Translations under genes and position numbers: made by a program
Source: Psychroserpens ponticola
GTDB taxonomy: Bacteria > Bacteroidota > Bacteroidia > Flavobacteriales > Flavobacteriaceae
Assembly (NCBI RefSeq): GCF_023556315.2
Contig: NZ_CP116221.1
Coordinates: 3,796,001-3,860,000 of the forward strand
Length of the DNA: 64,000 bases
Reading direction: 5' to 3'
Notes under the pieces: generated by a model
Told to the model about the DNA's origin: nothing
Database searches by the model: none
Seen by the model: the letters and a program-made list of their open reading frames with translations, nothing else
Shown here: positions 1-64,000 of the stretch, in pieces
Position numbering within the stretch: position 1 is the stretch's first letter
How the letters are laid out: each line of letters opens with the position of its first letter

Positions 1-47
1 AGTCATATTATTCCTTTTGAATGATATCAAATAATTATTATAGTGTA

Positions 48-965
48 ATGAGTCATTCACACAATCATAACCACTCCCATAATCATAGCGATTTAAAAGG
101 TAGAAATCTACTTATTTCTATCTTATTAAATATCATCATCACTGTTGCTCAAGTGATTGGTGGATTACTTTCTGGAAGTTTATCATTACTGAGTGATGCA
201 CTCCATAATTTTAGTGATGTTGTCTCGCTGATGGTAAGTTATATTGCTGAACGACTTTCTAAAAAACAAGCCTCATTACAAAAAACCTTTGGTTATAAAC
301 GTGCTGAAATTTTAGCCGCTTTCATTAATGCTGCGACACTTATTATTGTGGCAGTTTTATTAATTATTGAAGCCGTTGAGCGTTTTCAAAATCCGCAAGA
401 GATTGAATCAAATCTAGTGATTTGGTTATCGTTTGTTGCCATTTTAGGAAATGGTTTTAGCGTCTTACTTCTAAAAAAAGATAGCCAATCTAATATGAAT
501 ATGAAAAGTGCCTATTTACATTTACTAACCGATATGATGGCTAGTGTTGCAGTGTTAATTGGTGGTTTATTGATGAAGTATTTCCAATTATTTTTGGTAG
601 ATAGTGTCTTGACGTTTGCTATTGCTGTGTATCTTATCATAATGGGTTATAGCTTACTTAAAAATTCATTTAAAGTATTAATGTTATTCACTCCAGAAGA
701 TATTGAAGTTGAAGATATTGTTCGTGTCGTTCAAGATATAGACGTTATTAAAAATGTGCATCATGTGCATATTTGGCAATTGAATGAAGAAGAAATTCAT
801 TTAGAAGCACATATCGATTTTAAAGAGGACATTACCTTATCAGAATTTGATGTCATCTTGCACAAGATTGAAGACTTGGTTTTTCATAACTTCGGAATTA
901 ATCATGTTAACATTCAACCAGAATTTGGTAAGTGTGATGATAAACATGTGATTGTACAGGATTAA
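48..965 (+). CDS. CDF-family divalent metal cation exporter
   Basis: Cation diffusion facilitator that exports Zn2+ or a related divalent metal across the inner membrane in exchange for protons. The protein opens with a His-rich tract (MSHSHNHNHSHNH), followed by about six membrane segments. The HxxxD metal-site motifs expected in TM2 and TM5 are visible as DALHNFSD and HLLTD. A soluble C-terminal metal-binding domain with HHVHIWQL follows. The 305-residue length is normal for the family. I start at position 48 because the upstream in-frame ATG (21) would add nine residues ahead of the His-rich start. Zn is the usual substrate, but the metal is not decided by the sequence. Confidence 0.9.
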   Translation: MSHSHNHNHSHNHSDLKGRNLLISILLNIIITVAQVIGGLLSGSLSLLSDALHNFSDVVSLMVSYIAERLSKKQASLQKTFGYKRAEILAAFINAATLIIVAVLLIIEAVERFQNPQEIESNLVIWLSFVAILGNGFSVLLLKKDSQSNMNMKSAYLHLLTDMMASVAVLIGGLLMKYFQLFLVDSVLTFAIAVYLIIMGYSLLKNSFKVLMLFTPEDIEVEDIVRVVQDIDVIKNVHHVHIWQLNEEEIHLEAHIDFKEDITLSEFDVILHKIEDLVFHNFGINHVNIQPEFGKCDDKHVIVQD

Positions 966-1055
966 TATATTACTATAAATTAAAATAATTAAGACGTCAT
1001 CATCTATAATAATGAGCTTCTGAAACAAGTTCAGGATGACAAATCATTTAAAATA

Positions 1056-1499
1056 ATGTTAAAAATAAAAGTCAAAACCTTTCAAGAATTAACGACACAA
1101 GAATTATACGATGTACTTCAACTTAGAAGTGAAGTATTTGTGGTAGAACAAGATTGCGTGTATCAAGATATCGACGGAAAAGATCATAACGCATTACATG
1201 TAATAGGCTTTAAAGATGGAAACGTTGTGGCTTATACAAGACTTTTCAAACCGGGTTATTATTTTGATAAAGCCAGTATTGGTAGAGTAGTGGTTAAAGA
1301 TTCTCAACGTGAGCATAAATATGGTTATGAGATTATGAAGGCTTCTATTAAAGCGATTAAAAGTCATTATCAAGTAAGTACTATTAAAATTTCTGCACAA
1401 ACGTATTTAAAGCGATTTTATAATGCCTTAGAATTTTTTGAAGTAGGAGAGGAGTACCTCGAAGATGGTATTCCACATATAGCAATGATTAGAAATTAA
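1056..1499 (+). CDS. ElaA-like GNAT N-acetyltransferase
   Basis: Small acetyl-CoA-dependent N-acetyltransferase of the ElaA branch of the GNAT fold, cytoplasmic, substrate unknown. Seen: the ElaA-like start with LRSEVFVVEQDC and YQDIDGKD, the central sheet and the V/A-site region IGRVVV followed by HKYGYEIMKAS, and an IKISAQTYLKRFY segment. At 147 residues it has the family's usual length. It ends four bases inside the stop of the convergent OmpA-family gene, so the two genes share a tail-to-tail junction. The N-terminal segment LKIKVKTFQELT is typical, which supports the first ATG. Confidence 0.85.
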   Translation: MLKIKVKTFQELTTQELYDVLQLRSEVFVVEQDCVYQDIDGKDHNALHVIGFKDGNVVAYTRLFKPGYYFDKASIGRVVVKDSQREHKYGYEIMKASIKAIKSHYQVSTIKISAQTYLKRFYNALEFFEVGEEYLEDGIPHIAMIRN

Positions 1500-2347
1500 T
1501 TTCTTTGGTTTGCAGTACCAACATAAGTGACTAAAACTTCAACACGTCGATCAAATTTTGGCTCTCCACCTAGAGGAAATTTACGTCGCATACCAACATA
1601 CTTCATACGTCGTTTATCAACTCCTTTTTTAGCTAAATAATCATAGATAAACTTTGCTCTTGCTAACGATAAATTTCTTTTTTTAGTTTGACGGTCAATA
1701 GCATCTCTACTATATTTTGTACAACACACATGACCTTGAATAGTAAAGTAAATATCTTTTCGTTCTAATAATGCCTGAGCTAAACCCTCAAGTGTTGACT
1801 TAGATTCAGGCAGTAATTTACTATAACCTGTTTTAAAAAGAATGTTTTCTAATGTGAATTTATCACCAGCAACTAACTCTCCTTTAATAATATCTTCAAG
1901 TTTCTGAGGTTCTTTATTTACAACTTTTTGAACGCGTGCAGGATTATAAGGTTCAACAATTATTTCAACCTTTCGGTTGAGTCCTCTAATTTTATGAATA
2001 TCCTCTTCTTTAATGAGTTTCAAAAGGACTTCTCCTTTTCCATCAACGTTAGTGATGATGGATTCATCAAATTCATTATTAGAAAAAATAGTTTTTATTT
2101 CGTTGGCTCTATTTTGAGACAACACCAAGTTGTAAGAATCACTTCCTCTATCATCTGTAAACCCATAAATAGATATTTTTTTAATATCCAACGACTCTAT
2201 TTCAGATAAAAATAGGAGTAACCTATAATGTTCTGTAGGAGGAACTTCAAACTGATCGGTTTCAAAATAGACTTCGTGTGTTTTGATGTCTGTTTGAGCA
2301 AACAAAAACGAAGTAAAAAGTAATAAAATGAGTGCTATTTTTTTCAT
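1496..2347 (-). CDS. OmpA-family protein with two tandem OmpA-like domains
   Basis: Secreted, peptidoglycan-associated envelope protein. A signal peptide (MKKIALILLLFTSFLFAQ) is followed by two OmpA-type segments. The first, about residues 25-130, includes VYFETDQFEVPP and IYGFTDDRGSDSYNLVLSQNRA. The second, about 165-275, includes ILFKTGYSKLLPESK, a GHVCCTKYSRD insertion, LARAKFIYDYL and FDRRVEVLVTY. The second domain carries a Cys pair in the loop where canonical OmpA has a Thr-Asp motif. There is no beta-barrel, so it is a periplasmic OmpA-domain protein rather than a porin. It is convergent with the acetyltransferase gene and overlaps it by four bases. Confidence 0.85.
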   Translation of the reverse strand: MKKIALILLLFTSFLFAQTDIKTHEVYFETDQFEVPPTEHYRLLLFLSEIESLDIKKISIYGFTDDRGSDSYNLVLSQNRANEIKTIFSNNEFDESIITNVDGKGEVLLKLIKEEDIHKIRGLNRKVEIIVEPYNPARVQKVVNKEPQKLEDIIKGELVAGDKFTLENILFKTGYSKLLPESKSTLEGLAQALLERKDIYFTIQGHVCCTKYSRDAIDRQTKKRNLSLARAKFIYDYLAKKGVDKRRMKYVGMRRKFPLGGEPKFDRRVEVLVTYVGTANQRN

Positions 2348-2413
2348 AAAGTCTATAAAATAGGGATTCTAATATAGTCTATTTTGGCTCTTATTTCAAA
2401 AATATAAAGCTAT

Positions 2414-4063
2414 TTAATCCAAATATCCTTGATAATTCGAGCTTGAATTAAGAATGTCTTTACTTTTTTGAATCTCAGGATTTGTAGCTTTATAATATGT
2501 ATAAAGCCCTTCTCTGTAAAAGTATCGTTTTATAATTTCGTCTGATAATAACGCTAATAATTCTGTTTTATTGGTATCAATTGCTTGCGTTTTATATCTG
2601 TTTAAGGCATTTAATAAATCTTCATAATCTGAATCTATAGCAGTACCTATTTTTTCTTCTTTTGCAACTAAATAAGCTCCAGCAAAGGCTTTTTCGGCTT
2701 TGGTCTCAAAATCAAAGTTGTTATTTTTTAAGAATTTTTTAAAGTTTGAAAATTCAGTATCTGCCAATTTAAATTGTGTAACATCTGCAGGTTCAGGATT
2801 ATTGTAATAGTATTCTGTAGCGTATTTAAAAATTAAATTTTCAGCAATAACAGCGTTAGTAATTGGACTCTTTTTTGTTTCGTCTAATTCTAAATCTGGC
2901 TGAACACCACCACCATCATAAACCGTTCTTCCTTTTTTGGTTTTAAATGCATTATAATTTTCACGTTTAGTTCTAGTGGCTTTTCCATTTTCGTCTCTAT
3001 TCCAATAATCCAATGCTTGAATACATCGACCAGAAGGTGTGTAATAACGTGAAATGGTCACTTTTATTTGTGTACCATAAATGAGTGGTTTTGGACGTTG
3101 CACTAAGCCTTTTCCGAAACTCCTTGCGCCAATAACAACAGCGCGATCCAGATCCTGAAGCGCTCCTGAAACAATTTCACTAGCAGAAGCACTACTTCCA
3201 TCAATAAGAACGACCACAGGAATTTCAGTATCTATAGGTTCTTTTTGTGTGTAGTACGTTTTATTATATTTTTTAACTTTTGATTTGGTGGTTACAACCA
3301 ATTGATCTTTAGGCACGAAAATATTTGTGACATTAACTGCTTCAGTTAGTAAACCACCAGGATTTCCTCTAAGATCTAAAATGAGTTGTTTTGCACCTTG
3401 ATTTTTTAAAGCTCTTAAAGCATTTTTTGTTTCTGAAGAAGCTTTACGTGTAAATTTCCGAAGTACAATATAGCCTGTTTTTTCATCGATCATAGAAAAA
3501 TGAGGAACTGCATGAATATCAACAGCTTCTCGTTTAATAGTTGCTATTTCTGTTTTTCCTTGTCTTATATATGTCACTTTAACTTCTGAACCTGCAGCAC
3601 CTTGGAGAAGGTTTCCAGCATCATCTTTAAAATCTGCAACCACAACATTGTCTACTTTTATAATTTCATCACCAGCTTTTAAACCCGCTTTATCAGCTGC
3701 AAAATCTTTATAAGGTTCTACAATTACTAATTTATCTTTAAGTGTTAATACATTAGCACCAATTCCTGTATAATCTCCAGAGTTATTAATTCTTGAAGCT
3801 TCAACATCTTGTTCGTTGTAGTAATTGGTATAAGGATCTAGATCTGCAAGCATACTTTTAATCGCTGTATCCATTAGATCTCCAGGATTGGTATCATCAA
3901 CATAATTCATGTTGAGTTCTTTAAATACAGTCGTAAAAATTTCTATTTGTTTTGCAATTTCAAAAAAATCACTTTTAAAAGCGGTTCCTCCAAAAAATAT
4001 AGTGATTGCAAGTAGCGGAATAAGGATTCGTTTTTGTGATACTCTTTTCATCATTTTCATCAT
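2414..4063 (-). CDS. S41-family carboxy-terminal processing protease (Ctp/Prc)
   Basis: Periplasmic or membrane-anchored serine protease that trims or degrades proteins from their C-terminus. An N-terminal hydrophobic segment (ILIPLLAITIFFGGTAF) is followed by a PDZ domain (about residues 85-165, GIGANVLTL to AGDEIIKVDN). The S41 core has the nucleophile in DGSSASASEI and the general-base Lys in FGKGLVQ. A C-terminal helical tail has ERYFYREG-like ends (IIKRYFYREGLYTYY), as in other Bacteroidetes Ctp proteins. Its ATG directly follows the rnpA stop codon, so the two are almost certainly co-transcribed. Confidence 0.93.
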   Translation of the reverse strand: MMKMMKRVSQKRILIPLLAITIFFGGTAFKSDFFEIAKQIEIFTTVFKELNMNYVDDTNPGDLMDTAIKSMLADLDPYTNYYNEQDVEASRINNSGDYTGIGANVLTLKDKLVIVEPYKDFAADKAGLKAGDEIIKVDNVVVADFKDDAGNLLQGAAGSEVKVTYIRQGKTEIATIKREAVDIHAVPHFSMIDEKTGYIVLRKFTRKASSETKNALRALKNQGAKQLILDLRGNPGGLLTEAVNVTNIFVPKDQLVVTTKSKVKKYNKTYYTQKEPIDTEIPVVVLIDGSSASASEIVSGALQDLDRAVVIGARSFGKGLVQRPKPLIYGTQIKVTISRYYTPSGRCIQALDYWNRDENGKATRTKRENYNAFKTKKGRTVYDGGGVQPDLELDETKKSPITNAVIAENLIFKYATEYYYNNPEPADVTQFKLADTEFSNFKKFLKNNNFDFETKAEKAFAGAYLVAKEEKIGTAIDSDYEDLLNALNRYKTQAIDTNKTELLALLSDEIIKRYFYREGLYTYYKATNPEIQKSKDILNSSSNYQGYLD

Positions 4064-4441
4064 TTAGTTTTGGGACACTTTTTTAGAAAAAGTATCTAAA
4101 AGTTGTTTCATTTTTATGTCAACGGACTCAAAATCTGTTCCATCTTTACTAATGTACAAAATCATTAACGCATAAGACTCAGAAATGTTGTTAAAATATA
4201 CGGCTTTGTTGAGTCTGTAAGATTCTCTAAGTAAGCGTTTTATTCGATTTCTATCGACTGCATTTTTGAAGTTTCGTTTGCTAGTTGACACTCCTGTTTT
4301 AAACTGAGTATGGTCTTCAAAATCCGTTTTTAAATACACCATCCGAAGCGGAAACGAAGATATAGACTTTCCTTCAGAAAACAGTCGATCAATCAACTTC
4401 TGGCTTTTCAGTTTTTCTTTTTTAGGGTAGGAAAATGACAT
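4064..4441 (-). CDS. rnpA: Ribonuclease P protein component
   Basis: Protein subunit of RNase P, which assists the catalytic RNA in 5' maturation of tRNA precursors. The 125-residue protein has the family layout: an N-terminal KLKSQKLIDRLFSEGKS, the strand F(K)TGVSTSKRNFKNAVDRN, and the signature RNRIKRLLRESYR. Usually rnpA neighbours rpmH and dnaA, but here the neighbour downstream is a Ctp protease with no intergenic space. Eight bases separate it from the upstream S24 repressor gene. Confidence 0.95.
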   Translation of the reverse strand: MSFSYPKKEKLKSQKLIDRLFSEGKSISSFPLRMVYLKTDFEDHTQFKTGVSTSKRNFKNAVDRNRIKRLLRESYRLNKAVYFNNISESYALMILYISKDGTDFESVDIKMKQLLDTFSKKVSQN

Positions 4442-4448
4442 GTAATCT

Positions 4449-5243
4449 TTAGTGTATTTTATGTTCTAGGTTCATAATTTTACTTTCAAGTTCATGCAGT
4501 TTATCAAACACATCAACAGGTTTCGGAATTTGTTTTGATGCGTACATTACGACTTTCCATATTTCCATTACATCTTCTGAATTTATAATGTAGTCAGGGA
4601 AATTTCCATCTTTATTATCGCTTTTTAGAATAAGTCTTTGTGCATTTTCAGTTGGATTAAAAACTCGTTTCAAAACCACACCATCATTTTTACTGACCAC
4701 AATATAAACGTCATTATTTTTAATATCTGAAATAGCTTCAATATACTTTCCAAAAACCAAATCACCATCATAAAATGTTTGTACCATTGAATTGCCTTGA
4801 ACTTCAAAACATCTAAAAGTTCCGTTAGTCAATAATGGCATTTTAAAAGATGGAAGCGACTCAATATAGGCAGTATCTCCATAGCCATTTAGATAACCTG
4901 CTCTTGCTCTTGTGGTTACAAATACCACATTTTCTTTACCTTCAGATGTCGTAGAAATGACTTGTGGTATTCCTGAATATGTTGGAATAGGATTAATTTC
5001 TGAGGTAAGCATGATGTCGCTTTTTCCAAAGAGATAATCAGGATTAATATCAAATGTATCTATAATAGCTAAAAGTACATCATAACCAGGTTTGGTTTTT
5101 TTACGAGAACCATTTTTCTGTGGTCGACCATTAACGATACTATCTATCGTTGTTCCTGTAACACCAATACGTTTTGAAAACGCGTAGTTATTAAGGTTAA
5201 ACCGATTTATAATTGTCGTTATTTTTTCATCTATATGTAGCAT
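4449..5243 (-). CDS. XRE-type HTH repressor with S24 (LexA/CI-like) self-cleaving domain
   Basis: Transcriptional repressor with a helix-turn-helix at about residues 15-70 (AFSKRIGVTGTTIDSIVNGR) and a C-terminal S24 peptidase fold. The catalytic dyad is visible as Ser152 in VQGNSM and Lys192 in DGVVLKRV. An Ala115-Gly116 pair (TRARAG) sits where LexA/CI proteins self-cleave. A C-terminal helix that may be a coiled coil (KLHELESKIMNLEHKI) is an addition. Family knowledge suggests a stress- or phage-CI-like switch, but there is no prophage in view, so its regulon is unknown. It is the first gene of a run S24-rnpA-ctp on the minus strand. Confidence 0.85.
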   Translation of the reverse strand: MLHIDEKITTIINRFNLNNYAFSKRIGVTGTTIDSIVNGRPQKNGSRKKTKPGYDVLLAIIDTFDINPDYLFGKSDIMLTSEINPIPTYSGIPQVISTTSEGKENVVFVTTRARAGYLNGYGDTAYIESLPSFKMPLLTNGTFRCFEVQGNSMVQTFYDGDLVFGKYIEAISDIKNNDVYIVVSKNDGVVLKRVFNPTENAQRLILKSDNKDGNFPDYIINSEDVMEIWKVVMYASKQIPKPVDVFDKLHELESKIMNLEHKIH

Positions 5244-5339
5244 ATTGCAACGTATTGAATCTCTTATTTGATGTCACAGCCAATATACTAAAAGCACAGC
5301 AAAATCAAACATTTGTTATACTATATTATACAGCAAGAA

Positions 5340-7217
5340 TTAGTTGTTTTTGTCTTTAAGTAATAGATTATCTTCACTATTTACATCTGCCATTAAACTT
5401 GATGGATCTATTTGAACAGATGCTACTTTTTTTGATGTTTTAAAACTATACGTTGGAAACACCCAAGCCCAATCTTTAAGTAATGTCGCTGAGGTTGGTT
5501 TTTCTCCTCGCATTTGACGAAGCGGAATGTAAAAATCTTCAACTGATCCATCAGTATAAGTGATTCTAACATCTATAGGCATTGCCATGAGTCCAATACG
5601 TTCAAGAGTAACTGTTTTAGTATCGATGCTTTTAACAGCATAATCTATAGTATTTGTGGTTTGTGTGAAATCTATTAAATACCAATCGAGTTCAATTCCA
5701 GAAATTTTTTCTGCGGTTCGAATAATATCTATTGGTTTAGGATGTTTAAATGCAAAATTGTTGTAATATTTTTTAATGGTTTTCACTAAATTATCTTCAC
5801 CAATTACATAGCCTAATTGTGCTAAAAACACACAACCTTTATGATAAGATGCAGCACTATATAAATTGTTTAATTCATATTTATCTGCATATGTTGTTTG
5901 TGGTTGTTCTAGACCCGAATTAGCAATATTTATATATCTAGAATATGATCTTTTCCATGGATTAGTTTTATTCTCGTTATAAAAATCATCCATTGCTTTG
6001 TATTCGATATAGGTGGAAAAACCTTCATCCATCCACTCGTGTTTAGCTTCATTAGTTGCTAATAAAAACTGAAACCAAGTATGTGCCATTTCGTGAGATA
6101 CAGTAGATCTAAACATGCTTTCTAGATTATCTTCACCATTAATGAGTGTACACATTCCATACTCCATGCCTCCATCACCTCCTTGAATTATGGAGTATTG
6201 TTTATAAGGATAAGCACCAACCAAATCACTGTAATAGGTCATTAATTTAGCAGCTTTTGGCTGTAATTGTTTCCAGTTCTCCAATTTTTCTGGAGCCATA
6301 GTATTTTTATACAAGAAGTGAAGTGTTGGACCATTTTCAACGTTTAAGGTATCATGATTATAGTCTGGATCAGCTGCCCAAGCAAAATCATGAACATTTG
6401 GTGCTATAAAATGCCAAGTGAGTTTATCGCTTTTAGAAGGTTTTACTTTTGAAGTTTCATAGCCATGACCAATTTCGTTTGGATTTTGAAGGTAACCTGT
6501 ACCACCTAAAACATAATTTTTATCTATGGTTATTTTTACATCATAATTTCCCCAAACACCATAAAACTCTCTTCCAATGTACGAATAGGCATGCCAACCT
6601 TCATCATCATATTCTGCTAATTTAGGATACCATTGCGACATTGATAAGGCGACATTTTCTAAGTTGCTTCGTCCAGAACGACGAATTTGATCAGGCACTT
6701 GACCTTTAAAAACCATATCAAATTCAACGTGTTCACCTGGCTGAATCGTGTTTGCTAGTTGAACTTCTAAAACTGTGCCTTCTACGTTATAATTCAGCGC
6801 TATTCCATTTTGTGAAAGCGCTATTACATTAATATATCCAATCTCATCTGGTTGTAATTTTGCAATTTTACTTTCATAAATTGGATCTCCTTTTTCACCA
6901 ACATTAATAACCATTCGTTTACTTGGATCTGCAATGGTTTGAGCTTTCATATCCATTTCACTACCTGGTTGAAAGGCATTAAAATAGAGATGATAAAATA
7001 CTTTATCTAATACATCTGGAGAATTGTTGGTGTATATAATCTTTTGCTTTCCTGTAAATTGATATGTTGAAACATTCATATCAATTTCCATTATATAATC
7101 TGCTTGTTGCTGCCAATAACCATCAGTTTTGTAGACAATTTGAGGTGTTTGCGAAATAGCATGTGACGTCAATAGAAAACACACAAAACAAGAGAGTAAA
7201 AATGAAGTATGTTTCAT
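5340..7217 (-). CDS. Secreted M1-family (gluzincin) metallopeptidase
   Basis: Zinc aminopeptidase-like protein exported to the periplasm or surface. A signal peptide (FLLSCFVCFLLTSHAISQ) precedes the M1 N-terminal beta domain (YTNNSPDVLDKVFYHLYFNAF, PDQIRR). The catalytic domain has a GGMEYGM variant of the GxMEN substrate-binding motif. It also has the zinc site HEMAHTWF followed by EWMDEGFSTYIEY, giving an HExxH-18-E arrangement. At 625 residues it lacks the large C-terminal HEAT region of classical PepN. Two further minus-strand genes, S8 protease and MBL hydrolase, lie upstream with 16- and 1-base gaps, suggesting one transcript. Confidence 0.9.
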   Translation of the reverse strand: MKHTSFLLSCFVCFLLTSHAISQTPQIVYKTDGYWQQQADYIMEIDMNVSTYQFTGKQKIIYTNNSPDVLDKVFYHLYFNAFQPGSEMDMKAQTIADPSKRMVINVGEKGDPIYESKIAKLQPDEIGYINVIALSQNGIALNYNVEGTVLEVQLANTIQPGEHVEFDMVFKGQVPDQIRRSGRSNLENVALSMSQWYPKLAEYDDEGWHAYSYIGREFYGVWGNYDVKITIDKNYVLGGTGYLQNPNEIGHGYETSKVKPSKSDKLTWHFIAPNVHDFAWAADPDYNHDTLNVENGPTLHFLYKNTMAPEKLENWKQLQPKAAKLMTYYSDLVGAYPYKQYSIIQGGDGGMEYGMCTLINGEDNLESMFRSTVSHEMAHTWFQFLLATNEAKHEWMDEGFSTYIEYKAMDDFYNENKTNPWKRSYSRYINIANSGLEQPQTTYADKYELNNLYSAASYHKGCVFLAQLGYVIGEDNLVKTIKKYYNNFAFKHPKPIDIIRTAEKISGIELDWYLIDFTQTTNTIDYAVKSIDTKTVTLERIGLMAMPIDVRITYTDGSVEDFYIPLRQMRGEKPTSATLLKDWAWVFPTYSFKTSKKVASVQIDPSSLMADVNSEDNLLLKDKNN

Positions 7218-7233
7218 GATTTAAATTTGATAC

Positions 7234-8850
7234 TTATTGATTTCCAATTTGTGATGCCATAATTAAGGCATTGTATGCATTAACAATTTTTCCGGATTTA
7301 GAGATGTCAGCAAGGTTTTCAATAGTTTCTGATTCACCTACAACTACTTTGGTGTTTATAGGCAATCCAGAATCCATGATAATTTGTTTTACTTGAGGTG
7401 CTGTTAAATTTGGGAATTGAGAACGGATTAAAGCAGCAACACCAGAGACATTAGGTGCAGACATTGATGTACCATTTTGTAATTTGTATTCGTTTTCTGG
7501 TAAAGACGAATATATTTCAGATCCAGGAGCAAAAACATCAACATTAACCTTTCCGAAGTTAGAATAATCAGCAACCATACTCGAACCATATCTTGGAGTT
7601 AAAGCACCAACTGTAATATAATTATCAGAAATCTCAGACGTTTTATTAATAATATCGTTAGGGTAATTTTTATTTAGATCGATATTATGACCATCATTTC
7701 CAGAACCATGAACAATAAGTACATCTTTTGCTGCTGCATATAAAATAGCATCTTTCACCCAATCGCTATGAGGTGAAAAAGATTTACCAAAACTCATATT
7801 AATAATTTTTGCACCATTATCTGAAGCATATCGAATAGCCAATGCAACATCTTTGTCATATTCATCTCCATTAGGAGTAGAGCGAATAGCCATAAGTTTG
7901 GCATTATTAGCAACACCTTTTACGCCTATATCGTTGTCACGTTCAGCCAAAATAATGCCGCTTACATGAGTTCCGTGGCTTTCTGTTTTCACTGTTGGTC
8001 TTGGGTTGTTGTTACCATAGCCAACATCTGATAAATCATTTGGATTATCTTCTGTTTTTCTACCCTTATGGCTTTTATTTAGATGATAATCTAATCGTAT
8101 ACTAATGGTCATTAGATCACCTTCGACCGCTTCTTTAAATGCTTCAACAGTATCATATCTATCTATACTAAAAATGTAATCTATTAATGCTACGGAATCT
8201 TGAAGCTCTTTGTTATCCGTTTTAATTGCAGAGATGTCTTTTTGTGTATAATCTTTCTTTTTTAAATGTTTAGAAACAGCATTATCTGCATCAATAACAT
8301 CTTGTAATAATTTGGAGGAGTTTATTTTGAGTTGAGAATACTTTTGAAACTGTTCATTATATTTTTCTTGAGCTTCAGTATACCTTGGATTATTCGTATC
8401 TCCTGAAGCTAATAATCGCACATATTCAAATTGTTCATAATAGGTGTCTCCAATAAAATTCCAGCCATGAATATCATCAACATAACCATTGTTATCATCA
8501 TCTTTTCCGTTATTAGGAATTTCATTTTCATTCGTCCATAGAACATCATCTAAATCTTCATGATCAATATCAGTTGCAGAGTCTATTACTGCAACAATAA
8601 CGGGTTTTCCCATTTTCCTTTTTATAATATCTGAATACGCTTTTTCAACACTCATTCCTGGAATAGTATCTTTTACCAAATCCAAATGCGACCATGTTTT
8701 TAGTTCATTTTCAGTTAAAGGAGAAACTTTTATAGGTGAGCTATCAATGTTTTCAGTAGGTGTTGAAATAATAGCTGATGAACCACCACATCCAAAAAGA
8801 AACATTGAAAAGAAAACTAGTAAAGCAAAATATTTAATGTAGTTATTCAT
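7234..8850 (-). CDS. S8-family subtilisin-like serine protease, lipoprotein
   Basis: Exported subtilase. The lipoprotein signal ends in FLFGCGGSS (Cys21). The catalytic triad is visible as Asp90 (VIDSATDID), His about 292 (SHGTHVSG) and Ser in NGTSMSAPNVSG. About 200 residues lie between Asp and His, longer than in subtilisin, with a charged helical insertion and a Ca-loop-like stretch (NNGKDDDNNGYVDD). I place the start at 8850 because the open frame's earlier ATG (8883) would run into the stop of the upstream MBL gene and put 11 residues before the signal peptide. No separate propeptide domain is obvious. Confidence 0.9.
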   Translation of the reverse strand: MNNYIKYFALLVFFSMFLFGCGGSSAIISTPTENIDSSPIKVSPLTENELKTWSHLDLVKDTIPGMSVEKAYSDIIKRKMGKPVIVAVIDSATDIDHEDLDDVLWTNENEIPNNGKDDDNNGYVDDIHGWNFIGDTYYEQFEYVRLLASGDTNNPRYTEAQEKYNEQFQKYSQLKINSSKLLQDVIDADNAVSKHLKKKDYTQKDISAIKTDNKELQDSVALIDYIFSIDRYDTVEAFKEAVEGDLMTISIRLDYHLNKSHKGRKTEDNPNDLSDVGYGNNNPRPTVKTESHGTHVSGIILAERDNDIGVKGVANNAKLMAIRSTPNGDEYDKDVALAIRYASDNGAKIINMSFGKSFSPHSDWVKDAILYAAAKDVLIVHGSGNDGHNIDLNKNYPNDIINKTSEISDNYITVGALTPRYGSSMVADYSNFGKVNVDVFAPGSEIYSSLPENEYKLQNGTSMSAPNVSGVAALIRSQFPNLTAPQVKQIIMDSGLPINTKVVVGESETIENLADISKSGKIVNAYNALIMASQIGNQ

Positions 8851-8851
8851 T

Positions 8852-9712
8852 TTAATTAAAAATATCATATGTAGTGTACACATCTTTTAGCCTTACCCCT
8901 TTTTCTGTATGCTGAACAGTAATAATTTCGTTGTGAGCATCGTGTTCTAAAAACAAATAGTAATTGTTGTTAGCTGCTAGATTTAGAAATTTTTCTTTTT
9001 CATCTAAAGTCAACAACGGTCTAGTATCGTAACCCATAACAAATGGAAGAGGTATGTGGCCAGCAGTAGGAAGTAAATCAGCCATAAAACAAATGGTTTT
9101 ATCTTTATATTGAATCATTGGAATCATTTGTTTTTCGGTATGCCCATTTGCAAAGAAGATATCGAAACCTAACTCAGAGTTTTTAAGTATGTTGGATTCT
9201 GGAAGCGATGTAAATTTTAAATGCCCACTATCTTCTATAGGTAAAATATTTTCTTTTAAGAAAGATGCTTTTTCGCGGTTGTTTGGATTTGTAGCCCATT
9301 GCCAGTGATTTTTATTACTCCAAAATTGAGCGTTTTTAAATGCAATTTCATAACCTGTTCGGTCATTATTCCATTGAACACTACCACCACAATGATCAAA
9401 ATGTAAATGCGTCATAAATACATCTGTAATATCATCACGATGAAATCCATGGGCTTTAAGAGAATTATCAATAGTATCATTTCCCCAAAGAAAATAGTAG
9501 CCAAAAAACTTATCGCTTTGTTTGTTTCCCATTCCAGTATCGATTAAAATCAATCGATTTCCATCTTCAATTAACAAACAGCGAGCTGCGATATCAATCA
9601 TATTATTGGCATCTGAAGGATTGGTTCTTGTCCAAAGTGATTTTGGGACAACACCAAACATTGCACCACCATCAAGTTTAAAATTACCAGCGTTTATAGG
9701 ATATAAATTCAT
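8852..9712 (-). CDS. MBL-fold metallohydrolase (lactonase-like)
   Basis: Metallo-beta-lactamase-fold hydrolase, probably cytoplasmic since no signal is seen. Metal-binding motif I is HLHFDH (residues 102-107). An Asp in LIDTGMG and later metal ligands in FANGHTEKQM, CFMADLLPTAGH and LEHDAH match the family of AHL-lactonase/AttM-like enzymes. The 286-residue length fits that group. Substrate cannot be read from the sequence. It is the first gene of a minus-strand run with an S8 and an M1 protease, separated from the S8 gene by a single base. Confidence 0.8.
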   Translation of the reverse strand: MNLYPINAGNFKLDGGAMFGVVPKSLWTRTNPSDANNMIDIAARCLLIEDGNRLILIDTGMGNKQSDKFFGYYFLWGNDTIDNSLKAHGFHRDDITDVFMTHLHFDHCGGSVQWNNDRTGYEIAFKNAQFWSNKNHWQWATNPNNREKASFLKENILPIEDSGHLKFTSLPESNILKNSELGFDIFFANGHTEKQMIPMIQYKDKTICFMADLLPTAGHIPLPFVMGYDTRPLLTLDEKEKFLNLAANNNYYLFLEHDAHNEIITVQHTEKGVRLKDVYTTYDIFN

Positions 9713-9763
9713 GTTTGCAAATTAATAAATATGACCATGAACACGATAGGTTTTAGCAGTTTA

Positions 9764-11959
9764 TTAAGATATAACTTGCTTTAAACGCTTCCCAAAGTCT
9801 AAAAGTGCTTTAATTTCTTTTGTACTAGCCAGACGTTGTTTGCTAAAAATAAGTAAACAGTTTCCATTAGATTCAATGTGATAATACGGATTACTTTCAA
9901 AAAAGTGTATCACATCATCATTAAATAGTGTTTTAATAGCTTCTCTATCTTCGCCTACTAAATGAAAACGTTTAGAAAAATCTTGATGATGTTCGAAATT
10001 AATATCAGAAAACCCAGCAAGAGCATATACCTTATCAAATAAACTTTCTCTATCAAGTGTGAACACAGGAATAGATTTATCTAAAACGATATGAAGCATT
10101 GACGTTCTAATGACTTCTTTAGCGATGAATTCGCCTTCAGAAAATTCAATATCAAAAAGCTTAAAACTCTTACTTTTATCTGCTAATTTATTATAAATAT
10201 GATTGATTTGCTTGACTTTAAAAAATAGAAAAGGGTTTAAAAAATGAGTGTCTTTGTTTTTTTCTGCGTTATATATAAGTTTGTAATCATTCGCTATAGT
10301 TTCAAGGTTTTCTTGTCTTTTAGTTAGGTTGTAACCAAAGAGCTTTGGTACAGCAACTATTTTTCTAAGAGCAAAAGGATGCTTAGAGTCAGCATCATGC
10401 ATGTCTAAGCCAATAATATCTAAATGACCTCCTTTTTTAGTAAATGTACTCTGATAATTATTGAGGTTTTCCATTACAGTATGGTCAACAAACTCACATA
10501 AAGAGAAATCTATTATGACGTCATTTTCTTCTGGAATAGCATCAAGTTTTTGTTTTAATCTGTAAAAATTAGCGAAGGTGCAAAAATGTTTTACACTAAC
10601 ATAGTAGTTCGATTTTTCATCATCTTCTCTAAACATCAATACATTTGGTTTTATCCAATGTCTTAAAAATAGAGTGATATTTTTATTAATAATAAAGTGG
10701 ATAATAATTGTGACAATTACACCAGCAGAAATACCAAGAATTAATCCGAATTTTAGTGTTGTTAGTAGTGTAACAAAAAAGATGAAAAGCTGTTCCTTTC
10801 CTATAGAAAAAATCTTTTTAATTAAATCTGGAGAAGCCAATTTATAGCCAGTATATACTAATATTGCCATTAAAGCTGGCAACGGAATTCTTGTTAATTG
10901 AGAACTGAACAATACAATAAAAACGACAAGAAAGAACGCATGAAAAAAGTTTGAAGAGCGATTGGTTCCACCATTATTTACATTTACAGAACTTCTAGCG
11001 ATTACAGTTACAACATTTAAACCACCTAAAAACCCACTTCCAATAGTAGCTAAACCTAAGCCTTTTAAATCCCTGTTTACGTTAGATCGCCGTTTTTCAG
11101 AATCTAATTTATCAACGGCTTTAATACTTAAAAGTGATTCTATACTAGCAATTAAAGTTAGTGAGAACACATTTCCCCAAAACACTAAGCTTCCAATTCC
11201 AGAGAAAGACACCTTAGGTAATTCTGTTGTAATTTCAGAAAAAGAAGGTATTGCTGGAATCATATATTCTTTAGCAATTGGGTTATTTTGATGCAGAACT
11301 AATTCAAAATAATAACTAAAGGCAACTGATAAAAGAACAATCCACATTGGTGCTGGAATAAGCTGCAGATATTTGTTTCGAATTTTTGAGTAGTACACCA
11401 TAATTATGAGACTAATTACACCTGCACCTGCAGCATAAATTAAACCAGTATTTTCATAATGTAAAGCATCATTAATTGTGAAAGGGATTTCTATGAGATA
11501 ATCTATTGTATTTTCTCTTGATATCTTATGACCAAACATGATATGAAATTGTTTACCCAAAATAATTAATCCAATTGCAGCAAGCATACCTTGAATAGCT
11601 GATGACGGAAAGAAATCTGCTAAATTTCCCATTCGTAAAAAACCAAGTAGCATAATTATAGCACCTGAACAAATAATTGCAGCATAAGCAGTCTCTAAAC
11701 CTAATGTAGAAATAGCAACTAAGGTCACACCAACCAACCCATTTCCTGGACCAGTAATTGTTACGTAACTTCCTCCTAATATAGAAACAATAACTCCACC
11801 AACAATAGCTGTTATAATACCAGCTATAGCAGGAGCATCACTAGCCATAGCGAGACCTAAGCCTAGAGGAAGAGCTATTAAACTTACTACAAATCCTGAA
11901 AAGATATTCTTCGGAAGCTGATTAAAAAAGAGCGATATGTTGTTCTTTTTTGGTGTCAT
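9764..11959 (-). CDS. SulP-family anion transporter with STAS domain and C-terminal extension
   Basis: Inner-membrane SulP transporter for sulfate, bicarbonate or another anion. The first 400 or so residues hold about ten membrane segments, starting with IFSGFVVSLIALPLGLGLAMASDAPAIAG cut by short loops. A STAS domain follows (about 450-530: DVIIDFSLCEFVDHTVMENL). Roughly 190 more residues follow STAS, including FALRKIVAVPKLFGYNLTKRQ and FSEGEFIAKEVIRTSMLHIVL. Bacterial SulP proteins are commonly 500-600 residues, so this extension is notable. Its start overlaps the stop of the upstream Usp gene by four bases, so translation is probably coupled. No carbonic anhydrase gene adjoins, which leaves the anion open. 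Confidence 0.88.
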   Translation of the reverse strand: MTPKKNNISLFFNQLPKNIFSGFVVSLIALPLGLGLAMASDAPAIAGIITAIVGGVIVSILGGSYVTITGPGNGLVGVTLVAISTLGLETAYAAIICSGAIIMLLGFLRMGNLADFFPSSAIQGMLAAIGLIILGKQFHIMFGHKISRENTIDYLIEIPFTINDALHYENTGLIYAAGAGVISLIIMVYYSKIRNKYLQLIPAPMWIVLLSVAFSYYFELVLHQNNPIAKEYMIPAIPSFSEITTELPKVSFSGIGSLVFWGNVFSLTLIASIESLLSIKAVDKLDSEKRRSNVNRDLKGLGLATIGSGFLGGLNVVTVIARSSVNVNNGGTNRSSNFFHAFFLVVFIVLFSSQLTRIPLPALMAILVYTGYKLASPDLIKKIFSIGKEQLFIFFVTLLTTLKFGLILGISAGVIVTIIIHFIINKNITLFLRHWIKPNVLMFREDDEKSNYYVSVKHFCTFANFYRLKQKLDAIPEENDVIIDFSLCEFVDHTVMENLNNYQSTFTKKGGHLDIIGLDMHDADSKHPFALRKIVAVPKLFGYNLTKRQENLETIANDYKLIYNAEKNKDTHFLNPFLFFKVKQINHIYNKLADKSKSFKLFDIEFSEGEFIAKEVIRTSMLHIVLDKSIPVFTLDRESLFDKVYALAGFSDINFEHHQDFSKRFHLVGEDREAIKTLFNDDVIHFFESNPYYHIESNGNCLLIFSKQRLASTKEIKALLDFGKRLKQVIS

Positions 11960-12804
11960 CTAATAATTAAGACATCAGTTGGTAATTCAGATAAAATATA
12001 TTCTATATCATGTGGAAATAAGCGATCCCAAAATCCAGTTTTTAAAGGTGCATTCATGATTAATAAATCAGCTCTTACAAATTGAGCATAATGACCAATA
12101 CTATATCCTCTTTTTCCAAAAATGGATTGGGTTTTTGTTTGTAACCCTGTTTTAAAATGTTGAGGAACTTCAGAAATAATTTGTTTTACCCGAGAATCTT
12201 CACGTCTTTTAATACGCTCCTTTACGATTGCAGATTTTCTAAGTGACCTATCATCATCAACACTTACAGAAACTTCTTGTTTTGTGATTTCTTCAACTAT
12301 AGTGATTTTTTTTGATTGTAATTTATGAGACACATAATAGGCTGTAGAAATGGTTTGCTTTGTTTTTGGGTCATTCAAACCATTAACAACAATGTGTTTA
12401 CAAGGTACTCTTTCTACTGAGGGGTTAATAAGTAATAAAATAGAACACTTAGCTTGACGTGTAATTTTTCTTGCAATTGTACCTAAATAATATTGCATAA
12501 AATTTTCCTTTTGTAAAGCCCCTAAAATCAAAAGGTTTACTTGTTTTTGTTCAGATGTAGATAGTATAACATCAACAGGCTCACCTGTTTTAAATACGAT
12601 CTCATAGTTGAGGTTTTGTTTAATAAAAGGGACTAAAATATCTTGAAGTTTCTGTTCTTTTTCTGAAGATGTTTTACCAACATGTATAAGCACTAATTTA
12701 CTCTCAAAAAACAAAGACAACCTTGCTGCTTCGTAAATATTTGCTTTTAGGTTTGGAGAAAATGCAACACCAATACCAATAGTATGAAAATTTATTTTAT
12801 TCAA
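11956..12804 (-). CDS. Tandem universal stress protein
   Basis: Two Usp domains in one chain of 282 residues. The first (about 1-140) has the usual start FHTIGIGVAFSPNLKANIYEAARLS cut here to its key parts (IGIGVAFSP, AARLSLFF, KLVLIHVG) and ends in the GTIARKITRQAKCSILLL ATP-loop-like segment. The second (about 140-282) includes KHIVVNGLNDPKT, KKITIVEEI and DLLIMNAPLKTGFWDRLF. Its gene overlaps the SulP transporter by four bases, so it probably acts with that transporter, for example as a regulatory nucleotide sensor; this is inference from the gene pairing only. Confidence 0.82.
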   Translation of the reverse strand: MNKINFHTIGIGVAFSPNLKANIYEAARLSLFFESKLVLIHVGKTSSEKEQKLQDILVPFIKQNLNYEIVFKTGEPVDVILSTSEQKQVNLLILGALQKENFMQYYLGTIARKITRQAKCSILLLINPSVERVPCKHIVVNGLNDPKTKQTISTAYYVSHKLQSKKITIVEEITKQEVSVSVDDDRSLRKSAIVKERIKRREDSRVKQIISEVPQHFKTGLQTKTQSIFGKRGYSIGHYAQFVRADLLIMNAPLKTGFWDRLFPHDIEYILSELPTDVLIIR

Positions 12805-12939
12805 GCGCTATTTAAATCAATTTTGATGGTAAGTTAGTGCTTTTTTTGTGCTTACAAAAGAATAAATTATTAAGTAGGTTTTTGTTGTTTTTTAAGTAGT
12901 TAAAATTGGTTTATCTTTAGCTTTCAAAATTTTAGATAT

Positions 12940-14787
12940 ATGTTAGAATTAGCCGGAATTATCATCCTTGGTATATTAGCTCAATGGGTTGCTTGGAAAT
13001 TTAAAATACCTGCTATTTTACCTTTGATTTTAATTGGACTTTTAGTAGGACCAATTGCTGCAGAATTTCTTTCAGAAGACGGTACCAAATGGGTTGAGCC
13101 GATTTGGAATGGAAAAGAAGGCTTGTTTCCTGGAGAAAGCTTGTTTTATTTCGTTTCATTAGCGATTAGTATTATTCTTTTTGAAGGTGGACTTACATTA
13201 AAACTTAGTGAAATTAAGAATGTCGGACCTGTAATTTCTAAGCTCATTACAGTTGGATCTATTGTAACTTTTTTTGGCGCAGCAGTTGCTGCTCATTTTA
13301 TTTTTAATTTGAGTTGGGAGATTTCATTTTTATTTTCAGGTTTAATTATTGTTACTGGACCTACAGTAATTACGCCAATTCTAAGAAATATTCCTCTTAA
13401 AAAAGACGTGTCTGCGGTTTTGAAATGGGAAGGTATTTTAATTGACCCAATTGGAGCATTAGTTGCCGTATTAGTTTATGAATTTATTAGTGTTGATGCA
13501 GGAGGAGAATTTACTAAAACAGCACTTATTGAATTTGGTAAAATAGTATTGTTTGGTTCTACATTTGGATTCACATTTGCCCATGCACTTAATTTTATTC
13601 TGAACAGAAAGTTAGTTCCACATTATTTAATGAACGTATTTTCATTAGCTGCGGTATTAGGTGTTTTTGTATTGTCTGACACCTTTGCTCATGAGTCTGG
13701 TTTGTTAGCCGTTGTAGTAATGGGAATGGTTTTAGGGAATTCCAATTCTCCATTTTTAAAAGACATTTTATATTTTAAAGAATCACTTAGTGTATTACTT
13801 ATTTCAATACTTTTTATTTTACTAGCCGCTAATATTAATTTTGATGAATTATTATTAATTTATAACTGGAAAACCGCGTTGCTTTTTGCAGCTGTAGTTT
13901 TTATCATAAGACCTTTTGGAGTGTTTTTAAGTACATATGGATCAAAGCTAAAACTAAATGAAAAGTTATTTATAAGTTGGGTTGGTCCTCGTGGTATTGT
14001 AGCAGCTGGTATTGCTTCACTTTTTGGTCTTAAACTAGCAAGTAAAGGTGTCGCTGGAGCCGAATATATAACACCATTAGTGTTTGTGATTGTTTTAGGA
14101 ACCGTATTATTAAATGCGACTACAGCGCGTTTATTTGCTAAGGTAGTTGGTGTGTTTTTAACAAAATCTGATGGAATTTTAATTATTGGAGCCTCAAAAG
14201 TATCTCGATTATTAGGACACTATTTAGAGTCAAATGGTAGACATGTAGTGTTAATAGATAGCAACCAAAATAATATAGCTAAAGCAAAAGAATTAGGTTT
14301 AGAAGCTTTGAGTACTAATATTTATTCGGAGACATTGACTGATAATATTGAATTGAATGCTGTTGGATATTTAATGGCAATGACAGGTAATTCAGACATT
14401 AATAAGTATGCAATTAATAAATTTAGTAAACAGTTTGGAGAAAATGGTTCTTTTAGATTGGTTACAACGGATGAAATGAACAACTCTGAAAACAATCCTA
14501 AAGAAGGTTTGTTTTCACATACTGATGATTATAGTCGATTAACAGAAGTTACACGCAAATTCCCTTCTATACAAGAAATAGAAATTAATAATAAGGAGCA
14601 TTATGATAGTCTGATTGAAATCACAAATAGTGATAAAGACATGATTCCTTTATTTTTAAAAGATGATGATTCCGAACTCCACATCATTTCATCTTATAAT
14701 ACTAATGTTGATAGTATTGGAGAAAAATGTAAATTAGTTTATTTAGGAAAGCCATTTGATGTTGAAGCGGTTGCAAATGAAGATTAA
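12940..14787 (+). CDS. CPA1-type Na+(K+)/H+ antiporter with TrkA-N domain
   Basis: Monovalent cation/proton antiporter. About twelve membrane segments in residues 1-400 ([43 protein letters not shown]) are followed by a cytosolic RCK/TrkA-N Rossmann domain from about residue 410 ([30 protein letters not shown]). The C-terminal part of about 80 residues carries no recognisable motif. Such NhaP2/KefC-like fusions regulate pH and cation balance in response to NAD(H) or a ligand. The final four codons overlap the stop of the convergent lepA. The start ATG lies just after an AT-rich intergenic region without a clear Shine-Dalgarno site. Confidence 0.9.
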
Positions 14788-16580
14788 TCATTCAACTTCA
14801 AAACAGCCATAAATGCTTGCTGTGGAATTTCAACATTTCCTACTTGACGCATGCGTTTTTTACCTTTTTTCTGTTTCTCTAAAAGCTTACGTTTACGTGA
14901 AATATCTCCACCATAACATTTTGCAGTTACATCTTTACGCAAGGCTTTAATTGTTTCTCTAGAAATTATTTTAGCACCAATTGCTGCTTGAATAGGAATA
15001 TCAAACTGTTGTCTTGGGATAAGTTCTTTTAGTTTTTCACACATTTTCTTCCCAATGTTTTGTGCATTATCTGTATGAATTAAAGCAGATAGTGCATCTA
15101 CGGTTTGTGCATTTAATAAAATATCTAATCGAACCAATTTAGAAACTTTCATTCCAATAGGCGAATAATCAAAAGAAGCATAGCCCTTAGATACTGTTTT
15201 AAGACGATCATAAAAATCGAAAACAATTTCTGCAAGTGGCATTTCAAAAGTTAATTCAACACGTTCTGTTGTTAAATAAGTTTGATTTAAAACCATTCCA
15301 CGTTTCTCGATACAAAGCGACATGACATTTCCAACAAAATCTGCTTTTGTTATAATAGTCGCTTTAATAAACGGCTCTTCAACACGATTTACAGTTGTAG
15401 GCTCAGGTAAATCGGAAGGATTATTTACAATAAAAGCTTCATCTGGATTTTTATTTGTGTAAGCATGATACGACACGTTAGGAACTGTAGTTATAACAGT
15501 CATGTCAAATTCCCGCTCTAAACGTTCTTGAATAATTTCCATGTGAAGCATTCCTAAGAATCCACAACGGAAACCAAAACCTAAAGCTGCCGAACTTTCT
15601 GGTTGAAATACTAAAGAGGCATCATTCAATTGAAGTTTTTCCATTGAGTTACGAAGCTCTTCATAGTCTTCAGTGTCTACAGGATAAATACCAGCAAATA
15701 CCATAGGTTTTACATCTTCAAACCCTTCAACGATATTGGTTGTTGGATTTGCAAAATCGGTGATGGTATCACCAACTTTTACTTCTTTAGCGGTTTTAAT
15801 TCCTGTTATTAAATAACCAACATCACCAGCTTTAACACTTTTTTTAGCAACCTGATTTAATTTTAAGGTACCAACTTCATCAGCAAAATATTCTTTATCT
15901 GTAGCGACAAATTTAATTTTTTGTCCTTTTTTAATTTCACCATTAAAAACTCTAAAATAGGTTTCAATTCCTCTAAATGTATTGTAAACCGAATCAAAAA
16001 TCAAGGCTTGTAATGGTGCATCAGGATCTCCTTTTGGAGCTGGAACACGTTCAATAATTGCTTTTAAAATATTATCTACACCAAAACCCGTTTTTCCACT
16101 TGCGTGAATGACCTCTTCAGGATCACAACCTAAAAGGTCAACGATATCATCTGTAACTTCTTCTGGATTCGCACTAGGTAAATCAACTTTGTTTAGTACT
16201 GGAATAATTTCTAAATCATTTTCTAAAGCAAGATATAGGTTAGAAATAGTTTGCGCTTGTATACTTTGAGCAGCATCTACAATCAATAAAGCACCTTCAC
16301 AGGCAGCAATAGAGCGTGATACTTCATAAGAAAAATCAACGTGACCAGGAGTATCAATAAGATTAAGTACATATTCTTGACCTTCAAATGTATATTCCAT
16401 TTGAATGGCATGTGATTTAATAGTGATACCACGTTCACGTTCCAAATCCATACTATCTAAAAGCTGGTCTTGTTTTTCACGTGCTGTAACTGCACCAGTA
16501 AAATCGAGTAAACGATCTGCTAATGTACTTTTTCCGTGGTCAATATGTGCAATAATGCAAAAATTTCTGATATACTTCAT
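14784..16580 (-). CDS. lepA: Elongation factor 4 (back-translocating GTPase LepA)
   Basis: Ribosome-associated GTPase. Seen: the P-loop [15 protein letters not shown], the switch region [27 protein letters not shown], and the LepA-specific C-terminal domain (residues about 490-598) with [20 protein letters not shown] and [16 protein letters not shown]. The 598-residue length is the family norm. It is a single-copy housekeeping gene, convergent with the antiporter gene and divergent from the barrel protein gene. Confidence 0.97.
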
Positions 16581-16732
16581 AAATCAAATCTCCTTTAAAA
16601 GATGCTGCAAATATAATTGATTTCTAACGCATAAAAAGGCATAAATGTTTACAAAACCATAAGAAGTATGGAAAATCAGTAATTTGGATTTAAAAACAAA
16701 TGTTATATTGCAATTCAAAACCCTAATTAAAT

Positions 16733-19147
16733 TTGAAATCCCTACTCAATTTTACGTTCATATTGTTATGCTCACTCTTGAGCTATGGACAGAGCCTATC
16801 TGTTTCTGGAACTATAATTGACATCGATAAGAACCCAATTGAATTCGCTAACGTTATTATATTAAATGAAGATGAGAGCGAAATTTTAAAAGGGATTTCA
16901 ACGGATGATAATGGTTTTTTTAATCTTATTAATTTAGCACCTAACACTTACATATTAAAAATAAGTTATATAGGTTTTGAAGATTTTAATCAAAAGATAG
17001 TACTTACAGGTCATTTAGATTTGAGAATAATTGAACTTAATCAAGTTTCAGAAAGCTTAGATGAGGTGAGTATTTTGGTTAAGAAACCAACCATAAAACG
17101 GGAAGCTGACCGATTGGTATTCAATATTGAAAAGACTGCGCTAGTTGAAGGAAATATGCTTCAAGTCTTAAAAAGCACACCAGGTGTTTTAGTTATTGGT
17201 GATGAAATTACAGTTAAAAACACTAACCCAACAGTTTATATTAACAATCGGAAAGTCAATTTATCTTCCGAAGATTTAAATCAATTATTAACTGGATCTT
17301 CTGCAAATGCAATAAAATCTGTTGAAGTGATTACAAACCCTTCAGCGAGGTATGACGCAGAAAGTGGAGTGGTCATAAACATTGTAATGAGTAAGAACCT
17401 CATTACAGGATATAGAGGAAGTGTTTTTGCGAACTATACACAAGGTGTTTTTCCAAATTATACTGCAGGAACTAGTCATTTTTTTAAAAACGAAGACATT
17501 AGTCTTAATGTGAATTATAGTTATTCTAAAGACAAAGTTAATAGAGATGGTGATGACACGGTTAATTTTCTAAATAATTCTAATCTACTTAATCAAAGCT
17601 GGCAATCATTATCTAATAGAAATACATGGTCTGAAACCCATAATATCAATGCTAATTTTGATTACTTCATTAACGAAAGTAGTACATTAAGTGTATCTTC
17701 AAACGCTTTATATATTCCATATTTTAAATACAAAATTGCAAGTAATAACATAATTAGTGATGTTAATGGTGATTTTTTATCTCGATTTACTGCAGATAAT
17801 TTATCGAGAGATAATAAGTATAACTTGGCTTTTGATATCGATTTTAGTCACAGTTTTACAAAAGGAGAATTAGCTGTAAATGCACATTATACAACTTATA
17901 ATTATGAAAGAAACCAAAGTGTAATCAGTAACGCTTTTGACATAAATAATTCGTTTCTAAATGCAAGTGCTTTTAACACAAATAACAATCAAGACACTAA
18001 TATTTTTGCTGGAAAAATAGATTATAGTTTACCTATAGATGACTCCTCAAATTTTGAAACAGGACTTAAGTTTTCTAGAACAAATGCAGAAAGTGATATC
18101 ACACAGTTTGATGTAGATCTTAATACAGGAAATGAAACTATTGATGCTTTAAATTCTGATGCTTTTAATTACGACGAAACTATTTTCGCTGCTTATGTTA
18201 ACTATGATATGAGTATCGAAAAATGGAGTGTTAATGCAGGATTACGTGTTGAACAGACTAACATTAAAGGCAATTCACCATTAACAAATATTAGCAATAC
18301 ACAAGACTATTTTGAATGGTTTCCAAACGCTAGTTTGCAATACAGTATTTCGGATAATTATAATGTATATGTCAACTACAAACGAAGTATTGCTCGACCA
18401 AGTTATGCGGCTTTAAATCCGTTTCAATTTTTCTTAAATGATAATTATGTGGTTTCGGGAAACCCATTTTTACAACCAACGTTTACAGATCATATCAAAG
18501 TGGGAACAAACATTACCGATTACTTTACATTTGAAGCGTATTATCAAAATTTTGATGGCGCAATTTCTGAAGTACCTAGACAAAATAACAACACAAATGA
18601 TATTGAATACATTTCAGTAAATTTTGATAAAACAGTAGAATTTGGTTTTGATTTTATCACGAATTTTGATCTTACAAATCGATGGTCAGTTTATGCTGTG
18701 ACCTCGTTTTATAATTTAGAAGAAGAAACAGATTTTGGACAAGGTTTTGTAACCCAAGACCAATGGTCTAATTATTCTGAATTACAAAATGATTTTACAT
18801 TATTAAAAGACAATAGCTTAAATATTAGCTTTGTCTTAACTTGGGTTGGGAAAAATTTACAAGGTTTTCAAGTTGTTGACAACCGATTGTTTTCTGAATT
18901 TGCTGTTTCAAAATCTATTTTAAATAAAAAGGGCATCATATCACTTTCTGTAAGTGATTTATTCAATATGCATGATTATGATTTGTCTACTAAATACCAA
19001 AATCAGTCTAATAGACAATTTGTCGATATTGATAATCGTTATATCAGACTAGGTTTTAGATATAAATTCGGAAATACAAAACTAAACAGTAATGCTCGTG
19101 CTATTGATACCGAAGAACGAGATCGTTTAGAAAAGAAAACAAAATAA
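16733..19147 (+). CDS. Outer-membrane beta-barrel protein, CarboxypepD_reg / TonB-receptor-like
   Basis: Outer-membrane protein of the Bacteroidetes OMP_b-brl_3 type. A TTG start codon is directly followed by a good signal peptide (KSLLNFTFILLCSLLSYGQ), and there is no upstream ATG in frame, so I accept TTG. A CarboxypepD_reg-like domain (VSGTIIDIDKNPIEFANVII to LAPNTYILKISYIGF, about residues 23-105) precedes a plug-like region (STPGVLVIGDEITVKNTNPT) and then a long barrel with aromatic strands, ending near NRYIRLGFRYKFGN. No TonB box is recognisable, no SusD partner is adjacent, and the ligand is unknown. Confidence 0.85.
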   Translation: MKSLLNFTFILLCSLLSYGQSLSVSGTIIDIDKNPIEFANVIILNEDESEILKGISTDDNGFFNLINLAPNTYILKISYIGFEDFNQKIVLTGHLDLRIIELNQVSESLDEVSILVKKPTIKREADRLVFNIEKTALVEGNMLQVLKSTPGVLVIGDEITVKNTNPTVYINNRKVNLSSEDLNQLLTGSSANAIKSVEVITNPSARYDAESGVVINIVMSKNLITGYRGSVFANYTQGVFPNYTAGTSHFFKNEDISLNVNYSYSKDKVNRDGDDTVNFLNNSNLLNQSWQSLSNRNTWSETHNINANFDYFINESSTLSVSSNALYIPYFKYKIASNNIISDVNGDFLSRFTADNLSRDNKYNLAFDIDFSHSFTKGELAVNAHYTTYNYERNQSVISNAFDINNSFLNASAFNTNNNQDTNIFAGKIDYSLPIDDSSNFETGLKFSRTNAESDITQFDVDLNTGNETIDALNSDAFNYDETIFAAYVNYDMSIEKWSVNAGLRVEQTNIKGNSPLTNISNTQDYFEWFPNASLQYSISDNYNVYVNYKRSIARPSYAALNPFQFFLNDNYVVSGNPFLQPTFTDHIKVGTNITDYFTFEAYYQNFDGAISEVPRQNNNTNDIEYISVNFDKTVEFGFDFITNFDLTNRWSVYAVTSFYNLEEETDFGQGFVTQDQWSNYSELQNDFTLLKDNSLNISFVLTWVGKNLQGFQVVDNRLFSEFAVSKSILNKKGIISLSVSDLFNMHDYDLSTKYQNQSNRQFVDIDNRYIRLGFRYKFGNTKLNSNARAIDTEERDRLEKKTK

Positions 19148-19186
19148 TTCATCTTTTTATGTCCATCCAAAATAAGGAAGAATCTA

Positions 19187-20299
19187 TCAATCTTGCCATT
19201 CAGCAATAAATAGATTCGTATCTCTTCCGCCTCCATTATTTCTATTAGACGAGAAGGCTAAATATTTCCCATCATTAGAAAACACAGGAAACGCATCAAA
19301 AGTTTCGCCATGCGTGACACGCTCTAGATTTTTCCCATCTAAATCAATTAAGTATAAATTGAAGGGGAATCCACGCTCAGCTTCAAAGTTTGATGAGAAT
19401 AAAACTTTATTTCCTGATGGATGAAAAAACGGACTCCAATTCGCATTTCCTAAATCGGTTAGCTGACGCAAGTCACTACCATCTGCATTGCAAATGTATA
19501 ATTCCATTTCTGTTGGTTCAACCAAACCTTCAGCTAATAAATCTTTATAATCTTTGATTTCTTTTTTAGTTTTAGGACGAGATGAACGGAAAATTAATTT
19601 AGTGCCATCTGGAGAAAAGAAAGCACCACCATCATAACCTAATTCATGAGTAATTTGCTTTACATCACTACCATCAATATTCATTGTGTACAATTCTAAA
19701 TCGCCACTTCTTGTTGAGGTAAATACAATTTTATCGCCTTTTGGAGAGACTGTTGGTTCTGCATCATAGCCAACTTCATTCGTTAACTGCTTTACAATAT
19801 TACCCTCTAAATCTGCCACAAAAATATCATAACTGTCGTAGATTGGCCAGATGTATTTTCCGTTTTTACGCAAAGGTGTGTCTGGACATTTATCTTGTTT
19901 TAAATGTGTAGACGCATAAATGATATGCTTATTGTCAGGTAAAAAATAAGCACAGGTGGTTCTTCCTTTTCCAGTACTTACCATTGGAGGTATACTCTCT
20001 TTAAAGGAGTCATCAGCATTCATTAAAAACATTTGATCACAACCAACATTCCAGGCCTTATAATTAGATTGAAATACAAGTTGTTTGTCATCAAAACTCC
20101 AATAGGCTTCCGCATTATCTCCACCAAAAGTCACTTGACGAATGGATTTAAAATGTTTTTCTTCAGGATAAATCAAACTGTCTTTTGTAGTTTCTACAGT
20201 TTGTATTTGAGCATCTTTTTCAGATTCTAAATTTGTTTTTTTGTCGTTTTTGCAATTAAAAATTAAAACGCAGAAAACTAAAACGTATAGATATTTCAT
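19187..20299 (-). CDS. TolB-like WD40/PD40 beta-propeller lipoprotein
   Basis: Secreted lipoprotein (YLYVLVFCVLIFNCKND, lipobox Cys) made of repeated PD40-type blades: AYWSFDDKQLVFQSN, FLPDNKHIIYAS, VSPKGDKIVFTSTRSG, FSPDGTKLIFRSSRP, FHPSGNKVLFSSN and FSNDGKYLAFSSNRN. This is a TolB-like propeller of six or more blades, with no additional enzyme domain. No tol-pal genes are beside it, so it should not be named tolB. It is divergently arranged with the M28 peptidase gene; the shared intergenic region holds a palindromic repeat. Confidence 0.83.
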   Translation of the reverse strand: MKYLYVLVFCVLIFNCKNDKKTNLESEKDAQIQTVETTKDSLIYPEEKHFKSIRQVTFGGDNAEAYWSFDDKQLVFQSNYKAWNVGCDQMFLMNADDSFKESIPPMVSTGKGRTTCAYFLPDNKHIIYASTHLKQDKCPDTPLRKNGKYIWPIYDSYDIFVADLEGNIVKQLTNEVGYDAEPTVSPKGDKIVFTSTRSGDLELYTMNIDGSDVKQITHELGYDGGAFFSPDGTKLIFRSSRPKTKKEIKDYKDLLAEGLVEPTEMELYICNADGSDLRQLTDLGNANWSPFFHPSGNKVLFSSNFEAERGFPFNLYLIDLDGKNLERVTHGETFDAFPVFSNDGKYLAFSSNRNNGGGRDTNLFIAEWQD

Positions 20300-20313
20300 A
20301 TTTAGATTTTATC

Positions 20314-20340
20314 CTGCAAGGTTTTTAAAACCTTATAGGT
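20314..20340. repeat. REP-like palindrome in divergent intergenic region
   Basis: A perfect 17-bp palindrome (AAGGTTTTTAAAACCTT, 20318-20334) sits inside a slightly longer near-palindrome, between the divergent TolB-like and M28 genes. I recall similar CAAGGTTTT-AAAACCTT palindromes being common in Flavobacteriaceae genomes, so it may be a dispersed repeat rather than a promoter operator, but no second copy was noticed in this window. Confidence 0.45.
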
Positions 20341-20387
20341 TTGATTAGAATATTAACTAAATTTGTTCAAAATTAAGACTTCATAAG

Positions 20388-21623
20388 ATGAAAAACTTAT
20401 TATTTATACTTTTTTTGATGCTGTTTGTAGCATGTAAAACCAATTCTGAAGAAAAACAGACTCCAGTAACCATCAAAGAAGATGTTACTTTTTTAGCTGA
20501 TGATAAGTTAGAAGGCAGGCAAACTGGAACTGATGGAGAGAAAGCAGCAGCAGCATATATTGCATCACGCTTTCAAAGTTTAGGATTAGAGGCTAAAGGC
20601 ACTAAAGATTATTTTCAAACATTTTCTTTTAAACCTAAAACAGATCCACATCAAGAGGTTAATTATACGGTTAAAGATGGAGATAGCACAATCACAGGAA
20701 CTAATGTTATCGCATTTCTTAATAATAAAGCCGAAAACACCATCATTATAGGAGCACATTACGACCATTTAGGTTATGGAGCAGAAGGATCATTGTTTAG
20801 AGGTGAATCTCAAGAAATTCATAATGGAGCAGATGATAATGCAAGTGGAGTCGCTGTGCTTTTAAATTTAGCCATGACTCTTAAAGAAAAGAATACAGGT
20901 AACAACTATTTATTCATGGCGTTTTCGGGAGAGGAAATGGGATTGTTAGGTTCTAATTACTTTACGAAAAATCCAACAATCGATTTATCAAAAGCGAATT
21001 ATATGATAAATATGGACATGGTTGGACGTTTGAAACAAGACAGTACTTTGGCTGTTTATGGTGTTGGGACTTCGCCTATTTTAAAACACGTTGTAAAAGC
21101 AAATAACTCAAAGTTTAACATTATTGAAAAAGAATCTGGAGTTGGTCCAAGCGATCACACATCGTTTTATAATAGCGACATTCCTGTATTGCATTTTTTT
21201 ACTGGTCAACATGAAGATTATCACAAACCTGGAGACGATACTGAAAAGTTGAATTATGAAGGCATGAATACCATTGCGACATATATTTTTGACATCATTT
21301 CTGATCTTGATGATAATGGAAAGTTGCCGTTTAGAAAAACTAAAAATGAAAGCGAAGAAGTACCACGATTTAAAGTTGGCTTAGGTGTGATACCAGATTA
21401 TTTATACGATGGAGGAGGATTGCGAATCGATGGTATAAGCGAAGACAAACCAGCTCAAAAAGCAGGACTTCAAAAAGGAGATATTGTTGTGAAATTAGGT
21501 GATAGTTTGGTGACAGACATGATGAGTTACATGAGAGCATTATCTACTTTTGATACTGGAGACAAAACGAAAGTAAAAGTTAAACGAGGTGATGATGAGG
21601 TGGAAGCTGATATTGAATTTTAA
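20388..21623 (+). CDS. M28-family zinc peptidase lipoprotein with C-terminal PDZ domain
   Basis: Exported aminopeptidase-like protein. The lipoprotein signal reads LLFILFLMLFVACKTN. The M28 zinc-site motifs are visible: HYDHLG, GADDNASGVAVLL, FSGEEMGLLGS, MINMDMVGRL and SDHTSFYNSDIPVLHFFTG. A PDZ domain occupies about residues 330-411 (FKVGLGVIPDYLYDGGGLRI, KPAQKAGLQKGDIVVKLGD). A PDZ tail is an occasional feature of this family and may regulate or localise the enzyme. It is monocistronic as far as can be seen, convergent with two small membrane genes. Confidence 0.92.
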   Translation: MKNLLFILFLMLFVACKTNSEEKQTPVTIKEDVTFLADDKLEGRQTGTDGEKAAAAYIASRFQSLGLEAKGTKDYFQTFSFKPKTDPHQEVNYTVKDGDSTITGTNVIAFLNNKAENTIIIGAHYDHLGYGAEGSLFRGESQEIHNGADDNASGVAVLLNLAMTLKEKNTGNNYLFMAFSGEEMGLLGSNYFTKNPTIDLSKANYMINMDMVGRLKQDSTLAVYGVGTSPILKHVVKANNSKFNIIEKESGVGPSDHTSFYNSDIPVLHFFTGQHEDYHKPGDDTEKLNYEGMNTIATYIFDIISDLDDNGKLPFRKTKNESEEVPRFKVGLGVIPDYLYDGGGLRIDGISEDKPAQKAGLQKGDIVVKLGDSLVTDMMSYMRALSTFDTGDKTKVKVKRGDDEVEADIEF

Positions 21624-21635
21624 ACTTGGTTTTTT

Positions 21636-21842
21636 CTAAAAACCAGCAATAAGCGCTCCACAAATACCAAGACTAATAATCAAGTAAACCACTGCCAAAA
21701 TAAATAAGACTTTTGCGGCCTTTTTGTTTTTTTTAAAAACGAAAGTACCAATTATTGCTAATAGAATTGCAGGACCAAACATGATTAGTATAATCATGGT
21801 AAATAATCCGTCGAGATTCATATTTGGACTTAATAACATCAT
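21636..21842 (-). CDS. Small two-TM membrane protein (paralogue of the next gene)
   Basis: 68 residues with two hydrophobic helices (FTMIILIMFGPAILLAIIGTF and VLFILAVVYLIISLGICGAL) separated by a KKNKKAAK basic loop. It resembles the neighbouring 66-residue protein in loop, spacing and the shared C-terminal pattern IYxIISxGxCG, so the pair is a tandem duplication. No function is known. It is the last gene of a minus-strand cluster with an Lgt-like protein and a radical SAM enzyme. Confidence 0.7.
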   Translation of the reverse strand: MMLLSPNMNLDGLFTMIILIMFGPAILLAIIGTFVFKKNKKAAKVLFILAVVYLIISLGICGALIAGF

Positions 21843-21852
21843 AGTTTATAGT

Positions 21853-22053
21853 TTAAAATCCGAAGCCTCCGCAAACACCAAAGCTTATAATTGAATATAT
21901 AGTAGCGATGATTAAAATTAATTGACCTTTCTTTTTATTCTTGCCTATTTGAATTAAACCAATAAGAAAAAGAATAAGCGGAACAATAACTCCAAACAAA
22001 ACCATTATAACAATAAATGATTCCCAACCGCTTCCATAAATTAAATAATTCAT
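21853..22053 (-). CDS. Small two-TM membrane protein (paralogue)
   Basis: 66 residues, two membrane helices (FIVIMVLFGVIVPLILFLIG and LILIIATIYSIISFGVCGGF) with a GKNKKKG loop. Its start overlaps the radical SAM stop by four bases, so the pair is very likely translated from the same mRNA. Function unknown; the position suggests it serves the same membrane process as the Lgt-like and radical SAM proteins, which is inference only. Confidence 0.72.
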   Translation of the reverse strand: MNYLIYGSGWESFIVIMVLFGVIVPLILFLIGLIQIGKNKKKGQLILIIATIYSIISFGVCGGFGF

Positions 22054-23444
22054 AGTATTTGATTTCGAAGTTCCTCTAAACGCTCTTTTTTATCATCGCG
22101 ATAAAACAAATTCATCGTTTCAAAAGGAATGATTTTATTATCCTTATCCACAATATGAACACAAGATTTCTTGATAGCTCGCACATCAAAGTTATAAGCA
22201 TCAATAAATTGCATTATAATAATACGGAATAAATTATCATAACCCAATTCTGGTGCATCAATATTTGGCAAGCAACACATAATGGATTTTAAATTCTCTT
22301 CAGCTTTTTCTACGGAATTTCCTGTACTAAATAGTTCAATCATCTTTCCGTGAAGTTGCTCGTCCTGCTCATAAATAATTGTGTTTTTACTATTATCTAA
22401 TAAATCATTCGGATTGATATATCGTGTTAATGGAAATACTTCTTCATCTAATTTTAAAGCATAACCCATCACTAAAGCATCAGGATTACATGGTACAGGA
22501 AGTAAATCGTCTGAGTTGAAAATATCGGTTTGTTCCATGATTTTTCGTCGTACTTCGGTAAGCGTCATTCGATCGGTTTCTGGATTGAAATTATCTAAAC
22601 GACCTGCAATTTGCGTAGGCTGAAACGTAACACCTCGAATACATTTTTGCTTCAAAGCATAGTTGATAATCTTTCCTATTTCATTGTCATTTAACCCTTT
22701 TTGAAGCGTGACCACTAAAGTTGTTGAAAGGTTTAATTTATTCAAGTTATCTAGTGCTTGCTTTCGAATTGCATTCAAATCTGCACCACGCAATTCTTGT
22801 AAAACACTATTTTCAAAGGAATCAAACTGAAGGTAAATTTCAAAATCTGGTGTATAGGTTTTAAGTCGCTCTGCAAAAGCAAAATCTTTAGCAATTTTAA
22901 TGCCGTTGGTATTGAGCATCAAATGCCGAATAGGTAATGATTTCGCATAATCCATAATCTCCCAAAACTGAGGATGAATCGTTGGTTCTCCTCCAGAAAG
23001 TTGAACAACATCTGGCTCCTTTTCATTTTTAACAATGGTGTCTAACATTGCTTTAACCTCTTCTAAAGTACGATGTCTTCCGTAGGTTGGTGATGATCCA
23101 GCATAACACGTTGGACAGGTCAAATTACAGCGATCTGTGACCTCAACAACCGTTAGGCAGCTATGCTGTTCATGATCTGGACACAAACCACAATCGTAAG
23201 GACAACCATAATGGGTTTTGGTATTAAATGTATAAGGCGTTTCACTTGGTTTGTTGTAATTTCTAATGTTTTTGTAGTACTCAATATCATCAGCAATTAA
23301 GACCTTACTATTGCCATGTTCATTGCAACGTTTAAGCATATAAACATTTCCGTTTTCAAATACGATTTTAGCATCTACACGCCGTAAACATTCTGGACAA
23401 AGGCTTAATGTAAAATCGTAATAGGTATATTTTCTAACTGGCAT
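22050..23444 (-). CDS. Radical SAM protein of the Tes/MJ0619-like family
   Basis: Radical SAM enzyme of 464 residues. The cluster-binding motif is CNLTCPTC (Cys106, 110, 113). Ahead of it are further Cys groups: CPEC (16-19), Cys40, and CPYDCGLC plus Cys96, an arrangement known in MJ0619/tetraether-synthase-like radical SAM proteins. The SAM-binding GGEP motif is present (QLSGGEPTIHPQFW). C-terminal cysteines occur in SIMCCLPN and KKSCVHIVD. Family members act on pterins or lipid tails; the substrate here is unknown. The gene overlaps the upstream Lgt-like gene by 11 bases and the downstream small membrane gene by four. Confidence 0.85.
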   Translation of the reverse strand: MPVRKYTYYDFTLSLCPECLRRVDAKIVFENGNVYMLKRCNEHGNSKVLIADDIEYYKNIRNYNKPSETPYTFNTKTHYGCPYDCGLCPDHEQHSCLTVVEVTDRCNLTCPTCYAGSSPTYGRHRTLEEVKAMLDTIVKNEKEPDVVQLSGGEPTIHPQFWEIMDYAKSLPIRHLMLNTNGIKIAKDFAFAERLKTYTPDFEIYLQFDSFENSVLQELRGADLNAIRKQALDNLNKLNLSTTLVVTLQKGLNDNEIGKIINYALKQKCIRGVTFQPTQIAGRLDNFNPETDRMTLTEVRRKIMEQTDIFNSDDLLPVPCNPDALVMGYALKLDEEVFPLTRYINPNDLLDNSKNTIIYEQDEQLHGKMIELFSTGNSVEKAEENLKSIMCCLPNIDAPELGYDNLFRIIIMQFIDAYNFDVRAIKKSCVHIVDKDNKIIPFETMNLFYRDDKKERLEELRNQIL

Positions 23445-24177
23445 TAGCTAATTTTTGAAGAATGAATTTTGAATAATACAACCAACAAATTACACATAAA
23501 AGTTGAATAGTACTTAATCCGAATACATAAAACACATTAGGTTTTATGTATTCAATACAAAATCTAAATCCGAAATAAGATACCATAAAAACCTTAAATA
23601 ACTCTCCGTTTTTTAAGTCTATTTTGTTCTGAAATTGTTTTAATCCAAAAAACAGAATGACTAAGAATATCAATTCGTAAAGTGAGGTTGGATGCCGAAG
23701 CAATCCGTCGCCTAAATCCATTCCAAAAAATGAGGCTGTTTCTTTTCCATAGGTAAATTCTTTTATGCCAGACAAGAAACAACCGATACGACCAATAAAA
23801 ATGCCGAGAATAATAGGAAACACAAAGAGATCACCAGAAGAAGATTGCTCGCCAATTATTTTTTTAGCAAGTTCAACACCAAGCAATCCACCAAATAATC
23901 CACCCATAATTGTTTTGGTGTTTAGGAGTTGGATTAAATTTTCTTGGGAAAAATCTACTAACGGGTTTTCTAGCACTCCAATTAATCTAGATCCAACTAA
24001 AGCACCTAAAGCAGCACCAAGAATAATAGATAATCGATTACCAGACGTGATGTGGTCTTCAGATTTTCGTCTTAGAATTACATAATATCTAAAGGCAATA
24101 AAAAAAGCAAGATACTCTAAAACCAAATGGATATTTATAGAAATACCGAAGAGTTCTGTATCGAAAGGAATTTGCAA
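23434..24177 (-). CDS. Prolipoprotein diacylglyceryl transferase (Lgt)-like membrane protein
   Basis: 247-residue multi-spanning protein with the Lgt outline: about six to seven membrane segments, MGGLFGGLLGVE, GRIGCFLSG and RHPTSLYELIF. In authentic Lgt the second motif reads GRxGNFxN; the Asn after GRxG is Cys here, so it is a divergent paralogue and may not be the housekeeping Lgt. It starts a tight minus-strand cluster (Lgt-like, radical SAM, two small membrane proteins), pointing to a shared lipid or lipoprotein role. Confidence 0.75.
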   Translation of the reverse strand: MQIPFDTELFGISINIHLVLEYLAFFIAFRYYVILRRKSEDHITSGNRLSIILGAALGALVGSRLIGVLENPLVDFSQENLIQLLNTKTIMGGLFGGLLGVELAKKIIGEQSSSGDLFVFPIILGIFIGRIGCFLSGIKEFTYGKETASFFGMDLGDGLLRHPTSLYELIFLVILFFGLKQFQNKIDLKNGELFKVFMVSYFGFRFCIEYIKPNVFYVFGLSTIQLLCVICWLYYSKFILQKLANAS

Positions 24178-24227
24178 TGGCTTATTTTTGATTTAAATAT
24201 ACTGTTATTATAGAAGTTTTAGACCAC

Positions 24228-25127
24228 TTAAAACATGCTCGTTACAATTTCATCAATACCAGAAACGTATGCATTAATAAGATCTCGTTTTTTAGTGATT
24301 GCTGTAAGCTCATCTAGGTCATTTGTTCCAAAAAAAGGTTCAGTAATAATACATGGAGCAGCTGTATATTTTAATAAATGTCCACCACGTTCTGTGGCTT
24401 TTACTTTTTTAGTATAACGATTTCTTAAGCCTAAGGACGCTAACACTTGTCTTTGCATTATTAATGCCATACTATGCCCATTTTTAGAACTATGATAATA
24501 AAGCATTTCAGTCCCATTAGCACTTTTATGACCAGCCGCATTGAAGTGTAAGCTTACTATAAATTTTGGTTGTAGCGCATTTATTTTTGCTGGTAAATGT
24601 GTATAACCTTGATTATTATCATCTCTGAAAACAATTTTCACATTTGCTTTAGTGACTTGTTGTTTAACGGCTTGAGCAATTTCTGAATTAAAATCGAATT
24701 CAAAAATATTGTTTATCATCATGCGTGCGCCTTTCTGACTTTTTCTATGGCCAACCACTAATACACATAAAGGTTTTATACTTGGATTTGCAGACGGAAC
24801 AGGAACAGGTCCAATAACAATATCTTTAGATATAGTTAGTTGGCGAATAAGAACATCCCAAGTTGTATCTCCACTTTTTAGCATCTGGACTAGGATTTCT
24901 GAAATCCAACTTGGCGATATTTCTATAAGTTGACTTTCAAAAAGGGTGTTGTTTTGAAAAAAGCCACTAACAATTGCAAGATGACCTTCATATTCTCTAG
25001 CGTCTTCAAAAGGAAAATTGGCAGGATTATTTGGCGATTGTAGTTTAGCAGAAGTCAATTTAATTACACCTTGTTTGGTTTCAAAATCGGAAGCGTTTTT
25101 AAAAACACCTATTAAATAACTTTTCAT
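24228..25127 (-). CDS. N-acetylmuramoyl-L-alanine amidase (Amidase_3) domain protein
   Basis: Zinc-dependent peptidoglycan amidase-like domain at about residues 125-299. Zinc/catalytic positions are visible in VVGHRKSQKGA, SLHFNAAGH and IITEPFFGTND. The N-terminal 100 or so residues carry no signal peptide and no recognisable cell-wall motif. This contrasts with exported AmiA/B/C enzymes and suggests a cytoplasmic or phage-like release route, or a start lying elsewhere. No holin or phage genes adjoin. Family assignment is sure; cellular role is not. Confidence 0.78.
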   Translation of the reverse strand: MKSYLIGVFKNASDFETKQGVIKLTSAKLQSPNNPANFPFEDAREYEGHLAIVSGFFQNNTLFESQLIEISPSWISEILVQMLKSGDTTWDVLIRQLTISKDIVIGPVPVPSANPSIKPLCVLVVGHRKSQKGARMMINNIFEFDFNSEIAQAVKQQVTKANVKIVFRDDNNQGYTHLPAKINALQPKFIVSLHFNAAGHKSANGTEMLYYHSSKNGHSMALIMQRQVLASLGLRNRYTKKVKATERGGHLLKYTAAPCIITEPFFGTNDLDELTAITKKRDLINAYVSGIDEIVTSMF

Positions 25128-25319
25128 AAAAGGATTTTAGCACTATAAGGTACTAAAAATTAAAAAATTAAGTTCATTATTAATATGACTCTAGGGTTTT
25201 TAATTTCTACATATATTTTTTAAATTCCGTTTTCGATTTAACTTCATAAATGTAAAACGTCACAACTCAATTCTAGTCTTTTAACAAAAAAGCCTAATTT
25301 TGCGCAAAATAAATCGAGT

Positions 25320-26315
25320 TTGGTAAAAATAGGTGACATAGAACTTCCAGATTTCCCATTACTTTTAGCTCCTATGGAAGACGTTAGCGATCCTCCATTT
25401 AGAGCATTGTGCAAGGAGCAAGGCGCAGATGTTGTGTACACTGAGTTTATTTCTAGTGAAGGCTTGATTCGTGATGCTGCTAAAAGCGTCATGAAGCTTG
25501 ATATTTATGAAAAAGAACGCCCTGTAGGGATTCAGATTTTTGGAGCTAATATGGAAAGCATGTTGCAAACCATTGATATTGTTGAAAAATCGAATCCAGA
25601 TATTATCGATATCAATTTTGGATGTCCAGTGAAGAAAGTGGTGAGTAAAGGCGCAGGAGCAGGAATCCTGAAAGACATTTGTTTGATGGAAGAACTGACT
25701 GCTGAAATGGTGAAACGTACCAATCTACCTGTAACTGTAAAAACTCGATTGGGTTGGGATCACGATTCAATAAAAATTGTTGAGGTTGCAGAGCGTTTGC
25801 AAGATGTAGGTTGTAAAGCGATTTCTATTCACGGAAGAACACGTGCTCAAATGTATAAAGGTGATGCCGATTGGAAACCTATTTCAGCTGTAAAAAACAA
25901 TCCGAGAATGCACATTCCTGTATTTGGAAATGGCGATGTTACTACGCCTGAACGCGCTGCGGAAATGAGAGATAGTTATGGTTTAGATGGTTGTATGATT
26001 GGTCGTGCAACAATTGGAAATCCGTGGTTTTTTAAACAAGTAAAACACTATTTTGAAACAGGAGTACATTTAGCTCCAATTTCGATGGGAGAACGTGTGG
26101 ATGCAGCGAGACGTCATTTGCAAATGTCTATTGATTGGAAAGGCGAACGGTTAGGTGTTTTTGAAACTAGAAGACATTACACAAACTACTTTAAAGGAAT
26201 TCCAAATTTCAAGGAACACCGAATGAAAATGGTGACTAGTGATGATTCAAAAGATGTATTTGCTGCTTTTGATGAGGTGTTAGATAAATTTTCAGGGTTT
26301 CAATTTGCTACTTAG
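25320..26315 (+). CDS. dus: tRNA-dihydrouridine synthase, DusB-like
   Basis: FMN-dependent enzyme that reduces specific uridines in the tRNA D-loop. Motifs: LAPMEDVSDPPFR, the catalytic-site region INFGCPVKKVVSKGAGA, TVKTRLGWD, HGRTRAQMYKG and VFGNGDVTTP. The 331-residue length fits. The start codon is TTG (no ATG upstream in frame) and the residues after it (VKIGDIELPDFPLLLAP) are conserved in the family. A TAATTTTG -7-like box at 25295-25302 implies a 5' leader of only about 10 bases. Confidence 0.93.
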   Translation: MVKIGDIELPDFPLLLAPMEDVSDPPFRALCKEQGADVVYTEFISSEGLIRDAAKSVMKLDIYEKERPVGIQIFGANMESMLQTIDIVEKSNPDIIDINFGCPVKKVVSKGAGAGILKDICLMEELTAEMVKRTNLPVTVKTRLGWDHDSIKIVEVAERLQDVGCKAISIHGRTRAQMYKGDADWKPISAVKNNPRMHIPVFGNGDVTTPERAAEMRDSYGLDGCMIGRATIGNPWFFKQVKHYFETGVHLAPISMGERVDAARRHLQMSIDWKGERLGVFETRRHYTNYFKGIPNFKEHRMKMVTSDDSKDVFAAFDEVLDKFSGFQFAT

Positions 26316-26354
26316 TAGTTTTTGCAAGAAGGATGGAACAATCTGTTTGAGCTC

Positions 26355-26374
26355 TCTAGACTTTTTTGTCTAGA
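26355..26374. other. Perfect hairpin between convergent genes
   Basis: TCTAGAC (26355-26361) and GTCTAGA (26368-26374) pair perfectly around a T6 loop, between the stops of dus and the permease gene. The T tract is in the loop rather than after the stem, so it is not a canonical terminator in either direction, though it lies where a bidirectional one would be expected. Confidence 0.5.
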
Positions 26375-26421
26375 AGCGAGTTGTGAGAGCCTGTTTGCCT
26401 AAGCAACTTGCCCAAATAATT

Positions 26422-27627
26422 TTAATTAGATTTCACTAAACTTTTAGTAATACGTTGCGATGCCAACTTTGATGCCAACAAGCCCAGTATGGTAATAGTA
26501 ACCAAAACGAGTATAAAATTAATGGCTTTAATAACCACAGGATAAGGCTCTGAAGGAATAATCATAACCAAAGAAAATTGCTGTTGCAAAAACACGATAA
26601 TGAAGCCTAATATGAGTCCGATAATTCCACCAAGAATCGTCATTAAACTTCCTTGAAGAAAGAAAATACGTCTGATTTCTTTTGTGGTTGCACCTAAATT
26701 AAAAAGTGTGTGAAGCGATTCCTTTTTATCTAGAATCATCATAATTAATGCACCAATCACATTAAATAAAGCAATGATGATGACTAAGGTGAAAATGAGA
26801 TAAACCGCTACATTTTCGGTATTCAACATTTTATAAAGCGCATCATTGAGTTGTGTTCTGTTTTTAACTTGAATGGTATTTCCTAAGATAGATTGCAATG
26901 TTTTAGAAACTTCAGATTCATTAGCATTAGGTTGTAGTTTAAACTCTAAGGCAGAAAGCTGATTGTCGTTATAATTTAGGAGTTGCTTTACGGTTTTTAA
27001 ATCTGCATAAATGTATTCGTAATTTAGTGTTTCGTTGATGTTAAACACACCAATATTAAACACCTTAACAGTATTAAAAGCCCCTTTTACAGAGGTGATT
27101 TGTCCCTTTCCTGGTTTAGGCACAGAAATAGTAAGGCTTTTAGACATGTCTAAAACACCAAAGGATAATTGATTTGAAATTCCGCCTCCAGAAACGATTT
27201 GAGATGTGCCATCTTCAAGCCATCGACCATACATTATCATAGAGTCTATTGACGTTACTTTTTTGTAGTTAGCATCTACGCCTTTTAATGTAATTATTTG
27301 TTGTTTTTGATCGAACTGTACAATCGCACGTTCTTCAATGATTTTAGAATAGGAAGCAATAGCTTGAATTTTATTTAGAGCTTCTAATTGTTGTTCGGTA
27401 AGTGTAAACGATTTGCCTTGAACAGGAACTGCTTTTAAATCTGGGTCAACATAAGACGAAAATTTAAGACTAAATTCTTTTAAACCACCAAAACCAGAAA
27501 GTACAATAAATAGAGCTGCAGAAGCAATAATAGTTCCTGAAGCAGCAATGATGGTCATTATATTAATAGCATTATTACTGCTTTTTGAAAACAAGTAACG
27601 TTTTGCTATGTATAATGAGAAGTTCAT
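26422..27627 (-). CDS. LolC/E-like FtsX-domain ABC transporter permease
   Basis: Inner-membrane permease of the MacB/LolCDE type, with one N-terminal helix (AINIMTIIAASGTIIASAALFIV, ending near residue 40), a large periplasmic MacB_PCD-like domain (about 50-270), and a C-terminal FtsX block of three helices (YLIFTLVIIIALFNVIGALI, LIIGFIIVF region and the last helix). The N-terminal segment SLYIAKRYLFSKSSNNAIN and ATTKEIRRIFFLQGSLMTI match LolE-like proteins. No ATPase gene is adjacent, which is usual for Bacteroidetes Lol permeases. It sits 24 bases downstream of rbfA on the same strand. Confidence 0.88.
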   Translation of the reverse strand: MNFSLYIAKRYLFSKSSNNAINIMTIIAASGTIIASAALFIVLSGFGGLKEFSLKFSSYVDPDLKAVPVQGKSFTLTEQQLEALNKIQAIASYSKIIEERAIVQFDQKQQIITLKGVDANYKKVTSIDSMIMYGRWLEDGTSQIVSGGGISNQLSFGVLDMSKSLTISVPKPGKGQITSVKGAFNTVKVFNIGVFNINETLNYEYIYADLKTVKQLLNYNDNQLSALEFKLQPNANESEVSKTLQSILGNTIQVKNRTQLNDALYKMLNTENVAVYLIFTLVIIIALFNVIGALIMMILDKKESLHTLFNLGATTKEIRRIFFLQGSLMTILGGIIGLILGFIIVFLQQQFSLVMIIPSEPYPVVIKAINFILVLVTITILGLLASKLASQRITKSLVKSN

Positions 27628-27651
27628 TTTTCTAATTTAGAAAATAGACGG

Positions 27652-28050
27652 TTAAGATTTTTTACGTCTACCCAAAAGGTCTTCATTTTTTATAGGATTT
27701 TCTTCACCTTTTAATGATTTTTCTATACCATCAATATATTCTAGTGAATCATCAATAAAGAACTCTAAATTAGGCATGCGTCGCAATTGATTTTTTGTGC
27801 GCTGTGCCATTTCATGACGAATTAAAGGCGTATTTGAGCGAATCCCTTCAATTAATTCTTTTCCTTTATTATTAGGAAAGACACTGAGATATACTTTGGC
27901 AACAGATAAATCTGTGGTTACATTTACCTTGCTTACTGAAATAATTACACCTCGTAATCCACCATCAGTAGCTGCTTTTTGTAATATATCTGCGAGATCT
28001 TTTTGTAAAAGTCCGCCAATTTTTTTTTGTCTTTGGGTTAATTCTTCCAT
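27652..28050 (-). CDS. rbfA: Ribosome-binding factor A
   Basis: Small KH-fold assembly factor that binds the 16S rRNA 5' region during 30S maturation. The 132-residue chain shows the RbfA order: TQRQKKIGGLLQKDLADIL, VISVSKVNVTTDLSVAKVYL, and HEMAQRTKNQLRRMPNLEF, then FFIDDSLEY. The C-terminal acidic/basic tail is typical of this phylum. It is the upstream gene of a short minus-strand transcript with the permease, and divergent from the epimerase gene. Confidence 0.95.
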   Translation of the reverse strand: MEELTQRQKKIGGLLQKDLADILQKAATDGGLRGVIISVSKVNVTTDLSVAKVYLSVFPNNKGKELIEGIRSNTPLIRHEMAQRTKNQLRRMPNLEFFIDDSLEYIDGIEKSLKGEENPIKNEDLLGRRKKS

Positions 28051-28237
28051 TGTCTTAAATTTAAGTCATTATCAGTTCATCATCAGGTTATTCTAATATA
28101 ACGACTTTTATCAATAATAGAACCAAGTTTTGGTTTCGAACTGCAAAAATAGGCGATAATTGAGGAATATGTTAACTTTGAATAGATAAAAGAGGCAATA
28201 TAATTAAAAGACAGTTCGTTTTTACGGACCATTGAAG

Positions 28238-28642
28238 ATGAAAAAAATTGAACATATTGGAATTGCGGTTAAAAATATTGAGGCTTCAAATGATTTATTT
28301 GGAAAGCTATTTGATAAAACACATTATAAAACTGAAGCCGTTGAGAGCGAAGGTGTTTTAACATCATTTTTTAAAGTTGGTCCAAATAAAATTGAATTAC
28401 TTCAAGCAACTAATGCTGAAAGTCCGATTGCAAAATTCATAGAAAAAAAAGGAGAAGGGATTCATCATATAGCCTTTGCAGTTAAAGATATAAAAGCAGA
28501 AATTGAACGCCTAAAAGGCGAAGGTTTTAGAATGATTCATGAACAACCAAAGAGAGGAGCCGACAATAAGCTCATCGCTTTTTTGCATCCAAAAGCAACA
28601 AATGGCGTTCTCATTGAGTTGTGTCAAGATATTGATAAGTAA
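28238..28642 (+). CDS. mce: Methylmalonyl-CoA epimerase
   Basis: Vicinal-oxygen-chelate metalloenzyme that interconverts (2R)- and (2S)-methylmalonyl-CoA in propionate/succinate metabolism. Seen: HIGIAVKNIEASNDLF, LLQATNAESPIAKFI, EGIHHIAFAVKDI and the C-terminal FLHPKATNGVLIELCQ. The 134-residue length is right. I use the ATG at 28238; the frame also has a TTG six bases upstream, but family proteins begin KKIEHIGIAV. It is the last chromosomal protein gene before the tRNA and integrated element. Confidence 0.93.
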   Translation: MKKIEHIGIAVKNIEASNDLFGKLFDKTHYKTEAVESEGVLTSFFKVGPNKIELLQATNAESPIAKFIEKKGEGIHHIAFAVKDIKAEIERLKGEGFRMIHEQPKRGADNKLIAFLHPKATNGVLIELCQDIDK

Positions 28643-28657
28643 TATTGATACAAATTT

Positions 28658-28689
28658 CTTGTAGAGTATTAAAATATGTAGTAATATTG
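28658..28689 (+). promoter_or_regulatory. Candidate promoter of the tRNA gene
   Basis: TTG at 28659-28661 and TAATATTG at 28682-28689 are separated by 20 bases, close to the Bacteroidota -33 TTG and -7 TAnnTTTG elements (one mismatch in the -7 box). The -7 box ends 10 bases before the tRNA 5' end. Confidence 0.5.
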
Positions 28690-28699
28690 CAGCCTTATT

Positions 28700-28773
28700 G
28701 GTCCCATAGCTCAGTTGGTTAGAGCACCTGACTCATAATCAGGTGGTCCATGGTTCGAGTCCATGTGGGACCA
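28700..28773 (+). tRNA. tRNA with anticodon CAT (Met or lysidine-modified Ile2); integration target
   Basis: 74-nt cloverleaf: acceptor GGTCCCA/TGGGACC with A73, anticodon stem CCTGA/TCAGG around CTCATAA (anticodon 28734-28736), 5-base variable loop, and T arm CATGG/CCATG around TTCGAGT. No CCA is encoded. C4-G69 and C5-G68 resemble the determinants reported for E. coli tRNA-Ile2 recognition by TilS rather than elongator Met, so Ile2 is a real possibility, but elongator Met cannot be excluded. The 3' half of the gene is the left attachment site of the 18.9-kb element. Confidence 0.9.
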
Positions 28774-28775
28774 CT
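28730..28775 (+). repeat. attL: left copy of the tRNA 3'-end repeat
   Basis: 46 bases from the anticodon stem to just past A73 repeat at 47647-47692 with three differences, after an identical 20-bp run (28730-28749). The differences are at T-arm positions: A50/T64 here versus T/A there, which keep the stem paired, and one T-loop position. Homology resumes over the downstream terminator. The identical run covering the anticodon loop is the likely crossover core. Confidence 0.85.
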
Positions 28776-28784
28776 AGTAAAACC

Positions 28785-28813
28785 AAGCCTTACAGAGATG
28801 TAAGGCTTTTTTT
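28785..28813 (+). terminator. Rho-independent terminator of the tRNA gene
   Basis: AAGCCTTACA pairs fully with TGTAAGGCTT around a GAGA tetraloop, followed by a T run (28807-28813). A one-mismatch copy lies beside the right att site (47704-47731), so the duplicated unit includes this terminator. Confidence 0.85.
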
Positions 28814-28822
28814 GTGGATTGA

Positions 28823-28845
28823 GGTCAAACATAGGTCAAACATTT
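28823..28845 (+). repeat. Left tandem 11-bp repeat, candidate integrase arm-type site
   Basis: Two abutting copies of GGTCAAACAT (11-bp period) sit 47 bases inside the left tRNA copy, in the same orientation as an identical 23-bp block at 47514-47536 just inside the right end. Placement at both ends of the element fits binding sites for the recombinase or accessory proteins. Confidence 0.6.
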
Positions 28846-28882
28846 CTCTTTTTGTAAACACGGTTTTTAGTAGTTTTGATTT

Positions 28883-29737
28883 ATGGAAAGTACAGCAGAA
28901 TTCCCTTTAGCATTTTTTGATTGGTATTTAGAAAACGAAATACAGAGAGACCTAAAAAAGTTTTATACTAATATTACTGAAGAATTGTATTTTAATAATA
29001 CAGATGAAATAGATAATGTAAATCACATTATTAAAGTCCTTAACATTCATCATGACGAAGTAACATCAGAGTATATTACTTTTTCTTTTGAACACTCTTC
29101 TAAATCAAAGCTTAAGCAGGAAGTTAAAAGGGCTAAAGACTTCATTGAGTTAGGTTTTCAGAAACGCTTTTCTGAAAAAAAAGAAGTTAGGGCTTATGCC
29201 GATTTTTTAAGAATAAAACTAAACGGTCTTTTTAGTAATAGTGCTTGTAAAGAATTTCCCTTTTTACTCTTGTATTTAGGGCAATTAGATAGCTTGATTG
29301 ACCAGTATTCAAAACAATCTACAAACTATTCTTACACACCTTCCTTTGTGTTTATAGCAAAGACACCTGAAGAGCAATTATCTAAAATTAAAACTTTATA
29401 TAAACAGCTTCATGAAAAACCATCAGTTATTTCTTGTTCACTAGAAGAGTTTATTAATGCCTTTACAGGAAAAGAAATAGACGAAGGTATTAATTGGCTA
29501 ATTACAGGTAAGAATAAAAATTATGTTAGTAAGCCTTCATTACTATACTTCTTAGATGAGCTAATTAAGGAAGGGTTTTTAAGTAAAAATATAATACATG
29601 ACCTCTATAAATTCATTAGATATGTTTTTAGAGACCATAAAGGAAATGACTTAAAAAACTTAAAACAATCTAGAGAAGCTATGTCAGATAATCCAGCTTC
29701 TAAAGATAGAATAGACACCATTATTTCTTCACTATAA
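28883..29737 (+). CDS. Hypothetical protein, first gene of the element
   Basis: 284 residues, no signal peptide or membrane helix and no motif I recognise. It is Lys/Glu-rich and mostly helical by composition. The C-terminal part (LLYFLDELIKEGFLSKNIIHD, cut here) with RYVFRDHKGNDLKNLKQSREAMSD is reminiscent of small RteC-like or element-regulatory proteins in Bacteroidetes, but this is only a resemblance. A TAGTTTTG -7-like box at 28871-28878 lies right before the start, so the transcript may be nearly leaderless. The arm repeats lie directly upstream. Confidence 0.6.
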   Translation: MESTAEFPLAFFDWYLENEIQRDLKKFYTNITEELYFNNTDEIDNVNHIIKVLNIHHDEVTSEYITFSFEHSSKSKLKQEVKRAKDFIELGFQKRFSEKKEVRAYADFLRIKLNGLFSNSACKEFPFLLLYLGQLDSLIDQYSKQSTNYSYTPSFVFIAKTPEEQLSKIKTLYKQLHEKPSVISCSLEEFINAFTGKEIDEGINWLITGKNKNYVSKPSLLYFLDELIKEGFLSKNIIHDLYKFIRYVFRDHKGNDLKNLKQSREAMSDNPASKDRIDTIISSL

Positions 29738-29817
29738 ATATAGCTTTACCATACAGTCAAGGTATGGTAAACTAATGTAAGGTCTTCTTCGCAGTTTCTT
29801 TGTTTCAACATTAACAA

Positions 29818-29854
29818 GGATAGTCGGCTATCCATAATTTATTTATAATTATGG
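29818..29854. promoter_or_regulatory. Two abutting palindromes upstream of the HTH gene
   Basis: GGATAG-TCGG-CTATCC (29818-29833) is followed by CCATAATT and AATTATGG arms (29832-29854) that share two bases with the first. The second palindrome includes the ATG at 29851. This would suit autorepression by the encoded HTH protein. A further inverted repeat (TTTACCATAC at 29745-29754 with GTATGGTAAA at 29762-29771) lies upstream. Confidence 0.5.
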
Positions 29855-30144
29855 ATTTTATTCAAAATGAAATTAAAGAAATAAAAAAACTTCTTTTAGC
29901 TCTAAACATTCAGCAAAAAGAGATTTTAACAATTGAAGAAGCTTCAGAGTTCTTGGGGTTATCAACCTCTAGGCTTTACAAAATGACAAGTAATAAGGAG
30001 ATTCCTCATTATAAACCTGGTGGCAAGAAAATATATTTAAAGCGTCCAGAATTAGAGCAATGGATAACAGGCAGTAGAGTCAGTACTGATGATGATTGTA
30101 CTTTAAAGATTGATGATTATTTGTCTAAACCTTTAGAGAACTAA
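29851..30144 (+). CDS. Excisionase-like HTH_17 DNA-binding protein
   Basis: 97-residue MerR-like HTH_17 protein, as commonly found near Bacteroidetes integrases. Seen: TIEEASEFLGLSTSRLYKM, the turn to HYKPGGKKIYLKRPELEQW, a short acidic tail. The N-terminal helix (IQNEIKEIKKLLLALNIQQ) may mediate oligomer formation. Family proteins include excisionases and regulators; which one this is cannot be told. Four bases separate it from the next gene, so they are co-transcribed. Confidence 0.8.
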   Translation: MDFIQNEIKEIKKLLLALNIQQKEILTIEEASEFLGLSTSRLYKMTSNKEIPHYKPGGKKIYLKRPELEQWITGSRVSTDDDCTLKIDDYLSKPLEN

Positions 30145-30148
30145 GGTT

Positions 30149-31030
30149 ATGATAGATATGATAAAATCATACCACAAAACTAAATCAGAATATCAATCTT
30201 TTATTACTAGTAGTAATGTTTTTGACAATGTTAAAAGAGTAATTGATATTAAAACAGGAGAAATCAATTATCCTATAATTGCTTATCAAAATGGAATTTC
30301 AGCCTTAATAGATAGGTATCGAGCATTTGTAATTGGTTATCAAAAGAACATCTATCGTCATATCTCTAGAAGATATATACATCAATATAAAAACTTAACA
30401 TTTTCGGAGTCTTTACAAGCTATCAAAAACCTTAAAAGTTATATGATTGATTCCGATGAAACTAGAATATCTAAGATTAGTTATGGCTTTAGTGTACCAA
30501 CAAAAATTGCAGGAAAAGATTTAATAAAAATGAACATTCTTATGCATAAATTAAATTATTACAATCATAACAAAAAGAAGAAGAAAAACATAGAGTTAAA
30601 GGAATTTGAATACACCAATTATACTATTGGCATTTATGCAAGTAAAAAGAAACTTGGTTTAGAAAATTTTTTAAGTATAAACCTTACGTTAAGTAAGAGT
30701 TTAGAACTTAAAAAGATGGGGATTCTAAACGTAAATGACTTAGAAAAAAAGGAAAAATTAAAACTACTATTTGATTTCTTTATGCTGAGGTTTAACGAGA
30801 TAATTATTGTAGATAATTATGAAAATGTTAAGGGGAAAGATAAGCTATCACTGGAGAAATATTTAAGTAACAGGTATTGGGAGTCTTTTAATACCCGAAA
30901 TGGCAGAAAAGCAAAGTATAGAGAAAAGACGAAATTCAATGCATTGATACTTAAGTACAATCTAAATAAAGAAAAACTAAATCTAGAAAGCGAACTAAGG
31001 AAAGCTTTTAGTGTATTCATTTCCAACTAA
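30149..31030 (+). CDS. Putative replication-initiation-type protein (weak similarity)
   Basis: 293 basic residues, no signal peptide. The central part (NYTIGIYASKKKLG, then LTLSKSLELKKMGILNVNDL) is in the order of phage/plasmid replication proteins of the gene II/X family, where a Lys/Asp/Lys segment precedes an LRFE-like strand and a KKxGI stretch. Here the usual LRFE and Tyr motifs are not clear, so I treat it as a divergent or degenerate relative at best. It lies between the excisionase-like gene and the recombinase gene, where such genes occur in Bacteroidetes elements. Confidence 0.45.
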   Translation: MIDMIKSYHKTKSEYQSFITSSNVFDNVKRVIDIKTGEINYPIIAYQNGISALIDRYRAFVIGYQKNIYRHISRRYIHQYKNLTFSESLQAIKNLKSYMIDSDETRISKISYGFSVPTKIAGKDLIKMNILMHKLNYYNHNKKKKKNIELKEFEYTNYTIGIYASKKKLGLENFLSINLTLSKSLELKKMGILNVNDLEKKEKLKLLFDFFMLRFNEIIIVDNYENVKGKDKLSLEKYLSNRYWESFNTRNGRKAKYREKTKFNALILKYNLNKEKLNLESELRKAFSVFISN

Positions 31031-31033
31031 TAA

Positions 31034-31090
31034 TGTGACATTTTATCAACCATTATAGTATATGTAATATATAGTTGAGAAAATGTCGCA
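31034..31090. promoter_or_regulatory. Large inverted repeat upstream of the recombinase gene
   Basis: TGTGACATTTTATCAAC (31034-31050) and GTTGAGAAAATGTCGCA (31074-31090) are inverted copies matching at 15 of 17 positions across a 23-bp AT-rich spacer. The block lies between the previous stop and the ATG at 31108, so it may be an operator or an RNA hairpin controlling int. The spacer probably holds the promoter. Confidence 0.6.
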
Positions 31091-31107
31091 TACTTAAAAT
31101 CATAATT

Positions 31108-32340
31108 ATGGCAAGTATTAATATAACCTTAAGAAGTAAACCTAATAAGAAAAACGAATTTCCAGTAATACTAAGAATAGTTAAAGATAGAAAGTCTAAG
31201 CTAATCTCTTTAGGGATGCTTTGTGAAAAGGAAGATTGGGATTCTAAAAAGAACGAGTTTAAAAAAACATATGCTAACGCCTCACAGAGAAATAGAGTGT
31301 TATTAAAGCTACAAGAAAAAGCATTAAAAATAATTGATGAATTTGCTTTAGATGACATTGACTTTACTTTAAATCAATTTGAAACCAAGTTTAGGGGGCG
31401 TAAATCTTCCAGTGTAACTGTCTCCGAATTTTGGAAAGAAAAAATAAATGATTTTATAAAAGCTGGAAGGATAGGTAATTCAAAACCATATAAAGACACT
31501 TATAACTCATTTTTTAAATTCCATAAGAACAAAAACATTGTGTTTAGAGAAGTCACACCAGCTTTTCTAGATAAGTATGAAACCTTTTTAAGGAGTAATA
31601 ATAATTCCAATGGAGGTATTGGTATAAAAATGAGAACTATTAGAGCTTTATATAACTATGCTATTAAAAGTGGAATTGTAGATGAAAAATACTATCCGTT
31701 TAAGATTTATAAAATTTCAAAGTTTAAAGCTAAAGGGGTTAAAAAAGCATTGATTAGAGATGAAATGAAGTTGATGGAAGCTGTTGATACCCAGAAATAT
31801 CCGCATTTAATTAACACTAAGAACTACTTGGTTTTTAGCTATTACATGGGAGGAATGAACTTTGTTGATATGATGAAATTGAAATGGGATAATATTCAAG
31901 GTGATAGAATTCAATATATACGTTCTAAAACCAAAGGTAAGTTTACAGTTAAAATGTTAGAGCCTGTAAAGCAAATTATAGCTTATTACAAAGCTCAGAA
32001 TAGACCAACAAAATATGTGTTTCCAATTTTACTAAAAGAAGACTTAACACCAATACAAATAGACAATAGGAAGCATAAAACATTAAGACGATTTAATAAG
32101 CAACTCAAAGAGATAGCTGAAATTCAAGGATTGGAACAAAATGTAACATCTTATGTTATCAGACACAGCTTTGCTACTAACTTAAAGTTTGCAGGTATTT
32201 CAACTGATGTTATTGGGAAGTCTATGGGGCATGCTGATGTTAGTATAACACAAGCTTACCTTAAAGAATTTAAAGATGACATTATTGATGACGCAATGTC
32301 AAAACTTTTAGAAGAACCCATATTACAATATGCATCTTAA
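31108..32340 (+). CDS. int: Tyrosine recombinase / integrase, IntDOT-like active site
   Basis: Site-specific recombinase that would insert and excise the element at the tRNA gene. N-terminal arm-binding domain (residues 1-60, ASINITLRSKPNKKNE), SAM-like core-binding domain (105-205) and catalytic domain (215-400). Catalytic residues: Arg352-His354 (RHSFAT), His375 (GHAD), Tyr384 (QAYL). At the expected first Arg the sequence reads MGGMNFVDM (Asn251), a substitution known in the CTnDOT IntDOT family, so it is probably active by an alternative arginine. The start is taken at ATG 31108; the frame's earlier ATG at 31075 lies inside the inverted repeat. Confidence 0.9.
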   Translation: MASINITLRSKPNKKNEFPVILRIVKDRKSKLISLGMLCEKEDWDSKKNEFKKTYANASQRNRVLLKLQEKALKIIDEFALDDIDFTLNQFETKFRGRKSSSVTVSEFWKEKINDFIKAGRIGNSKPYKDTYNSFFKFHKNKNIVFREVTPAFLDKYETFLRSNNNSNGGIGIKMRTIRALYNYAIKSGIVDEKYYPFKIYKISKFKAKGVKKALIRDEMKLMEAVDTQKYPHLINTKNYLVFSYYMGGMNFVDMMKLKWDNIQGDRIQYIRSKTKGKFTVKMLEPVKQIIAYYKAQNRPTKYVFPILLKEDLTPIQIDNRKHKTLRRFNKQLKEIAEIQGLEQNVTSYVIRHSFATNLKFAGISTDVIGKSMGHADVSITQAYLKEFKDDIIDDAMSKLLEEPILQYAS

Positions 32341-32350
32341 AACTATATGA

Positions 32351-32378
32351 AAAGACTCTCATTTTATGAGGGTCTTTT
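32351..32378 (+). terminator. Terminator downstream of the integrase
   Basis: GACTCTCAT pairs with ATGAGGGTC (one G-U) around TTT, followed by TTTTT. It begins 11 bases after the int stop and implies that the next gene starts after it. Confidence 0.8.
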
Positions 32379-32454
32379 TCATTATGTACTGAATCTATTC
32401 AGATTCAACTTAAAAATAATTCAAATTAATATTAACCTTCAAAAACATAAAATT

Positions 32455-33318
32455 ATGCAATTACGAAAATCAGAAAGGCAACAAGCAAAAATTAAAATGG
32501 CTCTACAAGGTTCATCAGGTTCAGGCAAGAGTTTAAGCTCTCTTTTACTTGCTAAAGGGCTAACTAATGACCAACTAGATAAAGTGGCTGTAATAGATAC
32601 AGAGAATGGTTCAGCAGACCTTTATGCTCATTTAGGCAACTACAATGTATTGCCATTACAACCACCTTATACACCAGAGAAATTCATAGAAGCAATCATT
32701 GTTTGTGAAAAGGCAGGGATGGAAGTGATAATTTTAGATTCCATCTCTCAAGTATGGGATGAGCTTTTAGATTATCATTCAAAACTACCAGGTAATTCAT
32801 TTGCTAATTGGAACAAAGTTACACCAAGACAAAAAGCATTTATCAATAAGATTTTACAATGTGATGCACATGTTATAGCTACAATGAGAACAAAACAGGA
32901 TTATGTACTACAACAAAAAGATGGAAAATATGTTCCTGAAAAAGTTGGTCTTAAAGCTGTACAACGAGATGATGTTTCTTATGAATTTACTATAGTATTT
33001 GATATAGATATTAAGCACTTTGCAATAGCGAGTAAAGACAGAACTAATCTGTTTTCAGGTAGACCAGAATTTATGATAAATACTTCTACAGGTAAACGGA
33101 TTTTAGAATGGTGTACTTCACCTGTAAAAGAAGAAGATGTAAAACAGCGAATAGAAGAGTGTTTGTCTGTTAGTCAGTTAATGGAACTGTATAAAGAATA
33201 TCCTAGTTTTCAGTTGCCATTAAAAGCTTTGTATCAAGCTAAAAAAGATTTATTAGAAAAATTAGTTAACCCACAAAATTTTAGTCAAAATGGAAATAGT
33301 ATCAGTAACAGAGCTTAA
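32455..33318 (+). CDS. Sak4-like AAA_24 ATPase (recombination/annealing NTPase)
   Basis: RecA-like P-loop NTPase of the phage Sak4/AAA_24 type. Walker A is ALQGSSGSGKS near residues 17-27. Walker B is VIILDSISQVWDE, and the TMRTKQDYVL segment that follows matches the family. The frame is open from 32347, but that stretch crosses the integrase terminator; ATG 32455 starts at MQLRKSERQQAK, typical for the family. Sak4 proteins stimulate single-strand annealing in phages. The gene overlaps the DUF3871 gene by 29 bases, as seen in many Bacteroidetes elements by my recollection. Confidence 0.8.
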   Translation: MQLRKSERQQAKIKMALQGSSGSGKSLSSLLLAKGLTNDQLDKVAVIDTENGSADLYAHLGNYNVLPLQPPYTPEKFIEAIIVCEKAGMEVIILDSISQVWDELLDYHSKLPGNSFANWNKVTPRQKAFINKILQCDAHVIATMRTKQDYVLQQKDGKYVPEKVGLKAVQRDDVSYEFTIVFDIDIKHFAIASKDRTNLFSGRPEFMINTSTGKRILEWCTSPVKEEDVKQRIEECLSVSQLMELYKEYPSFQLPLKALYQAKKDLLEKLVNPQNFSQNGNSISNRA

Positions 33319-34324
33319 CAAGCAACGTAATGGAGTATTTAATTATCCTGAAGGTATTCCTGAAATTGTGTATCCTTTGCAAATACCTTCAAAAAATAAA
33401 GTATATCAACATAACCCATTTATAGAGGCGAACACAAAAGAGGTTAGCCTTTCTACTTTAAAACAGGATTGTATCATTCCTGTGTTCAGTAAAGATAATG
33501 AAAAGACTTTAGCGCATCAAGAGTTTATAGAGATAGCTCAAGACTGTGTTGGTAAGGTGTTTTTACATCATACAATAGAAGTTCCAGAGGTTAGAGTTTC
33601 TCATCAAATTAAAGGCAGAACTGCTGATGCTATTTACAAGCCAGTAAAAGAGCTTTTAGAGCATGAGAAAACCCAGTATTTTGAAAGAATGGCATTTATC
33701 ATTAGAATTCCATCTATTACAGAAAACATAAATGGTCATGATGTATCATTAACAGTTGGAGGTGTTAGAGCTTACAACCAAGAAAACCTGTATAACAGGA
33801 AATCTTATGAGAAATTTAAATTCTTTATTGGGTTTAAAAATATGGTGTGTTGTAATCTATGTATTTCTACAGATGGTTATCAAGATGAAATGCGAGTAGG
33901 GAACTATTCTGAATTACAGTCTAAAATCATGGACTTAATTGAGAATTATAATGCACAAACTCATTTACAGGAAATGAAGCAATTATCTCAGCATAATTTA
34001 ACTGAACAGCAATTTGCTCAGCTTATAGGTAGAGCAAGATTATATAACTTTTTACCTAAAGAGGAAAAGACTCTAATTCCAGAATTAATGCTTAATGATG
34101 GACAAATTTCTACAGTAGCTAAAGACTATTATTTAGATGATAGCTTTTGTAGAAACGAGAATGGCGATATTAACCTTTGGAATGTATATAATCTATTCAC
34201 AGGAGCTAATAAGAGCTCTTACATAGACTCTTTTCTATCAAGAAATGTCAATGCCTTTGATTTTACTCAAGGGTTGGCTAATGCTATCAATGGTGATTCT
34301 AAACATCATTGGTTTTTGAGTTGA
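33290..34324 (+). CDS. DUF3871-family protein
   Basis: 344 residues of the Bacteroidetes DUF3871 type, with the recognisable C-terminal segment SSYIDSFLSRNVNAFDF and HHWFLS. The family often accompanies a Sak4-like ATPase on mobile elements and is presumed to act in its recombination step; the biochemical function is unknown. Middle motifs are GRTADAIYKPVKELLEHE and GGVRAYNQENLY. The start overlaps the preceding gene by 29 bases, and I found no better start downstream. Confidence 0.8.
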   Translation: MEIVSVTELNKQRNGVFNYPEGIPEIVYPLQIPSKNKVYQHNPFIEANTKEVSLSTLKQDCIIPVFSKDNEKTLAHQEFIEIAQDCVGKVFLHHTIEVPEVRVSHQIKGRTADAIYKPVKELLEHEKTQYFERMAFIIRIPSITENINGHDVSLTVGGVRAYNQENLYNRKSYEKFKFFIGFKNMVCCNLCISTDGYQDEMRVGNYSELQSKIMDLIENYNAQTHLQEMKQLSQHNLTEQQFAQLIGRARLYNFLPKEEKTLIPELMLNDGQISTVAKDYYLDDSFCRNENGDINLWNVYNLFTGANKSSYIDSFLSRNVNAFDFTQGLANAINGDSKHHWFLS

Positions 34325-34330
34325 GTGATG

Positions 34331-34358
34331 CACCCTGTTTAATTACAGGGTGTTTTTT
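34331..34358 (+). terminator. Terminator of the Sak4/DUF3871 transcript
   Basis: CACCCTG and CAGGGTG form a perfect 7-bp stem (34331-34337, 34346-34352) followed by TTTTTT. The end of the minus-strand antitoxin gene begins three bases further on, so the terminator separates convergent genes. Confidence 0.85.
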
Positions 34359-34361
34359 ATC

Positions 34362-35456
34362 TTATTTGACTGTAAAATCAATAGGTTTACATAAATGATT
34401 ACCCATTCCAAAAGGGACTAGTTTTAAGTGCTGTAGCCTTCCTATAATGACAGCAGGATGAGTTTTGAATTTTTTTGCATAAGAAATTATGTCTTTTTCA
34501 CTTAATCTTTGATTTTTTATTATTTCTTGTTCTTCAGCTTTGGTTAAAAGGATATTTGCAGAGAATTCATTTGCTTCATATTCATAAACTTGGTTTTCAC
34601 CATCATATTCAATATTCTCTATTGATATATATTTTTTACCATGTAGTAAGATATGACCAATCTCGTGGAAAAAAGTAAACCAAAAAATATCATTTCTTCT
34701 GTATCTACCACTTAATTGTACTAAAGGTGTGTTGCCGAGCCATCTAGTAGAACCATGAATAGGAGCTTTAGGTAGGCAAGGTGTATGAACAACCTTAAGA
34801 CCAATACTTTTACAAAGTTCTTGTATTTGGGCAAAGAAATCAATAGGCTGTATAGCCATTATTTTCTTTAGTTCTGGTAAAACCTTATTTAAGCCGTTTT
34901 TACTAAATTCAGTAACTACTAATTTTTTTGCTTGAATTTCACCTTGTCTTAACCAAGCTGCTATTGCTCCTGCATTTTCATTATTTTTTAATGAAATTCT
35001 AAAATTAACTAAAAGTTTCTGATTATAATAAAAGTCATGGTACCCTTTGGTATTAGAAACCTCGAAGTAATCATATAAATTAATAACTTTTGCTTCTTTT
35101 TTTAATGTTGGTTCAATCCAGCCTAATGAAGCCATCTTTGCATAGGGAAATTGTCTAGACCATTCTATTCCCTCTTCAATAGTCTTTTGATACTCTATTC
35201 TAGCAAAGTATTCATCATAATTTTTTTGTCTGTTAATCCAAAAGTGTGCAGGAATTTTCAAAACTTGTTCAAATAGAATAGCCATTTCAGGAGTTATACT
35301 ACTCTTACCATTTAGTACATCTGATATTGTTTTCTCAGGCTTACCTGTTCTTACTGCAAACTCCTTTGCTCCCATTTTTTTTTCAGATAATATTTCTGAC
35401 AAAGTAGTTCCTGGGTGTGAAACAGACTGCGGATAATATTCGTTAATTGTTGCCAT
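34362..35456 (-). CDS. HigA-like antitoxin: XRE HTH fused to ImmA/IrrE metallopeptidase
   Basis: XRE-type DNA-binding domain (residues about 14-70: GTTLSEILSEKKMGAKEFA, DVLNGKSSITPEMAILFEQV) followed by a peptidase with HEIGHILLH near residue 270 (M78/ImmA type) and EYEANEFSANILL. Fusions of this kind pair with a HigB-like toxin. Start chosen at ATG 35456; the longer frame (to 35492) would overlap the toxin gene and begin with a poly-Lys run. A 13-base T run (A run on the coding strand) precedes the start. The peptidase part may remove the antitoxin or another regulator, as ImmA does. Confidence 0.82.
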   Translation of the reverse strand: MATINEYYPQSVSHPGTTLSEILSEKKMGAKEFAVRTGKPEKTISDVLNGKSSITPEMAILFEQVLKIPAHFWINRQKNYDEYFARIEYQKTIEEGIEWSRQFPYAKMASLGWIEPTLKKEAKVINLYDYFEVSNTKGYHDFYYNQKLLVNFRISLKNNENAGAIAAWLRQGEIQAKKLVVTEFSKNGLNKVLPELKKIMAIQPIDFFAQIQELCKSIGLKVVHTPCLPKAPIHGSTRWLGNTPLVQLSGRYRRNDIFWFTFFHEIGHILLHGKKYISIENIEYDGENQVYEYEANEFSANILLTKAEEQEIIKNQRLSEKDIISYAKKFKTHPAVIIGRLQHLKLVPFGMGNHLCKPIDFTVK

Positions 35457-35469
35457 TTTTTTTTTTTTG

Positions 35470-35802
35470 TTAGTGATAATCTTCAATTTCAATTACTTCA
35501 ACCCCCTTTATCTCAATCCAAAGATATTGACCATCCTCATTTTCAGGGATTGGGTCTTCATGGGGTTCAAAAATTAATCTATAAGGATGAACTAAATTAC
35601 AAGCCCATTGTCCTTTTCTATTTCCAATTAATTCATGATACTTTCCTGGTAAATATCTAACATCTTCTAAGTTTTTGGCTGCTGTTAAGTCATCAAGTCT
35701 TTGCTTAAACAGCTCTGCTTCTCGCTTTCCTAATTTTCTTTCTGCTAAGCTATCATTGTTAGCATACTTTTTTAATTTGTTATTATCAAACGTAATCTTC
35801 AT
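35470..35802 (-). CDS. HigB-like RelE-superfamily toxin
   Basis: 110-residue RelE/HigB-type mRNA interferase. Seen: YLPGKYHELIGNRKGQWACNLVHPYRLIFEP and a hydrophobic end IEIKGVEVIEI, with the family's fold order. The family cleaves mRNA at ribosomes. It lies directly upstream of the antitoxin gene, the toxin-first order known for higBA. Overexpression toxicity or neutralisation cannot be judged from sequence. Confidence 0.82.
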   Translation of the reverse strand: MKITFDNNKLKKYANNDSLAERKLGKREAELFKQRLDDLTAAKNLEDVRYLPGKYHELIGNRKGQWACNLVHPYRLIFEPHEDPIPENEDGQYLWIEIKGVEVIEIEDYH

Positions 35803-35891
35803 GCAAATATAGATTTTTTTGTTAACAGAAGGTGTTAATTAAAATTTAAATTTTGTTGATAACTCAATTTTCAATAATTAAAGTTAATCGT

Positions 35892-35993
35892 TCACATCTT
35901 TCCTTTAAGGTAAATTTCAAGCTTGTTTTTAAGTAGTCTTAATAATTCTGGGCAATTTAAGTATTGTATGAAATCTGTTTTAGTGAGTTGCAT
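35892..35993 (-). pseudogene. Fragment resembling the start of a DUF2779-type protein
   Basis: 33 codons from ATG 35993 to TGA. The start QLTKTDFIQYLNCPEL and KLEIYLKGKM resembles the opening of DUF2779/Cas4-like PD-(D/E)XK proteins, where LTKxDFxxYxxCPxxLWLxKN is typical. The rest of the family is missing; the antitoxin/toxin genes follow at once. It is three bases after a small ORF that is itself three bases after mrr, so it was presumably part of the operon before truncation. Identification rests on one short motif. Confidence 0.4.
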
Positions 35994-35996
35994 TAT

Positions 35997-36167
35997 CTAT
36001 AAAAAATATTTAATTGGGTTTGCAGCTCCCTTTTTCTTCGTGTGGGCTATTGACTTATTAGTGTAAAGGTTTCTAACATTGTCCTTTGCTATAGAGCCAT
36101 TAAAACCCCATCTATTTTGTCTTTTAGCATTTGGAATATAAATAGAATACCATTCATTGTTAAACAT
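35997..36167 (-). CDS. Small hypothetical ORF in the defence operon
   Basis: 56 residues, from ATG 36167, three bases after the mrr stop and three before the DUF2779-like fragment. The composition is basic (FNNEWYSIYIPNAKRQNRWG, then SIAHTKKKGAANPIKYF). No family is recognised; it may be an accessory protein or antitoxin-like piece. Spacing identical to its neighbours favours translation. Confidence 0.45.
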   Translation of the reverse strand: MFNNEWYSIYIPNAKRQNRWGFNGSIAKDNVRNLYTNKSIAHTKKKGAANPIKYFL

Positions 36168-36170
36168 AAA

Positions 36171-37109
36171 TTACTCTTCAAAATAATCTAAATCAATTTT
36201 CTTGATAACGATAGTATTATCTTCTTGAACGCCTAAATTGTATTCTATGGCAAGTTTCGATAACTCTTGACCATTTATTAAAATGATTTTTTGTTGTTTA
36301 CTGTCTTGGGCAGTTTTCATAGCACTATCTGAAAATTTGGATGTAGTTAAGAACACACCTTTATTTACTCCTTGAAGAGCCAATGAACCTATGAAGTTTC
36401 TTATGTCAGGAGAGCCTACAGTTCCTGTAGTGAATCGTTTTGCTTGTATATATACGCTTTCTAGACCCAACCTGTCTTGGTAGATAATACCATCTATACC
36501 ATTATCTCCTGTTCCTCCTGTAACTGTACCTGAATCTTCTCTAAACTCACCATACCCCATTTTTTGTAATAAGGAAATTACAAAGCTTTCAAAATATCCA
36601 AACGTATTTTCTTTCAGCTTATCTAATACTTCTGTGGCTAACTGTTTATTTAGTTGAGTAACTGTGTTCGCTAAAATCTCTTCGGGAGTTTTACTAACAA
36701 TATCTTTAGTTAAAGTGTTATCTACCAAGTCAGGCTGGTCTTGATTAAATGTGTCAGTCCATTCTTTATATTTAGGCATTTTTTTTAAATGCTTTATTCT
36801 TAAATCTGTTGGATTAGTTTTCAAGTAATCCTTACCAAAGTCTGTAACTTGATATATTCCTCTACTTGGATAATGAATTAACCCCGCATTTTTTAAATAG
36901 CTTCTTGTCCAACCTACACGATTTCTAAATAGCCCCATTTGACCACTAGGAACTTTAATCTTTAAGTGGTTTTGAGTCAAATTAAAATGACTAGAAAGTA
37001 ATGTCATTACATCATTAAGCGATTTAGGTTGACCATCTGCTAATAATTTAAGCATAGGAAGCATTATTGTTTGGAAATCTGGTATTTGTGTTTTTAAATC
37101 TGCATTCAT
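36171..37109 (-). CDS. mrr: Mrr-type restriction endonuclease
   Basis: 312 residues: Mrr_N winged-helix (about 1-100, MLKLLADGQPKSLNDVMTLL, QVTDFGKDYLKTNP) and a PD-(D/E)XK nuclease at about 165-300, with GDNGIDG (Asp near 206) and the QAKRF signature near 222-226. Mrr cuts modified DNA, classically methylated. The gene starts one base after the stop of the type III Res subunit gene, so both are translated from one transcript. As Res and Mod of the same operon modify host DNA, co-occurrence of a methyl-dependent nuclease is unusual. Confidence 0.9.
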   Translation of the reverse strand: MNADLKTQIPDFQTIMLPMLKLLADGQPKSLNDVMTLLSSHFNLTQNHLKIKVPSGQMGLFRNRVGWTRSYLKNAGLIHYPSRGIYQVTDFGKDYLKTNPTDLRIKHLKKMPKYKEWTDTFNQDQPDLVDNTLTKDIVSKTPEEILANTVTQLNKQLATEVLDKLKENTFGYFESFVISLLQKMGYGEFREDSGTVTGGTGDNGIDGIIYQDRLGLESVYIQAKRFTTGTVGSPDIRNFIGSLALQGVNKGVFLTTSKFSDSAMKTAQDSKQQKIILINGQELSKLAIEYNLGVQEDNTIVIKKIDLDYFEE

Positions 37110-37110
37110 T

Positions 37111-39792
37111 TTATAATCCTTTTAATACTTCAATTACACTTCTAGCTGTATAAGTATTTTCAACCTGTTTAGATTCAAATACCATAAAGTATTTAAAGTT
37201 ATCTCCTGCTTTTTCAGCCCAAGTCTTACCTAAAATATTTTTATTTCTACTATCATCATTATCATACACATCTCCTTTGGTTTCTAATAGTATGATGTTT
37301 CCTTTTTTTGTATAAAGGATAAAGTCTGGATAGTGGTTAGAACTAAACCCATTTAGAGCAAACCCTTTACCTCTTTCGAGGTTTCTATGCCAAAAGACTA
37401 TGTTTTCAAGTGAAGCAACCTCCATAATCATTTTTTGCTCATAATTGTTCATACTAGCTTCTCTATCATATAGAGATTTACCAATAGTAGTACTAGGATT
37501 TAAAAAGGTTAATGTTTCAGGGAATTCAAAATTGTCTTTTACAATAATCTTATTACTATCTATAAGTACTTTAAAGCGCTCTTTAGCATAAGTGTCAGTT
37601 AGTTCATTAATTTTATCTCTAATCTTTTTTACATAAATAAAATCATTATCTACTATATCTCTAATTTGCTCACTAGATAGGTTGTCAAAAACCCGACTAA
37701 CATACTTTTGAAGTTCTTGCTGAGATATAGGTGTCATATCTCCAAGCTTAGATACTAGAATACTACTAATTTGATTTACTTGTGATTCTTTAGGTTTAGA
37801 AAGAATTGTATCTACAAGAATATCCTTAGCTCTTTTACTTACTTTTTGAGCAGTAGCAGTCTTTTTTTGCTCATTAAAATCTACTGCGTATATCTCTTTA
37901 GAAATATCATCAAAAGTAACTTGTGTACTGTAATTAGATAGCTTGAAACCATCTAATAAACTCACCTTGTTTAGGTATTGGTCTTCAGAATTTAATTCCT
38001 CAAACAGGCTAACCTCTCCAAGTTCCCCTTCTTCCACTTTTTTAAAGAATTGAGGTAATTTAATAGTAGTTGCAACCTCTTTAAATTGGGAGTCTAGTTT
38101 ATAAACTTTAGGTGCAGTTTTCATAATATCTGTAAAAATAGAAGTAGTATCATCAATCTCAATATCATTTACTTTTTGTTCAAAGGTTTGTCCTTCAACT
38201 TTTGCCTTTTCTGTAATATGAGATACTAAAGTGTTTTGTTGACTAATAGTATCTAATGTGACTTCTTCCTCTGGATTAAACTCTACAGCTTCTACATCAA
38301 AATCTTCATCAGATTTAACATAGTCATCAGGTTTAGGTTCTTCTGAAAATAAGTTATCTGTAAGTATTTCATTTGGAGTTAATTCTTCTTCAGGTGCTTC
38401 TTCTGCATAATAATCATCTTTACTAAAACCAGATTCTTGTAAACCTTTAACAATACTATCTAAAGTTTCATTGAACTTTGCTGAAGCTGTTAAAACAAAA
38501 GACATGTTTAATAATGCTTCTTTATGTTTAACTACATAAGGCTGTCTTAAAACTCTACCTAAAATTTGTTCAACTTCAACAGGAGAAGACTTATCTGCCA
38601 ATGAAGCTAATATGTAAGCATTAGGGCAATCCCAACCTTCTTTTAAGGCATTTACTGTAATAATATATTTTACAGGACAGTCCTTAGCCATAAGGTCAAT
38701 ACCTTTTAGCTCATCAATACCACTAGTTTTTATTTTTATTTGTTCCTCTGGAATCTTAATCTTTATTAGCTGCTCCTTAATCTTCTGAAAAGTTGTATTT
38801 TTCTTCCCTTTAATGTTAGATTGAGCTTGGAATAATACTATAGGTCTTATATATTTTCCTGTTAGCTTCTCTTCTTCAATAGCTAGTAGTTCTAACTGTC
38901 TTTGTAGGTGCAATGCACTAGTTATAACCTCTTCTTTTTTATGATGATTATAAACCACAACAGGAAGCTTTACCATACTTTCCTTTTTAAGAGCCAATGC
39001 ATTTACAAATGAAATAATATTACTGTTTTCTTTTGGTGTAGCGGTTAAATCTAAAACTAAAGAAGGGTTTAAATTGTTCAGCATTTCAACACTTAAATCA
39101 CTTTCAGCATTATGGCTCTCATCTACAATTACAATAGGGCTGAGGCTTCTTATAACATTAATTAAAGCAGTTTCATCTGTATCTGGTAACACAAGGTCTT
39201 TATCTACAATAGTGTTTCTAAAAGACTCTAAAGCACCATTTTCTTGAAACACTTTTCTGTCATCTTTCTTTCTCGAATTTATACGTAAACTACTAAAATT
39301 GAACACAAAAATATTAAGCTGTTCTGTTACAGAAGTAGGGTTGAAATTCGCACCTTGTAAGAGTTGGTCTTTTTCATACACTTCAACTCTGTTACCAAAT
39401 AGGCTATTTAACTTCTCTCTATATGGGTGATTAGAGTCTGAAAGGTTTTTTACTGTTTGTTGTAATAAATTAGACCAAGGGACTAACCAGACAACTGCTT
39501 TTGCATTACCTTGATAAAAATGCTTGTTTATAGTGTGTATAGCATTACATGCAATAAATGTTTTACCACCAGCAGTAGGTACTTTTATAGCAATGTGTAA
39601 CGCATTTGTGACATTATCTTTATAAGGTTTCATACCTGTAAAAGAACCATCTAATTGTGGGGTATAGGGTATACCTAACTTGTCTTCCCAATATTGATTA
39701 AATGCTTTAGCAGGTGTAACCTCTTTTTGTGTATAGGACAAAAAATGCTCTAAATCTTTAATGACTTTATGTTGGTATGGTTTTAATTCCAT
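37111..39792 (-). CDS. res: Type III restriction endonuclease Res subunit
   Basis: 893-residue DEAD/DEAH helicase with nuclease. Helicase motif I is PTAGGKT (residues 72-78), motif II VIVDESHNAE (about 235), motif VI QILGRVLRQPY. At the C-terminus PDFILYTKKGNIILLETKGD (about 822-841) gives the PD-(D/E)XK nuclease D-ETK. A helical, acidic middle region (about 480-560: EEAPEEELTPNEIL) is atypical in charge. With Mod it forms a Mod2Res-type complex that cleaves after ATP-driven communication between two sites. It shares one base with the upstream DUF4160 stop. Confidence 0.9.
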   Translation of the reverse strand: MELKPYQHKVIKDLEHFLSYTQKEVTPAKAFNQYWEDKLGIPYTPQLDGSFTGMKPYKDNVTNALHIAIKVPTAGGKTFIACNAIHTINKHFYQGNAKAVVWLVPWSNLLQQTVKNLSDSNHPYREKLNSLFGNRVEVYEKDQLLQGANFNPTSVTEQLNIFVFNFSSLRINSRKKDDRKVFQENGALESFRNTIVDKDLVLPDTDETALINVIRSLSPIVIVDESHNAESDLSVEMLNNLNPSLVLDLTATPKENSNIISFVNALALKKESMVKLPVVVYNHHKKEEVITSALHLQRQLELLAIEEEKLTGKYIRPIVLFQAQSNIKGKKNTTFQKIKEQLIKIKIPEEQIKIKTSGIDELKGIDLMAKDCPVKYIITVNALKEGWDCPNAYILASLADKSSPVEVEQILGRVLRQPYVVKHKEALLNMSFVLTASAKFNETLDSIVKGLQESGFSKDDYYAEEAPEEELTPNEILTDNLFSEEPKPDDYVKSDEDFDVEAVEFNPEEEVTLDTISQQNTLVSHITEKAKVEGQTFEQKVNDIEIDDTTSIFTDIMKTAPKVYKLDSQFKEVATTIKLPQFFKKVEEGELGEVSLFEELNSEDQYLNKVSLLDGFKLSNYSTQVTFDDISKEIYAVDFNEQKKTATAQKVSKRAKDILVDTILSKPKESQVNQISSILVSKLGDMTPISQQELQKYVSRVFDNLSSEQIRDIVDNDFIYVKKIRDKINELTDTYAKERFKVLIDSNKIIVKDNFEFPETLTFLNPSTTIGKSLYDREASMNNYEQKMIMEVASLENIVFWHRNLERGKGFALNGFSSNHYPDFILYTKKGNIILLETKGDVYDNDDSRNKNILGKTWAEKAGDNFKYFMVFESKQVENTYTARSVIEVLKGL

Positions 39793-40106
39793 TAGTTTAT
39801 TCTTTTATTCCAGATTTTCTGCATTATTACTTTTGTTTTTGGGTCACTATAGAAACTCTCTACTTTTTTTATTTCTTTATTTGAAATTTTACCTGTTAAT
39901 AAGGAGCAATCTTCAATTTTAAATTTAGCATCAATACTTCCATCTTTAGATTTTACATGAAAATGTGGAGGATTGTGGTCATTACTATAAATGATAATTT
40001 GCATATTTCTAACAGTAGCAATCCTTTCTTTTTCAGTATTAGTGAAATCTATACTTGAAAAATAGTTATTCAATATAGGCTCTAATATTTTAGAAAATAT
40101 CTCCAT
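39792..40106 (-). CDS. DUF4160-domain protein between Mod and Res
   Basis: 104 residues with the DUF4160 signature SNDHNPPHFHV and a helical end KEIKKVESFYSDPKTKVIM. DUF4160 has no settled function; some members behave like toxin/antitoxin-linked proteins. Its presence between mod and res with a one-base gap and a one-base overlap means it is translated with them, a location not part of classic type III systems. It could be an accessory or regulator of the complex. Confidence 0.82.
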   Translation of the reverse strand: MEIFSKILEPILNNYFSSIDFTNTEKERIATVRNMQIIIYSNDHNPPHFHVKSKDGSIDAKFKIEDCSLLTGKISNKEIKKVESFYSDPKTKVIMQKIWNKRIN

Positions 40107-40107
40107 A

Positions 40108-41745
40108 TTAAAATCTAGTTATATCTCTAGGTATCTTTTTAAATACAATGTTATACTTATCCATGATGCTTTGGTCTAGCAAACAATTATCTGCATAAAT
40201 AATGTACTGACAAGCTTTGGTTTTTATAGACCTTAAGAAGCTTTCATCTAAAGTAGTGATACTGTCTTTTTGGTAATAGAAATAATAAGCAGTATCATTT
40301 TTAGCACCTAATAGATAATCTTCTTTAGGTTTGTTAAATGGTTCTTTAGCTTCACTATACCAAACATATTCTAGTATTTTATCTAAGGCAATGTCTTCAT
40401 TTAAAAAACCATTATCTAAAAATAAAGGTTCTCCTAGCTCATAGTAAGTAAAATCTCCTCCTGTACCTTCAATAGCTTTAGAGCCTTCTCCATAACCATT
40501 AATTACTCTCTTTACTCTTTCAGAAGTAATGGTATTGGCATAGTCTTCCATTTCAACTAGAATGAATTTTCTATTACCACCATCTTGTTTATTCAGATTT
40601 AATACAGCATGAGCAGTTGTACCTGAGCCTGCAAAAGAATCTAAAATGATGGAGTTTTTGTCTGTGGCTTGTTGTAAACAATATTCAATTAAATCAATTG
40701 ATTTTGGAGTCGGAAACTCTTTACTATTTAATATAGATTTTAATTGTAATGTCCCTGCTTCACTTGAAAATTCCGAACCATGCCAGAAAGATTTAGGTTT
40801 AATCCTTTTTTCATCTCCATCTTTATTTAAGTAGTCTTTTTGGAAAACATCATACTCATTTCTGGTTTTCACAATTTTGACTTCAATTTCATCTAGTCTT
40901 TTTATAAATGTTTCTTTTCCCCATCTCCAATTACCATTTTCTCCATTGGAAAGTTTAGGCGTTATCTCTAAAGAATTCTCTGTTTTTTCAAGGCTAATTA
41001 AATTTTCTTTTTCAGAAAAATAAATTGGATAAAACAAGTTGGGTCTATCAATTTGTCTAGAGTTACTTCCTCTTTTTCTTAAGCCTAGTAATCTATAATT
41101 ACCTATGTTATCTTTAAGCTTGTAATCTTTGGAATACTCTTCTGGCAATGAAACACCATTAGTTTCAAAATCCCTTTTTTTATAAATCAACAAACTTTCA
41201 TGTGCAGATGCTATAAACTTATCATCACTTCTGCCTTTAAAATTATTAACTACAGCTATATTAGAAATAAAATTACCTGTTCCAAAAATTTCATCGCAAA
41301 TCAGCTTTAAATTAGCAAGTTCATTATCATCAATAGAAATAAAAATAGCCCCATCATTAGCCAATAACTTATGTAGTAGCTTTAATCTTGGGTACATCAT
41401 GCATAACCATTTGTCATGCCTAGATAGGTCTTCACTTTCTTTACCTACTACTTGTCCTAACCACTTTTTAAGTTTTGGGTCACTTACATTATCATTATAC
41501 ACCCAACCTTCATTACCTGTATTGTATGGAGGGTCTATATAGATGCATTTTATTTTACCTTCATACTCTGGTAATAAACTTTTTAAAGCTTCTAGGTTGT
41601 CACCATGTATAATTTTATTTTGTGAGGTAGCGGTTTTACTCACTTTACCATTAGTAAAAGTGTATTGAGGTTCTAATGTTTTATAGGGTACATCTTGATG
41701 ATGGTTTATCACTTTTTCTTTTCCTATCCAGTTTAATGTTGGCAT
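40108..41745 (-). CDS. mod: Type III DNA methyltransferase Mod subunit
   Basis: Beta-class site-specific methyltransferase of 545 residues: DPPYNTGNEG (motif IV, residues 71-78) precedes the SAM motif SFAGSGTTAH (about 370), the order of EcoP15I-like Mod. Middle residues (about 180-310) form the variable target-recognition region, and the tail carries YIIYADNCLLDQSIM-like sequence. It would recognise a short asymmetric site and methylate adenine (N6) by family expectation. No simple repeats suggestive of phase variation were seen in the gene. It lies four bases downstream of the XRE gene. Confidence 0.9.
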   Translation of the reverse strand: MPTLNWIGKEKVINHHQDVPYKTLEPQYTFTNGKVSKTATSQNKIIHGDNLEALKSLLPEYEGKIKCIYIDPPYNTGNEGWVYNDNVSDPKLKKWLGQVVGKESEDLSRHDKWLCMMYPRLKLLHKLLANDGAIFISIDDNELANLKLICDEIFGTGNFISNIAVVNNFKGRSDDKFIASAHESLLIYKKRDFETNGVSLPEEYSKDYKLKDNIGNYRLLGLRKRGSNSRQIDRPNLFYPIYFSEKENLISLEKTENSLEITPKLSNGENGNWRWGKETFIKRLDEIEVKIVKTRNEYDVFQKDYLNKDGDEKRIKPKSFWHGSEFSSEAGTLQLKSILNSKEFPTPKSIDLIEYCLQQATDKNSIILDSFAGSGTTAHAVLNLNKQDGGNRKFILVEMEDYANTITSERVKRVINGYGEGSKAIEGTGGDFTYYELGEPLFLDNGFLNEDIALDKILEYVWYSEAKEPFNKPKEDYLLGAKNDTAYYFYYQKDSITTLDESFLRSIKTKACQYIIYADNCLLDQSIMDKYNIVFKKIPRDITRF

Positions 41746-41749
41746 ACAG

Positions 41750-42043
41750 TTAGTTCTTTTCTTCTGTTTTAATTCTTTTTAAGGCTATTTTAATGGCATC
41801 TATGGCAACATCTTCTCCTTTTACATCTTCATATACTTTCTCGCTAAGCCAAAGCTTTAAAAGTTTGCTATGTTCAATATCTAGTGCAATAGCTAATTTA
41901 TCTATTTGCTCTCTAGTAGGTTTTCTATCTCCTTTTTCAATTTTACTTATTAAAGCAGTGTCTGTATCTATCATAGAAGCTACTTCGCGCAGTAATAGGT
42001 TTTTAGTTTCCCTTTTAGATTTTAGTAATTCTGAGAGTATCAT
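41750..42043 (-). CDS. XRE-family HTH regulator of the restriction operon
   Basis: 97-residue HTH_3 protein (LLKSKRETKNLLLREVASMI, TALISKIEKGDRKPTREQID) in the position of a controller gene: first gene of the operon, four bases from mod. Such regulators limit Res until methylation is established. An array of GTCAAA-like repeats (42050-42080) lies directly upstream, making autoregulation likely. Confidence 0.85.
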   Translation of the reverse strand: MILSELLKSKRETKNLLLREVASMIDTDTALISKIEKGDRKPTREQIDKLAIALDIEHSKLLKLWLSEKVYEDVKGEDVAIDAIKIALKRIKTEEKN

Positions 42044-42049
42044 TTGGTA

Positions 42050-42080
42050 GTCAAATTAGTTCTTGTCAAATATTGTCTAA
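42050..42080 (-). promoter_or_regulatory. Repeated GTCAAA motif upstream of the XRE-mod operon
   Basis: GTCAAA occurs at 42050-42055 and 42065-42070, and GTCTAA at 42075-42080, on the plus strand, just upstream of the start at 42043. Spacings of 15 and 10 bases place two of them on roughly one helix face. Candidate operator of the XRE protein. Confidence 0.4.
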
Positions 42081-42328
42081 ATCTAATTAGAAATTTTGTT
42101 ATAAAAAATTTTTGAAAAATATATTTTTTGAATGCTTTGTGAGAGTGCCAGATACCTTGTGCAAAACCCCCACTAAGTTCTGGGGATAAAGATGCCCCTA
42201 CCACTTTATATAGTAAAGAAGATTTTCTGGCAGAGTTAATAAATTCAAGGTGATAGTTGAGATTTTATATGCTGTTGGTAATTGATTTTCTGTGTGTGGT
42301 ATACTACAACTCAAAAACTTTTAGAAAA

Positions 42329-42724
42329 ATGGTTAGAATCGTAAATTACAAAGAGAGACAAAAGGAGGATGGAACTTCATTCTTCGTTCTGGAACTACAA
42401 GGAGGAATTGAAATGGTATTAAGCAAAGTTACAGGAAACTTTTATGCTACAGCGAAGAAAGCTTATATACCTTCAACATTTGATGAGCAGGTGTGTACTG
42501 GGCTTATTGGTACAGAAATGCCAGGGAGCATCATTAAAGAAGACTGTGAGCCTTTTGAATATGTTGTAAAGGAAACAGGAGAGGAAATTACATTATCCCA
42601 CAGATGGGTTTATGTTACAGAAGATGCTGTAAAGCCAAAGCAAGAAACTTTTGTGCCTAAACATAATATTATAGCTAATTCTGATGTGTTTTCACAGAAT
42701 GGTATTCTTGAGCATGCAGAGTAA
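42329..42724 (+). CDS. Conserved hypothetical protein, mobile-element type
   Basis: 131 residues from ATG 42329, preceded by an A-rich stretch; the frame extends to 42257 but that N-terminus (FYMLLVIDFLCVVYYN) would be a hydrophobic leader in front of a soluble protein. No known motif; features are VNYKERQKEDGTSFFVLEL, FYATAKKAYIPSTFD and GEEITLSHRWVYV. Similar small proteins accompany RadC-like genes on Bacteroidetes elements; this is a remembered association and not evidence of function. Confidence 0.6.
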   Translation: MVRIVNYKERQKEDGTSFFVLELQGGIEMVLSKVTGNFYATAKKAYIPSTFDEQVCTGLIGTEMPGSIIKEDCEPFEYVVKETGEEITLSHRWVYVTEDAVKPKQETFVPKHNIIANSDVFSQNGILEHAE

Positions 42725-42730
42725 AAATAT

Positions 42731-42768
42731 AAGCCTAGTCTATGTAAATAGATTAGGCTTTGTTTTTT
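42731..42768 (+). terminator. Terminator downstream of the 42.3-kb gene
   Basis: AAGCCTAGTCTAT pairs with ATAGATTAGGCTT over 13 positions (one G-T), loop of four bases, followed by TGTTTTTT. Confidence 0.85.
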
Positions 42769-42950
42769 GAGTTATAAAACACCCTACAATATTGTACTTG
42801 ATTGCTTATACCTTCATAAATAAAAGATAGTCTAACTGTAGCGAGTTTACTTTATTACTATAGGGATATATTATTAATCTTGAAGGTGGGTGTAAGTAGA
42901 TAAATGAATTTTGTAAGGTGTTGAGGTTTCTAATAACAAAAATATTCATT

Positions 42951-43388
42951 ATGAAAATTTCCGAAATAAGTGTATCATATTCAAACAATAATGGGGATAG
43001 ACTAAAAATAAGTAATAGTAAACAGTCTTATAATGTTATAAGAGCTTGTTGGAGTGATTCTACAATAGAATTACAAGAAGAGTTTAAGGTACTAATGATG
43101 AATAGGAGTAACCAGATTTTAGGTGTTTATCCGCTTTCTAAAGGAGGTGTTTCTGCTACTGTGGTAGATGCAAAATTGGTGTTTAGTGTTGCTCTTAAAT
43201 GCAATGCTTCAAACATTATAATAGCACATAATCATCCTTCAGGAAACCTTCAGCCAAGTGAAGCAGATAAGAATTTAACACAAAAGCTAAAACAAGCAGG
43301 GCATTATCTAGATATAGTGCTGTTAGACCACTTAATAGTAACTAAAGATGACTTTTATAGTTTTAGTGATAATGGATTGATAAAATAG
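42951..43388 (+). CDS. RadC/JAB-domain protein
   Basis: 145-residue RadC-like JAB/MPN metalloprotease-fold domain. The metal site motif is AHNHPSGNLQPSEAD, with the upstream strand LMMNRSNQILGVYPLSKGG and the helix-following LLDHLIVTKDDFYSFSDNG. Full-length chromosomal RadC has an N-terminal HhH region that is absent here, as usual on mobile elements. The frame opens at 42918, but the ATG at 42951 fits the usual start (MKISEIS). Biochemical role of RadC proteins is not established. Confidence 0.85.
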   Translation: MKISEISVSYSNNNGDRLKISNSKQSYNVIRACWSDSTIELQEEFKVLMMNRSNQILGVYPLSKGGVSATVVDAKLVFSVALKCNASNIIIAHNHPSGNLQPSEADKNLTQKLKQAGHYLDIVLLDHLIVTKDDFYSFSDNGLIK

Positions 43389-43535
43389 TTCTCTTTTTTC
43401 CATTTCTATATATAGTGAATTGGAAAAAGTGGGACTTTTTGTCTTTTGTTTATGTATGAATGAGTGTGAGAGTAGGCTTTTTAAGCAAAAAATTACAGTT
43501 TGAAAGTCCTAAAGATTAGTATTAATAGCTAAATT

Positions 43536-43766
43536 TTACTTTTTATCTTCTAGGTTTACAATTTCACATAAAGTGATACCTAAATTATCGGCAATCCTTT
43601 TTAAGGTGTATAAAGTAGGATTGGTTCCTCCAGCTTCTAAACGACTAAAGTTAGATTTTTCAATATTACATTTGGCAGCAAGGTCTTGTTGAGCAATACC
43701 TTGCTCTTCTCTTAACATTTTAACTCGCTTTCCAATTGCTATTTGAAGTTGGTCTTTATCGTCCAT
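43536..43766 (-). CDS. Small XRE-family HTH regulator
   Basis: 76 residues, essentially one HTH domain (KRVKMLREEQGIAQQDLAA, NFSRLEAGGTNPTLYTLKRI). Divergently oriented from the downstream membrane gene; the intergenic region contains a palindrome plus a half site (43797-43837) that is a plausible operator. It might regulate that gene, itself, or the element's cargo. Confidence 0.82.
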   Translation of the reverse strand: MDDKDQLQIAIGKRVKMLREEQGIAQQDLAAKCNIEKSNFSRLEAGGTNPTLYTLKRIADNLGITLCEIVNLEDKK

Positions 43767-43796
43767 TTTAAAACATACATTATCTAGTTGTCAAAA

Positions 43797-43837
43797 ATGA
43801 TAATTAAGTAAGCTGTTATGGTTATCATAAATGATAA
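43797..43837. promoter_or_regulatory. TTATCAT-ATGATAA palindrome plus half site, candidate XRE operator
   Basis: TTATCAT-AA-ATGATAA (43822-43837) is a perfect inverted repeat; another ATGATAA lies at 43797-43803. Both lie between the divergent XRE gene (start 43766) and the membrane gene (start 43872). Confidence 0.55.
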
Positions 43838-43871
43838 AAAAAGTATGTTTGTTAAATAAATTATAAAACTT

Positions 43872-44243
43872 ATGAATTACTATTACTTATTATTTGCATT
43901 ATCATTTATAATATTTGGGATACATAACTCAATTTCATCAAGAATTAAAGATGGTGAGATGTTGGCTACAGGTTCTTTCCTTTCTAATTTGATGTTAAGA
44001 GCTACACCTTGGATTGGCTATATTGTTTTAGCTATTAATTTGTATTACTCATTCTACTGGATTTATAGTGTATTGATATTTTTTGTAGGATTATTAATAG
44101 TGCCAGCGGTTACTATAAAAATCCTATCTCTTGTTACTCCTAGTGGTGTCCTTAAATATATAATCAATCCTTACCCAAAAACAATTATAGCTTACATAGC
44201 CTTATCTATTTTAATAATAGTTTTATTATTAATAAGCATATAA
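43872..44243 (+). CDS. Small multi-TM hypothetical protein
   Basis: 123 residues with about four hydrophobic segments (YYLLFALSFIIFGIH, GYIVLAINLYYSFYWI, LIFFVGLLIVPAVTI and IIAYIALSILIIVLLLIS). No motif. Divergent from the small XRE gene, which may control it. Function unknown. Confidence 0.65.
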   Translation: MNYYYLLFALSFIIFGIHNSISSRIKDGEMLATGSFLSNLMLRATPWIGYIVLAINLYYSFYWIYSVLIFFVGLLIVPAVTIKILSLVTPSGVLKYIINPYPKTIIAYIALSILIIVLLLISI

Positions 44244-44297
44244 TGGATAGCAGTAAAAAGATGAAACTCTAAGAAGAGGAAAACAAAAACTAACTTT

Positions 44298-44666
44298 ATG
44301 AACTTAAAGCTATTTAAACTTTTATTTCAGTGGGATAGAGAAAAACTAACCAAAATTTCGAGATTTATTCAAGATTTATTCAAAGAAGTAAATGAAGAGA
44401 TGGCTAAGTTTTTTAATGAGAAGGGGTTTCTGAAAATTATAGTACTACTACTATTACCTTACATAATATATCGCTTTTATCCTGACTCAATTCCTTATTC
44501 ACTAGTAGCACTGGTTGTTTTTTTGGGATTCCTAAAGATTAAATTAGGAGAAAGTAGTAAAATATCTAGGGTTATTATAATTTTTGGAGGTGTAGCACTT
44601 GGTGCTATTATTATTAGTAGCATATGGTTGCTTTTAATAAAGCCTATTTTAATGCTTTTTAATTAA
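44298..44666 (+). CDS. Small hypothetical membrane protein
   Basis: 122 residues: soluble N-terminal third (LFQWDREKLTKISRFIQDLFKE cut into KISRFIQDLF), then about three membrane helices (IIVLLLLPYIIYRFY, SLVALVVFLGFLKI, VIIIFGGVALGAIIISSIW). The composition is similar to the preceding membrane gene but no sequence likeness was seen. Same strand, 54-base gap. Confidence 0.65.
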   Translation: MNLKLFKLLFQWDREKLTKISRFIQDLFKEVNEEMAKFFNEKGFLKIIVLLLLPYIIYRFYPDSIPYSLVALVVFLGFLKIKLGESSKISRVIIIFGGVALGAIIISSIWLLLIKPILMLFN

Positions 44667-44702
44667 TTATAAACACAGGAAAATATAACACCTAATAATA
44701 CT

Positions 44703-45929
44703 ATGACCCAAAAAGAAGAATTTATAAACCATATTTCTTTTATGGATACCAAATCACTAGAAACTGTTTTAGTAGAAAATGCTTTTAAAAAATATGCTAA
44801 TACCAGTTTTATAGAAAAGCTAAACAAGTTATTTGCTGAATTTAAAACAGTTGGAAACACGCGTTTAGAAGCTTATAAAGGTATTGGTATATGTGAATGT
44901 AATAAAGACAAAAAAGTGTTTTGCTTTGTTGGGGATAAAACCAAAGATTACTTTACATTATCCTACCTAGAAAATGAAAAAGAGTATTACAAATTTTCTA
45001 CATCTTGTAGCGAAGTAAGCTATGATGAAAAACTCGATGTCAACAACTTTCATCACTTTTCAATAAAACCAGAAAACACTTCAGAATATAAAAATCATAA
45101 GCAAACCTCTTGCCCTATTAAGGAATACACTGCATTTTGCTCTAAAGTCATTTGTAATATGAATGCTATAGAAATATGGTTAGAAAAGCATAAAGACTCC
45201 TACAGTGAAACAGTTGCACTACTTAAAGAAAATACTTTTAAACTTAACTTAGTAGAATTAGCTGTAAAAAAAGAGTTTGAAATTCTATACGGAAAGCTAA
45301 ACGTCTTGTCCATATTACATAAGAAAGAAGCTTATTTCAAGCAGCAAATAAAAGACTACAATGAGGTTAAAGACAGCATTTCAAGACTTAAAAATTGGTT
45401 TGACTATCAAGCAGAAAATAAAAACAAATATCAATTGTTTTCAGATGTCTTTTATAACAATAGAACACTAACACATTATTCTTTAAAAATTGATGAGCTA
45501 ACTCTTAATCCAGAAGATTTTAAACACACACTTAAATACTTAAGCATTATTGAAGACAGTCAAGCTGTAGTGTTTGAGGGTACAGTTAAAACAATTGGTG
45601 ATTTATATGTTCATATAGAATCAAATAATAATAGAGCTTACTCTAAGCGTAAAATAGTTCTTTCTATAAATGATTTTTGCTGTAGTGAATATCTAATAAC
45701 GTTTTCGGATGGAAGGGTAAAACACTTGGATAATTTAAGTGTAGGTCAGTTTGTGAAAGTATTTGCAAGACTCACAGGAGGAGAGTTGCAAAATTCAGAA
45801 GGCACTAATGAGTATAGACATAATTTATATGGTTGGCGTGTAGAGAAATTAGATGCTAAACCAAAAGTAAAGAAAAACACAAAGGAAATGGATTTGTATT
45901 ATAAATACATTTTACCATTACCTTTTTAA
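44703..45929 (+). CDS. Hypothetical protein with C-terminal DUF3127-like OB-fold
   Basis: 408 residues. The N-terminal 290 residues have no recognised domain and contain several Cys (GICECNKDKKVFCFVGD, TSCPIKEYTAFCSKVICN). The C-terminal segment (from about 298: VVFEGTVKTIGD, KIVLSINDFC, SVGQFVKVFARLTGGE, HNLYGWRVEKLDA) parallels the DUF3127-like neighbour gene, including the GQxVK...GWR strand pattern. The end reads YILPLPF. It lies 10 bases before the neighbour, so both are translated together. Confidence 0.6.
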   Translation: MTQKEEFINHISFMDTKSLETVLVENAFKKYANTSFIEKLNKLFAEFKTVGNTRLEAYKGIGICECNKDKKVFCFVGDKTKDYFTLSYLENEKEYYKFSTSCSEVSYDEKLDVNNFHHFSIKPENTSEYKNHKQTSCPIKEYTAFCSKVICNMNAIEIWLEKHKDSYSETVALLKENTFKLNLVELAVKKEFEILYGKLNVLSILHKKEAYFKQQIKDYNEVKDSISRLKNWFDYQAENKNKYQLFSDVFYNNRTLTHYSLKIDELTLNPEDFKHTLKYLSIIEDSQAVVFEGTVKTIGDLYVHIESNNNRAYSKRKIVLSINDFCCSEYLITFSDGRVKHLDNLSVGQFVKVFARLTGGELQNSEGTNEYRHNLYGWRVEKLDAKPKVKKNTKEMDLYYKYILPLPF

Positions 45930-45939
45930 ATAAAAAACT

Positions 45940-46299
45940 ATGGAATTAATAGGAAAAATAAAGGTCTTAAATGATATTCAAAATATAGGGAGCAATGGCT
46001 TTAGAAAACGAGAAGTTGTTATCACTACAGAAGAACAATATCCACAACATATTTTAGTAGAGTTTATACAAGATAAGTGTGATTTGCTAGATAGTTTTGT
46101 TGTAGGTCAAGAAGTGAAAATAGCCCTTAATTTGAGAGGTAGAGAATGGATTAATCCTGAAGGTGTAGCTAAATACTTTAATGCTATTCAAGGTTGGAGA
46201 ATAGAGCTTGTAAATAGTCAAGAACCTACATTTAATCCACAAACACAGCAAGAACCAGTTAGCTTTTTGGATGAAGTAGATAACGACTTGCCATTTTAA
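45940..46299 (+). CDS. DUF3127-family OB-fold (SSB-like) protein
   Basis: 119-residue DUF3127 protein, a Bacteroidetes OB-fold thought to bind single-stranded nucleic acid. Strands: ELIGKIKVLNDIQNIG, REVVITTEEQYPQHILVEF, VGQEVKIALNLRGREW and FNAIQGWRIELV. The tail is short, acidic and ends EVDNDLPF, like the DDDIPF tip by which SSB recruits replication and repair enzymes. Together with the upstream OB-fold protein and the RadC-like gene it forms a DNA-handling group on the element. Confidence 0.8.
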   Translation: MELIGKIKVLNDIQNIGSNGFRKREVVITTEEQYPQHILVEFIQDKCDLLDSFVVGQEVKIALNLRGREWINPEGVAKYFNAIQGWRIELVNSQEPTFNPQTQQEPVSFLDEVDNDLPF

Positions 46300-46330
46300 T
46301 AAGAATCAATTAACCAATAAATAATAAATT

Positions 46331-46714
46331 ATGAAGAATATCTTTTTAACATTAATAGCGATTTTGTCATTCGTAGCTTGTTCTAGTGATGATGATAGTG
46401 AGGTTGCAGAAATGACAAATGCTAACCTCAGTTATAAGTTAGTATATACTACAGGTGTATTGCCTAGTTATTATGTAGTAAGAGCAGGAAATACAATTAC
46501 ATATGAAGATTCCTTTGAGTTTAAAGAAGTTGGTTATGATGAAGATACTAGAACTGTTACAGTAGAAACAGATTTAAATCCAGTTAAAATAGAATCGAAT
46601 TTCTATATTGAAGGAGGTTCAGAAGTAAATATTAAGTTAATTAGTTCTGAAGGTAACATCATAGATGAACAGACTATTTCAGAAGTAAATTATTCTTATA
46701 ACCATAATTTTTAA
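46331..46714 (+). CDS. Lipoprotein of unknown function, paralogue 1
   Basis: 127-residue lipoprotein; signal FLTLIAILSFVACSSDDD with lipobox Cys and a run of Asp behind it, the usual Bacteroidota outer-membrane export signal. The mature part is beta-rich (NLSYKLVYTTGVLPSYYVV, VKIESNFYIEGGSEVNIKL). It is 20 bases from a similar gene, with matching signal, LELEFYIE-like strand and length: a tandem duplication. No function known. Confidence 0.72.
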   Translation: MKNIFLTLIAILSFVACSSDDDSEVAEMTNANLSYKLVYTTGVLPSYYVVRAGNTITYEDSFEFKEVGYDEDTRTVTVETDLNPVKIESNFYIEGGSEVNIKLISSEGNIIDEQTISEVNYSYNHNF

Positions 46715-46733
46715 TAAACTAAAACCTAATAGA

Positions 46734-47123
46734 ATGAAGAATACATTTTTAATATTAATAGCTATTTTAGCATTTACAGCCTGCTCAAGTGATGATGACA
46801 ATCAAGGAGAAGAACAACAAATTAGTCAATCTCATATTGTACAGTTTACAACAGGTGCTCTTGAGGATTGGGTATCTGTAGGCTTAACAACGACATTAAC
46901 TTCAGATGATGGAACAGAGTCAACAATTAGTTCAGATTTTGACTATACCCAAAATATAGTTAGTGTAGAGATTCCAGAGAATACAGTAAGCTTTGAGTTA
47001 GAATTTTATATTGAAGATTCATCTCAAGCTGAAATGCGTTTTTATGGTTCTGTAGATAACGTTAATGTTCATCAAGAAAGCATAAACCAACAGAGTTTTC
47101 AATATCAATATACTTTTAATTAA
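46734..47123 (+). CDS. Lipoprotein of unknown function, paralogue 2
   Basis: 129 residues, lipobox FLILIAILAFTACSSDDD, then IVQFTTGALEDWVSVGLTTT and VSFELEFYIEDSSQAEMRFY. It mirrors the preceding gene in signal, length and the segment around FYIE-S-E. The last residues and the next ORF start are only a few bases apart. Small pairs of surface lipoproteins on an element may mediate host entry exclusion or be passengers; neither is supported by motifs. Confidence 0.72.
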   Translation: MKNTFLILIAILAFTACSSDDDNQGEEQQISQSHIVQFTTGALEDWVSVGLTTTLTSDDGTESTISSDFDYTQNIVSVEIPENTVSFELEFYIEDSSQAEMRFYGSVDNVNVHQESINQQSFQYQYTFN

Positions 47124-47126
47124 GGT

Positions 47127-47525
47127 ATGTGTAATTCCTTATTAAAAGAATTTCGCTTTAGTATTGGAGAACAGTATGAATTAAATGAGTTTAATCTTAA
47201 GGCTTTAGAATCAACTTTTAGTAATGGATTAGAGAATGAAAATTACGAATATATAAAAGGAGATTTTAGAACACTATTCGGGGTTTCTTTTTGCAGTAAT
47301 CCAATCTTACAGTACAATGGAGATATACTTTCTGGAATAGTATATAGCTTTGATATAAAGGATTTAGGTAAGTTGCAAGAGAAGTTAAGTGATTATTTAT
47401 TAATTAGAGATAAATTTGATTTAGGTCAAACATTTACTGTTTTCAGTTTTCCAGAATTTAGTCTGATGCTAAATATAGAGAAAGATATAAAGCTAAGAGT
47501 GTTTAAAATTCTGGGTCAAACATAG
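47127..47525 (+). CDS. Hypothetical protein at the right end of the element
   Basis: 132 residues with no signal and no recognised motif (FSIGEQYELNEFNLKALES, GVSFCSNPILQYNGDILSGI, FSFPEFSLMLNIEKDI). It overlaps the right arm-type repeats with its last four codons. Tightly packed behind the two lipoprotein genes. Possibly a regulatory or passenger gene. Confidence 0.55.
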   Translation: MCNSLLKEFRFSIGEQYELNEFNLKALESTFSNGLENENYEYIKGDFRTLFGVSFCSNPILQYNGDILSGIVYSFDIKDLGKLQEKLSDYLLIRDKFDLGQTFTVFSFPEFSLMLNIEKDIKLRVFKILGQT

Positions 47526-47536
47526 GTCAAACATTT
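47514..47536 (+). repeat. Right tandem 11-bp repeat, candidate integrase arm-type site
   Basis: Identical 23-bp copy of the left block (28823-28845), two abutting GGTCAAACAT units in the same orientation, 110 bases inside the right att site. It overlaps the 3' end of the last element gene. Confidence 0.6.
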
Positions 47537-47600
47537 TTATAATAATAGGTAACTAAAGGAAACAAAGAAAAGAATGGTTTTTAATTATATCATTGATAAT

Positions 47601-47635
47601 CAACCATCTGAAACAAAAAGCAACAATCTGAAACA
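47601..47635 (+). repeat. 15-bp direct repeat with 20-bp period near the right end
   Basis: CAACCATCTGAAACA (47601-47615) and CAACAATCTGAAACA (47621-47635) differ at one base. They lie between the arm repeats and the att site, so they may be accessory binding sites for the recombinase complex. No copy was seen at the left end. Confidence 0.5.
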
Positions 47636-47646
47636 TAACAGTTACA

Positions 47647-47692
47647 GACTCATAATCAGGTGGTCCTTGGTTCGAGCCCAAGTGGGACCACT
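47647..47692 (+). repeat. attR: right copy of the tRNA 3' end
   Basis: Direct repeat of 28730-28775, 43 of 46 identical. The T stem is CTTGG/CCAAG instead of CATGG/CCATG: a compensated pair change, and one T-loop base differs. It lacks a 5' tRNA half, so it is an att site, not a gene. Confidence 0.85.
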
Positions 47693-47703
47693 TAATAAGA
47701 TAG

Positions 47704-47731
47704 AAGCCTTACAGAGATGTAGGGCTTTTTT
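47704..47731 (+). terminator. Duplicated tRNA terminator beyond attR
   Basis: AAGCCTTACA and TGTAGGGCTT pair with one G-T around GAGA, followed by TTTTTT; the same hairpin as at 28785-28813 with one base changed. It shows that the duplicated unit extends beyond the tRNA into its terminator. Confidence 0.75.
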
Positions 47732-47808
47732 ATTTTAACATTATATATTAAAATATTGCTTGTAGAATACGTTTTAGAATAAAACGTTTGAATATGAACA
47801 AAAACTAT

Positions 47809-47838
47809 TTTGAGATGTTATACACTTATTTATTTTTG
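47809..47838 (+). promoter_or_regulatory. Candidate promoter of the DUF58/MoxR operon
   Basis: TTTG (47809-47812), 18 bases, then TATTTTTG (47831-47838): matches the Bacteroidota -33/-7 pair with full agreement at the -7 box. The DUF58 gene starts 83 bases downstream. Confidence 0.55.
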
Positions 47839-47921
47839 TAGATTTAGAACGTTTTAAACTTGTTTAATCCACGACCATAAACAAGTATAAATGCGATGGT
47901 ATTAATCAAATAAATTTCACT

Positions 47922-49259
47922 TTGAATATTAATTTTAATAGACTTATTAGTTTCTTACCTTTTAAAAGAAATGCATTAATTTTTGTATTCGTATTAATAG
48001 CTGCAATCTATTTTATTAGAATTGAGTTCTTTTTGGAGGAGTCAAATATTACAATTTACCTTAAGTTGTTTGCCTGGTTGATAGGATCTTTTATCTTGAT
48101 TTTAGTAGGTGTTGGTTTTTTGCACACTCTAATATGTTATTTGCATTTTGTTTTCAATAAAAAAAGTATACATCCTAAAATTGATATCGGACTTGAAGGT
48201 AATGTTAAAGGAGAAGCAGGACACGTGCCCATAATGATTTCTTTACCTAAAGCTTTGCTTCCTTTACTAGGTTATATTAAAATAAAAATAGAATTTGAGA
48301 ATGGTAATCTTTCAGATACTATCGAAATTAATAAATACTCAAAAGGTTTTGAAAAGTTACTACCAAAAGAAGGGTTTACATTAATTTGGCTTCCAGATCG
48401 TAAACAGTATCATGCTAAAGGTTTTATAATCAGTTTTATAGATTATTTGCAATTTTTCCGTTTTACTACTTATCATAAGTCATCAAATTCTTTCTACTTA
48501 CATTCTTCGGAAATAGATATTTCAGAAAAAGAAATTAATCCTTCTAAAACGAAAGAAGAGGTAGAAAAAATAAAAACATCAAGAAAGGTGCAAGGCGATT
48601 TCTTAAATTATAAGGACTTTGAAATGGGTGATGATGTACGAAGAATTGTATGGAAAATTTTTGCTAAAAACCGAGAGCTTGTCATAAGAACACCTGAAGT
48701 TATTAACCCTTATGCTTCTCATATTAGATTTCATACGAGTTTTTTTAATTTAATATCCAAAGACCCAACCTCTGCATATGCTATTAGTATGCTTAATTAT
48801 TATAAAGATATTGTTTATAATATTTGTATGAATATTAAGAAAAAGGATAAAAAAATAGAATTTAATATTGATCAAGCCGTTAATGAATTTGTATCTGTAA
48901 CAGAGAAAGATCGTATCGGATTTCAATTAAGTTCAGCAAATTGGCAAAATAATTTTTCGGCAAATGAATTAAAAATGTCAGGAGAATCTATACTTTGTGT
49001 GTCATCATTGATAAGAATAGAAGAATTAACAACATTGGTAGAAAAAGAATCTTCAAACATTATTATTGTTTTCGTTTCTCGTCATTTGGATAATCAAAAT
49101 TTATTTAATTTCAAGAATTTATTTTTAAGGAAAGATGAAAAAACTGAACTCAATAAATTAGGTTGGTTTTTGTCAAAAACTCGAGGAACGGTAAAAAGAA
49201 ATGAAAAAGAAATTATGAAACTAGTGTCTAACTCAAATTTTCAAGGGCAAATCTTATGA
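47922..49259 (+). CDS. DUF58-domain protein
   Basis: 445 residues: two membrane helices (FVFVLIAAIYFIRIEFF, SFILILVGVGFLHTLI), then a soluble DUF58 domain with GDFLNYKDFEMGDDVRRIVWKIFAKNRELVIRTPE, the signature of the family. The first codon is TTG with no upstream in-frame ATG; MNINFNR-like start. DUF58/BatA-like proteins work with a MoxR ATPase in envelope or stress tasks. It overlaps the next gene by four bases. Confidence 0.85.
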   Translation: MNINFNRLISFLPFKRNALIFVFVLIAAIYFIRIEFFLEESNITIYLKLFAWLIGSFILILVGVGFLHTLICYLHFVFNKKSIHPKIDIGLEGNVKGEAGHVPIMISLPKALLPLLGYIKIKIEFENGNLSDTIEINKYSKGFEKLLPKEGFTLIWLPDRKQYHAKGFIISFIDYLQFFRFTTYHKSSNSFYLHSSEIDISEKEINPSKTKEEVEKIKTSRKVQGDFLNYKDFEMGDDVRRIVWKIFAKNRELVIRTPEVINPYASHIRFHTSFFNLISKDPTSAYAISMLNYYKDIVYNICMNIKKKDKKIEFNIDQAVNEFVSVTEKDRIGFQLSSANWQNNFSANELKMSGESILCVSSLIRIEELTTLVEKESSNIIIVFVSRHLDNQNLFNFKNLFLRKDEKTELNKLGWFLSKTRGTVKRNEKEIMKLVSNSNFQGQIL

Positions 49260-51913
49260 AAAATATAGACTTTAAAGAACTAGCACTTGGATTAATTTTT
49301 TTGATTCTTCCCACGATACTAATCATGTATCCTTTATTAGGGTTTTTGGCTGAATATTACTCGTTACTTTTTATTGATAAGCATTTTTTGATTAGTGTTT
49401 TTGCTATTGGTATCGTTACAGCTTACCTTTTACATAAAACAAAAATTAGATTCTTAATTATATTTGGCTTACTCATATTAGTTATAAATATCCTTTATAA
49501 TTCTATTAGCTCAGCTTCTTTTAGTGAGTTTGATGCTTATTATGTAGCAAGTAGATTCAAAATTAATACCATCATCTTTGTATTTGGTTGGTTTTCAGGA
49601 TTTGCAATATCTAAATGGAGATATTACTTAATATTTTTTTCAATACTACTAACAACCATATCTGTAATTCTTATTTCGGACTTAGAAATGGCCAATGTAA
49701 ACAACATGATATGGTTAGTTGCTCCAACAGTCCTTTTTCTGTTTTATGGACTATTTGTAAAAGAACAACTCAAATCCATAAAAAAACAAGAGAAAACAAA
49801 TTATGCAATGGTTGTCTTGAGGATTACGCTTTTCTCATTGATTGCTCTTTTTTTGTTTTGGGCAACCATACAGTTGTTAGATTCAAAGTTGAATCATATT
49901 CAAAATGAAATTACTAAAACAAAAGATGGAGAAGGCGATGATGAGAATTCGGAAAAAGAAGGTGAAGAAGATGATAAAGATTCTAAAAAAGACAGTAATG
50001 GGTCATCTCAGTTTAATATTGATGATTATTTAGGCCTTAAAGACCGTTTGAAAGTATCAGATGAACTCCTTTTTTGCGCCAACATTGATAATTTTATTAA
50101 CGAAACAACACCTAATCCACAATATATTACGTTATACCATTTAAATCAATATAATCCAGCTTTAGAACAGTTCGAGATTGATCCAGATAGTATTGTTCGA
50201 GATCTATTTTTACCTAATCCTACTAAAATTCCTCAATATTTTAGTCAGCAAAATGATTCTGTCCTTGTGTATGATAAGATGGAGCGAGCGACTAAACAAG
50301 TTAAAAGTACAATCTACATCGCAGGCCTAAGTCCAGAGGTTTTTGTAGCACCAAGTACAGCGTATGCTTGTCAACCAATTTCTATTGAAGAAGAATTTAA
50401 AGAGGATTATAAATTTGCTTATAATGTGTATTCGGAAGTATCAGAACTAAATAGCGCATATTTTGTTTACAATACTAATAATCAGTCAATTGTTGATTAT
50501 CAAGAAAGTCGATATCGTACGTTGAGACAGGCTAAGAATTATGATGGTGAAGATGATCGGTTTATGGAGTATTACACAGAGATGCCAGAAGGAGACCTCT
50601 ACAATCAAATTGACCAATTAGCCGATAGCTTAACCATTGGTGATAAAACAACTATTGATAAAATCTTAAGTATTCGAAATTACTTTCTGTCTGAAGATGA
50701 GTATGGTAAGCCACTTTATACGTACACTCTAACACCAGGAAAAGTTACAGATCCAAATATTCCTAACGCAAGTATGTTGGGTGAGTTTATATTCAACACA
50801 CATGAAGGTTACTGTACCTATTTTGCAACGTCTTCATTATTTATGCTTAGATCATTAGGAATTCCTACACGAGTAGCTGTAGGATTTATGACAGTTGATA
50901 GAAGTCATAAAACACCTGGCTGGTATTGGTTTTATGGAGATCAAGGTCATGCTTGGACTCAGGTTTATATCCCTGAATATGGTTGGTTAGATTTCGATAT
51001 GACTGTAAGTAATTCAGATGCAGAACAAGCACCACAACCTGATGGAACGCCTCCAACACCACCAACTAAAGAGACATTTGTAGGTAAAGGTGTTATTACT
51101 GTAGTTGATACGTTAAGCCGAAGAATGGAAGTTCGGGTAGACCAAATAATTATAAATGACAACGGTATTTCTCTAGACAGTACTAATGTTGTTAATATGA
51201 AATTTGATGTAAATCAAGCTAAAGTTTTTGCTGGAGAAGAGATCATTCCACTACAAAAAGTTCAACTTGGAGACACTGCTGTAATGGTGTCTTTTGATTA
51301 TAAGCTCAGTAGAATACGAAAGAAAAATAAAAATGAAAGCATAGAAAAATACATGCAACTCTTCCCAGATCCAGTTACAATTATGGAAGTGCATGTGCCA
51401 GAAATTGAAGAAGAAAAATTAAGTGAAACTGATAAAGAAGAGGATGTAAGTGTTATTGAAACCATTACAGACTGGTCTATTTATATTCTCTCACTACTAC
51501 TATTTTTAGTATTTATATTAGTACTTTCTCCAATATGTTATTATTGGTGGTTGTCTAAAAAAGCTAAAAACAACAATTCAATAGTGGAGCTGTCTGAAGT
51601 GAATTATAAAAATGCACATTTTATACTCAATCAAATGGGTATTCCTAGAAATCATCAAACATCAATGGTTTATGCTCGAGATTTAATAGATCCAAAATTT
51701 GGAACTAATTTTGAAGCATTTATCAAAATTTATCAAAAACTAAAATACAGTAAAGTAGAACTCACTAGTGAAGAAGTCGATTTAATTCAGAGTTTTCATT
51801 CTGATTTTAATCAAAAAGTCTTATCTAAATATAGTAAGTCTGAACAATTTTTAAATTTCATTAAACCGAATAAATGGATTCATTTTATGTTGAATCTTAA
51901 TCTTAAAAAATAG
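49256..51913 (+). CDS. Transglutaminase-like cysteine-peptidase membrane protein
   Basis: 885 residues: N-terminal six or so membrane helices, a long acidic linker (KDGEGDDENSEKEGEEDD), and a transglutaminase-like core around residue 520 with catalytic Cys in EGYCTYFATSS, His in QGHAWTQVY and Asp in WLDFDMT. A last helix follows near residue 745 (IYILSLLLFLVFILVL), then a cytosolic tail. TgpA-like members accompany DUF58 and MoxR proteins. Substrate unknown. Confidence 0.85.
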   Translation: MKNIDFKELALGLIFLILPTILIMYPLLGFLAEYYSLLFIDKHFLISVFAIGIVTAYLLHKTKIRFLIIFGLLILVINILYNSISSASFSEFDAYYVASRFKINTIIFVFGWFSGFAISKWRYYLIFFSILLTTISVILISDLEMANVNNMIWLVAPTVLFLFYGLFVKEQLKSIKKQEKTNYAMVVLRITLFSLIALFLFWATIQLLDSKLNHIQNEITKTKDGEGDDENSEKEGEEDDKDSKKDSNGSSQFNIDDYLGLKDRLKVSDELLFCANIDNFINETTPNPQYITLYHLNQYNPALEQFEIDPDSIVRDLFLPNPTKIPQYFSQQNDSVLVYDKMERATKQVKSTIYIAGLSPEVFVAPSTAYACQPISIEEEFKEDYKFAYNVYSEVSELNSAYFVYNTNNQSIVDYQESRYRTLRQAKNYDGEDDRFMEYYTEMPEGDLYNQIDQLADSLTIGDKTTIDKILSIRNYFLSEDEYGKPLYTYTLTPGKVTDPNIPNASMLGEFIFNTHEGYCTYFATSSLFMLRSLGIPTRVAVGFMTVDRSHKTPGWYWFYGDQGHAWTQVYIPEYGWLDFDMTVSNSDAEQAPQPDGTPPTPPTKETFVGKGVITVVDTLSRRMEVRVDQIIINDNGISLDSTNVVNMKFDVNQAKVFAGEEIIPLQKVQLGDTAVMVSFDYKLSRIRKKNKNESIEKYMQLFPDPVTIMEVHVPEIEEEKLSETDKEEDVSVIETITDWSIYILSLLLFLVFILVLSPICYYWWLSKKAKNNNSIVELSEVNYKNAHFILNQMGIPRNHQTSMVYARDLIDPKFGTNFEAFIKIYQKLKYSKVELTSEEVDLIQSFHSDFNQKVLSKYSKSEQFLNFIKPNKWIHFMLNLNLKK

Positions 51914-51922
51914 CATGTAATT

Positions 51923-52954
51923 ATGAATGAAGACATAGAAAATACAAATTCTGATAATCTAAGGTACGCTCCACCAATGAGTGAAGCAAGTTCTACAGCT
52001 GTCTCTGGGCAAAACATAGATGTATTAATTGAAAATATTGGGAAGGTTGTTAAAGGACATAGAGAACAGATCATTCAAATAATTACCTGTTTAATTGCTA
52101 AAGGACATATTTTATTAGAAGATAATCCAGGTTCTGGTAAAACCGTTTTGGCAAAAACTTTAGCATATTCACTTTCTGGTGAGAATGAGCATTCTGATTT
52201 TAAAAGAATTCAATTTACTCCAGATCTTTTACCTATGGACTTAATAGGAACACATTTATATGATGAAGGTAACAAAGATTTCATTTTCAAAAAAGGACCT
52301 TTATTCTCTAATATATTATTAGCAGATGAAATAAACAGAGCGTCACCAAAAGTTCAATCTGCACTGCTGGAATGTATGGCAGAAAACCAAATCTCAATTG
52401 GAGACCAAACCTACAAACTAGAAGATCTTTTTTTCGTAATTGCAACGCAAAACCCTATTGAAATGGAAGGAACTTATCCGCTACCAAACGCACAATTGGA
52501 TCGCTTCTTTATGAAGATAAATTTTGGATATGTTACTGAAGAAGTCGAGCTTGAAATTTATAAAAAACAATTAGAAATCCAAAAATCACAGGATTCTGTC
52601 GAGGCAGTTTTAAATATGAAAGATGTATTAATGCTTAGAAGTCAAGCCGAAGAAGTACATGTAGCTGACGAAATTATTGTAGGCATTAACAATATTGTTC
52701 GAAATACTAGAGAGCACTCAGGAATTATTCTAGGTGCTTCAATTAGAGCCGGAATTATCCTTTTAAAATGTTTAAGAGCATATGCCGTAATTCATAAACG
52801 TAATTATGTAATTGAAGATGATTTAGCTTCATTAGCAAAACCAGTACTTCAACACAGACTTCTTTTTAAAAATCTTGGAGCCGAAACGAATGCTGTAAAT
52901 AGTATCGTTAAATCTGAAATAGATCGTTTGTCTAGACTTAATTTAAGGAGGTAA
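51923..52954 (+). CDS. MoxR-family AAA+ ATPase
   Basis: 343-residue MoxR ATPase: Walker A EDNPGSGKTVLAKTL near residues 70-82, Walker B LLADEINRA, sensor 1 ATQNPIEMEGTYPLPNAQLD and a C-terminal lid domain (EDDLASLAKPVLQHRL). Family acts as a chaperone for partner proteins with VWA or DUF58 domains, which fits the neighbours. The gene lies nine bases after the transglutaminase gene. Confidence 0.92.
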   Translation: MNEDIENTNSDNLRYAPPMSEASSTAVSGQNIDVLIENIGKVVKGHREQIIQIITCLIAKGHILLEDNPGSGKTVLAKTLAYSLSGENEHSDFKRIQFTPDLLPMDLIGTHLYDEGNKDFIFKKGPLFSNILLADEINRASPKVQSALLECMAENQISIGDQTYKLEDLFFVIATQNPIEMEGTYPLPNAQLDRFFMKINFGYVTEEVELEIYKKQLEIQKSQDSVEAVLNMKDVLMLRSQAEEVHVADEIIVGINNIVRNTREHSGIILGASIRAGIILLKCLRAYAVIHKRNYVIEDDLASLAKPVLQHRLLFKNLGAETNAVNSIVKSEIDRLSRLNLRR

Positions 52955-52957
52955 CTC

Positions 52958-54931
52958 GTGAAAATGGCAAGCAAAAAAACACATTTACTTTTAGGCTTTT
53001 TCTTTTTAGGATTCCTCTCTGTCTATGGTCAACGGATTGAAATTGACCGACTAGAACGTGACTTTAAAGGACGTTATAGTGGTCGTAAATCTTACGAGCT
53101 TTCGCAGAAGATGATACAATTAGATAGCACCTATTATGTTGGTCATTTTTTTGAAGCGAATTATCGTTATTTTAGAGCTTCAGATAAACGAGGATACGAA
53201 TCTGCAATTAAATCACTTGAAAAAGCGATCGATTTACTTGAAAAAGACTTTCCTAGAAAGCTTAAAAGATCCACAAATATTAATGTTTATATAGATCAGT
53301 ATCAATTTCAAAGAAAGTATACTTTTCTTATTTTCCTTCTTTCTAAGTGTTACGAATATATAGACGAACCTGGCAAGTCTATTAAGGTCGTTAAGAGGCT
53401 CCAAAAACGCAATTTTGTATGTAATTTTGGTGTTAATGCCTACGCAAATATCTCTTGGATTTATTTGCGAAATAGAATGTATAGTCCAGAAAAATATGAT
53501 TTTCTAAAACCTACTATCGAAGAAAACCTTGAAATAGCATCCAAATATGCCGATTCTATTAAAAATAGTGATAAATACAATCAACAATATTTAGACATTT
53601 GGTGGCCAGATTTTGCCAATGATGCACTAATGAGTTATTACCATTATAAGAATATTATTTACTCCCATCAAATTAAATTAGATTCTGCTGAATATTTCAG
53701 TAAACAATTAGAAAAATACGATAAGCTTTCCTATAACAATTACGGAAACCTTCAATTCATTCAAGCTAAATATCAAGAGGCAGAAGACAGTTATGACATC
53801 GCACGTGAAAAAGATAATTATGATGAAAAAAGCATAAAAGAGTTTGATTATATGCAATCGGCTATAAAAATTTTCAAAAATGATATACCTTCATCTAAAA
53901 CCATAATTGAAGAGTCTATAAATAACCTTGGCAATGCTCCTGGATTTGGATGGAATAATATTGCGCTTAGTAGAGCATATTATTATTCAGGAGATTTAAA
54001 AAAATCTAAAAAATTTAGAGACATAGCGGCTAATTTTAAGGAAATACATGTTGGTAGTACTTGGGGAGAAGTTGCATATGATCGCAACACGCTTTTGTTT
54101 AAATATTTATTCCATAAGAAATCAATAAATGAAATTAAGTTTCGAGATCAATATTATTGGTATCAACCCAAAAAACTATATGAGATATCTAAACATCATT
54201 TTAAACAAGAAAATGCACATTTACTTCTTACTAGTGAATTGTCGGCAGATCCAGAACGATTTATAGGCTATTATAATTTGTTTGCATCAGAAAACAATAT
54301 ATTTTTCGATGAGATATGGGAGCTCATTAAGTTTTTCAATCCTGACTATTTTCTTAAAATATTTGAAAGTAAACTAAAGGATGACGAACGAGAAAGAGTG
54401 CATAAATATTTCAATTATTTTATTGCTCAGTTTCATTTAGAAAATGGAGATTATGACTTAGCCATAAATGAATTTGAGAACGTGTTAGAAAACGAATTTT
54501 TAGATACAGAAAATGAAATACTTTTAATTGCTAGAATCAATGAGGCACTAAGTAAAGCTTACACCGAAAAAGATGATAGCGCATCTGCAAATAAGTACTT
54601 AATTGACTTCTATAATAATTATCCTCAATTGGTTCCATATTCAAGTCTTAAAATGAAATTTAATCTTAAAGTGATTAATAAGAGCTTGACACCAAGACAG
54701 GAAGAAATTATAGAAGAACTTAAGGATTGTAATATTGAATGGGTTGAAAACAATTCAGATTGGCCAACACTAAAAATTAATATTACTGAGAACGAAAAAA
54801 AACAAGTAATAGTTTATCAAGTTGAAGTTGATAATGAAACTAAATTTGAAGGTAATTTTGATTTAAAAGATGTAGAATATCCAGGACAATTAATAGCTTT
54901 CAAAGCGTTTGGAATTGACTTAGAAGATTAA
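52958..54931 (+). CDS. Secreted TPR-containing protein
   Basis: 657 residues: signal peptide (LLLGFFFLGFLSVYGQ), then helical TPR-type repeats (EANYRYFRASDKRGYESAIK, YSGDLKKSKKFRDIAA, FHLENGDYDLAINEFENVL). GTG start at 52958, with AAGGAGG at 52945-52951 giving a six-base spacing; an ATG six bases later would have a 12-base spacing. Such a strong Shine-Dalgarno site is unusual in this phylum. Fourth gene of the operon; probably the periplasmic scaffold partner. Confidence 0.78.
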   Translation: MKMASKKTHLLLGFFFLGFLSVYGQRIEIDRLERDFKGRYSGRKSYELSQKMIQLDSTYYVGHFFEANYRYFRASDKRGYESAIKSLEKAIDLLEKDFPRKLKRSTNINVYIDQYQFQRKYTFLIFLLSKCYEYIDEPGKSIKVVKRLQKRNFVCNFGVNAYANISWIYLRNRMYSPEKYDFLKPTIEENLEIASKYADSIKNSDKYNQQYLDIWWPDFANDALMSYYHYKNIIYSHQIKLDSAEYFSKQLEKYDKLSYNNYGNLQFIQAKYQEAEDSYDIAREKDNYDEKSIKEFDYMQSAIKIFKNDIPSSKTIIEESINNLGNAPGFGWNNIALSRAYYYSGDLKKSKKFRDIAANFKEIHVGSTWGEVAYDRNTLLFKYLFHKKSINEIKFRDQYYWYQPKKLYEISKHHFKQENAHLLLTSELSADPERFIGYYNLFASENNIFFDEIWELIKFFNPDYFLKIFESKLKDDERERVHKYFNYFIAQFHLENGDYDLAINEFENVLENEFLDTENEILLIARINEALSKAYTEKDDSASANKYLIDFYNNYPQLVPYSSLKMKFNLKVINKSLTPRQEEIIEELKDCNIEWVENNSDWPTLKINITENEKKQVIVYQVEVDNETKFEGNFDLKDVEYPGQLIAFKAFGIDLED

Positions 54932-54959
54932 AATTTTAATACACTATGGTTTCTATTTT

Positions 54960-54992
54960 AGTCTAAATTACAATTGTAGTTTAGACTTTTTT
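54960..54992 (+). terminator. Terminator of the DUF58-MoxR-TPR operon
   Basis: AGTCTAAATTAC pairs with GTAGTTTAGACT (one T-G pair) around AATT, ending in TTTTTT. The 54993-55119 stretch that follows is AT-rich and shows no other feature I can support. Confidence 0.85.
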
Positions 54993-55119
54993 ATTGTCTG
55001 ATTCTTAATTTCTCAACGAATTTTAGAGATTTTAAAGACGTTTATAATTGCACACTTAATCTTAGTTAATTCTAAATTCTTCAATTAAATACCACTTACA
55101 TTTTGCATTATTACTAAGA

Positions 55120-55185
55120 TGTTACAATAATCATAGTTCTTGTTACATACGTCACAGTCTTCTTATGAGCTTCCGTTTAGATTTG
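55120..55185 (+). promoter_or_regulatory. TGTTACA direct repeat and -7 box upstream of the surface locus
   Basis: TGTTACA at 55120-55126 and 55141-55147 lie exactly 21 bases apart; 30 bases later follows TAGATTTG (55178-55185), a match to TAnnTTTG, with no clear -33 box. A second gene of the locus (59325) has the same arrangement (59229-59294). A direct-repeat site two helical turns long with an absent -33 box fits activation by an AraC-type protein. Confidence 0.6.
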
Positions 55186-55191
55186 TTGTGT

Positions 55192-55344
55192 ATGAAAAAA
55201 AAGCGTACCACTTACCTAGGTAAGATAGATCACATTTCCACAAAAGCGATCCATCTCAATATTAATCTTTTAGAGCCTGGCAAGTATGTTTTAAATATTG
55301 TGCATAAAAATAAAATCATTAAGAAAACCACTTTTAAAAAATAA
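55192..55344 (+). CDS. Small ORF with secretion-tail-like C-terminus
   Basis: 50 codons (ATG 55192). The end LEPGKYVLNIVHKNKIIKKT looks like the last strands of a T9SS type A sorting domain (LxxGxYxLxIxxxNKIIxKxxFKK), but no signal peptide or cargo precedes it. Its ATG would be almost at the transcript start predicted from the -7 box at 55178-55185, so it may be leaderless or untranslated. It ends 4 bases before the next gene's start (55349). Confidence 0.4.
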   Translation: MKKKRTTYLGKIDHISTKAIHLNINLLEPGKYVLNIVHKNKIIKKTTFKK

Positions 55345-55348
55345 GATT

Positions 55349-56791
55349 ATGAAATCGAAGATTCAAGACTACCAAAAAAAATATTTAATGATGAGTAAAA
55401 CTCAAATTACATTTTTTATTGCTTTTTTAATCTCAATCTCAAGTTTTGCACAACAAGGCATAAATTATAAAGCACTTATTAAAGACAATCAGGGAAGTAT
55501 CGTTGCAAATCAAGATGTAACGATTCGATTCACCATGTTAGATGCACTTTCAGATGGCAATATTGAGTTTCAAGAATCCCATGATAATATTGTTTCTGAT
55601 GCAAACGGTATCGTTATAGCCAACATTGGCGAAGGCATACAATCTTTAAGTTATACTTTATTTAATGATATAGATTGGGGAAGCCATATGTACTACCTAA
55701 GAGTGGAAATAGACATCACTGGTGGTACTAATTTTACGGATATGGGAACAACTCAATTTATGGCTGTGCCCTATGCTTTACATGCCAAAACAATTAAAAA
55801 CCAAGCATTCAAAAGCGAAAACGGTTTAACTATACCTGAGAATATAAATGATGATTTTGTTTTTGGAAACACTCAACTAGATAATGTTGATAATAATTCA
55901 AATTCGCGTATGTTTTTCAATACTGGTAAATCATCGTTTAGGGCAGGTCGTACTTTAGATGATGAATGGGATGATACAAATGTAGGTAATCGATCAGTCG
56001 CTTTTGGACTTAATACCATTGCTAGTGGTTCTTACAGTACTGCTTTAGGAAATAGAACTAAAGCAGAGTCCTATGCATCTACAGCTATTGGAACTTATAA
56101 TGTAGGAGGCGGAAATACTAACTCATGGATTGATACAGACCCTCTTTTTGAAATAGGTAATGGCACAGCAACCGTAAACACAGAAACCAGAACTAATGCT
56201 TTAACCGTACTTAAAAATGGTACTACCATAGTAAATAATAAATCAGATAACGAACCAGATCTTATCTTGGGAGGCACTTCTAATTCTAGTGAGAATGGGA
56301 TTATAAGTTCAGACCCTCAATATCCTAGTAGCGATATATTTATAGAGTCTAATGACAAAGTGTTTGTTTATTTAGATGCAGATAATAACGAAAGTAATAG
56401 TGCCTTTACCATTGTAAATAGTAATGACACAAGCGTATTTAAGGTTTCAGAAGATGGCAATACTGTTATAGATGGAGAATTGAACACTACATCAACAGGA
56501 TCAGCCAATATGATTCCTATTGCTTATGGTACAATTGCAAGTAATGGAGATATTTCTACTGGTAGCGGCAATTTTACGGTAACCAACTATCTTACTGGTG
56601 CTTATTACATTACAATAAATAACGAGGTATGGAATACTACTGATTATATAACTATGTTAAGCAGAATTGGTAATACTTCTGGATTTATTAAAGCAAATTT
56701 AACTAATACAGGTTTGTTTCAAGTAACCACAAGCAACTACGCTAGTGTTGCTCAAAATACCACTTTTTCTTTTGTAATATATAAACCTTAA
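55349..56791 (+). CDS. YadA-head-repeat surface protein, paralogue 1
   Basis: About 480 residues. Signal-like TQITFFIAFLISISSFAQ, then an N-terminal domain of about 130 residues shared with the 57.6-kb gene (GINYKALIKDNQGSIVANQD, FMAVPYALHAKT). The middle holds YadA/Hia-type head repeats (NRSVAFGLNTIASGSYSTAL, GNRTKAESYASTAIGTYNVG), then ALTVLKNGTTIVNNKS. The C-terminus has no S74 chaperone, only a short beta domain. The start is uncertain: ATG 55349 gives a 14-residue extra leader; ATG 55388 would start directly at the signal peptide. Confidence 0.72.
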   Translation: MKSKIQDYQKKYLMMSKTQITFFIAFLISISSFAQQGINYKALIKDNQGSIVANQDVTIRFTMLDALSDGNIEFQESHDNIVSDANGIVIANIGEGIQSLSYTLFNDIDWGSHMYYLRVEIDITGGTNFTDMGTTQFMAVPYALHAKTIKNQAFKSENGLTIPENINDDFVFGNTQLDNVDNNSNSRMFFNTGKSSFRAGRTLDDEWDDTNVGNRSVAFGLNTIASGSYSTALGNRTKAESYASTAIGTYNVGGGNTNSWIDTDPLFEIGNGTATVNTETRTNALTVLKNGTTIVNNKSDNEPDLILGGTSNSSENGIISSDPQYPSSDIFIESNDKVFVYLDADNNESNSAFTIVNSNDTSVFKVSEDGNTVIDGELNTTSTGSANMIPIAYGTIASNGDISTGSGNFTVTNYLTGAYYITINNEVWNTTDYITMLSRIGNTSGFIKANLTNTGLFQVTTSNYASVAQNTTFSFVIYKP

Positions 56792-56807
56792 TTAATAAAT
56801 AATAACC

Positions 56808-57413
56808 ATGAAAAAACTCATAACACTCATTGTAATACTACTATTAGTTGCTTGTAAAACCGAAACAAAAAAAGACAACAATGAAACAGTTATAACTCAA
56901 CCAAAGGAAGAAGTTTCAACAAGCAAACCTAAAGACAACAATGAAACTTATCTCTGTAGAATCAATAGTAAAGATTGGGCATACACTAAAGCCTCAGGTA
57001 TTGTCTCAACACATGCAAAAACTAAAAAACGTACAGCCTTAATTACCTTCAAAAAGAAATTAGAGAAAGGCAGCGAACACCTACAGTTAACTTATGATGC
57101 AGTTACGTTTCAACTCATAGCTGTATCTGTGCAACTAAGACTACCAAAAAAGGATGGAAAACTATCTACCGCTTACTTTGACTTAAAACCCGAAACACGT
57201 AAACGTCATCCTGAAAGTGAACTATCTGGAAGTATTGATTTATCAAATGCATCAGTTACAATAGGTACAGCAGAAATAACAAATCTTAATATTAATTATG
57301 AAAAAGATAAGCTAAAAAACGCTGAAGACTCAGTTTTAAACATAACAGGTTTAAAATTTGAAAACATTGGATATTCTGATACTGATAAGTTAGTAAACAC
57401 TTACAAAAATTAA
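56808..57413 (+). CDS. Lipoprotein of unknown function
   Basis: 201 residues: lipobox LITLIVILLLVACKTE, linker rich in Lys/Glu/Asn, then ETYLCRINSKDWAYTKASG and a beta-rich part (HLQLTYDAVTFQLIAVSV). No family recognised. It lies 16 bases after the head-repeat gene, so probably co-transcribed. The 57414-57629 gap after it holds only an AT-rich inverted repeat (CTTACA-TGTAAG, 57553-57569) followed by T-rich sequence, perhaps a weak terminator. Confidence 0.65.
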   Translation: MKKLITLIVILLLVACKTETKKDNNETVITQPKEEVSTSKPKDNNETYLCRINSKDWAYTKASGIVSTHAKTKKRTALITFKKKLEKGSEHLQLTYDAVTFQLIAVSVQLRLPKKDGKLSTAYFDLKPETRKRHPESELSGSIDLSNASVTIGTAEITNLNINYEKDKLKNAEDSVLNITGLKFENIGYSDTDKLVNTYKN

Positions 57414-57629
57414 GCTTTAAACATTTAATTTGAAGATAGCAGTTGCAAAAATAATAAATGACTTAACTACCTAATTAGAGCAGAAAGGCAAAACTCAACA
57501 ATTGTTTGAAACCATATTAAAAATAACTAACGATGTAATACTTTGTATTAATCTTACAATATATGTAAGTGTTTTTTATTTTTTCATATATTGTTGATTT
57601 GTAACACTTAACAACTTAAACCTCAAATC

Positions 57630-59201
57630 ATGAAAAAAGTATTTCTTTTACTTGCATTTAGTATGACATTTTTAAATTATGCTCAACAAGGCATTAACTA
57701 CAAAGCCCTTGTTAAAGATGGCTTAGGCAATGTGGTAGCCAACCAAACCATAGATGTGCAATTCACCATTTTGGAAGATGCTACCAATGTTTATCAAGAA
57801 ACACATACACCTACTACAGATGCCAACGGTCTTATTGTTCTAAATATAGGAGAAGGCACAACTAGTGATGTATTTACAGAGATAGATTGGGCAAAAGACG
57901 ACCACTTTTTGAATGTGCATATTGATACAGGTTCTGGTTTTGTAGATATGGGAACTACACAGTTTTTGGCAGTGCCTTATGCTTTAAGTGCGGCAAATGT
58001 TACTGGTTTAGAAAAATTAGATGAAGGTGGTGGTTATAGAATAGTAGGAAGAAATCCAAGCCGATATGGAGAAGTGGGTTTTAATGCTGTAGATTTTAGT
58101 TTTAGTAATATTTCAAGTTCTACGTTTGGGGCAACAGGAGCTTATTCATTGGCTTCAGGTTATAGAGCTACAGCCTCTGGAGCTAGTTCTAATTCCCTTG
58201 GTTCTAACACTCAAGCATTAGGGAATCATTCCACAGCCATAGGAAAAGAAACCGAAGCCTCTGGAGAACAATCCACAGCAATGGGATCTGGTACGTTTGC
58301 TTATGGGGATAATTCTACTGCAATGGGTGATATAACAATAGCCTCTGGAGATAATTCTGTAGCTATGGGAAATCTAAACTCAGCCTCTGGAGATAATTCT
58401 TTAGCATTGGGCACTTATACAACAGCTCAATCGTTCAACTCTATAGTAATGGGTCGTTTTAATGTATTGGGAGGTAATTCTACTTCATGGTTTCCAACCG
58501 AACCTTTGTTTGTGATAGGCAATGGAATAGTTAATTCAAGGAATAATGCCTTAACCATTTTAAAGAGTGGCAAAATAGGTGTTGATAAACACACAGGCAT
58601 TAATGCAAAACTAGATATCGATCACGCAAGTTCTCAAACCTCGCCTCAAATTAATATCAGAGAAACATCTGGCACGTATGCACGACTAAATATTTCTAAT
58701 ACAAATAGTTCAGACTATTGGGCTATTGCAGGAAGTTTGAATGGAACTACAGCTACAGATCGTATTAATTTTTACCATTCAGATGTTGGTGATATCATGT
58801 CTATTTTGGGTAATGGCAATGTTTTAGTAAATGGAAGTGTCGTACACAGTAGTGATCGTAGATTAAAACAAGATATTGAAACCTTGCCTTATGGTTTAAA
58901 CGAAATATTAAAACTACAGCCTAAAGCATACAATTGGAAAGCCAAAACAAATCAAGTAAATAAATCTTTAGGGCTAATAGCACAAGATGTACAGTCTGTC
59001 ATAAAAGAAATTGTGCACACAGCAGATGACGAAGACAAAACTTTAAGCGTGAGTTATACAGAATTGATTCCAATATTAATAAAAGCTTTACAAGAGCAAC
59101 AAGATATTATAGACTCACAAAACTCTAAACTTGACAATGTTGAAAAGCATTTATCTAAATTATCAAAGCGATTAGAAAACCTAGAAACTGTCAATAATTA
59201 A
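57630..59201 (+). CDS. YadA-head-repeat surface protein with S74 self-cleaving chaperone
   Basis: 523 residues. Signal (FLLLAFSMTFLNYAQ), shared N-domain (GINYKALVKDGLGNVVANQT), then about ten 14-residue YadA-head repeats at 165-265 (SNTQALGNHSTAIGKETEAS, SGDNSVAMGNLNSASGDNSL). The end is an intramolecular chaperone domain of the S74/endosialidase type (SSDRRLKQDIETL, GLIAQDVQSV) and a C-terminal coiled coil (DIIDSQNSKLDNVEKHLSKL). S74 domains trimerise phage tailspikes and cleave themselves off; here they imply a trimeric, surface fibre-like protein. Confidence 0.85.
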   Translation: MKKVFLLLAFSMTFLNYAQQGINYKALVKDGLGNVVANQTIDVQFTILEDATNVYQETHTPTTDANGLIVLNIGEGTTSDVFTEIDWAKDDHFLNVHIDTGSGFVDMGTTQFLAVPYALSAANVTGLEKLDEGGGYRIVGRNPSRYGEVGFNAVDFSFSNISSSTFGATGAYSLASGYRATASGASSNSLGSNTQALGNHSTAIGKETEASGEQSTAMGSGTFAYGDNSTAMGDITIASGDNSVAMGNLNSASGDNSLALGTYTTAQSFNSIVMGRFNVLGGNSTSWFPTEPLFVIGNGIVNSRNNALTILKSGKIGVDKHTGINAKLDIDHASSQTSPQINIRETSGTYARLNISNTNSSDYWAIAGSLNGTTATDRINFYHSDVGDIMSILGNGNVLVNGSVVHSSDRRLKQDIETLPYGLNEILKLQPKAYNWKAKTNQVNKSLGLIAQDVQSVIKEIVHTADDEDKTLSVSYTELIPILIKALQEQQDIIDSQNSKLDNVEKHLSKLSKRLENLETVNN

Positions 59202-59228
59202 TGAGCTAAAAATGGAAAAGACTCAAAA

Positions 59229-59294
59229 TGTTACATATGTTATATCATTTGTTACATAACTAAAACTCAAATTTAAGTTTAAACCTGATATTTG
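59229..59294 (+). promoter_or_regulatory. TGTTACA direct repeat and -7-like box upstream of the T9SS gene
   Basis: TGTTACA at 59229-59235 and 59250-59256 are 21 bases apart. After 30 bases follows GATATTTG (59287-59294), the same position as the -7 box in the 55120 site. This matching architecture supports a shared regulator for both transcripts. Confidence 0.6.
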
Positions 59295-59324
59295 TAAAAT
59301 AGCGTAAGAACTAAACACCCAATT

Positions 59325-61016
59325 ATGAAAACCATTAAATTAAGTTTACTACTCAACCTATTCGTTTTTTGCGGCTATAGCCAATCTATAGAGAAATTTA
59401 GTATCGATTCTGGTGGAGCTTCGACTTCCGCAGGAGGAATTCAAATTCTTTATACTATTGGTGAAGTTGTTGTACAAGAATACAGCACTACTAACCTTTC
59501 GGTTTCCGAAGGCTTTATTAATTCTAGTTTTAGACTAAAAATAAATCCTGTGGCATATTTACAAGGCCCAATTTTAAATCCAGATACAGCTGGTCTTATG
59601 AATGACGATTTGCGTGTAGCAGATCTAATTCCGACCACAAGTCCTTATGAAGATCATGCAATTTGCGATGCTTCTGTGTTTTTAGTTACAGGTAATAATG
59701 CTATTGTTGACTGGGTTTGGGTTGAACTTCGTGATGGTAGTGATAATTCTATAATTAGCAATGCGCAATCTGCATTCTTGCAACGTGATGGCGATGTTGT
59801 TGCTATAGATGGTATGAGTTCTTTAAGTGCATCGCTTCCTGATGGTAATTATTATGTATCAGTGAGCCATAGAAATCATTTAGGCGTGATGAGCGCTTCT
59901 TCATTTGCATTAAGTGGAACAGATACTATAATTGATTTAACATCAGATCCTAATCTAGTAACTGGTGGTAACAATGCTGTTGTAGTGTTGTCTAACGGAA
60001 ACCATGGTGCCTATGCTGGAGATTATGATGAGAATAATCAAATACAAAATGTGGATGCCAATAGTGTTGTACAGCTTATAGGAGGCACAGGTTATACGAA
60101 TGCAGATATGGATGCTAATACTCAAATACAAAATACGGACGTCAATGCATTAATTCAACCTAATATTGGACTCGGTCAGCAGTTTAACAGAGAGGATAGT
60201 GAACGAGAGTTTTTAGATGCTGGTATCACGCTTACGTTTGCCAATGCACAAATCACTAATGATGGTAATGATGACTTTTATGAAGCAGATGTTTTAATTG
60301 CTTCTACTGAAGATTTTTATATAGGTTCGGGTCAAATCTATTTCGATTACAATACAGATGCTTTTGGAGACAATATATCTTCAAATAATGCTATTGAATA
60401 CTCACAACCGCAAACTTCTATATTAGGCGGTTCTTATGTGGGACTTCCTGCTTATAAAGATTTTGTACAAAATGATAATAATACTTCAAGAGTATCGCTA
60501 TCCTTCCAACAAAATTTTTCAGAATCCTTCATAGCAACTAATATTCCAGATATTCAAACTACAGCAACACCTAAAGCATTGTTTCATCTTAAAATAAAAT
60601 TTATTGATGCCAGTGAAGACCCTGAGGTTTGTTTCTACAATCAAGGTGTATTTCAAGATCAATTTTATACAGCATGTGGAGGTGCTGGTGCTGCAGATTG
60701 TACTAATAACCCTGGAGAGCAAATTACAGATGACACCTATGATTGTTCTGGAGCAGATATAGATACATTGAATTTAGACGCATATCAAGAGAACACTATT
60801 GTCATATTTCCAAACCCAGTTCGTAAGACATTTGAAATTAAAGGGATTAAAAATCCGTATGATTTAAATATTTATGATGTTTCCGGAAAATTAGTACTTC
60901 AGTTGAGCAATATTATAAATCAAACTATCGATATGAGTGTCTATGAAAATGGTGTGTATTTGGTTGAAATTATAACAGATAAAGACTCAATCACTAAAAA
61001 GATTGTAGTTAAATAA
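59325..61016 (+). CDS. Secreted protein with T9SS type A sorting domain and dockerin-like repeats
   Basis: 563 residues: signal peptide (LLLNLFVFCGYSQ), a segment SIEKFSIDSGGASTSAGG and TIGEVVVQEY known from the start of many T9SS cargo proteins. A dockerin-like Ca repeat pair (GDYDENNQIQNVDANSVVQL, MDANTQIQNTDVNALI) lies near 235-275. The C-terminal sorting domain has IVIFPNPVRKTFEIKG, YDVSGKLV and the final GVYLVEI...KKIVVK. It would be exported by T9SS and its tail removed for surface attachment. Role unknown. Confidence 0.87.
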   Translation: MKTIKLSLLLNLFVFCGYSQSIEKFSIDSGGASTSAGGIQILYTIGEVVVQEYSTTNLSVSEGFINSSFRLKINPVAYLQGPILNPDTAGLMNDDLRVADLIPTTSPYEDHAICDASVFLVTGNNAIVDWVWVELRDGSDNSIISNAQSAFLQRDGDVVAIDGMSSLSASLPDGNYYVSVSHRNHLGVMSASSFALSGTDTIIDLTSDPNLVTGGNNAVVVLSNGNHGAYAGDYDENNQIQNVDANSVVQLIGGTGYTNADMDANTQIQNTDVNALIQPNIGLGQQFNREDSEREFLDAGITLTFANAQITNDGNDDFYEADVLIASTEDFYIGSGQIYFDYNTDAFGDNISSNNAIEYSQPQTSILGGSYVGLPAYKDFVQNDNNTSRVSLSFQQNFSESFIATNIPDIQTTATPKALFHLKIKFIDASEDPEVCFYNQGVFQDQFYTACGGAGAADCTNNPGEQITDDTYDCSGADIDTLNLDAYQENTIVIFPNPVRKTFEIKGIKNPYDLNIYDVSGKLVLQLSNIINQTIDMSVYENGVYLVEIITDKDSITKKIVVK

Positions 61017-61037
61017 TATATTAGTTGAATTTGAAAC

Positions 61038-61053
61038 AGTCTTTTAAAAGACT
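61038..61053. other. Perfect 16-bp palindrome after the T9SS gene
   Basis: AGTCTTTTAAAAGACT without a loop or T tract. It lies 22 bases after the stop. Could form a hairpin only with a small loop, so a weak terminator or a binding site for a dimeric protein. Confidence 0.4.
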
Positions 61054-61182
61054 AGAAAATAAATCCCAATAAATAGCATGATTAATAGAGGAGGAATGGC
61101 TAAAACTTAGGTTTATGTTGTTCCTTTTTTGCTAAATGAGTATCGGTTAATATTCTTTATATTTATTGAATCAATTTTTTAT

Positions 61183-64000
61183 ATGATTAAGAAGCTACTC
61201 GTCTTATGTTTTATGTTGTGCTTTGGGTTTCTTCAAAGTCAGCAAAAGACTGAGACTTCTTTTTTGAATTTTAATGAAATTAAACAAGAGGTTTCCGGAC
61301 AATGGATTTCTTCAATATATCAAGATAAAGACGGATTTATTTGGGTTGGTACACAAGATGGATTGTATAAATATGATGGAAAGAATTTTAAAGCATTTCG
61401 TTACAATCCTACCAATAAAAATTCTTTACCTGCCAATTGGGTACGCTCTATAAATCAAGATAAAAACGGTGTGTTTTGGCTAGGAACTCATGGCGCTGGT
61501 TTAGTGAAATTTGAGGAGAGTACTTTAAAATTTACCGATGTTGACATGTCTTCGCCAACTGAAAGCGATAATATAAAATTAGTTTTTGATGCTATTACCA
61601 CAAAAGCATTAACAACTTGGGTTGTTAGTGATAATGGATTGTATAGAAAGTCCTTAACAGATCCTTTTTTTGTAAAAATCGTAAAGCCAGGTAACTCAAC
61701 GCGAGTTTATGAGTTGCACGACGGCTCAGAAATTGTAGTTTTTGAAAACAAACTCTTTTCTTTTAATAAAACAACCAACAAATTAGAAGTCTTACTTAGT
61801 GATATTCCTATTGATAAACTTTTGATTTCTGGTGAAAAATCAATCATTTACAACTCAGAAGGGAAGCTGTACCGTTATAATTTTATAGGATCTCCTAAAG
61901 AAATTAATATACCAAATAATGAAACAATCAATTCAATATCTAATCTCCAAAACGGCAAATGTATTTTAGTTGGTGATGTGAAAAATTATAGTTTTGATGT
62001 AACATCTGAAACGTTTGAAACTTATAATTATAACATTCAACAATTCGAAAAATTAGGCATTAATGAACTTTTTATCGATAAGCAAAACCTGTTATGGGTA
62101 GCCACTAATAAAGGTTTATTTAAAGAAAGTTTATTGGGAAAAGTTTTTACTGGCACAATAGATTTACATGCTAGAAAAATTTTAAAAAGCTTAGACACGA
62201 CATACATTGGTGGAGGCAAAGGCTTACATAGAATTATTAATAATACTGATGGATCACAAGAACAAGAAACACTTAATAATACTAGAGTAACTTCACTTTG
62301 CAAAACTAAAGATGGTTTGTGGTTTGGCCATTATTATGGAAGCGTATTTTTTGTTGATAAAAATGATAATATAAAAACGATTGATTTGCGACAAGGGAAT
62401 CACGAATCACTTAGAATTTATGGAATTGTTGAAGATAAAAACAATAGAATATGGGTAAGCACTTGGTTCGGAATTTATATGCTCAATCCTGATGGTGAGA
62501 TTAGTAATACATATAATTTAAAATCTAAGCATGATGGAAAAGATGTTAAAATACTCAAAGTATTAATTGATAATGATGATAATTTATGGGCAATAACCGT
62601 TGGTGATGGCGTGTTTAGAATACCAAATATTTCTGAAGTAAATGCTTCAACAGATACATTGATTTACAAACATTATGTACATGATGACGATGATGAAAAT
62701 ACTATAAATACCAATGTTGTTATGGAAATTCATTTAAGTCCAAAAGGCAATATTTGGATTGGTTCAGATTTTGGAATTAATACATATAACAAAGAAAAAG
62801 ACAATTTTGACCCGTTGATTGTTAATGGTACTTTTTTCGATAAAAAAATAATGGCAATTGAAACAGATGTTAATAATTTAATGTGGGTTAGCACTATTAC
62901 TGATGGCATTTATGTTTACAACCAACGAAACAATAGACTTTTTAACTTAAGAGAAGAAGATGGCTTAGTGTCTAACGCATGCTTATATACATCGAGCACA
63001 AACGATAAAAACACACTCTATTTTGGCACAGATAATGGTGTGCAAATTATCGATGCATCGCGTTTTTCTTATCCAGAGGTTAAAACCGCACCCAAATTTA
63101 CTGCGTTAACTATTAAAGACGAAAAATTATCTGTAATTCAAAATTTATCTGCACAAAATCAACCTATTAATATTGATTATAGTCAACCTAATTTTTCGGT
63201 GAGTTTTGCAATAACAGATTATCGTTTTCCGCAAAAAATAAATTATTATTACAAATTAGGTGATAATGCTGTTTGGACAAAATCTGAAGACAATACCATT
63301 AACTTTAGCAGCCTAAATTTTGGAACTTATAACCTATATGTAAAGGCTGCATATCAAGTTGATGATGATGCTCCAATTGCTACGCTAGCATTAAAAATAA
63401 ATCCACCTTGGTATAAATCAATAGTAGCTTATAGTTTGTTTTTTCTCCTATTAGCAGCAGTTATTTTTTACTTTTTTCAATTGCGATACAAACAAAAATT
63501 GGCTTCCACTAAACTAAAAGCAGTAGAAGAATTAGACCATATAAAATCAAACCTTTTTACAAATATATCTCATGAACTCAGAACACCTCTAACCTTAATT
63601 TCTGGACCCATTGAGCATCAATTATCTAAAAACAATTTAGAAGAAGATGATCGAGAAGAATTAAGCTTAGTTAAGCGAAATGCAGACCGATTACTGAATC
63701 TTGTTAATCAACTCATGGATTTAGCTTTAATAGATTCAGGACAATTAAAACTTAAAATAAATGAAGGCAATTTAAATTTGCTTTTAAAACAAGCTGTAGA
63801 TGCATTTCGATACCAAGCAGAAATTAATGGCATTAAAATATACTCAGACATAAATCAACTAGAATCTGTTTGGTACGACAGAGATAGCCTTCAAAAAATA
63901 GTCTTTAATTTATTATCGAACGCTGTAAAATACGCAACATCTAATTCTAGTATTGCGTTTAATGCTAGTCAGCAGGATAAAAACTTAGTGTTATCTGTTG
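61183..64000 (+). CDS. Hybrid two-component sensor kinase with regulator propeller (partial at window end)
   Basis: At least 939 residues, truncated by the window. Signal peptide (LLVLCFMLCFGFLQSQ), then ligand-sensing two-component propeller repeats (IYQDKDGFIWVGTQDGLYKY, INQDKNGVFWLGTHGAGLVK), a Y_Y_Y domain about 660-740 (FGTYNLYVKAAY), a membrane helix 747-767 (IVAYSLFFLLLAAVIFYFF), and HisKA with phosphorylated His797 in ISHELRTPLTLI, then an N-box NLLSNAVKYA. Family members end in receiver and AraC-type HTH domains, which would lie beyond the window. Likely regulator of the neighbouring surface genes. Confidence 0.88.
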   Translation, partial: MIKKLLVLCFMLCFGFLQSQQKTETSFLNFNEIKQEVSGQWISSIYQDKDGFIWVGTQDGLYKYDGKNFKAFRYNPTNKNSLPANWVRSINQDKNGVFWLGTHGAGLVKFEESTLKFTDVDMSSPTESDNIKLVFDAITTKALTTWVVSDNGLYRKSLTDPFFVKIVKPGNSTRVYELHDGSEIVVFENKLFSFNKTTNKLEVLLSDIPIDKLLISGEKSIIYNSEGKLYRYNFIGSPKEINIPNNETINSISNLQNGKCILVGDVKNYSFDVTSETFETYNYNIQQFEKLGINELFIDKQNLLWVATNKGLFKESLLGKVFTGTIDLHARKILKSLDTTYIGGGKGLHRIINNTDGSQEQETLNNTRVTSLCKTKDGLWFGHYYGSVFFVDKNDNIKTIDLRQGNHESLRIYGIVEDKNNRIWVSTWFGIYMLNPDGEISNTYNLKSKHDGKDVKILKVLIDNDDNLWAITVGDGVFRIPNISEVNASTDTLIYKHYVHDDDDENTINTNVVMEIHLSPKGNIWIGSDFGINTYNKEKDNFDPLIVNGTFFDKKIMAIETDVNNLMWVSTITDGIYVYNQRNNRLFNLREEDGLVSNACLYTSSTNDKNTLYFGTDNGVQIIDASRFSYPEVKTAPKFTALTIKDEKLSVIQNLSAQNQPINIDYSQPNFSVSFAITDYRFPQKINYYYKLGDNAVWTKSEDNTINFSSLNFGTYNLYVKAAYQVDDDAPIATLALKINPPWYKSIVAYSLFFLLLAAVIFYFFQLRYKQKLASTKLKAVEELDHIKSNLFTNISHELRTPLTLISGPIEHQLSKNNLEEDDREELSLVKRNADRLLNLVNQLMDLALIDSGQLKLKINEGNLNLLLKQAVDAFRYQAEINGIKIYSDINQLESVWYDRDSLQKIVFNLLSNAVKYATSNSSIAFNASQQDKNLVLSV

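Follow-up and report, generated by a model that had tools for sequence, protein, structure and literature searches.

Predicted tandem operators of one HTCS clade, with a conserved microprotein gene often next to them, at a surface-protein locus of Psychroserpens ponticola

Within the window, the whole 64,000-nucleotide stretch of the Psychroserpens ponticola genome analyzed here, two exact tandem repeats on the plus strand are predicted HTCS operators and lie ahead of genes on the same strand. Site 1 (55120 to 55157; half-sites 55120 to 55136 and 55141 to 55157, drawn from a logo of 86 sites) has TGTTACA cores 21 bp apart, and its −7 box, TAGATTTG (55178 to 55185), begins 30 bp behind the second core, with a predicted transcript start near 55190. 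The first gene behind site 1 encodes a microprotein of 50 amino acids, MKKKRTTYLGKIDHISTKAIHLNINLLEPGKYVLNIVHKNKIIKKTTFKK (55192 to 55344; profile match, 3.1e-19), followed by the first large gene of the unit, for a surface protein with YadA-head repeats (55349 to 56791; Pfam YadA_head, 6.9e-8), and by an open frame for a 201-residue protein with a lipoprotein-like N terminus (56808 to 57413), which matched no Pfam family above the cut-off and is probably on the same transcript. A further surface protein (57630 to 59201) joins YadA-head repeats to a Peptidase_S74 (endosialidase chaperone) end (Pfam, 6.9e-21 and 2e-14). Site 2 (59229 to 59266; half-sites 59229 to 59245 and 59250 to 59266) is again an exact tandem and precedes a gene for an exported protein with a T9SS sorting domain (59325 to 61016; Por_Secre_tail, 3.1e-12); its −7-like box, GATATTTG (59287 to 59294), stands 30 bp behind the second core with one pattern mismatch, and a microprotein search of the genome found no microprotein gene at this site. 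From 61183 to the window's end at 64000, and on to C1:3861028, runs the gene of a 1,281-residue HTCS (the window sensor), in which Pfam and the translation place a Reg_prop propeller, HisKA, HATPase_c, a receiver, and an AraC domain. Site 3, TGTCACA-N14-TGACACA-N30-TAGATTTA, lies just past the window, 64 bp behind the stop codon of this gene. No known RNA element scored above the gathering score between 54900 and 61300, and one terminator-like hairpin sits between units (54960 to 54987), hairpins being about as frequent as by chance (3 found versus 2.8 expected).

The original prediction had reported the tandem TGTTACA-N14-TGTTACA at 55120 to 55147 and 59229 to 59256, each exactly 30 bases before a −7-like box, and both the positions and the distance were verified in the sequence; the box at 59287 has the right spacing but departs from TAnnTTTG, with GA for TA. 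It also placed a surface-protein transcript directly after each site; the first open frame after 55120 is that of the microprotein and not that of a surface protein. The window contains no other exact tandem, against a Markov expectation of 0.0015 per window, and the 4.03-Mb genome contains four (0.093 expected), each followed by a −7-like box after exactly 30 bp. The other two, at C1:1072883 (minus strand) and C1:1200452 (plus strand), have a TAnnTTTA box at exactly that distance, and each lies directly behind an HTCS gene. When the distance was left free from 18 to 42 bp across 299 genomes of the family, 46 of 49 matches fell at 30 bp, two at 31, and one at 29, and the reversed pattern gave no match in these genomes. 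With up to one mismatch, the degenerate pattern TGNNACA-N14-TGNNACA-N30-TANNTTTR occurs five times in the genome (reversed pattern, once). A separate set of five sites, which differ from the exact tandem by one mismatch, falls entirely inside long open frames, and these were judged to be chance matches. In total, 92 motif matches were counted by hand, and the site counts below use 86, six without wide flanks being left out. The motif is not randomly placed: for 44 of the 86 sites, an HTCS gene on the same strand ends no more than 600 bp upstream, as is true of 1.2% of random positions drawn from these loci, and the other 42 lack such an HTCS gene over that distance.

The link to HTCS genes can also be followed from the genes and from the microproteins. 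In the loci collected, the operator lies behind 89 of 104 HTCS genes and is absent behind 15, a proportion biased upward because the motif or the microprotein was the criterion for collecting them. As a control, 30 loci were picked by REC-AraC similarity; the operator was present behind two of the three with a close AraC domain (one being the window sensor, the other a locus already met before the control) and behind none of the other 27, the exception with a close AraC domain and no operator behind its HTCS gene being L262. The exact tandem is lacking at 46 microprotein loci, of which 40 have an HTCS stop codon within 400 bp, and all 40 show a 21-bp tandem with TA at +30; among the six left out because no HTCS stop codon lies within that distance, L214 (a second copy) shows the operator and no clear operator was seen at the other five. 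The same arrangement recurs in 17 of 18 loci from a scan of named genomes. Winogradskyella marina and Yeosuana marina are examples of cultured relatives with the cassette. Three sensors of the P. ponticola genome are complete HTCSs, with Reg_prop (P0001 and P0003) or TPR (P0002) input plus four cytoplasmic domains, and all three carry the SHIP motif at the receiver-AraC interface, described in the available text of PMC11253607 as a motif of phosphorylation-gated HTCSs. In the fourth HTCS of the genome, at C1:137692, the AraC domain is less closely related (85.7 bits, versus 207 to 211 for the three sensors). As is typical of HTCS operators, a pair of direct repeats with a spacing of about 21 bp is found near an HTCS gene; the element, its geometry, its tie to one HTCS clade, and the conservation of the microprotein are direct products of the computation, and all comparative evidence marks the motif as the predicted operator that a single clade of AraC-type HTCSs would use.

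The logo resolves the half-site into 17 bp, with a box A reading TGTTACA or TGnAACA and a box B of about yAk one turn downstream. The half-sites, head to tail and two turns (21 bp) apart, would presumably each accommodate one AraC domain of a dimer. A distance of 30 bp separates the last base of the proximal box A from the −7 box, TAnnTTTR, and the proximal half-site would span about −49 to −33, occupying the place of the −33 element. The lack of a −33 box, taken from the start as a sign of an activator-dependent promoter, fits such a promoter because the proximal half-site covers that position. We infer the following switch: a signal detected by the sensor would lead to phosphorylation of the receiver, the AraC domains would then bind the operator and keep RNA polymerase in place at the −7 box, and the first genes switched on would be mostly those of exported proteins (YadA-head/S74, OmpA, lipoproteins, and T9SS cargo). 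We consider it very likely that an HTCS operator in an activator-dependent promoter is the best explanation overall.

In class II activators of the AraC/MarA type, the two HTH units of an AraC domain read boxes one turn apart, and the proximal site overlaps the −35 region. The present promoters would differ in their membrane-bound hybrid kinase, Bacteroidetes −7 box, and two tandem half-sites. The flavobacterial TAnnTTTG box, located at −12 to −5 of the start according to the available text of PMC9723704, is present at the sites, both in the 86-site logo and at the microprotein loci. The closest parallel is Bacteroides thetaiotaomicron, whose HTCSs, in the portion of PMC3878776 available to us, have predicted operators of direct repeats at an average distance of 21 bp, taken to seat a dimer on a single face of the helix, two turns apart; an AraC domain and 21-bp direct repeats are likewise combined here. 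In contrast, the promoters here keep a constant 30 bp to the −7 box, use two operator dialects, and are often followed by a microprotein gene; neither a constant spacing to the promoter nor a small leader gene is mentioned in that portion, and the open-access literature yielded no description of the fixed 30-bp distance, of the HTCS regulon found here, or of the microprotein.

Which sensor reads which site is suggested by covariation. The bases of box A vary with residue 41 of the first HTH and those of box B with residues 89, 94, and 77 in the second HTH region, and residue 41, on the recognition helix, is Met in all 68 HTCS neighbors of TGTTACA sites. The dialect score of site 1, −17.2, is in the dialect of TPR-input sensors; site 2 has Met-type cores, a score of +0.3, and a second box assigned to neither dialect. 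Recognition-helix covariation and dialect together make a Met-type sensor with TPR input, at C1:1.2 Mb, the most likely regulator of site 1, and the sites at 55120 and 59229 would match two sensors of the Met type from other parts of the genome, an assignment with few evolutionary events behind it. On the AraC-domain tree, residue 41 changed only twice and the base at position 24 three times, and just one independent pair is supported; the recognition code therefore remains tied to descent. Residue 7, which lies outside the HTH helices, even ranks slightly above residue 41 for position 24 (z of 28.2 versus 27.4).

The original prediction had instead assigned the locus to the window sensor. Its expectation of an AraC-type domain was correct (HTH_18, 3.4e-22, C1:3860786 to 3861019, just past the window), and the idea that this sensor recognizes sites 1 and 2 and governs the entire surface-gene cluster has several points in its favor: it is the nearest HTCS gene, 5.9 kb from site 1 and 1.8 kb from site 2; the cluster flanks it on both sides with three operators, which share their geometry and part of the half-site; and, according to the available part of PMC3878776, Bacteroides HTCSs mostly regulate their own locus. 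We nevertheless find it doubtful, since the window sensor has Thr at residue 41 of its last 112 residues where TGTTACA pairs with Met, and its nearest operator is the variant site 3, which, judged by sequence, it probably reads. Moreover, site 1 speaks the TPR-input dialect, and its microprotein is of the TPR type, with its nearest relative (L136) behind a 964-residue, that is, TPR-length, HTCS, sensor types outside the P. ponticola genome being called by length alone. Other kinds of reader fare worse. LytTR tandem sites of the AgrA type consist of two direct repeats with the same 21-bp period, and HTH_18 domains occur at 22 positions in the genome, often in short proteins; it is nonetheless very improbable that the reader is a LytTR protein or an AraC activator standing alone, given that the sites follow HTCS genes of one AraC-domain clade and vary with HTH-region columns of those same AraC domains. 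The LytTR reading was set aside because the regulators linked to the tandems are AraC-type. That the pairs are a chance or low-complexity feature has next to no probability: the genome is AT-rich (31% GC), and with three mismatches allowed the window has 22 matches versus 15 expected, but the excess of exact sites, the empty reversed control, the 30-bp rigidity in the 299-genome search, and the uniform microprotein loci refute a scattered motif.

The microprotein of about 50 residues is a new conserved gene behind HTCS-linked operators. We found 87 copies, 76 of them less than 400 bp after an HTCS gene. The copy in the window is 74% identical to its nearest relative, with a dN/dS of 0.15, and seven of 20 close pairs, those with dS below 1, have values of 0.05 to 0.27. 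Core L, G, and Y residues are conserved; of the two family alignments, A1 and A2, the latter holds 83 of the 87 copies (two of 30 residues, one of 68, and the near-copy L189 were left out). Neither a Pfam nor an NCBIfam model matched above the cut-off, no signal peptide was seen, and its predicted structure (mean pLDDT, 88; pTM, 0.49), with a confident C-terminal hairpin, matched no PDB structure at an E value of 0.001 or below, the best PDB sequence match having an E value of 0.063, so that these comparisons suggested no function. In its second half, the microprotein is similar to the last part of the T9SS C-terminal sorting domain (PF18962 and TIGR04183; best, 1.4e-5), whose profile matches 21 of 30 microproteins at E values up to 1; the window's copy aligns only with positions 39 to 73 of the 75 in the profile, at 15.2 bits, short of the cut-off of 27. 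The microprotein has about 50 residues in all and lacks a visible signal peptide. One profile search gave 84 microprotein matches, of which the one from G232 is not among the loci collected. Across 84 of the 87 copies, 75 of them with a sensor label assigned by length only, microprotein type follows sensor type while the target genes vary; three TPR-labeled rows carry the other type, one of them (L206) with a sensor gene cut by the contig end. Since type tracks the sensor and targets do not, the microprotein probably acts on the circuit, as feedback, and not on the cargo, and its lack at site 2 and at 54 of the 86 sites means that it is not essential to the switch.

We tentatively propose, as one possible role, that the microprotein is a dedicated partner of the HTCS clade, which as the first operon product would bind the sensor in the cytoplasm and set its output; sensor, operator, and microprotein would then form a cassette that could be placed before any exported-protein gene. 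Alternatively, its gene could be a leader peptide acting only in cis via translation, with no free protein. The microprotein is indeed the first frame behind the promoter, and the next long frame follows within 40 nt in 52 of 81 cases, with a 4-base overlap in 11. We regard a leader as unlikely, however, because the residues themselves are conserved and under the constraint given above, there is no evident single-amino-acid run, a hairpin is confidently predicted by the structure model, and some copies sit within operons far from the operator (L122 and L193).

HTCSs are known mainly as sugar-locus regulators of gut Bacteroides, and the present data tie a clade of them, spread through a large environmental family, to promoters of genes for exported proteins, adhesin-like ones among them. 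The regularity of these promoters (21 bp and 30 bp) makes regulons readable from sequence, and the recognition residues may allow sensors to be matched to sites; should the partner role be true, dialects and recognition residues would form a readable wiring code from sensors to surface-protein genes. Because the microprotein keeps a constant place behind the sensor, its role can be tested directly. In B. thetaiotaomicron, the regulons are polysaccharide loci with SusC/SusD, as far as the available text of PMC3878776 goes, whereas the first genes here encode YadA-head/S74, OmpA, lipocalin-like, and T9SS proteins. SusC/SusD occurred in none of 81 first genes behind microproteins (all 22 families) and was absent from the 25 of 32 families listed for 53 further first genes; polysaccharide-locus regulation was rejected on this basis for the first genes scanned. 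A signal-like N terminus is present in 115 of 131 first genes, compared to 580 of 1,001 background frames.

The original prediction placed two TGTTACA tandems with their boxes at 55120 (site 1) and 59229 (site 2), where we confirm them, and the class of mechanism that it proposed, control of surface genes by a hybrid two-component sensor (HTCS) with an AraC-type output domain, is well supported. The P. ponticola genome (4,029,301 bp in the single contig C1, whose positions 3796001-3860000 are the window) holds four exact tandems, whereas a Markov model of the window predicts 0.093; both of those outside the window lie directly 3' of HTCS genes and carry TAGTTTTA or TACATTTA exactly 30 bp on. 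A fifth operator, the variant TGTCACA-N14-TGACACA-N30-TAGATTTA (site 3; C1:3861093-3861158), lies shortly beyond the end of the window, behind the sensor gene that begins within it. That gene, which starts at 61183, runs on to C1:3861028 and at full length encodes Reg_prop, HisKA, HATPase_c, Response_reg and HTH_18, the last being the AraC-type domain expected of it; Y_Y_Y falls slightly below its cut-off.

Across 299 family genomes, the pattern with its fixed 30-bp distance gave 92 matches in 58 genomes, and its reversed version gave none. When the distance was allowed to vary from 18 to 42 bp and the box was tightened to TAnnTTTG, 39 of these genomes gave 49 matches; the distance was 30 bp in 46, 31 in two (G219, G215) and 29 in one (G224), and the reversed pattern again gave none. 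The logo of 86 fetched sites widens the motif to ATGTTACATatgTt.tA...TTTGTTACATa.gT.aTA and resolves it into two half-sites of ∼17 bp, in which a second box (box B) lies one turn 3' of TGTTACA (box A). In Flavobacterium psychrophilum, TAnnTTTG spans -12 to -5 (PMC9723704). On that numbering, the proximal TGTTACA would span -49 to -43 and its box B would fall at about -35/-34, in the place of a -33 element. As an independent test of this geometry, we took the 46 loci that encode the microprotein described below and have no exact TGTTACA pair upstream, and kept the 40 in which an HTCS stop lies no more than 400 bp away. In each of these, a spacing of 21 bp gave the best tandem (equalled by other spacings in four), with 11 to 14 of 14 positions matched and at least 12 in 39 of 40; in 2,000 shuffles, 10 or 11 positions matched in 1,712 and 12 or 13 in 207. 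All 40 had TA beginning at a distance of exactly 30 bp, and 35 had TAnnTTT there. Among the matches listed from named genomes (Xanthomarina, Yeosuana, Cochleicola, Winogradskyella, Dokdonia, Altibacter, Aequorivita, Flavobacterium filum, Tamlana, Aquimarina, a Cyclobacteriaceae MAG, and others), 17 of 18 loci show the geometry, L251 being the one without it, and at least four of the 18 overlap with loci already counted.

The motif is not scattered at random, since an HTCS stop lies within 600 bp upstream on the same strand at 44 of the 86 sites, compared with 1.2% of random positions in the same loci. Within the fetched loci, an operator follows 89 of 104 HTCS genes, a proportion inflated by how the loci were chosen. 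When 30 loci from 119 genomes of the order were selected by receiver-AraC similarity instead, an operator followed two of the three genes whose AraC domain is close (those of the window sensor and of L261, a locus already known before this selection; L262 had none) and 0 of 27 others, which argues that the operator is a property of one AraC-domain clade, not of HTCS genes generally. The window sensor gene starts 166 bp 3' of the gene behind site 2, and because none of the terminator-like sites listed falls in this gap, the sensor may be autoregulated; at 6 of 86 sites an HTCS gene of the same strand starts no more than 3 kb downstream, and in L100 the HTCS is the first gene.

Scanning behind the sites revealed a family of microproteins of ∼50 amino acids (consensus IYLNIDHLKxGxYxLxIxxKNKxIKxxxFKK). 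No Pfam or NCBIfam model scored above its cut-off, and the family weakly resembles the last part of the T9SS sorting domain. P. ponticola has four members (3.1e-19 to 8.6e-16; next match, 0.044); each follows a different one of its five operators, site 2 being the operator without a microprotein. The family occurs in 67 of the 299 family genomes (84 matches) and in 5 of 247 genomes of a phylum-wide sample, one of these five outside the family. In the fetched loci, 76 of 87 microproteins lie <400 bp 3' of an HTCS gene of >700 amino acids; only 32 of the 86 pattern sites have one within 400 bp, so that many sites lack it. The chosen start is ATG in 82 of 87, and in 52 of 81 the next long frame opens within 40 nt of the microprotein frame (in 11, the two overlap by 4 bases). 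Of 20 close pairs, 7 have dS of <1, and in these dN/dS is 0.05 to 0.27; dS is saturated in 9. In the predicted structure the first half is extended and a hairpin is modelled with confidence; a fold search with this model returned no match. If transcription starts 12 bp past the TA of the site 1 box (55178), that is, at ∼55190, the mRNA of the window microprotein (55192-55344, ATG at 55192) would be almost leaderless; in the L136 relative, the ATG lies just as close. One genome (G379; L232 and L233) carries three HTCS genes and three such microproteins within ∼20 kb.

Which sensor reads which site was approached through two length classes, ≥1,200 amino acids (propeller type in P. ponticola) and 850 to 1,110 (TPR type). 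The IDHL-type microprotein accompanies 35 of 36 of the former versus 3 of 38 of the latter, and position 16 of the first half-site is T in 35 of 46 versus G in 30 of 42; a classifier built on these operator dialects was correct for 79 of 88 when left out one at a time. It scores site 1 at -17.2 (TPR), site 3 at +8.2 (propeller) and site 2 at +0.3, undecided between the two. The nearest relative of the 55192-55344 microprotein (74% identical) is that of L136, which sits behind a TPR-length HTCS and precedes a surface gene that shares 37% identity with that at 55349, so that site 1 looks like a TPR-type cassette minus its sensor. In 89 sensor-operator pairs, with residues numbered in the last 112, at three of the four box A positions the top-ranking residue is 41, in the first HTH (SR[M/T]QLHRK), which at the fourth comes second to residue 7; box B covaries most with residues 89, 94 and 77. 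Met41 goes with T in 68 of 68 pairs and Thr or Ser with A at position 24 in 20 of 21, the one C belonging to the window sensor itself. Residue 41 is Thr in the window sensor and Met in two other P. ponticola sensors (C1:1.07 Mb and C1:1.2 Mb). Near the former, roughly positions 500 to 3020 of L011 are given as N, either masked or withheld. By this covariation, site 3 should be the target of the window sensor, and the TGTTACA sites should answer to Met sensors elsewhere in the genome, less firmly so for site 2. Evidence for such a code is limited by shared descent: on the AraC-domain tree, residue 41 changed only twice and the base only three times, and a single supported independent pair cannot serve as a test. 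The original assignment of both sites to the window sensor is thus probably wrong for site 1, on dialect and on Thr versus Met41, and may or may not hold for site 2.

HTCSs with predicted 21-bp tandem operators are of a known kind, already published for Bacteroides (PMC3878776); for the rigid 30-bp promoter, a non-polysaccharide regulon of such an HTCS and the microprotein, we found no match in the open-access literature. The first genes after the microprotein (n = 81) encode Peptidase_S74 (19), YadA_head (10), OmpA (10), DUF4412 (6), Lipocalin_4 (4) and less frequent families, and none is of the SusC, SusD or TonB families. At sites without it (n = 53, cut at 500 amino acids, 25 of 32 families listed), Por_Secre_tail (8), DUF7452 (5), DUF4412 (5) and OmpA (3) occur among others. 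A crude rule based on hydrophobicity marks 115 of 131 first genes as likely exported, versus 580 of 1,001 background frames; not every target is exported, since these 53 include three GAF-AraC regulators and one ribonucleotide reductase subunit. Operators directly before GAF-AraC genes (as at L084:8901-9974) suggest a regulatory cascade. DUF7452 proteins recur as targets in several genomes (L117, L122 and others), and both of those examined have a T9SS sorting domain. A fourth P. ponticola HTCS, with a more distant AraC domain (L235; C1:131000-145000), adjoins the genes of two proteins, a large surface protein of the VGIGNTDPKASLDI type and one with a T9SS-like end, so surface genes may be served by further HTCS groups as well.
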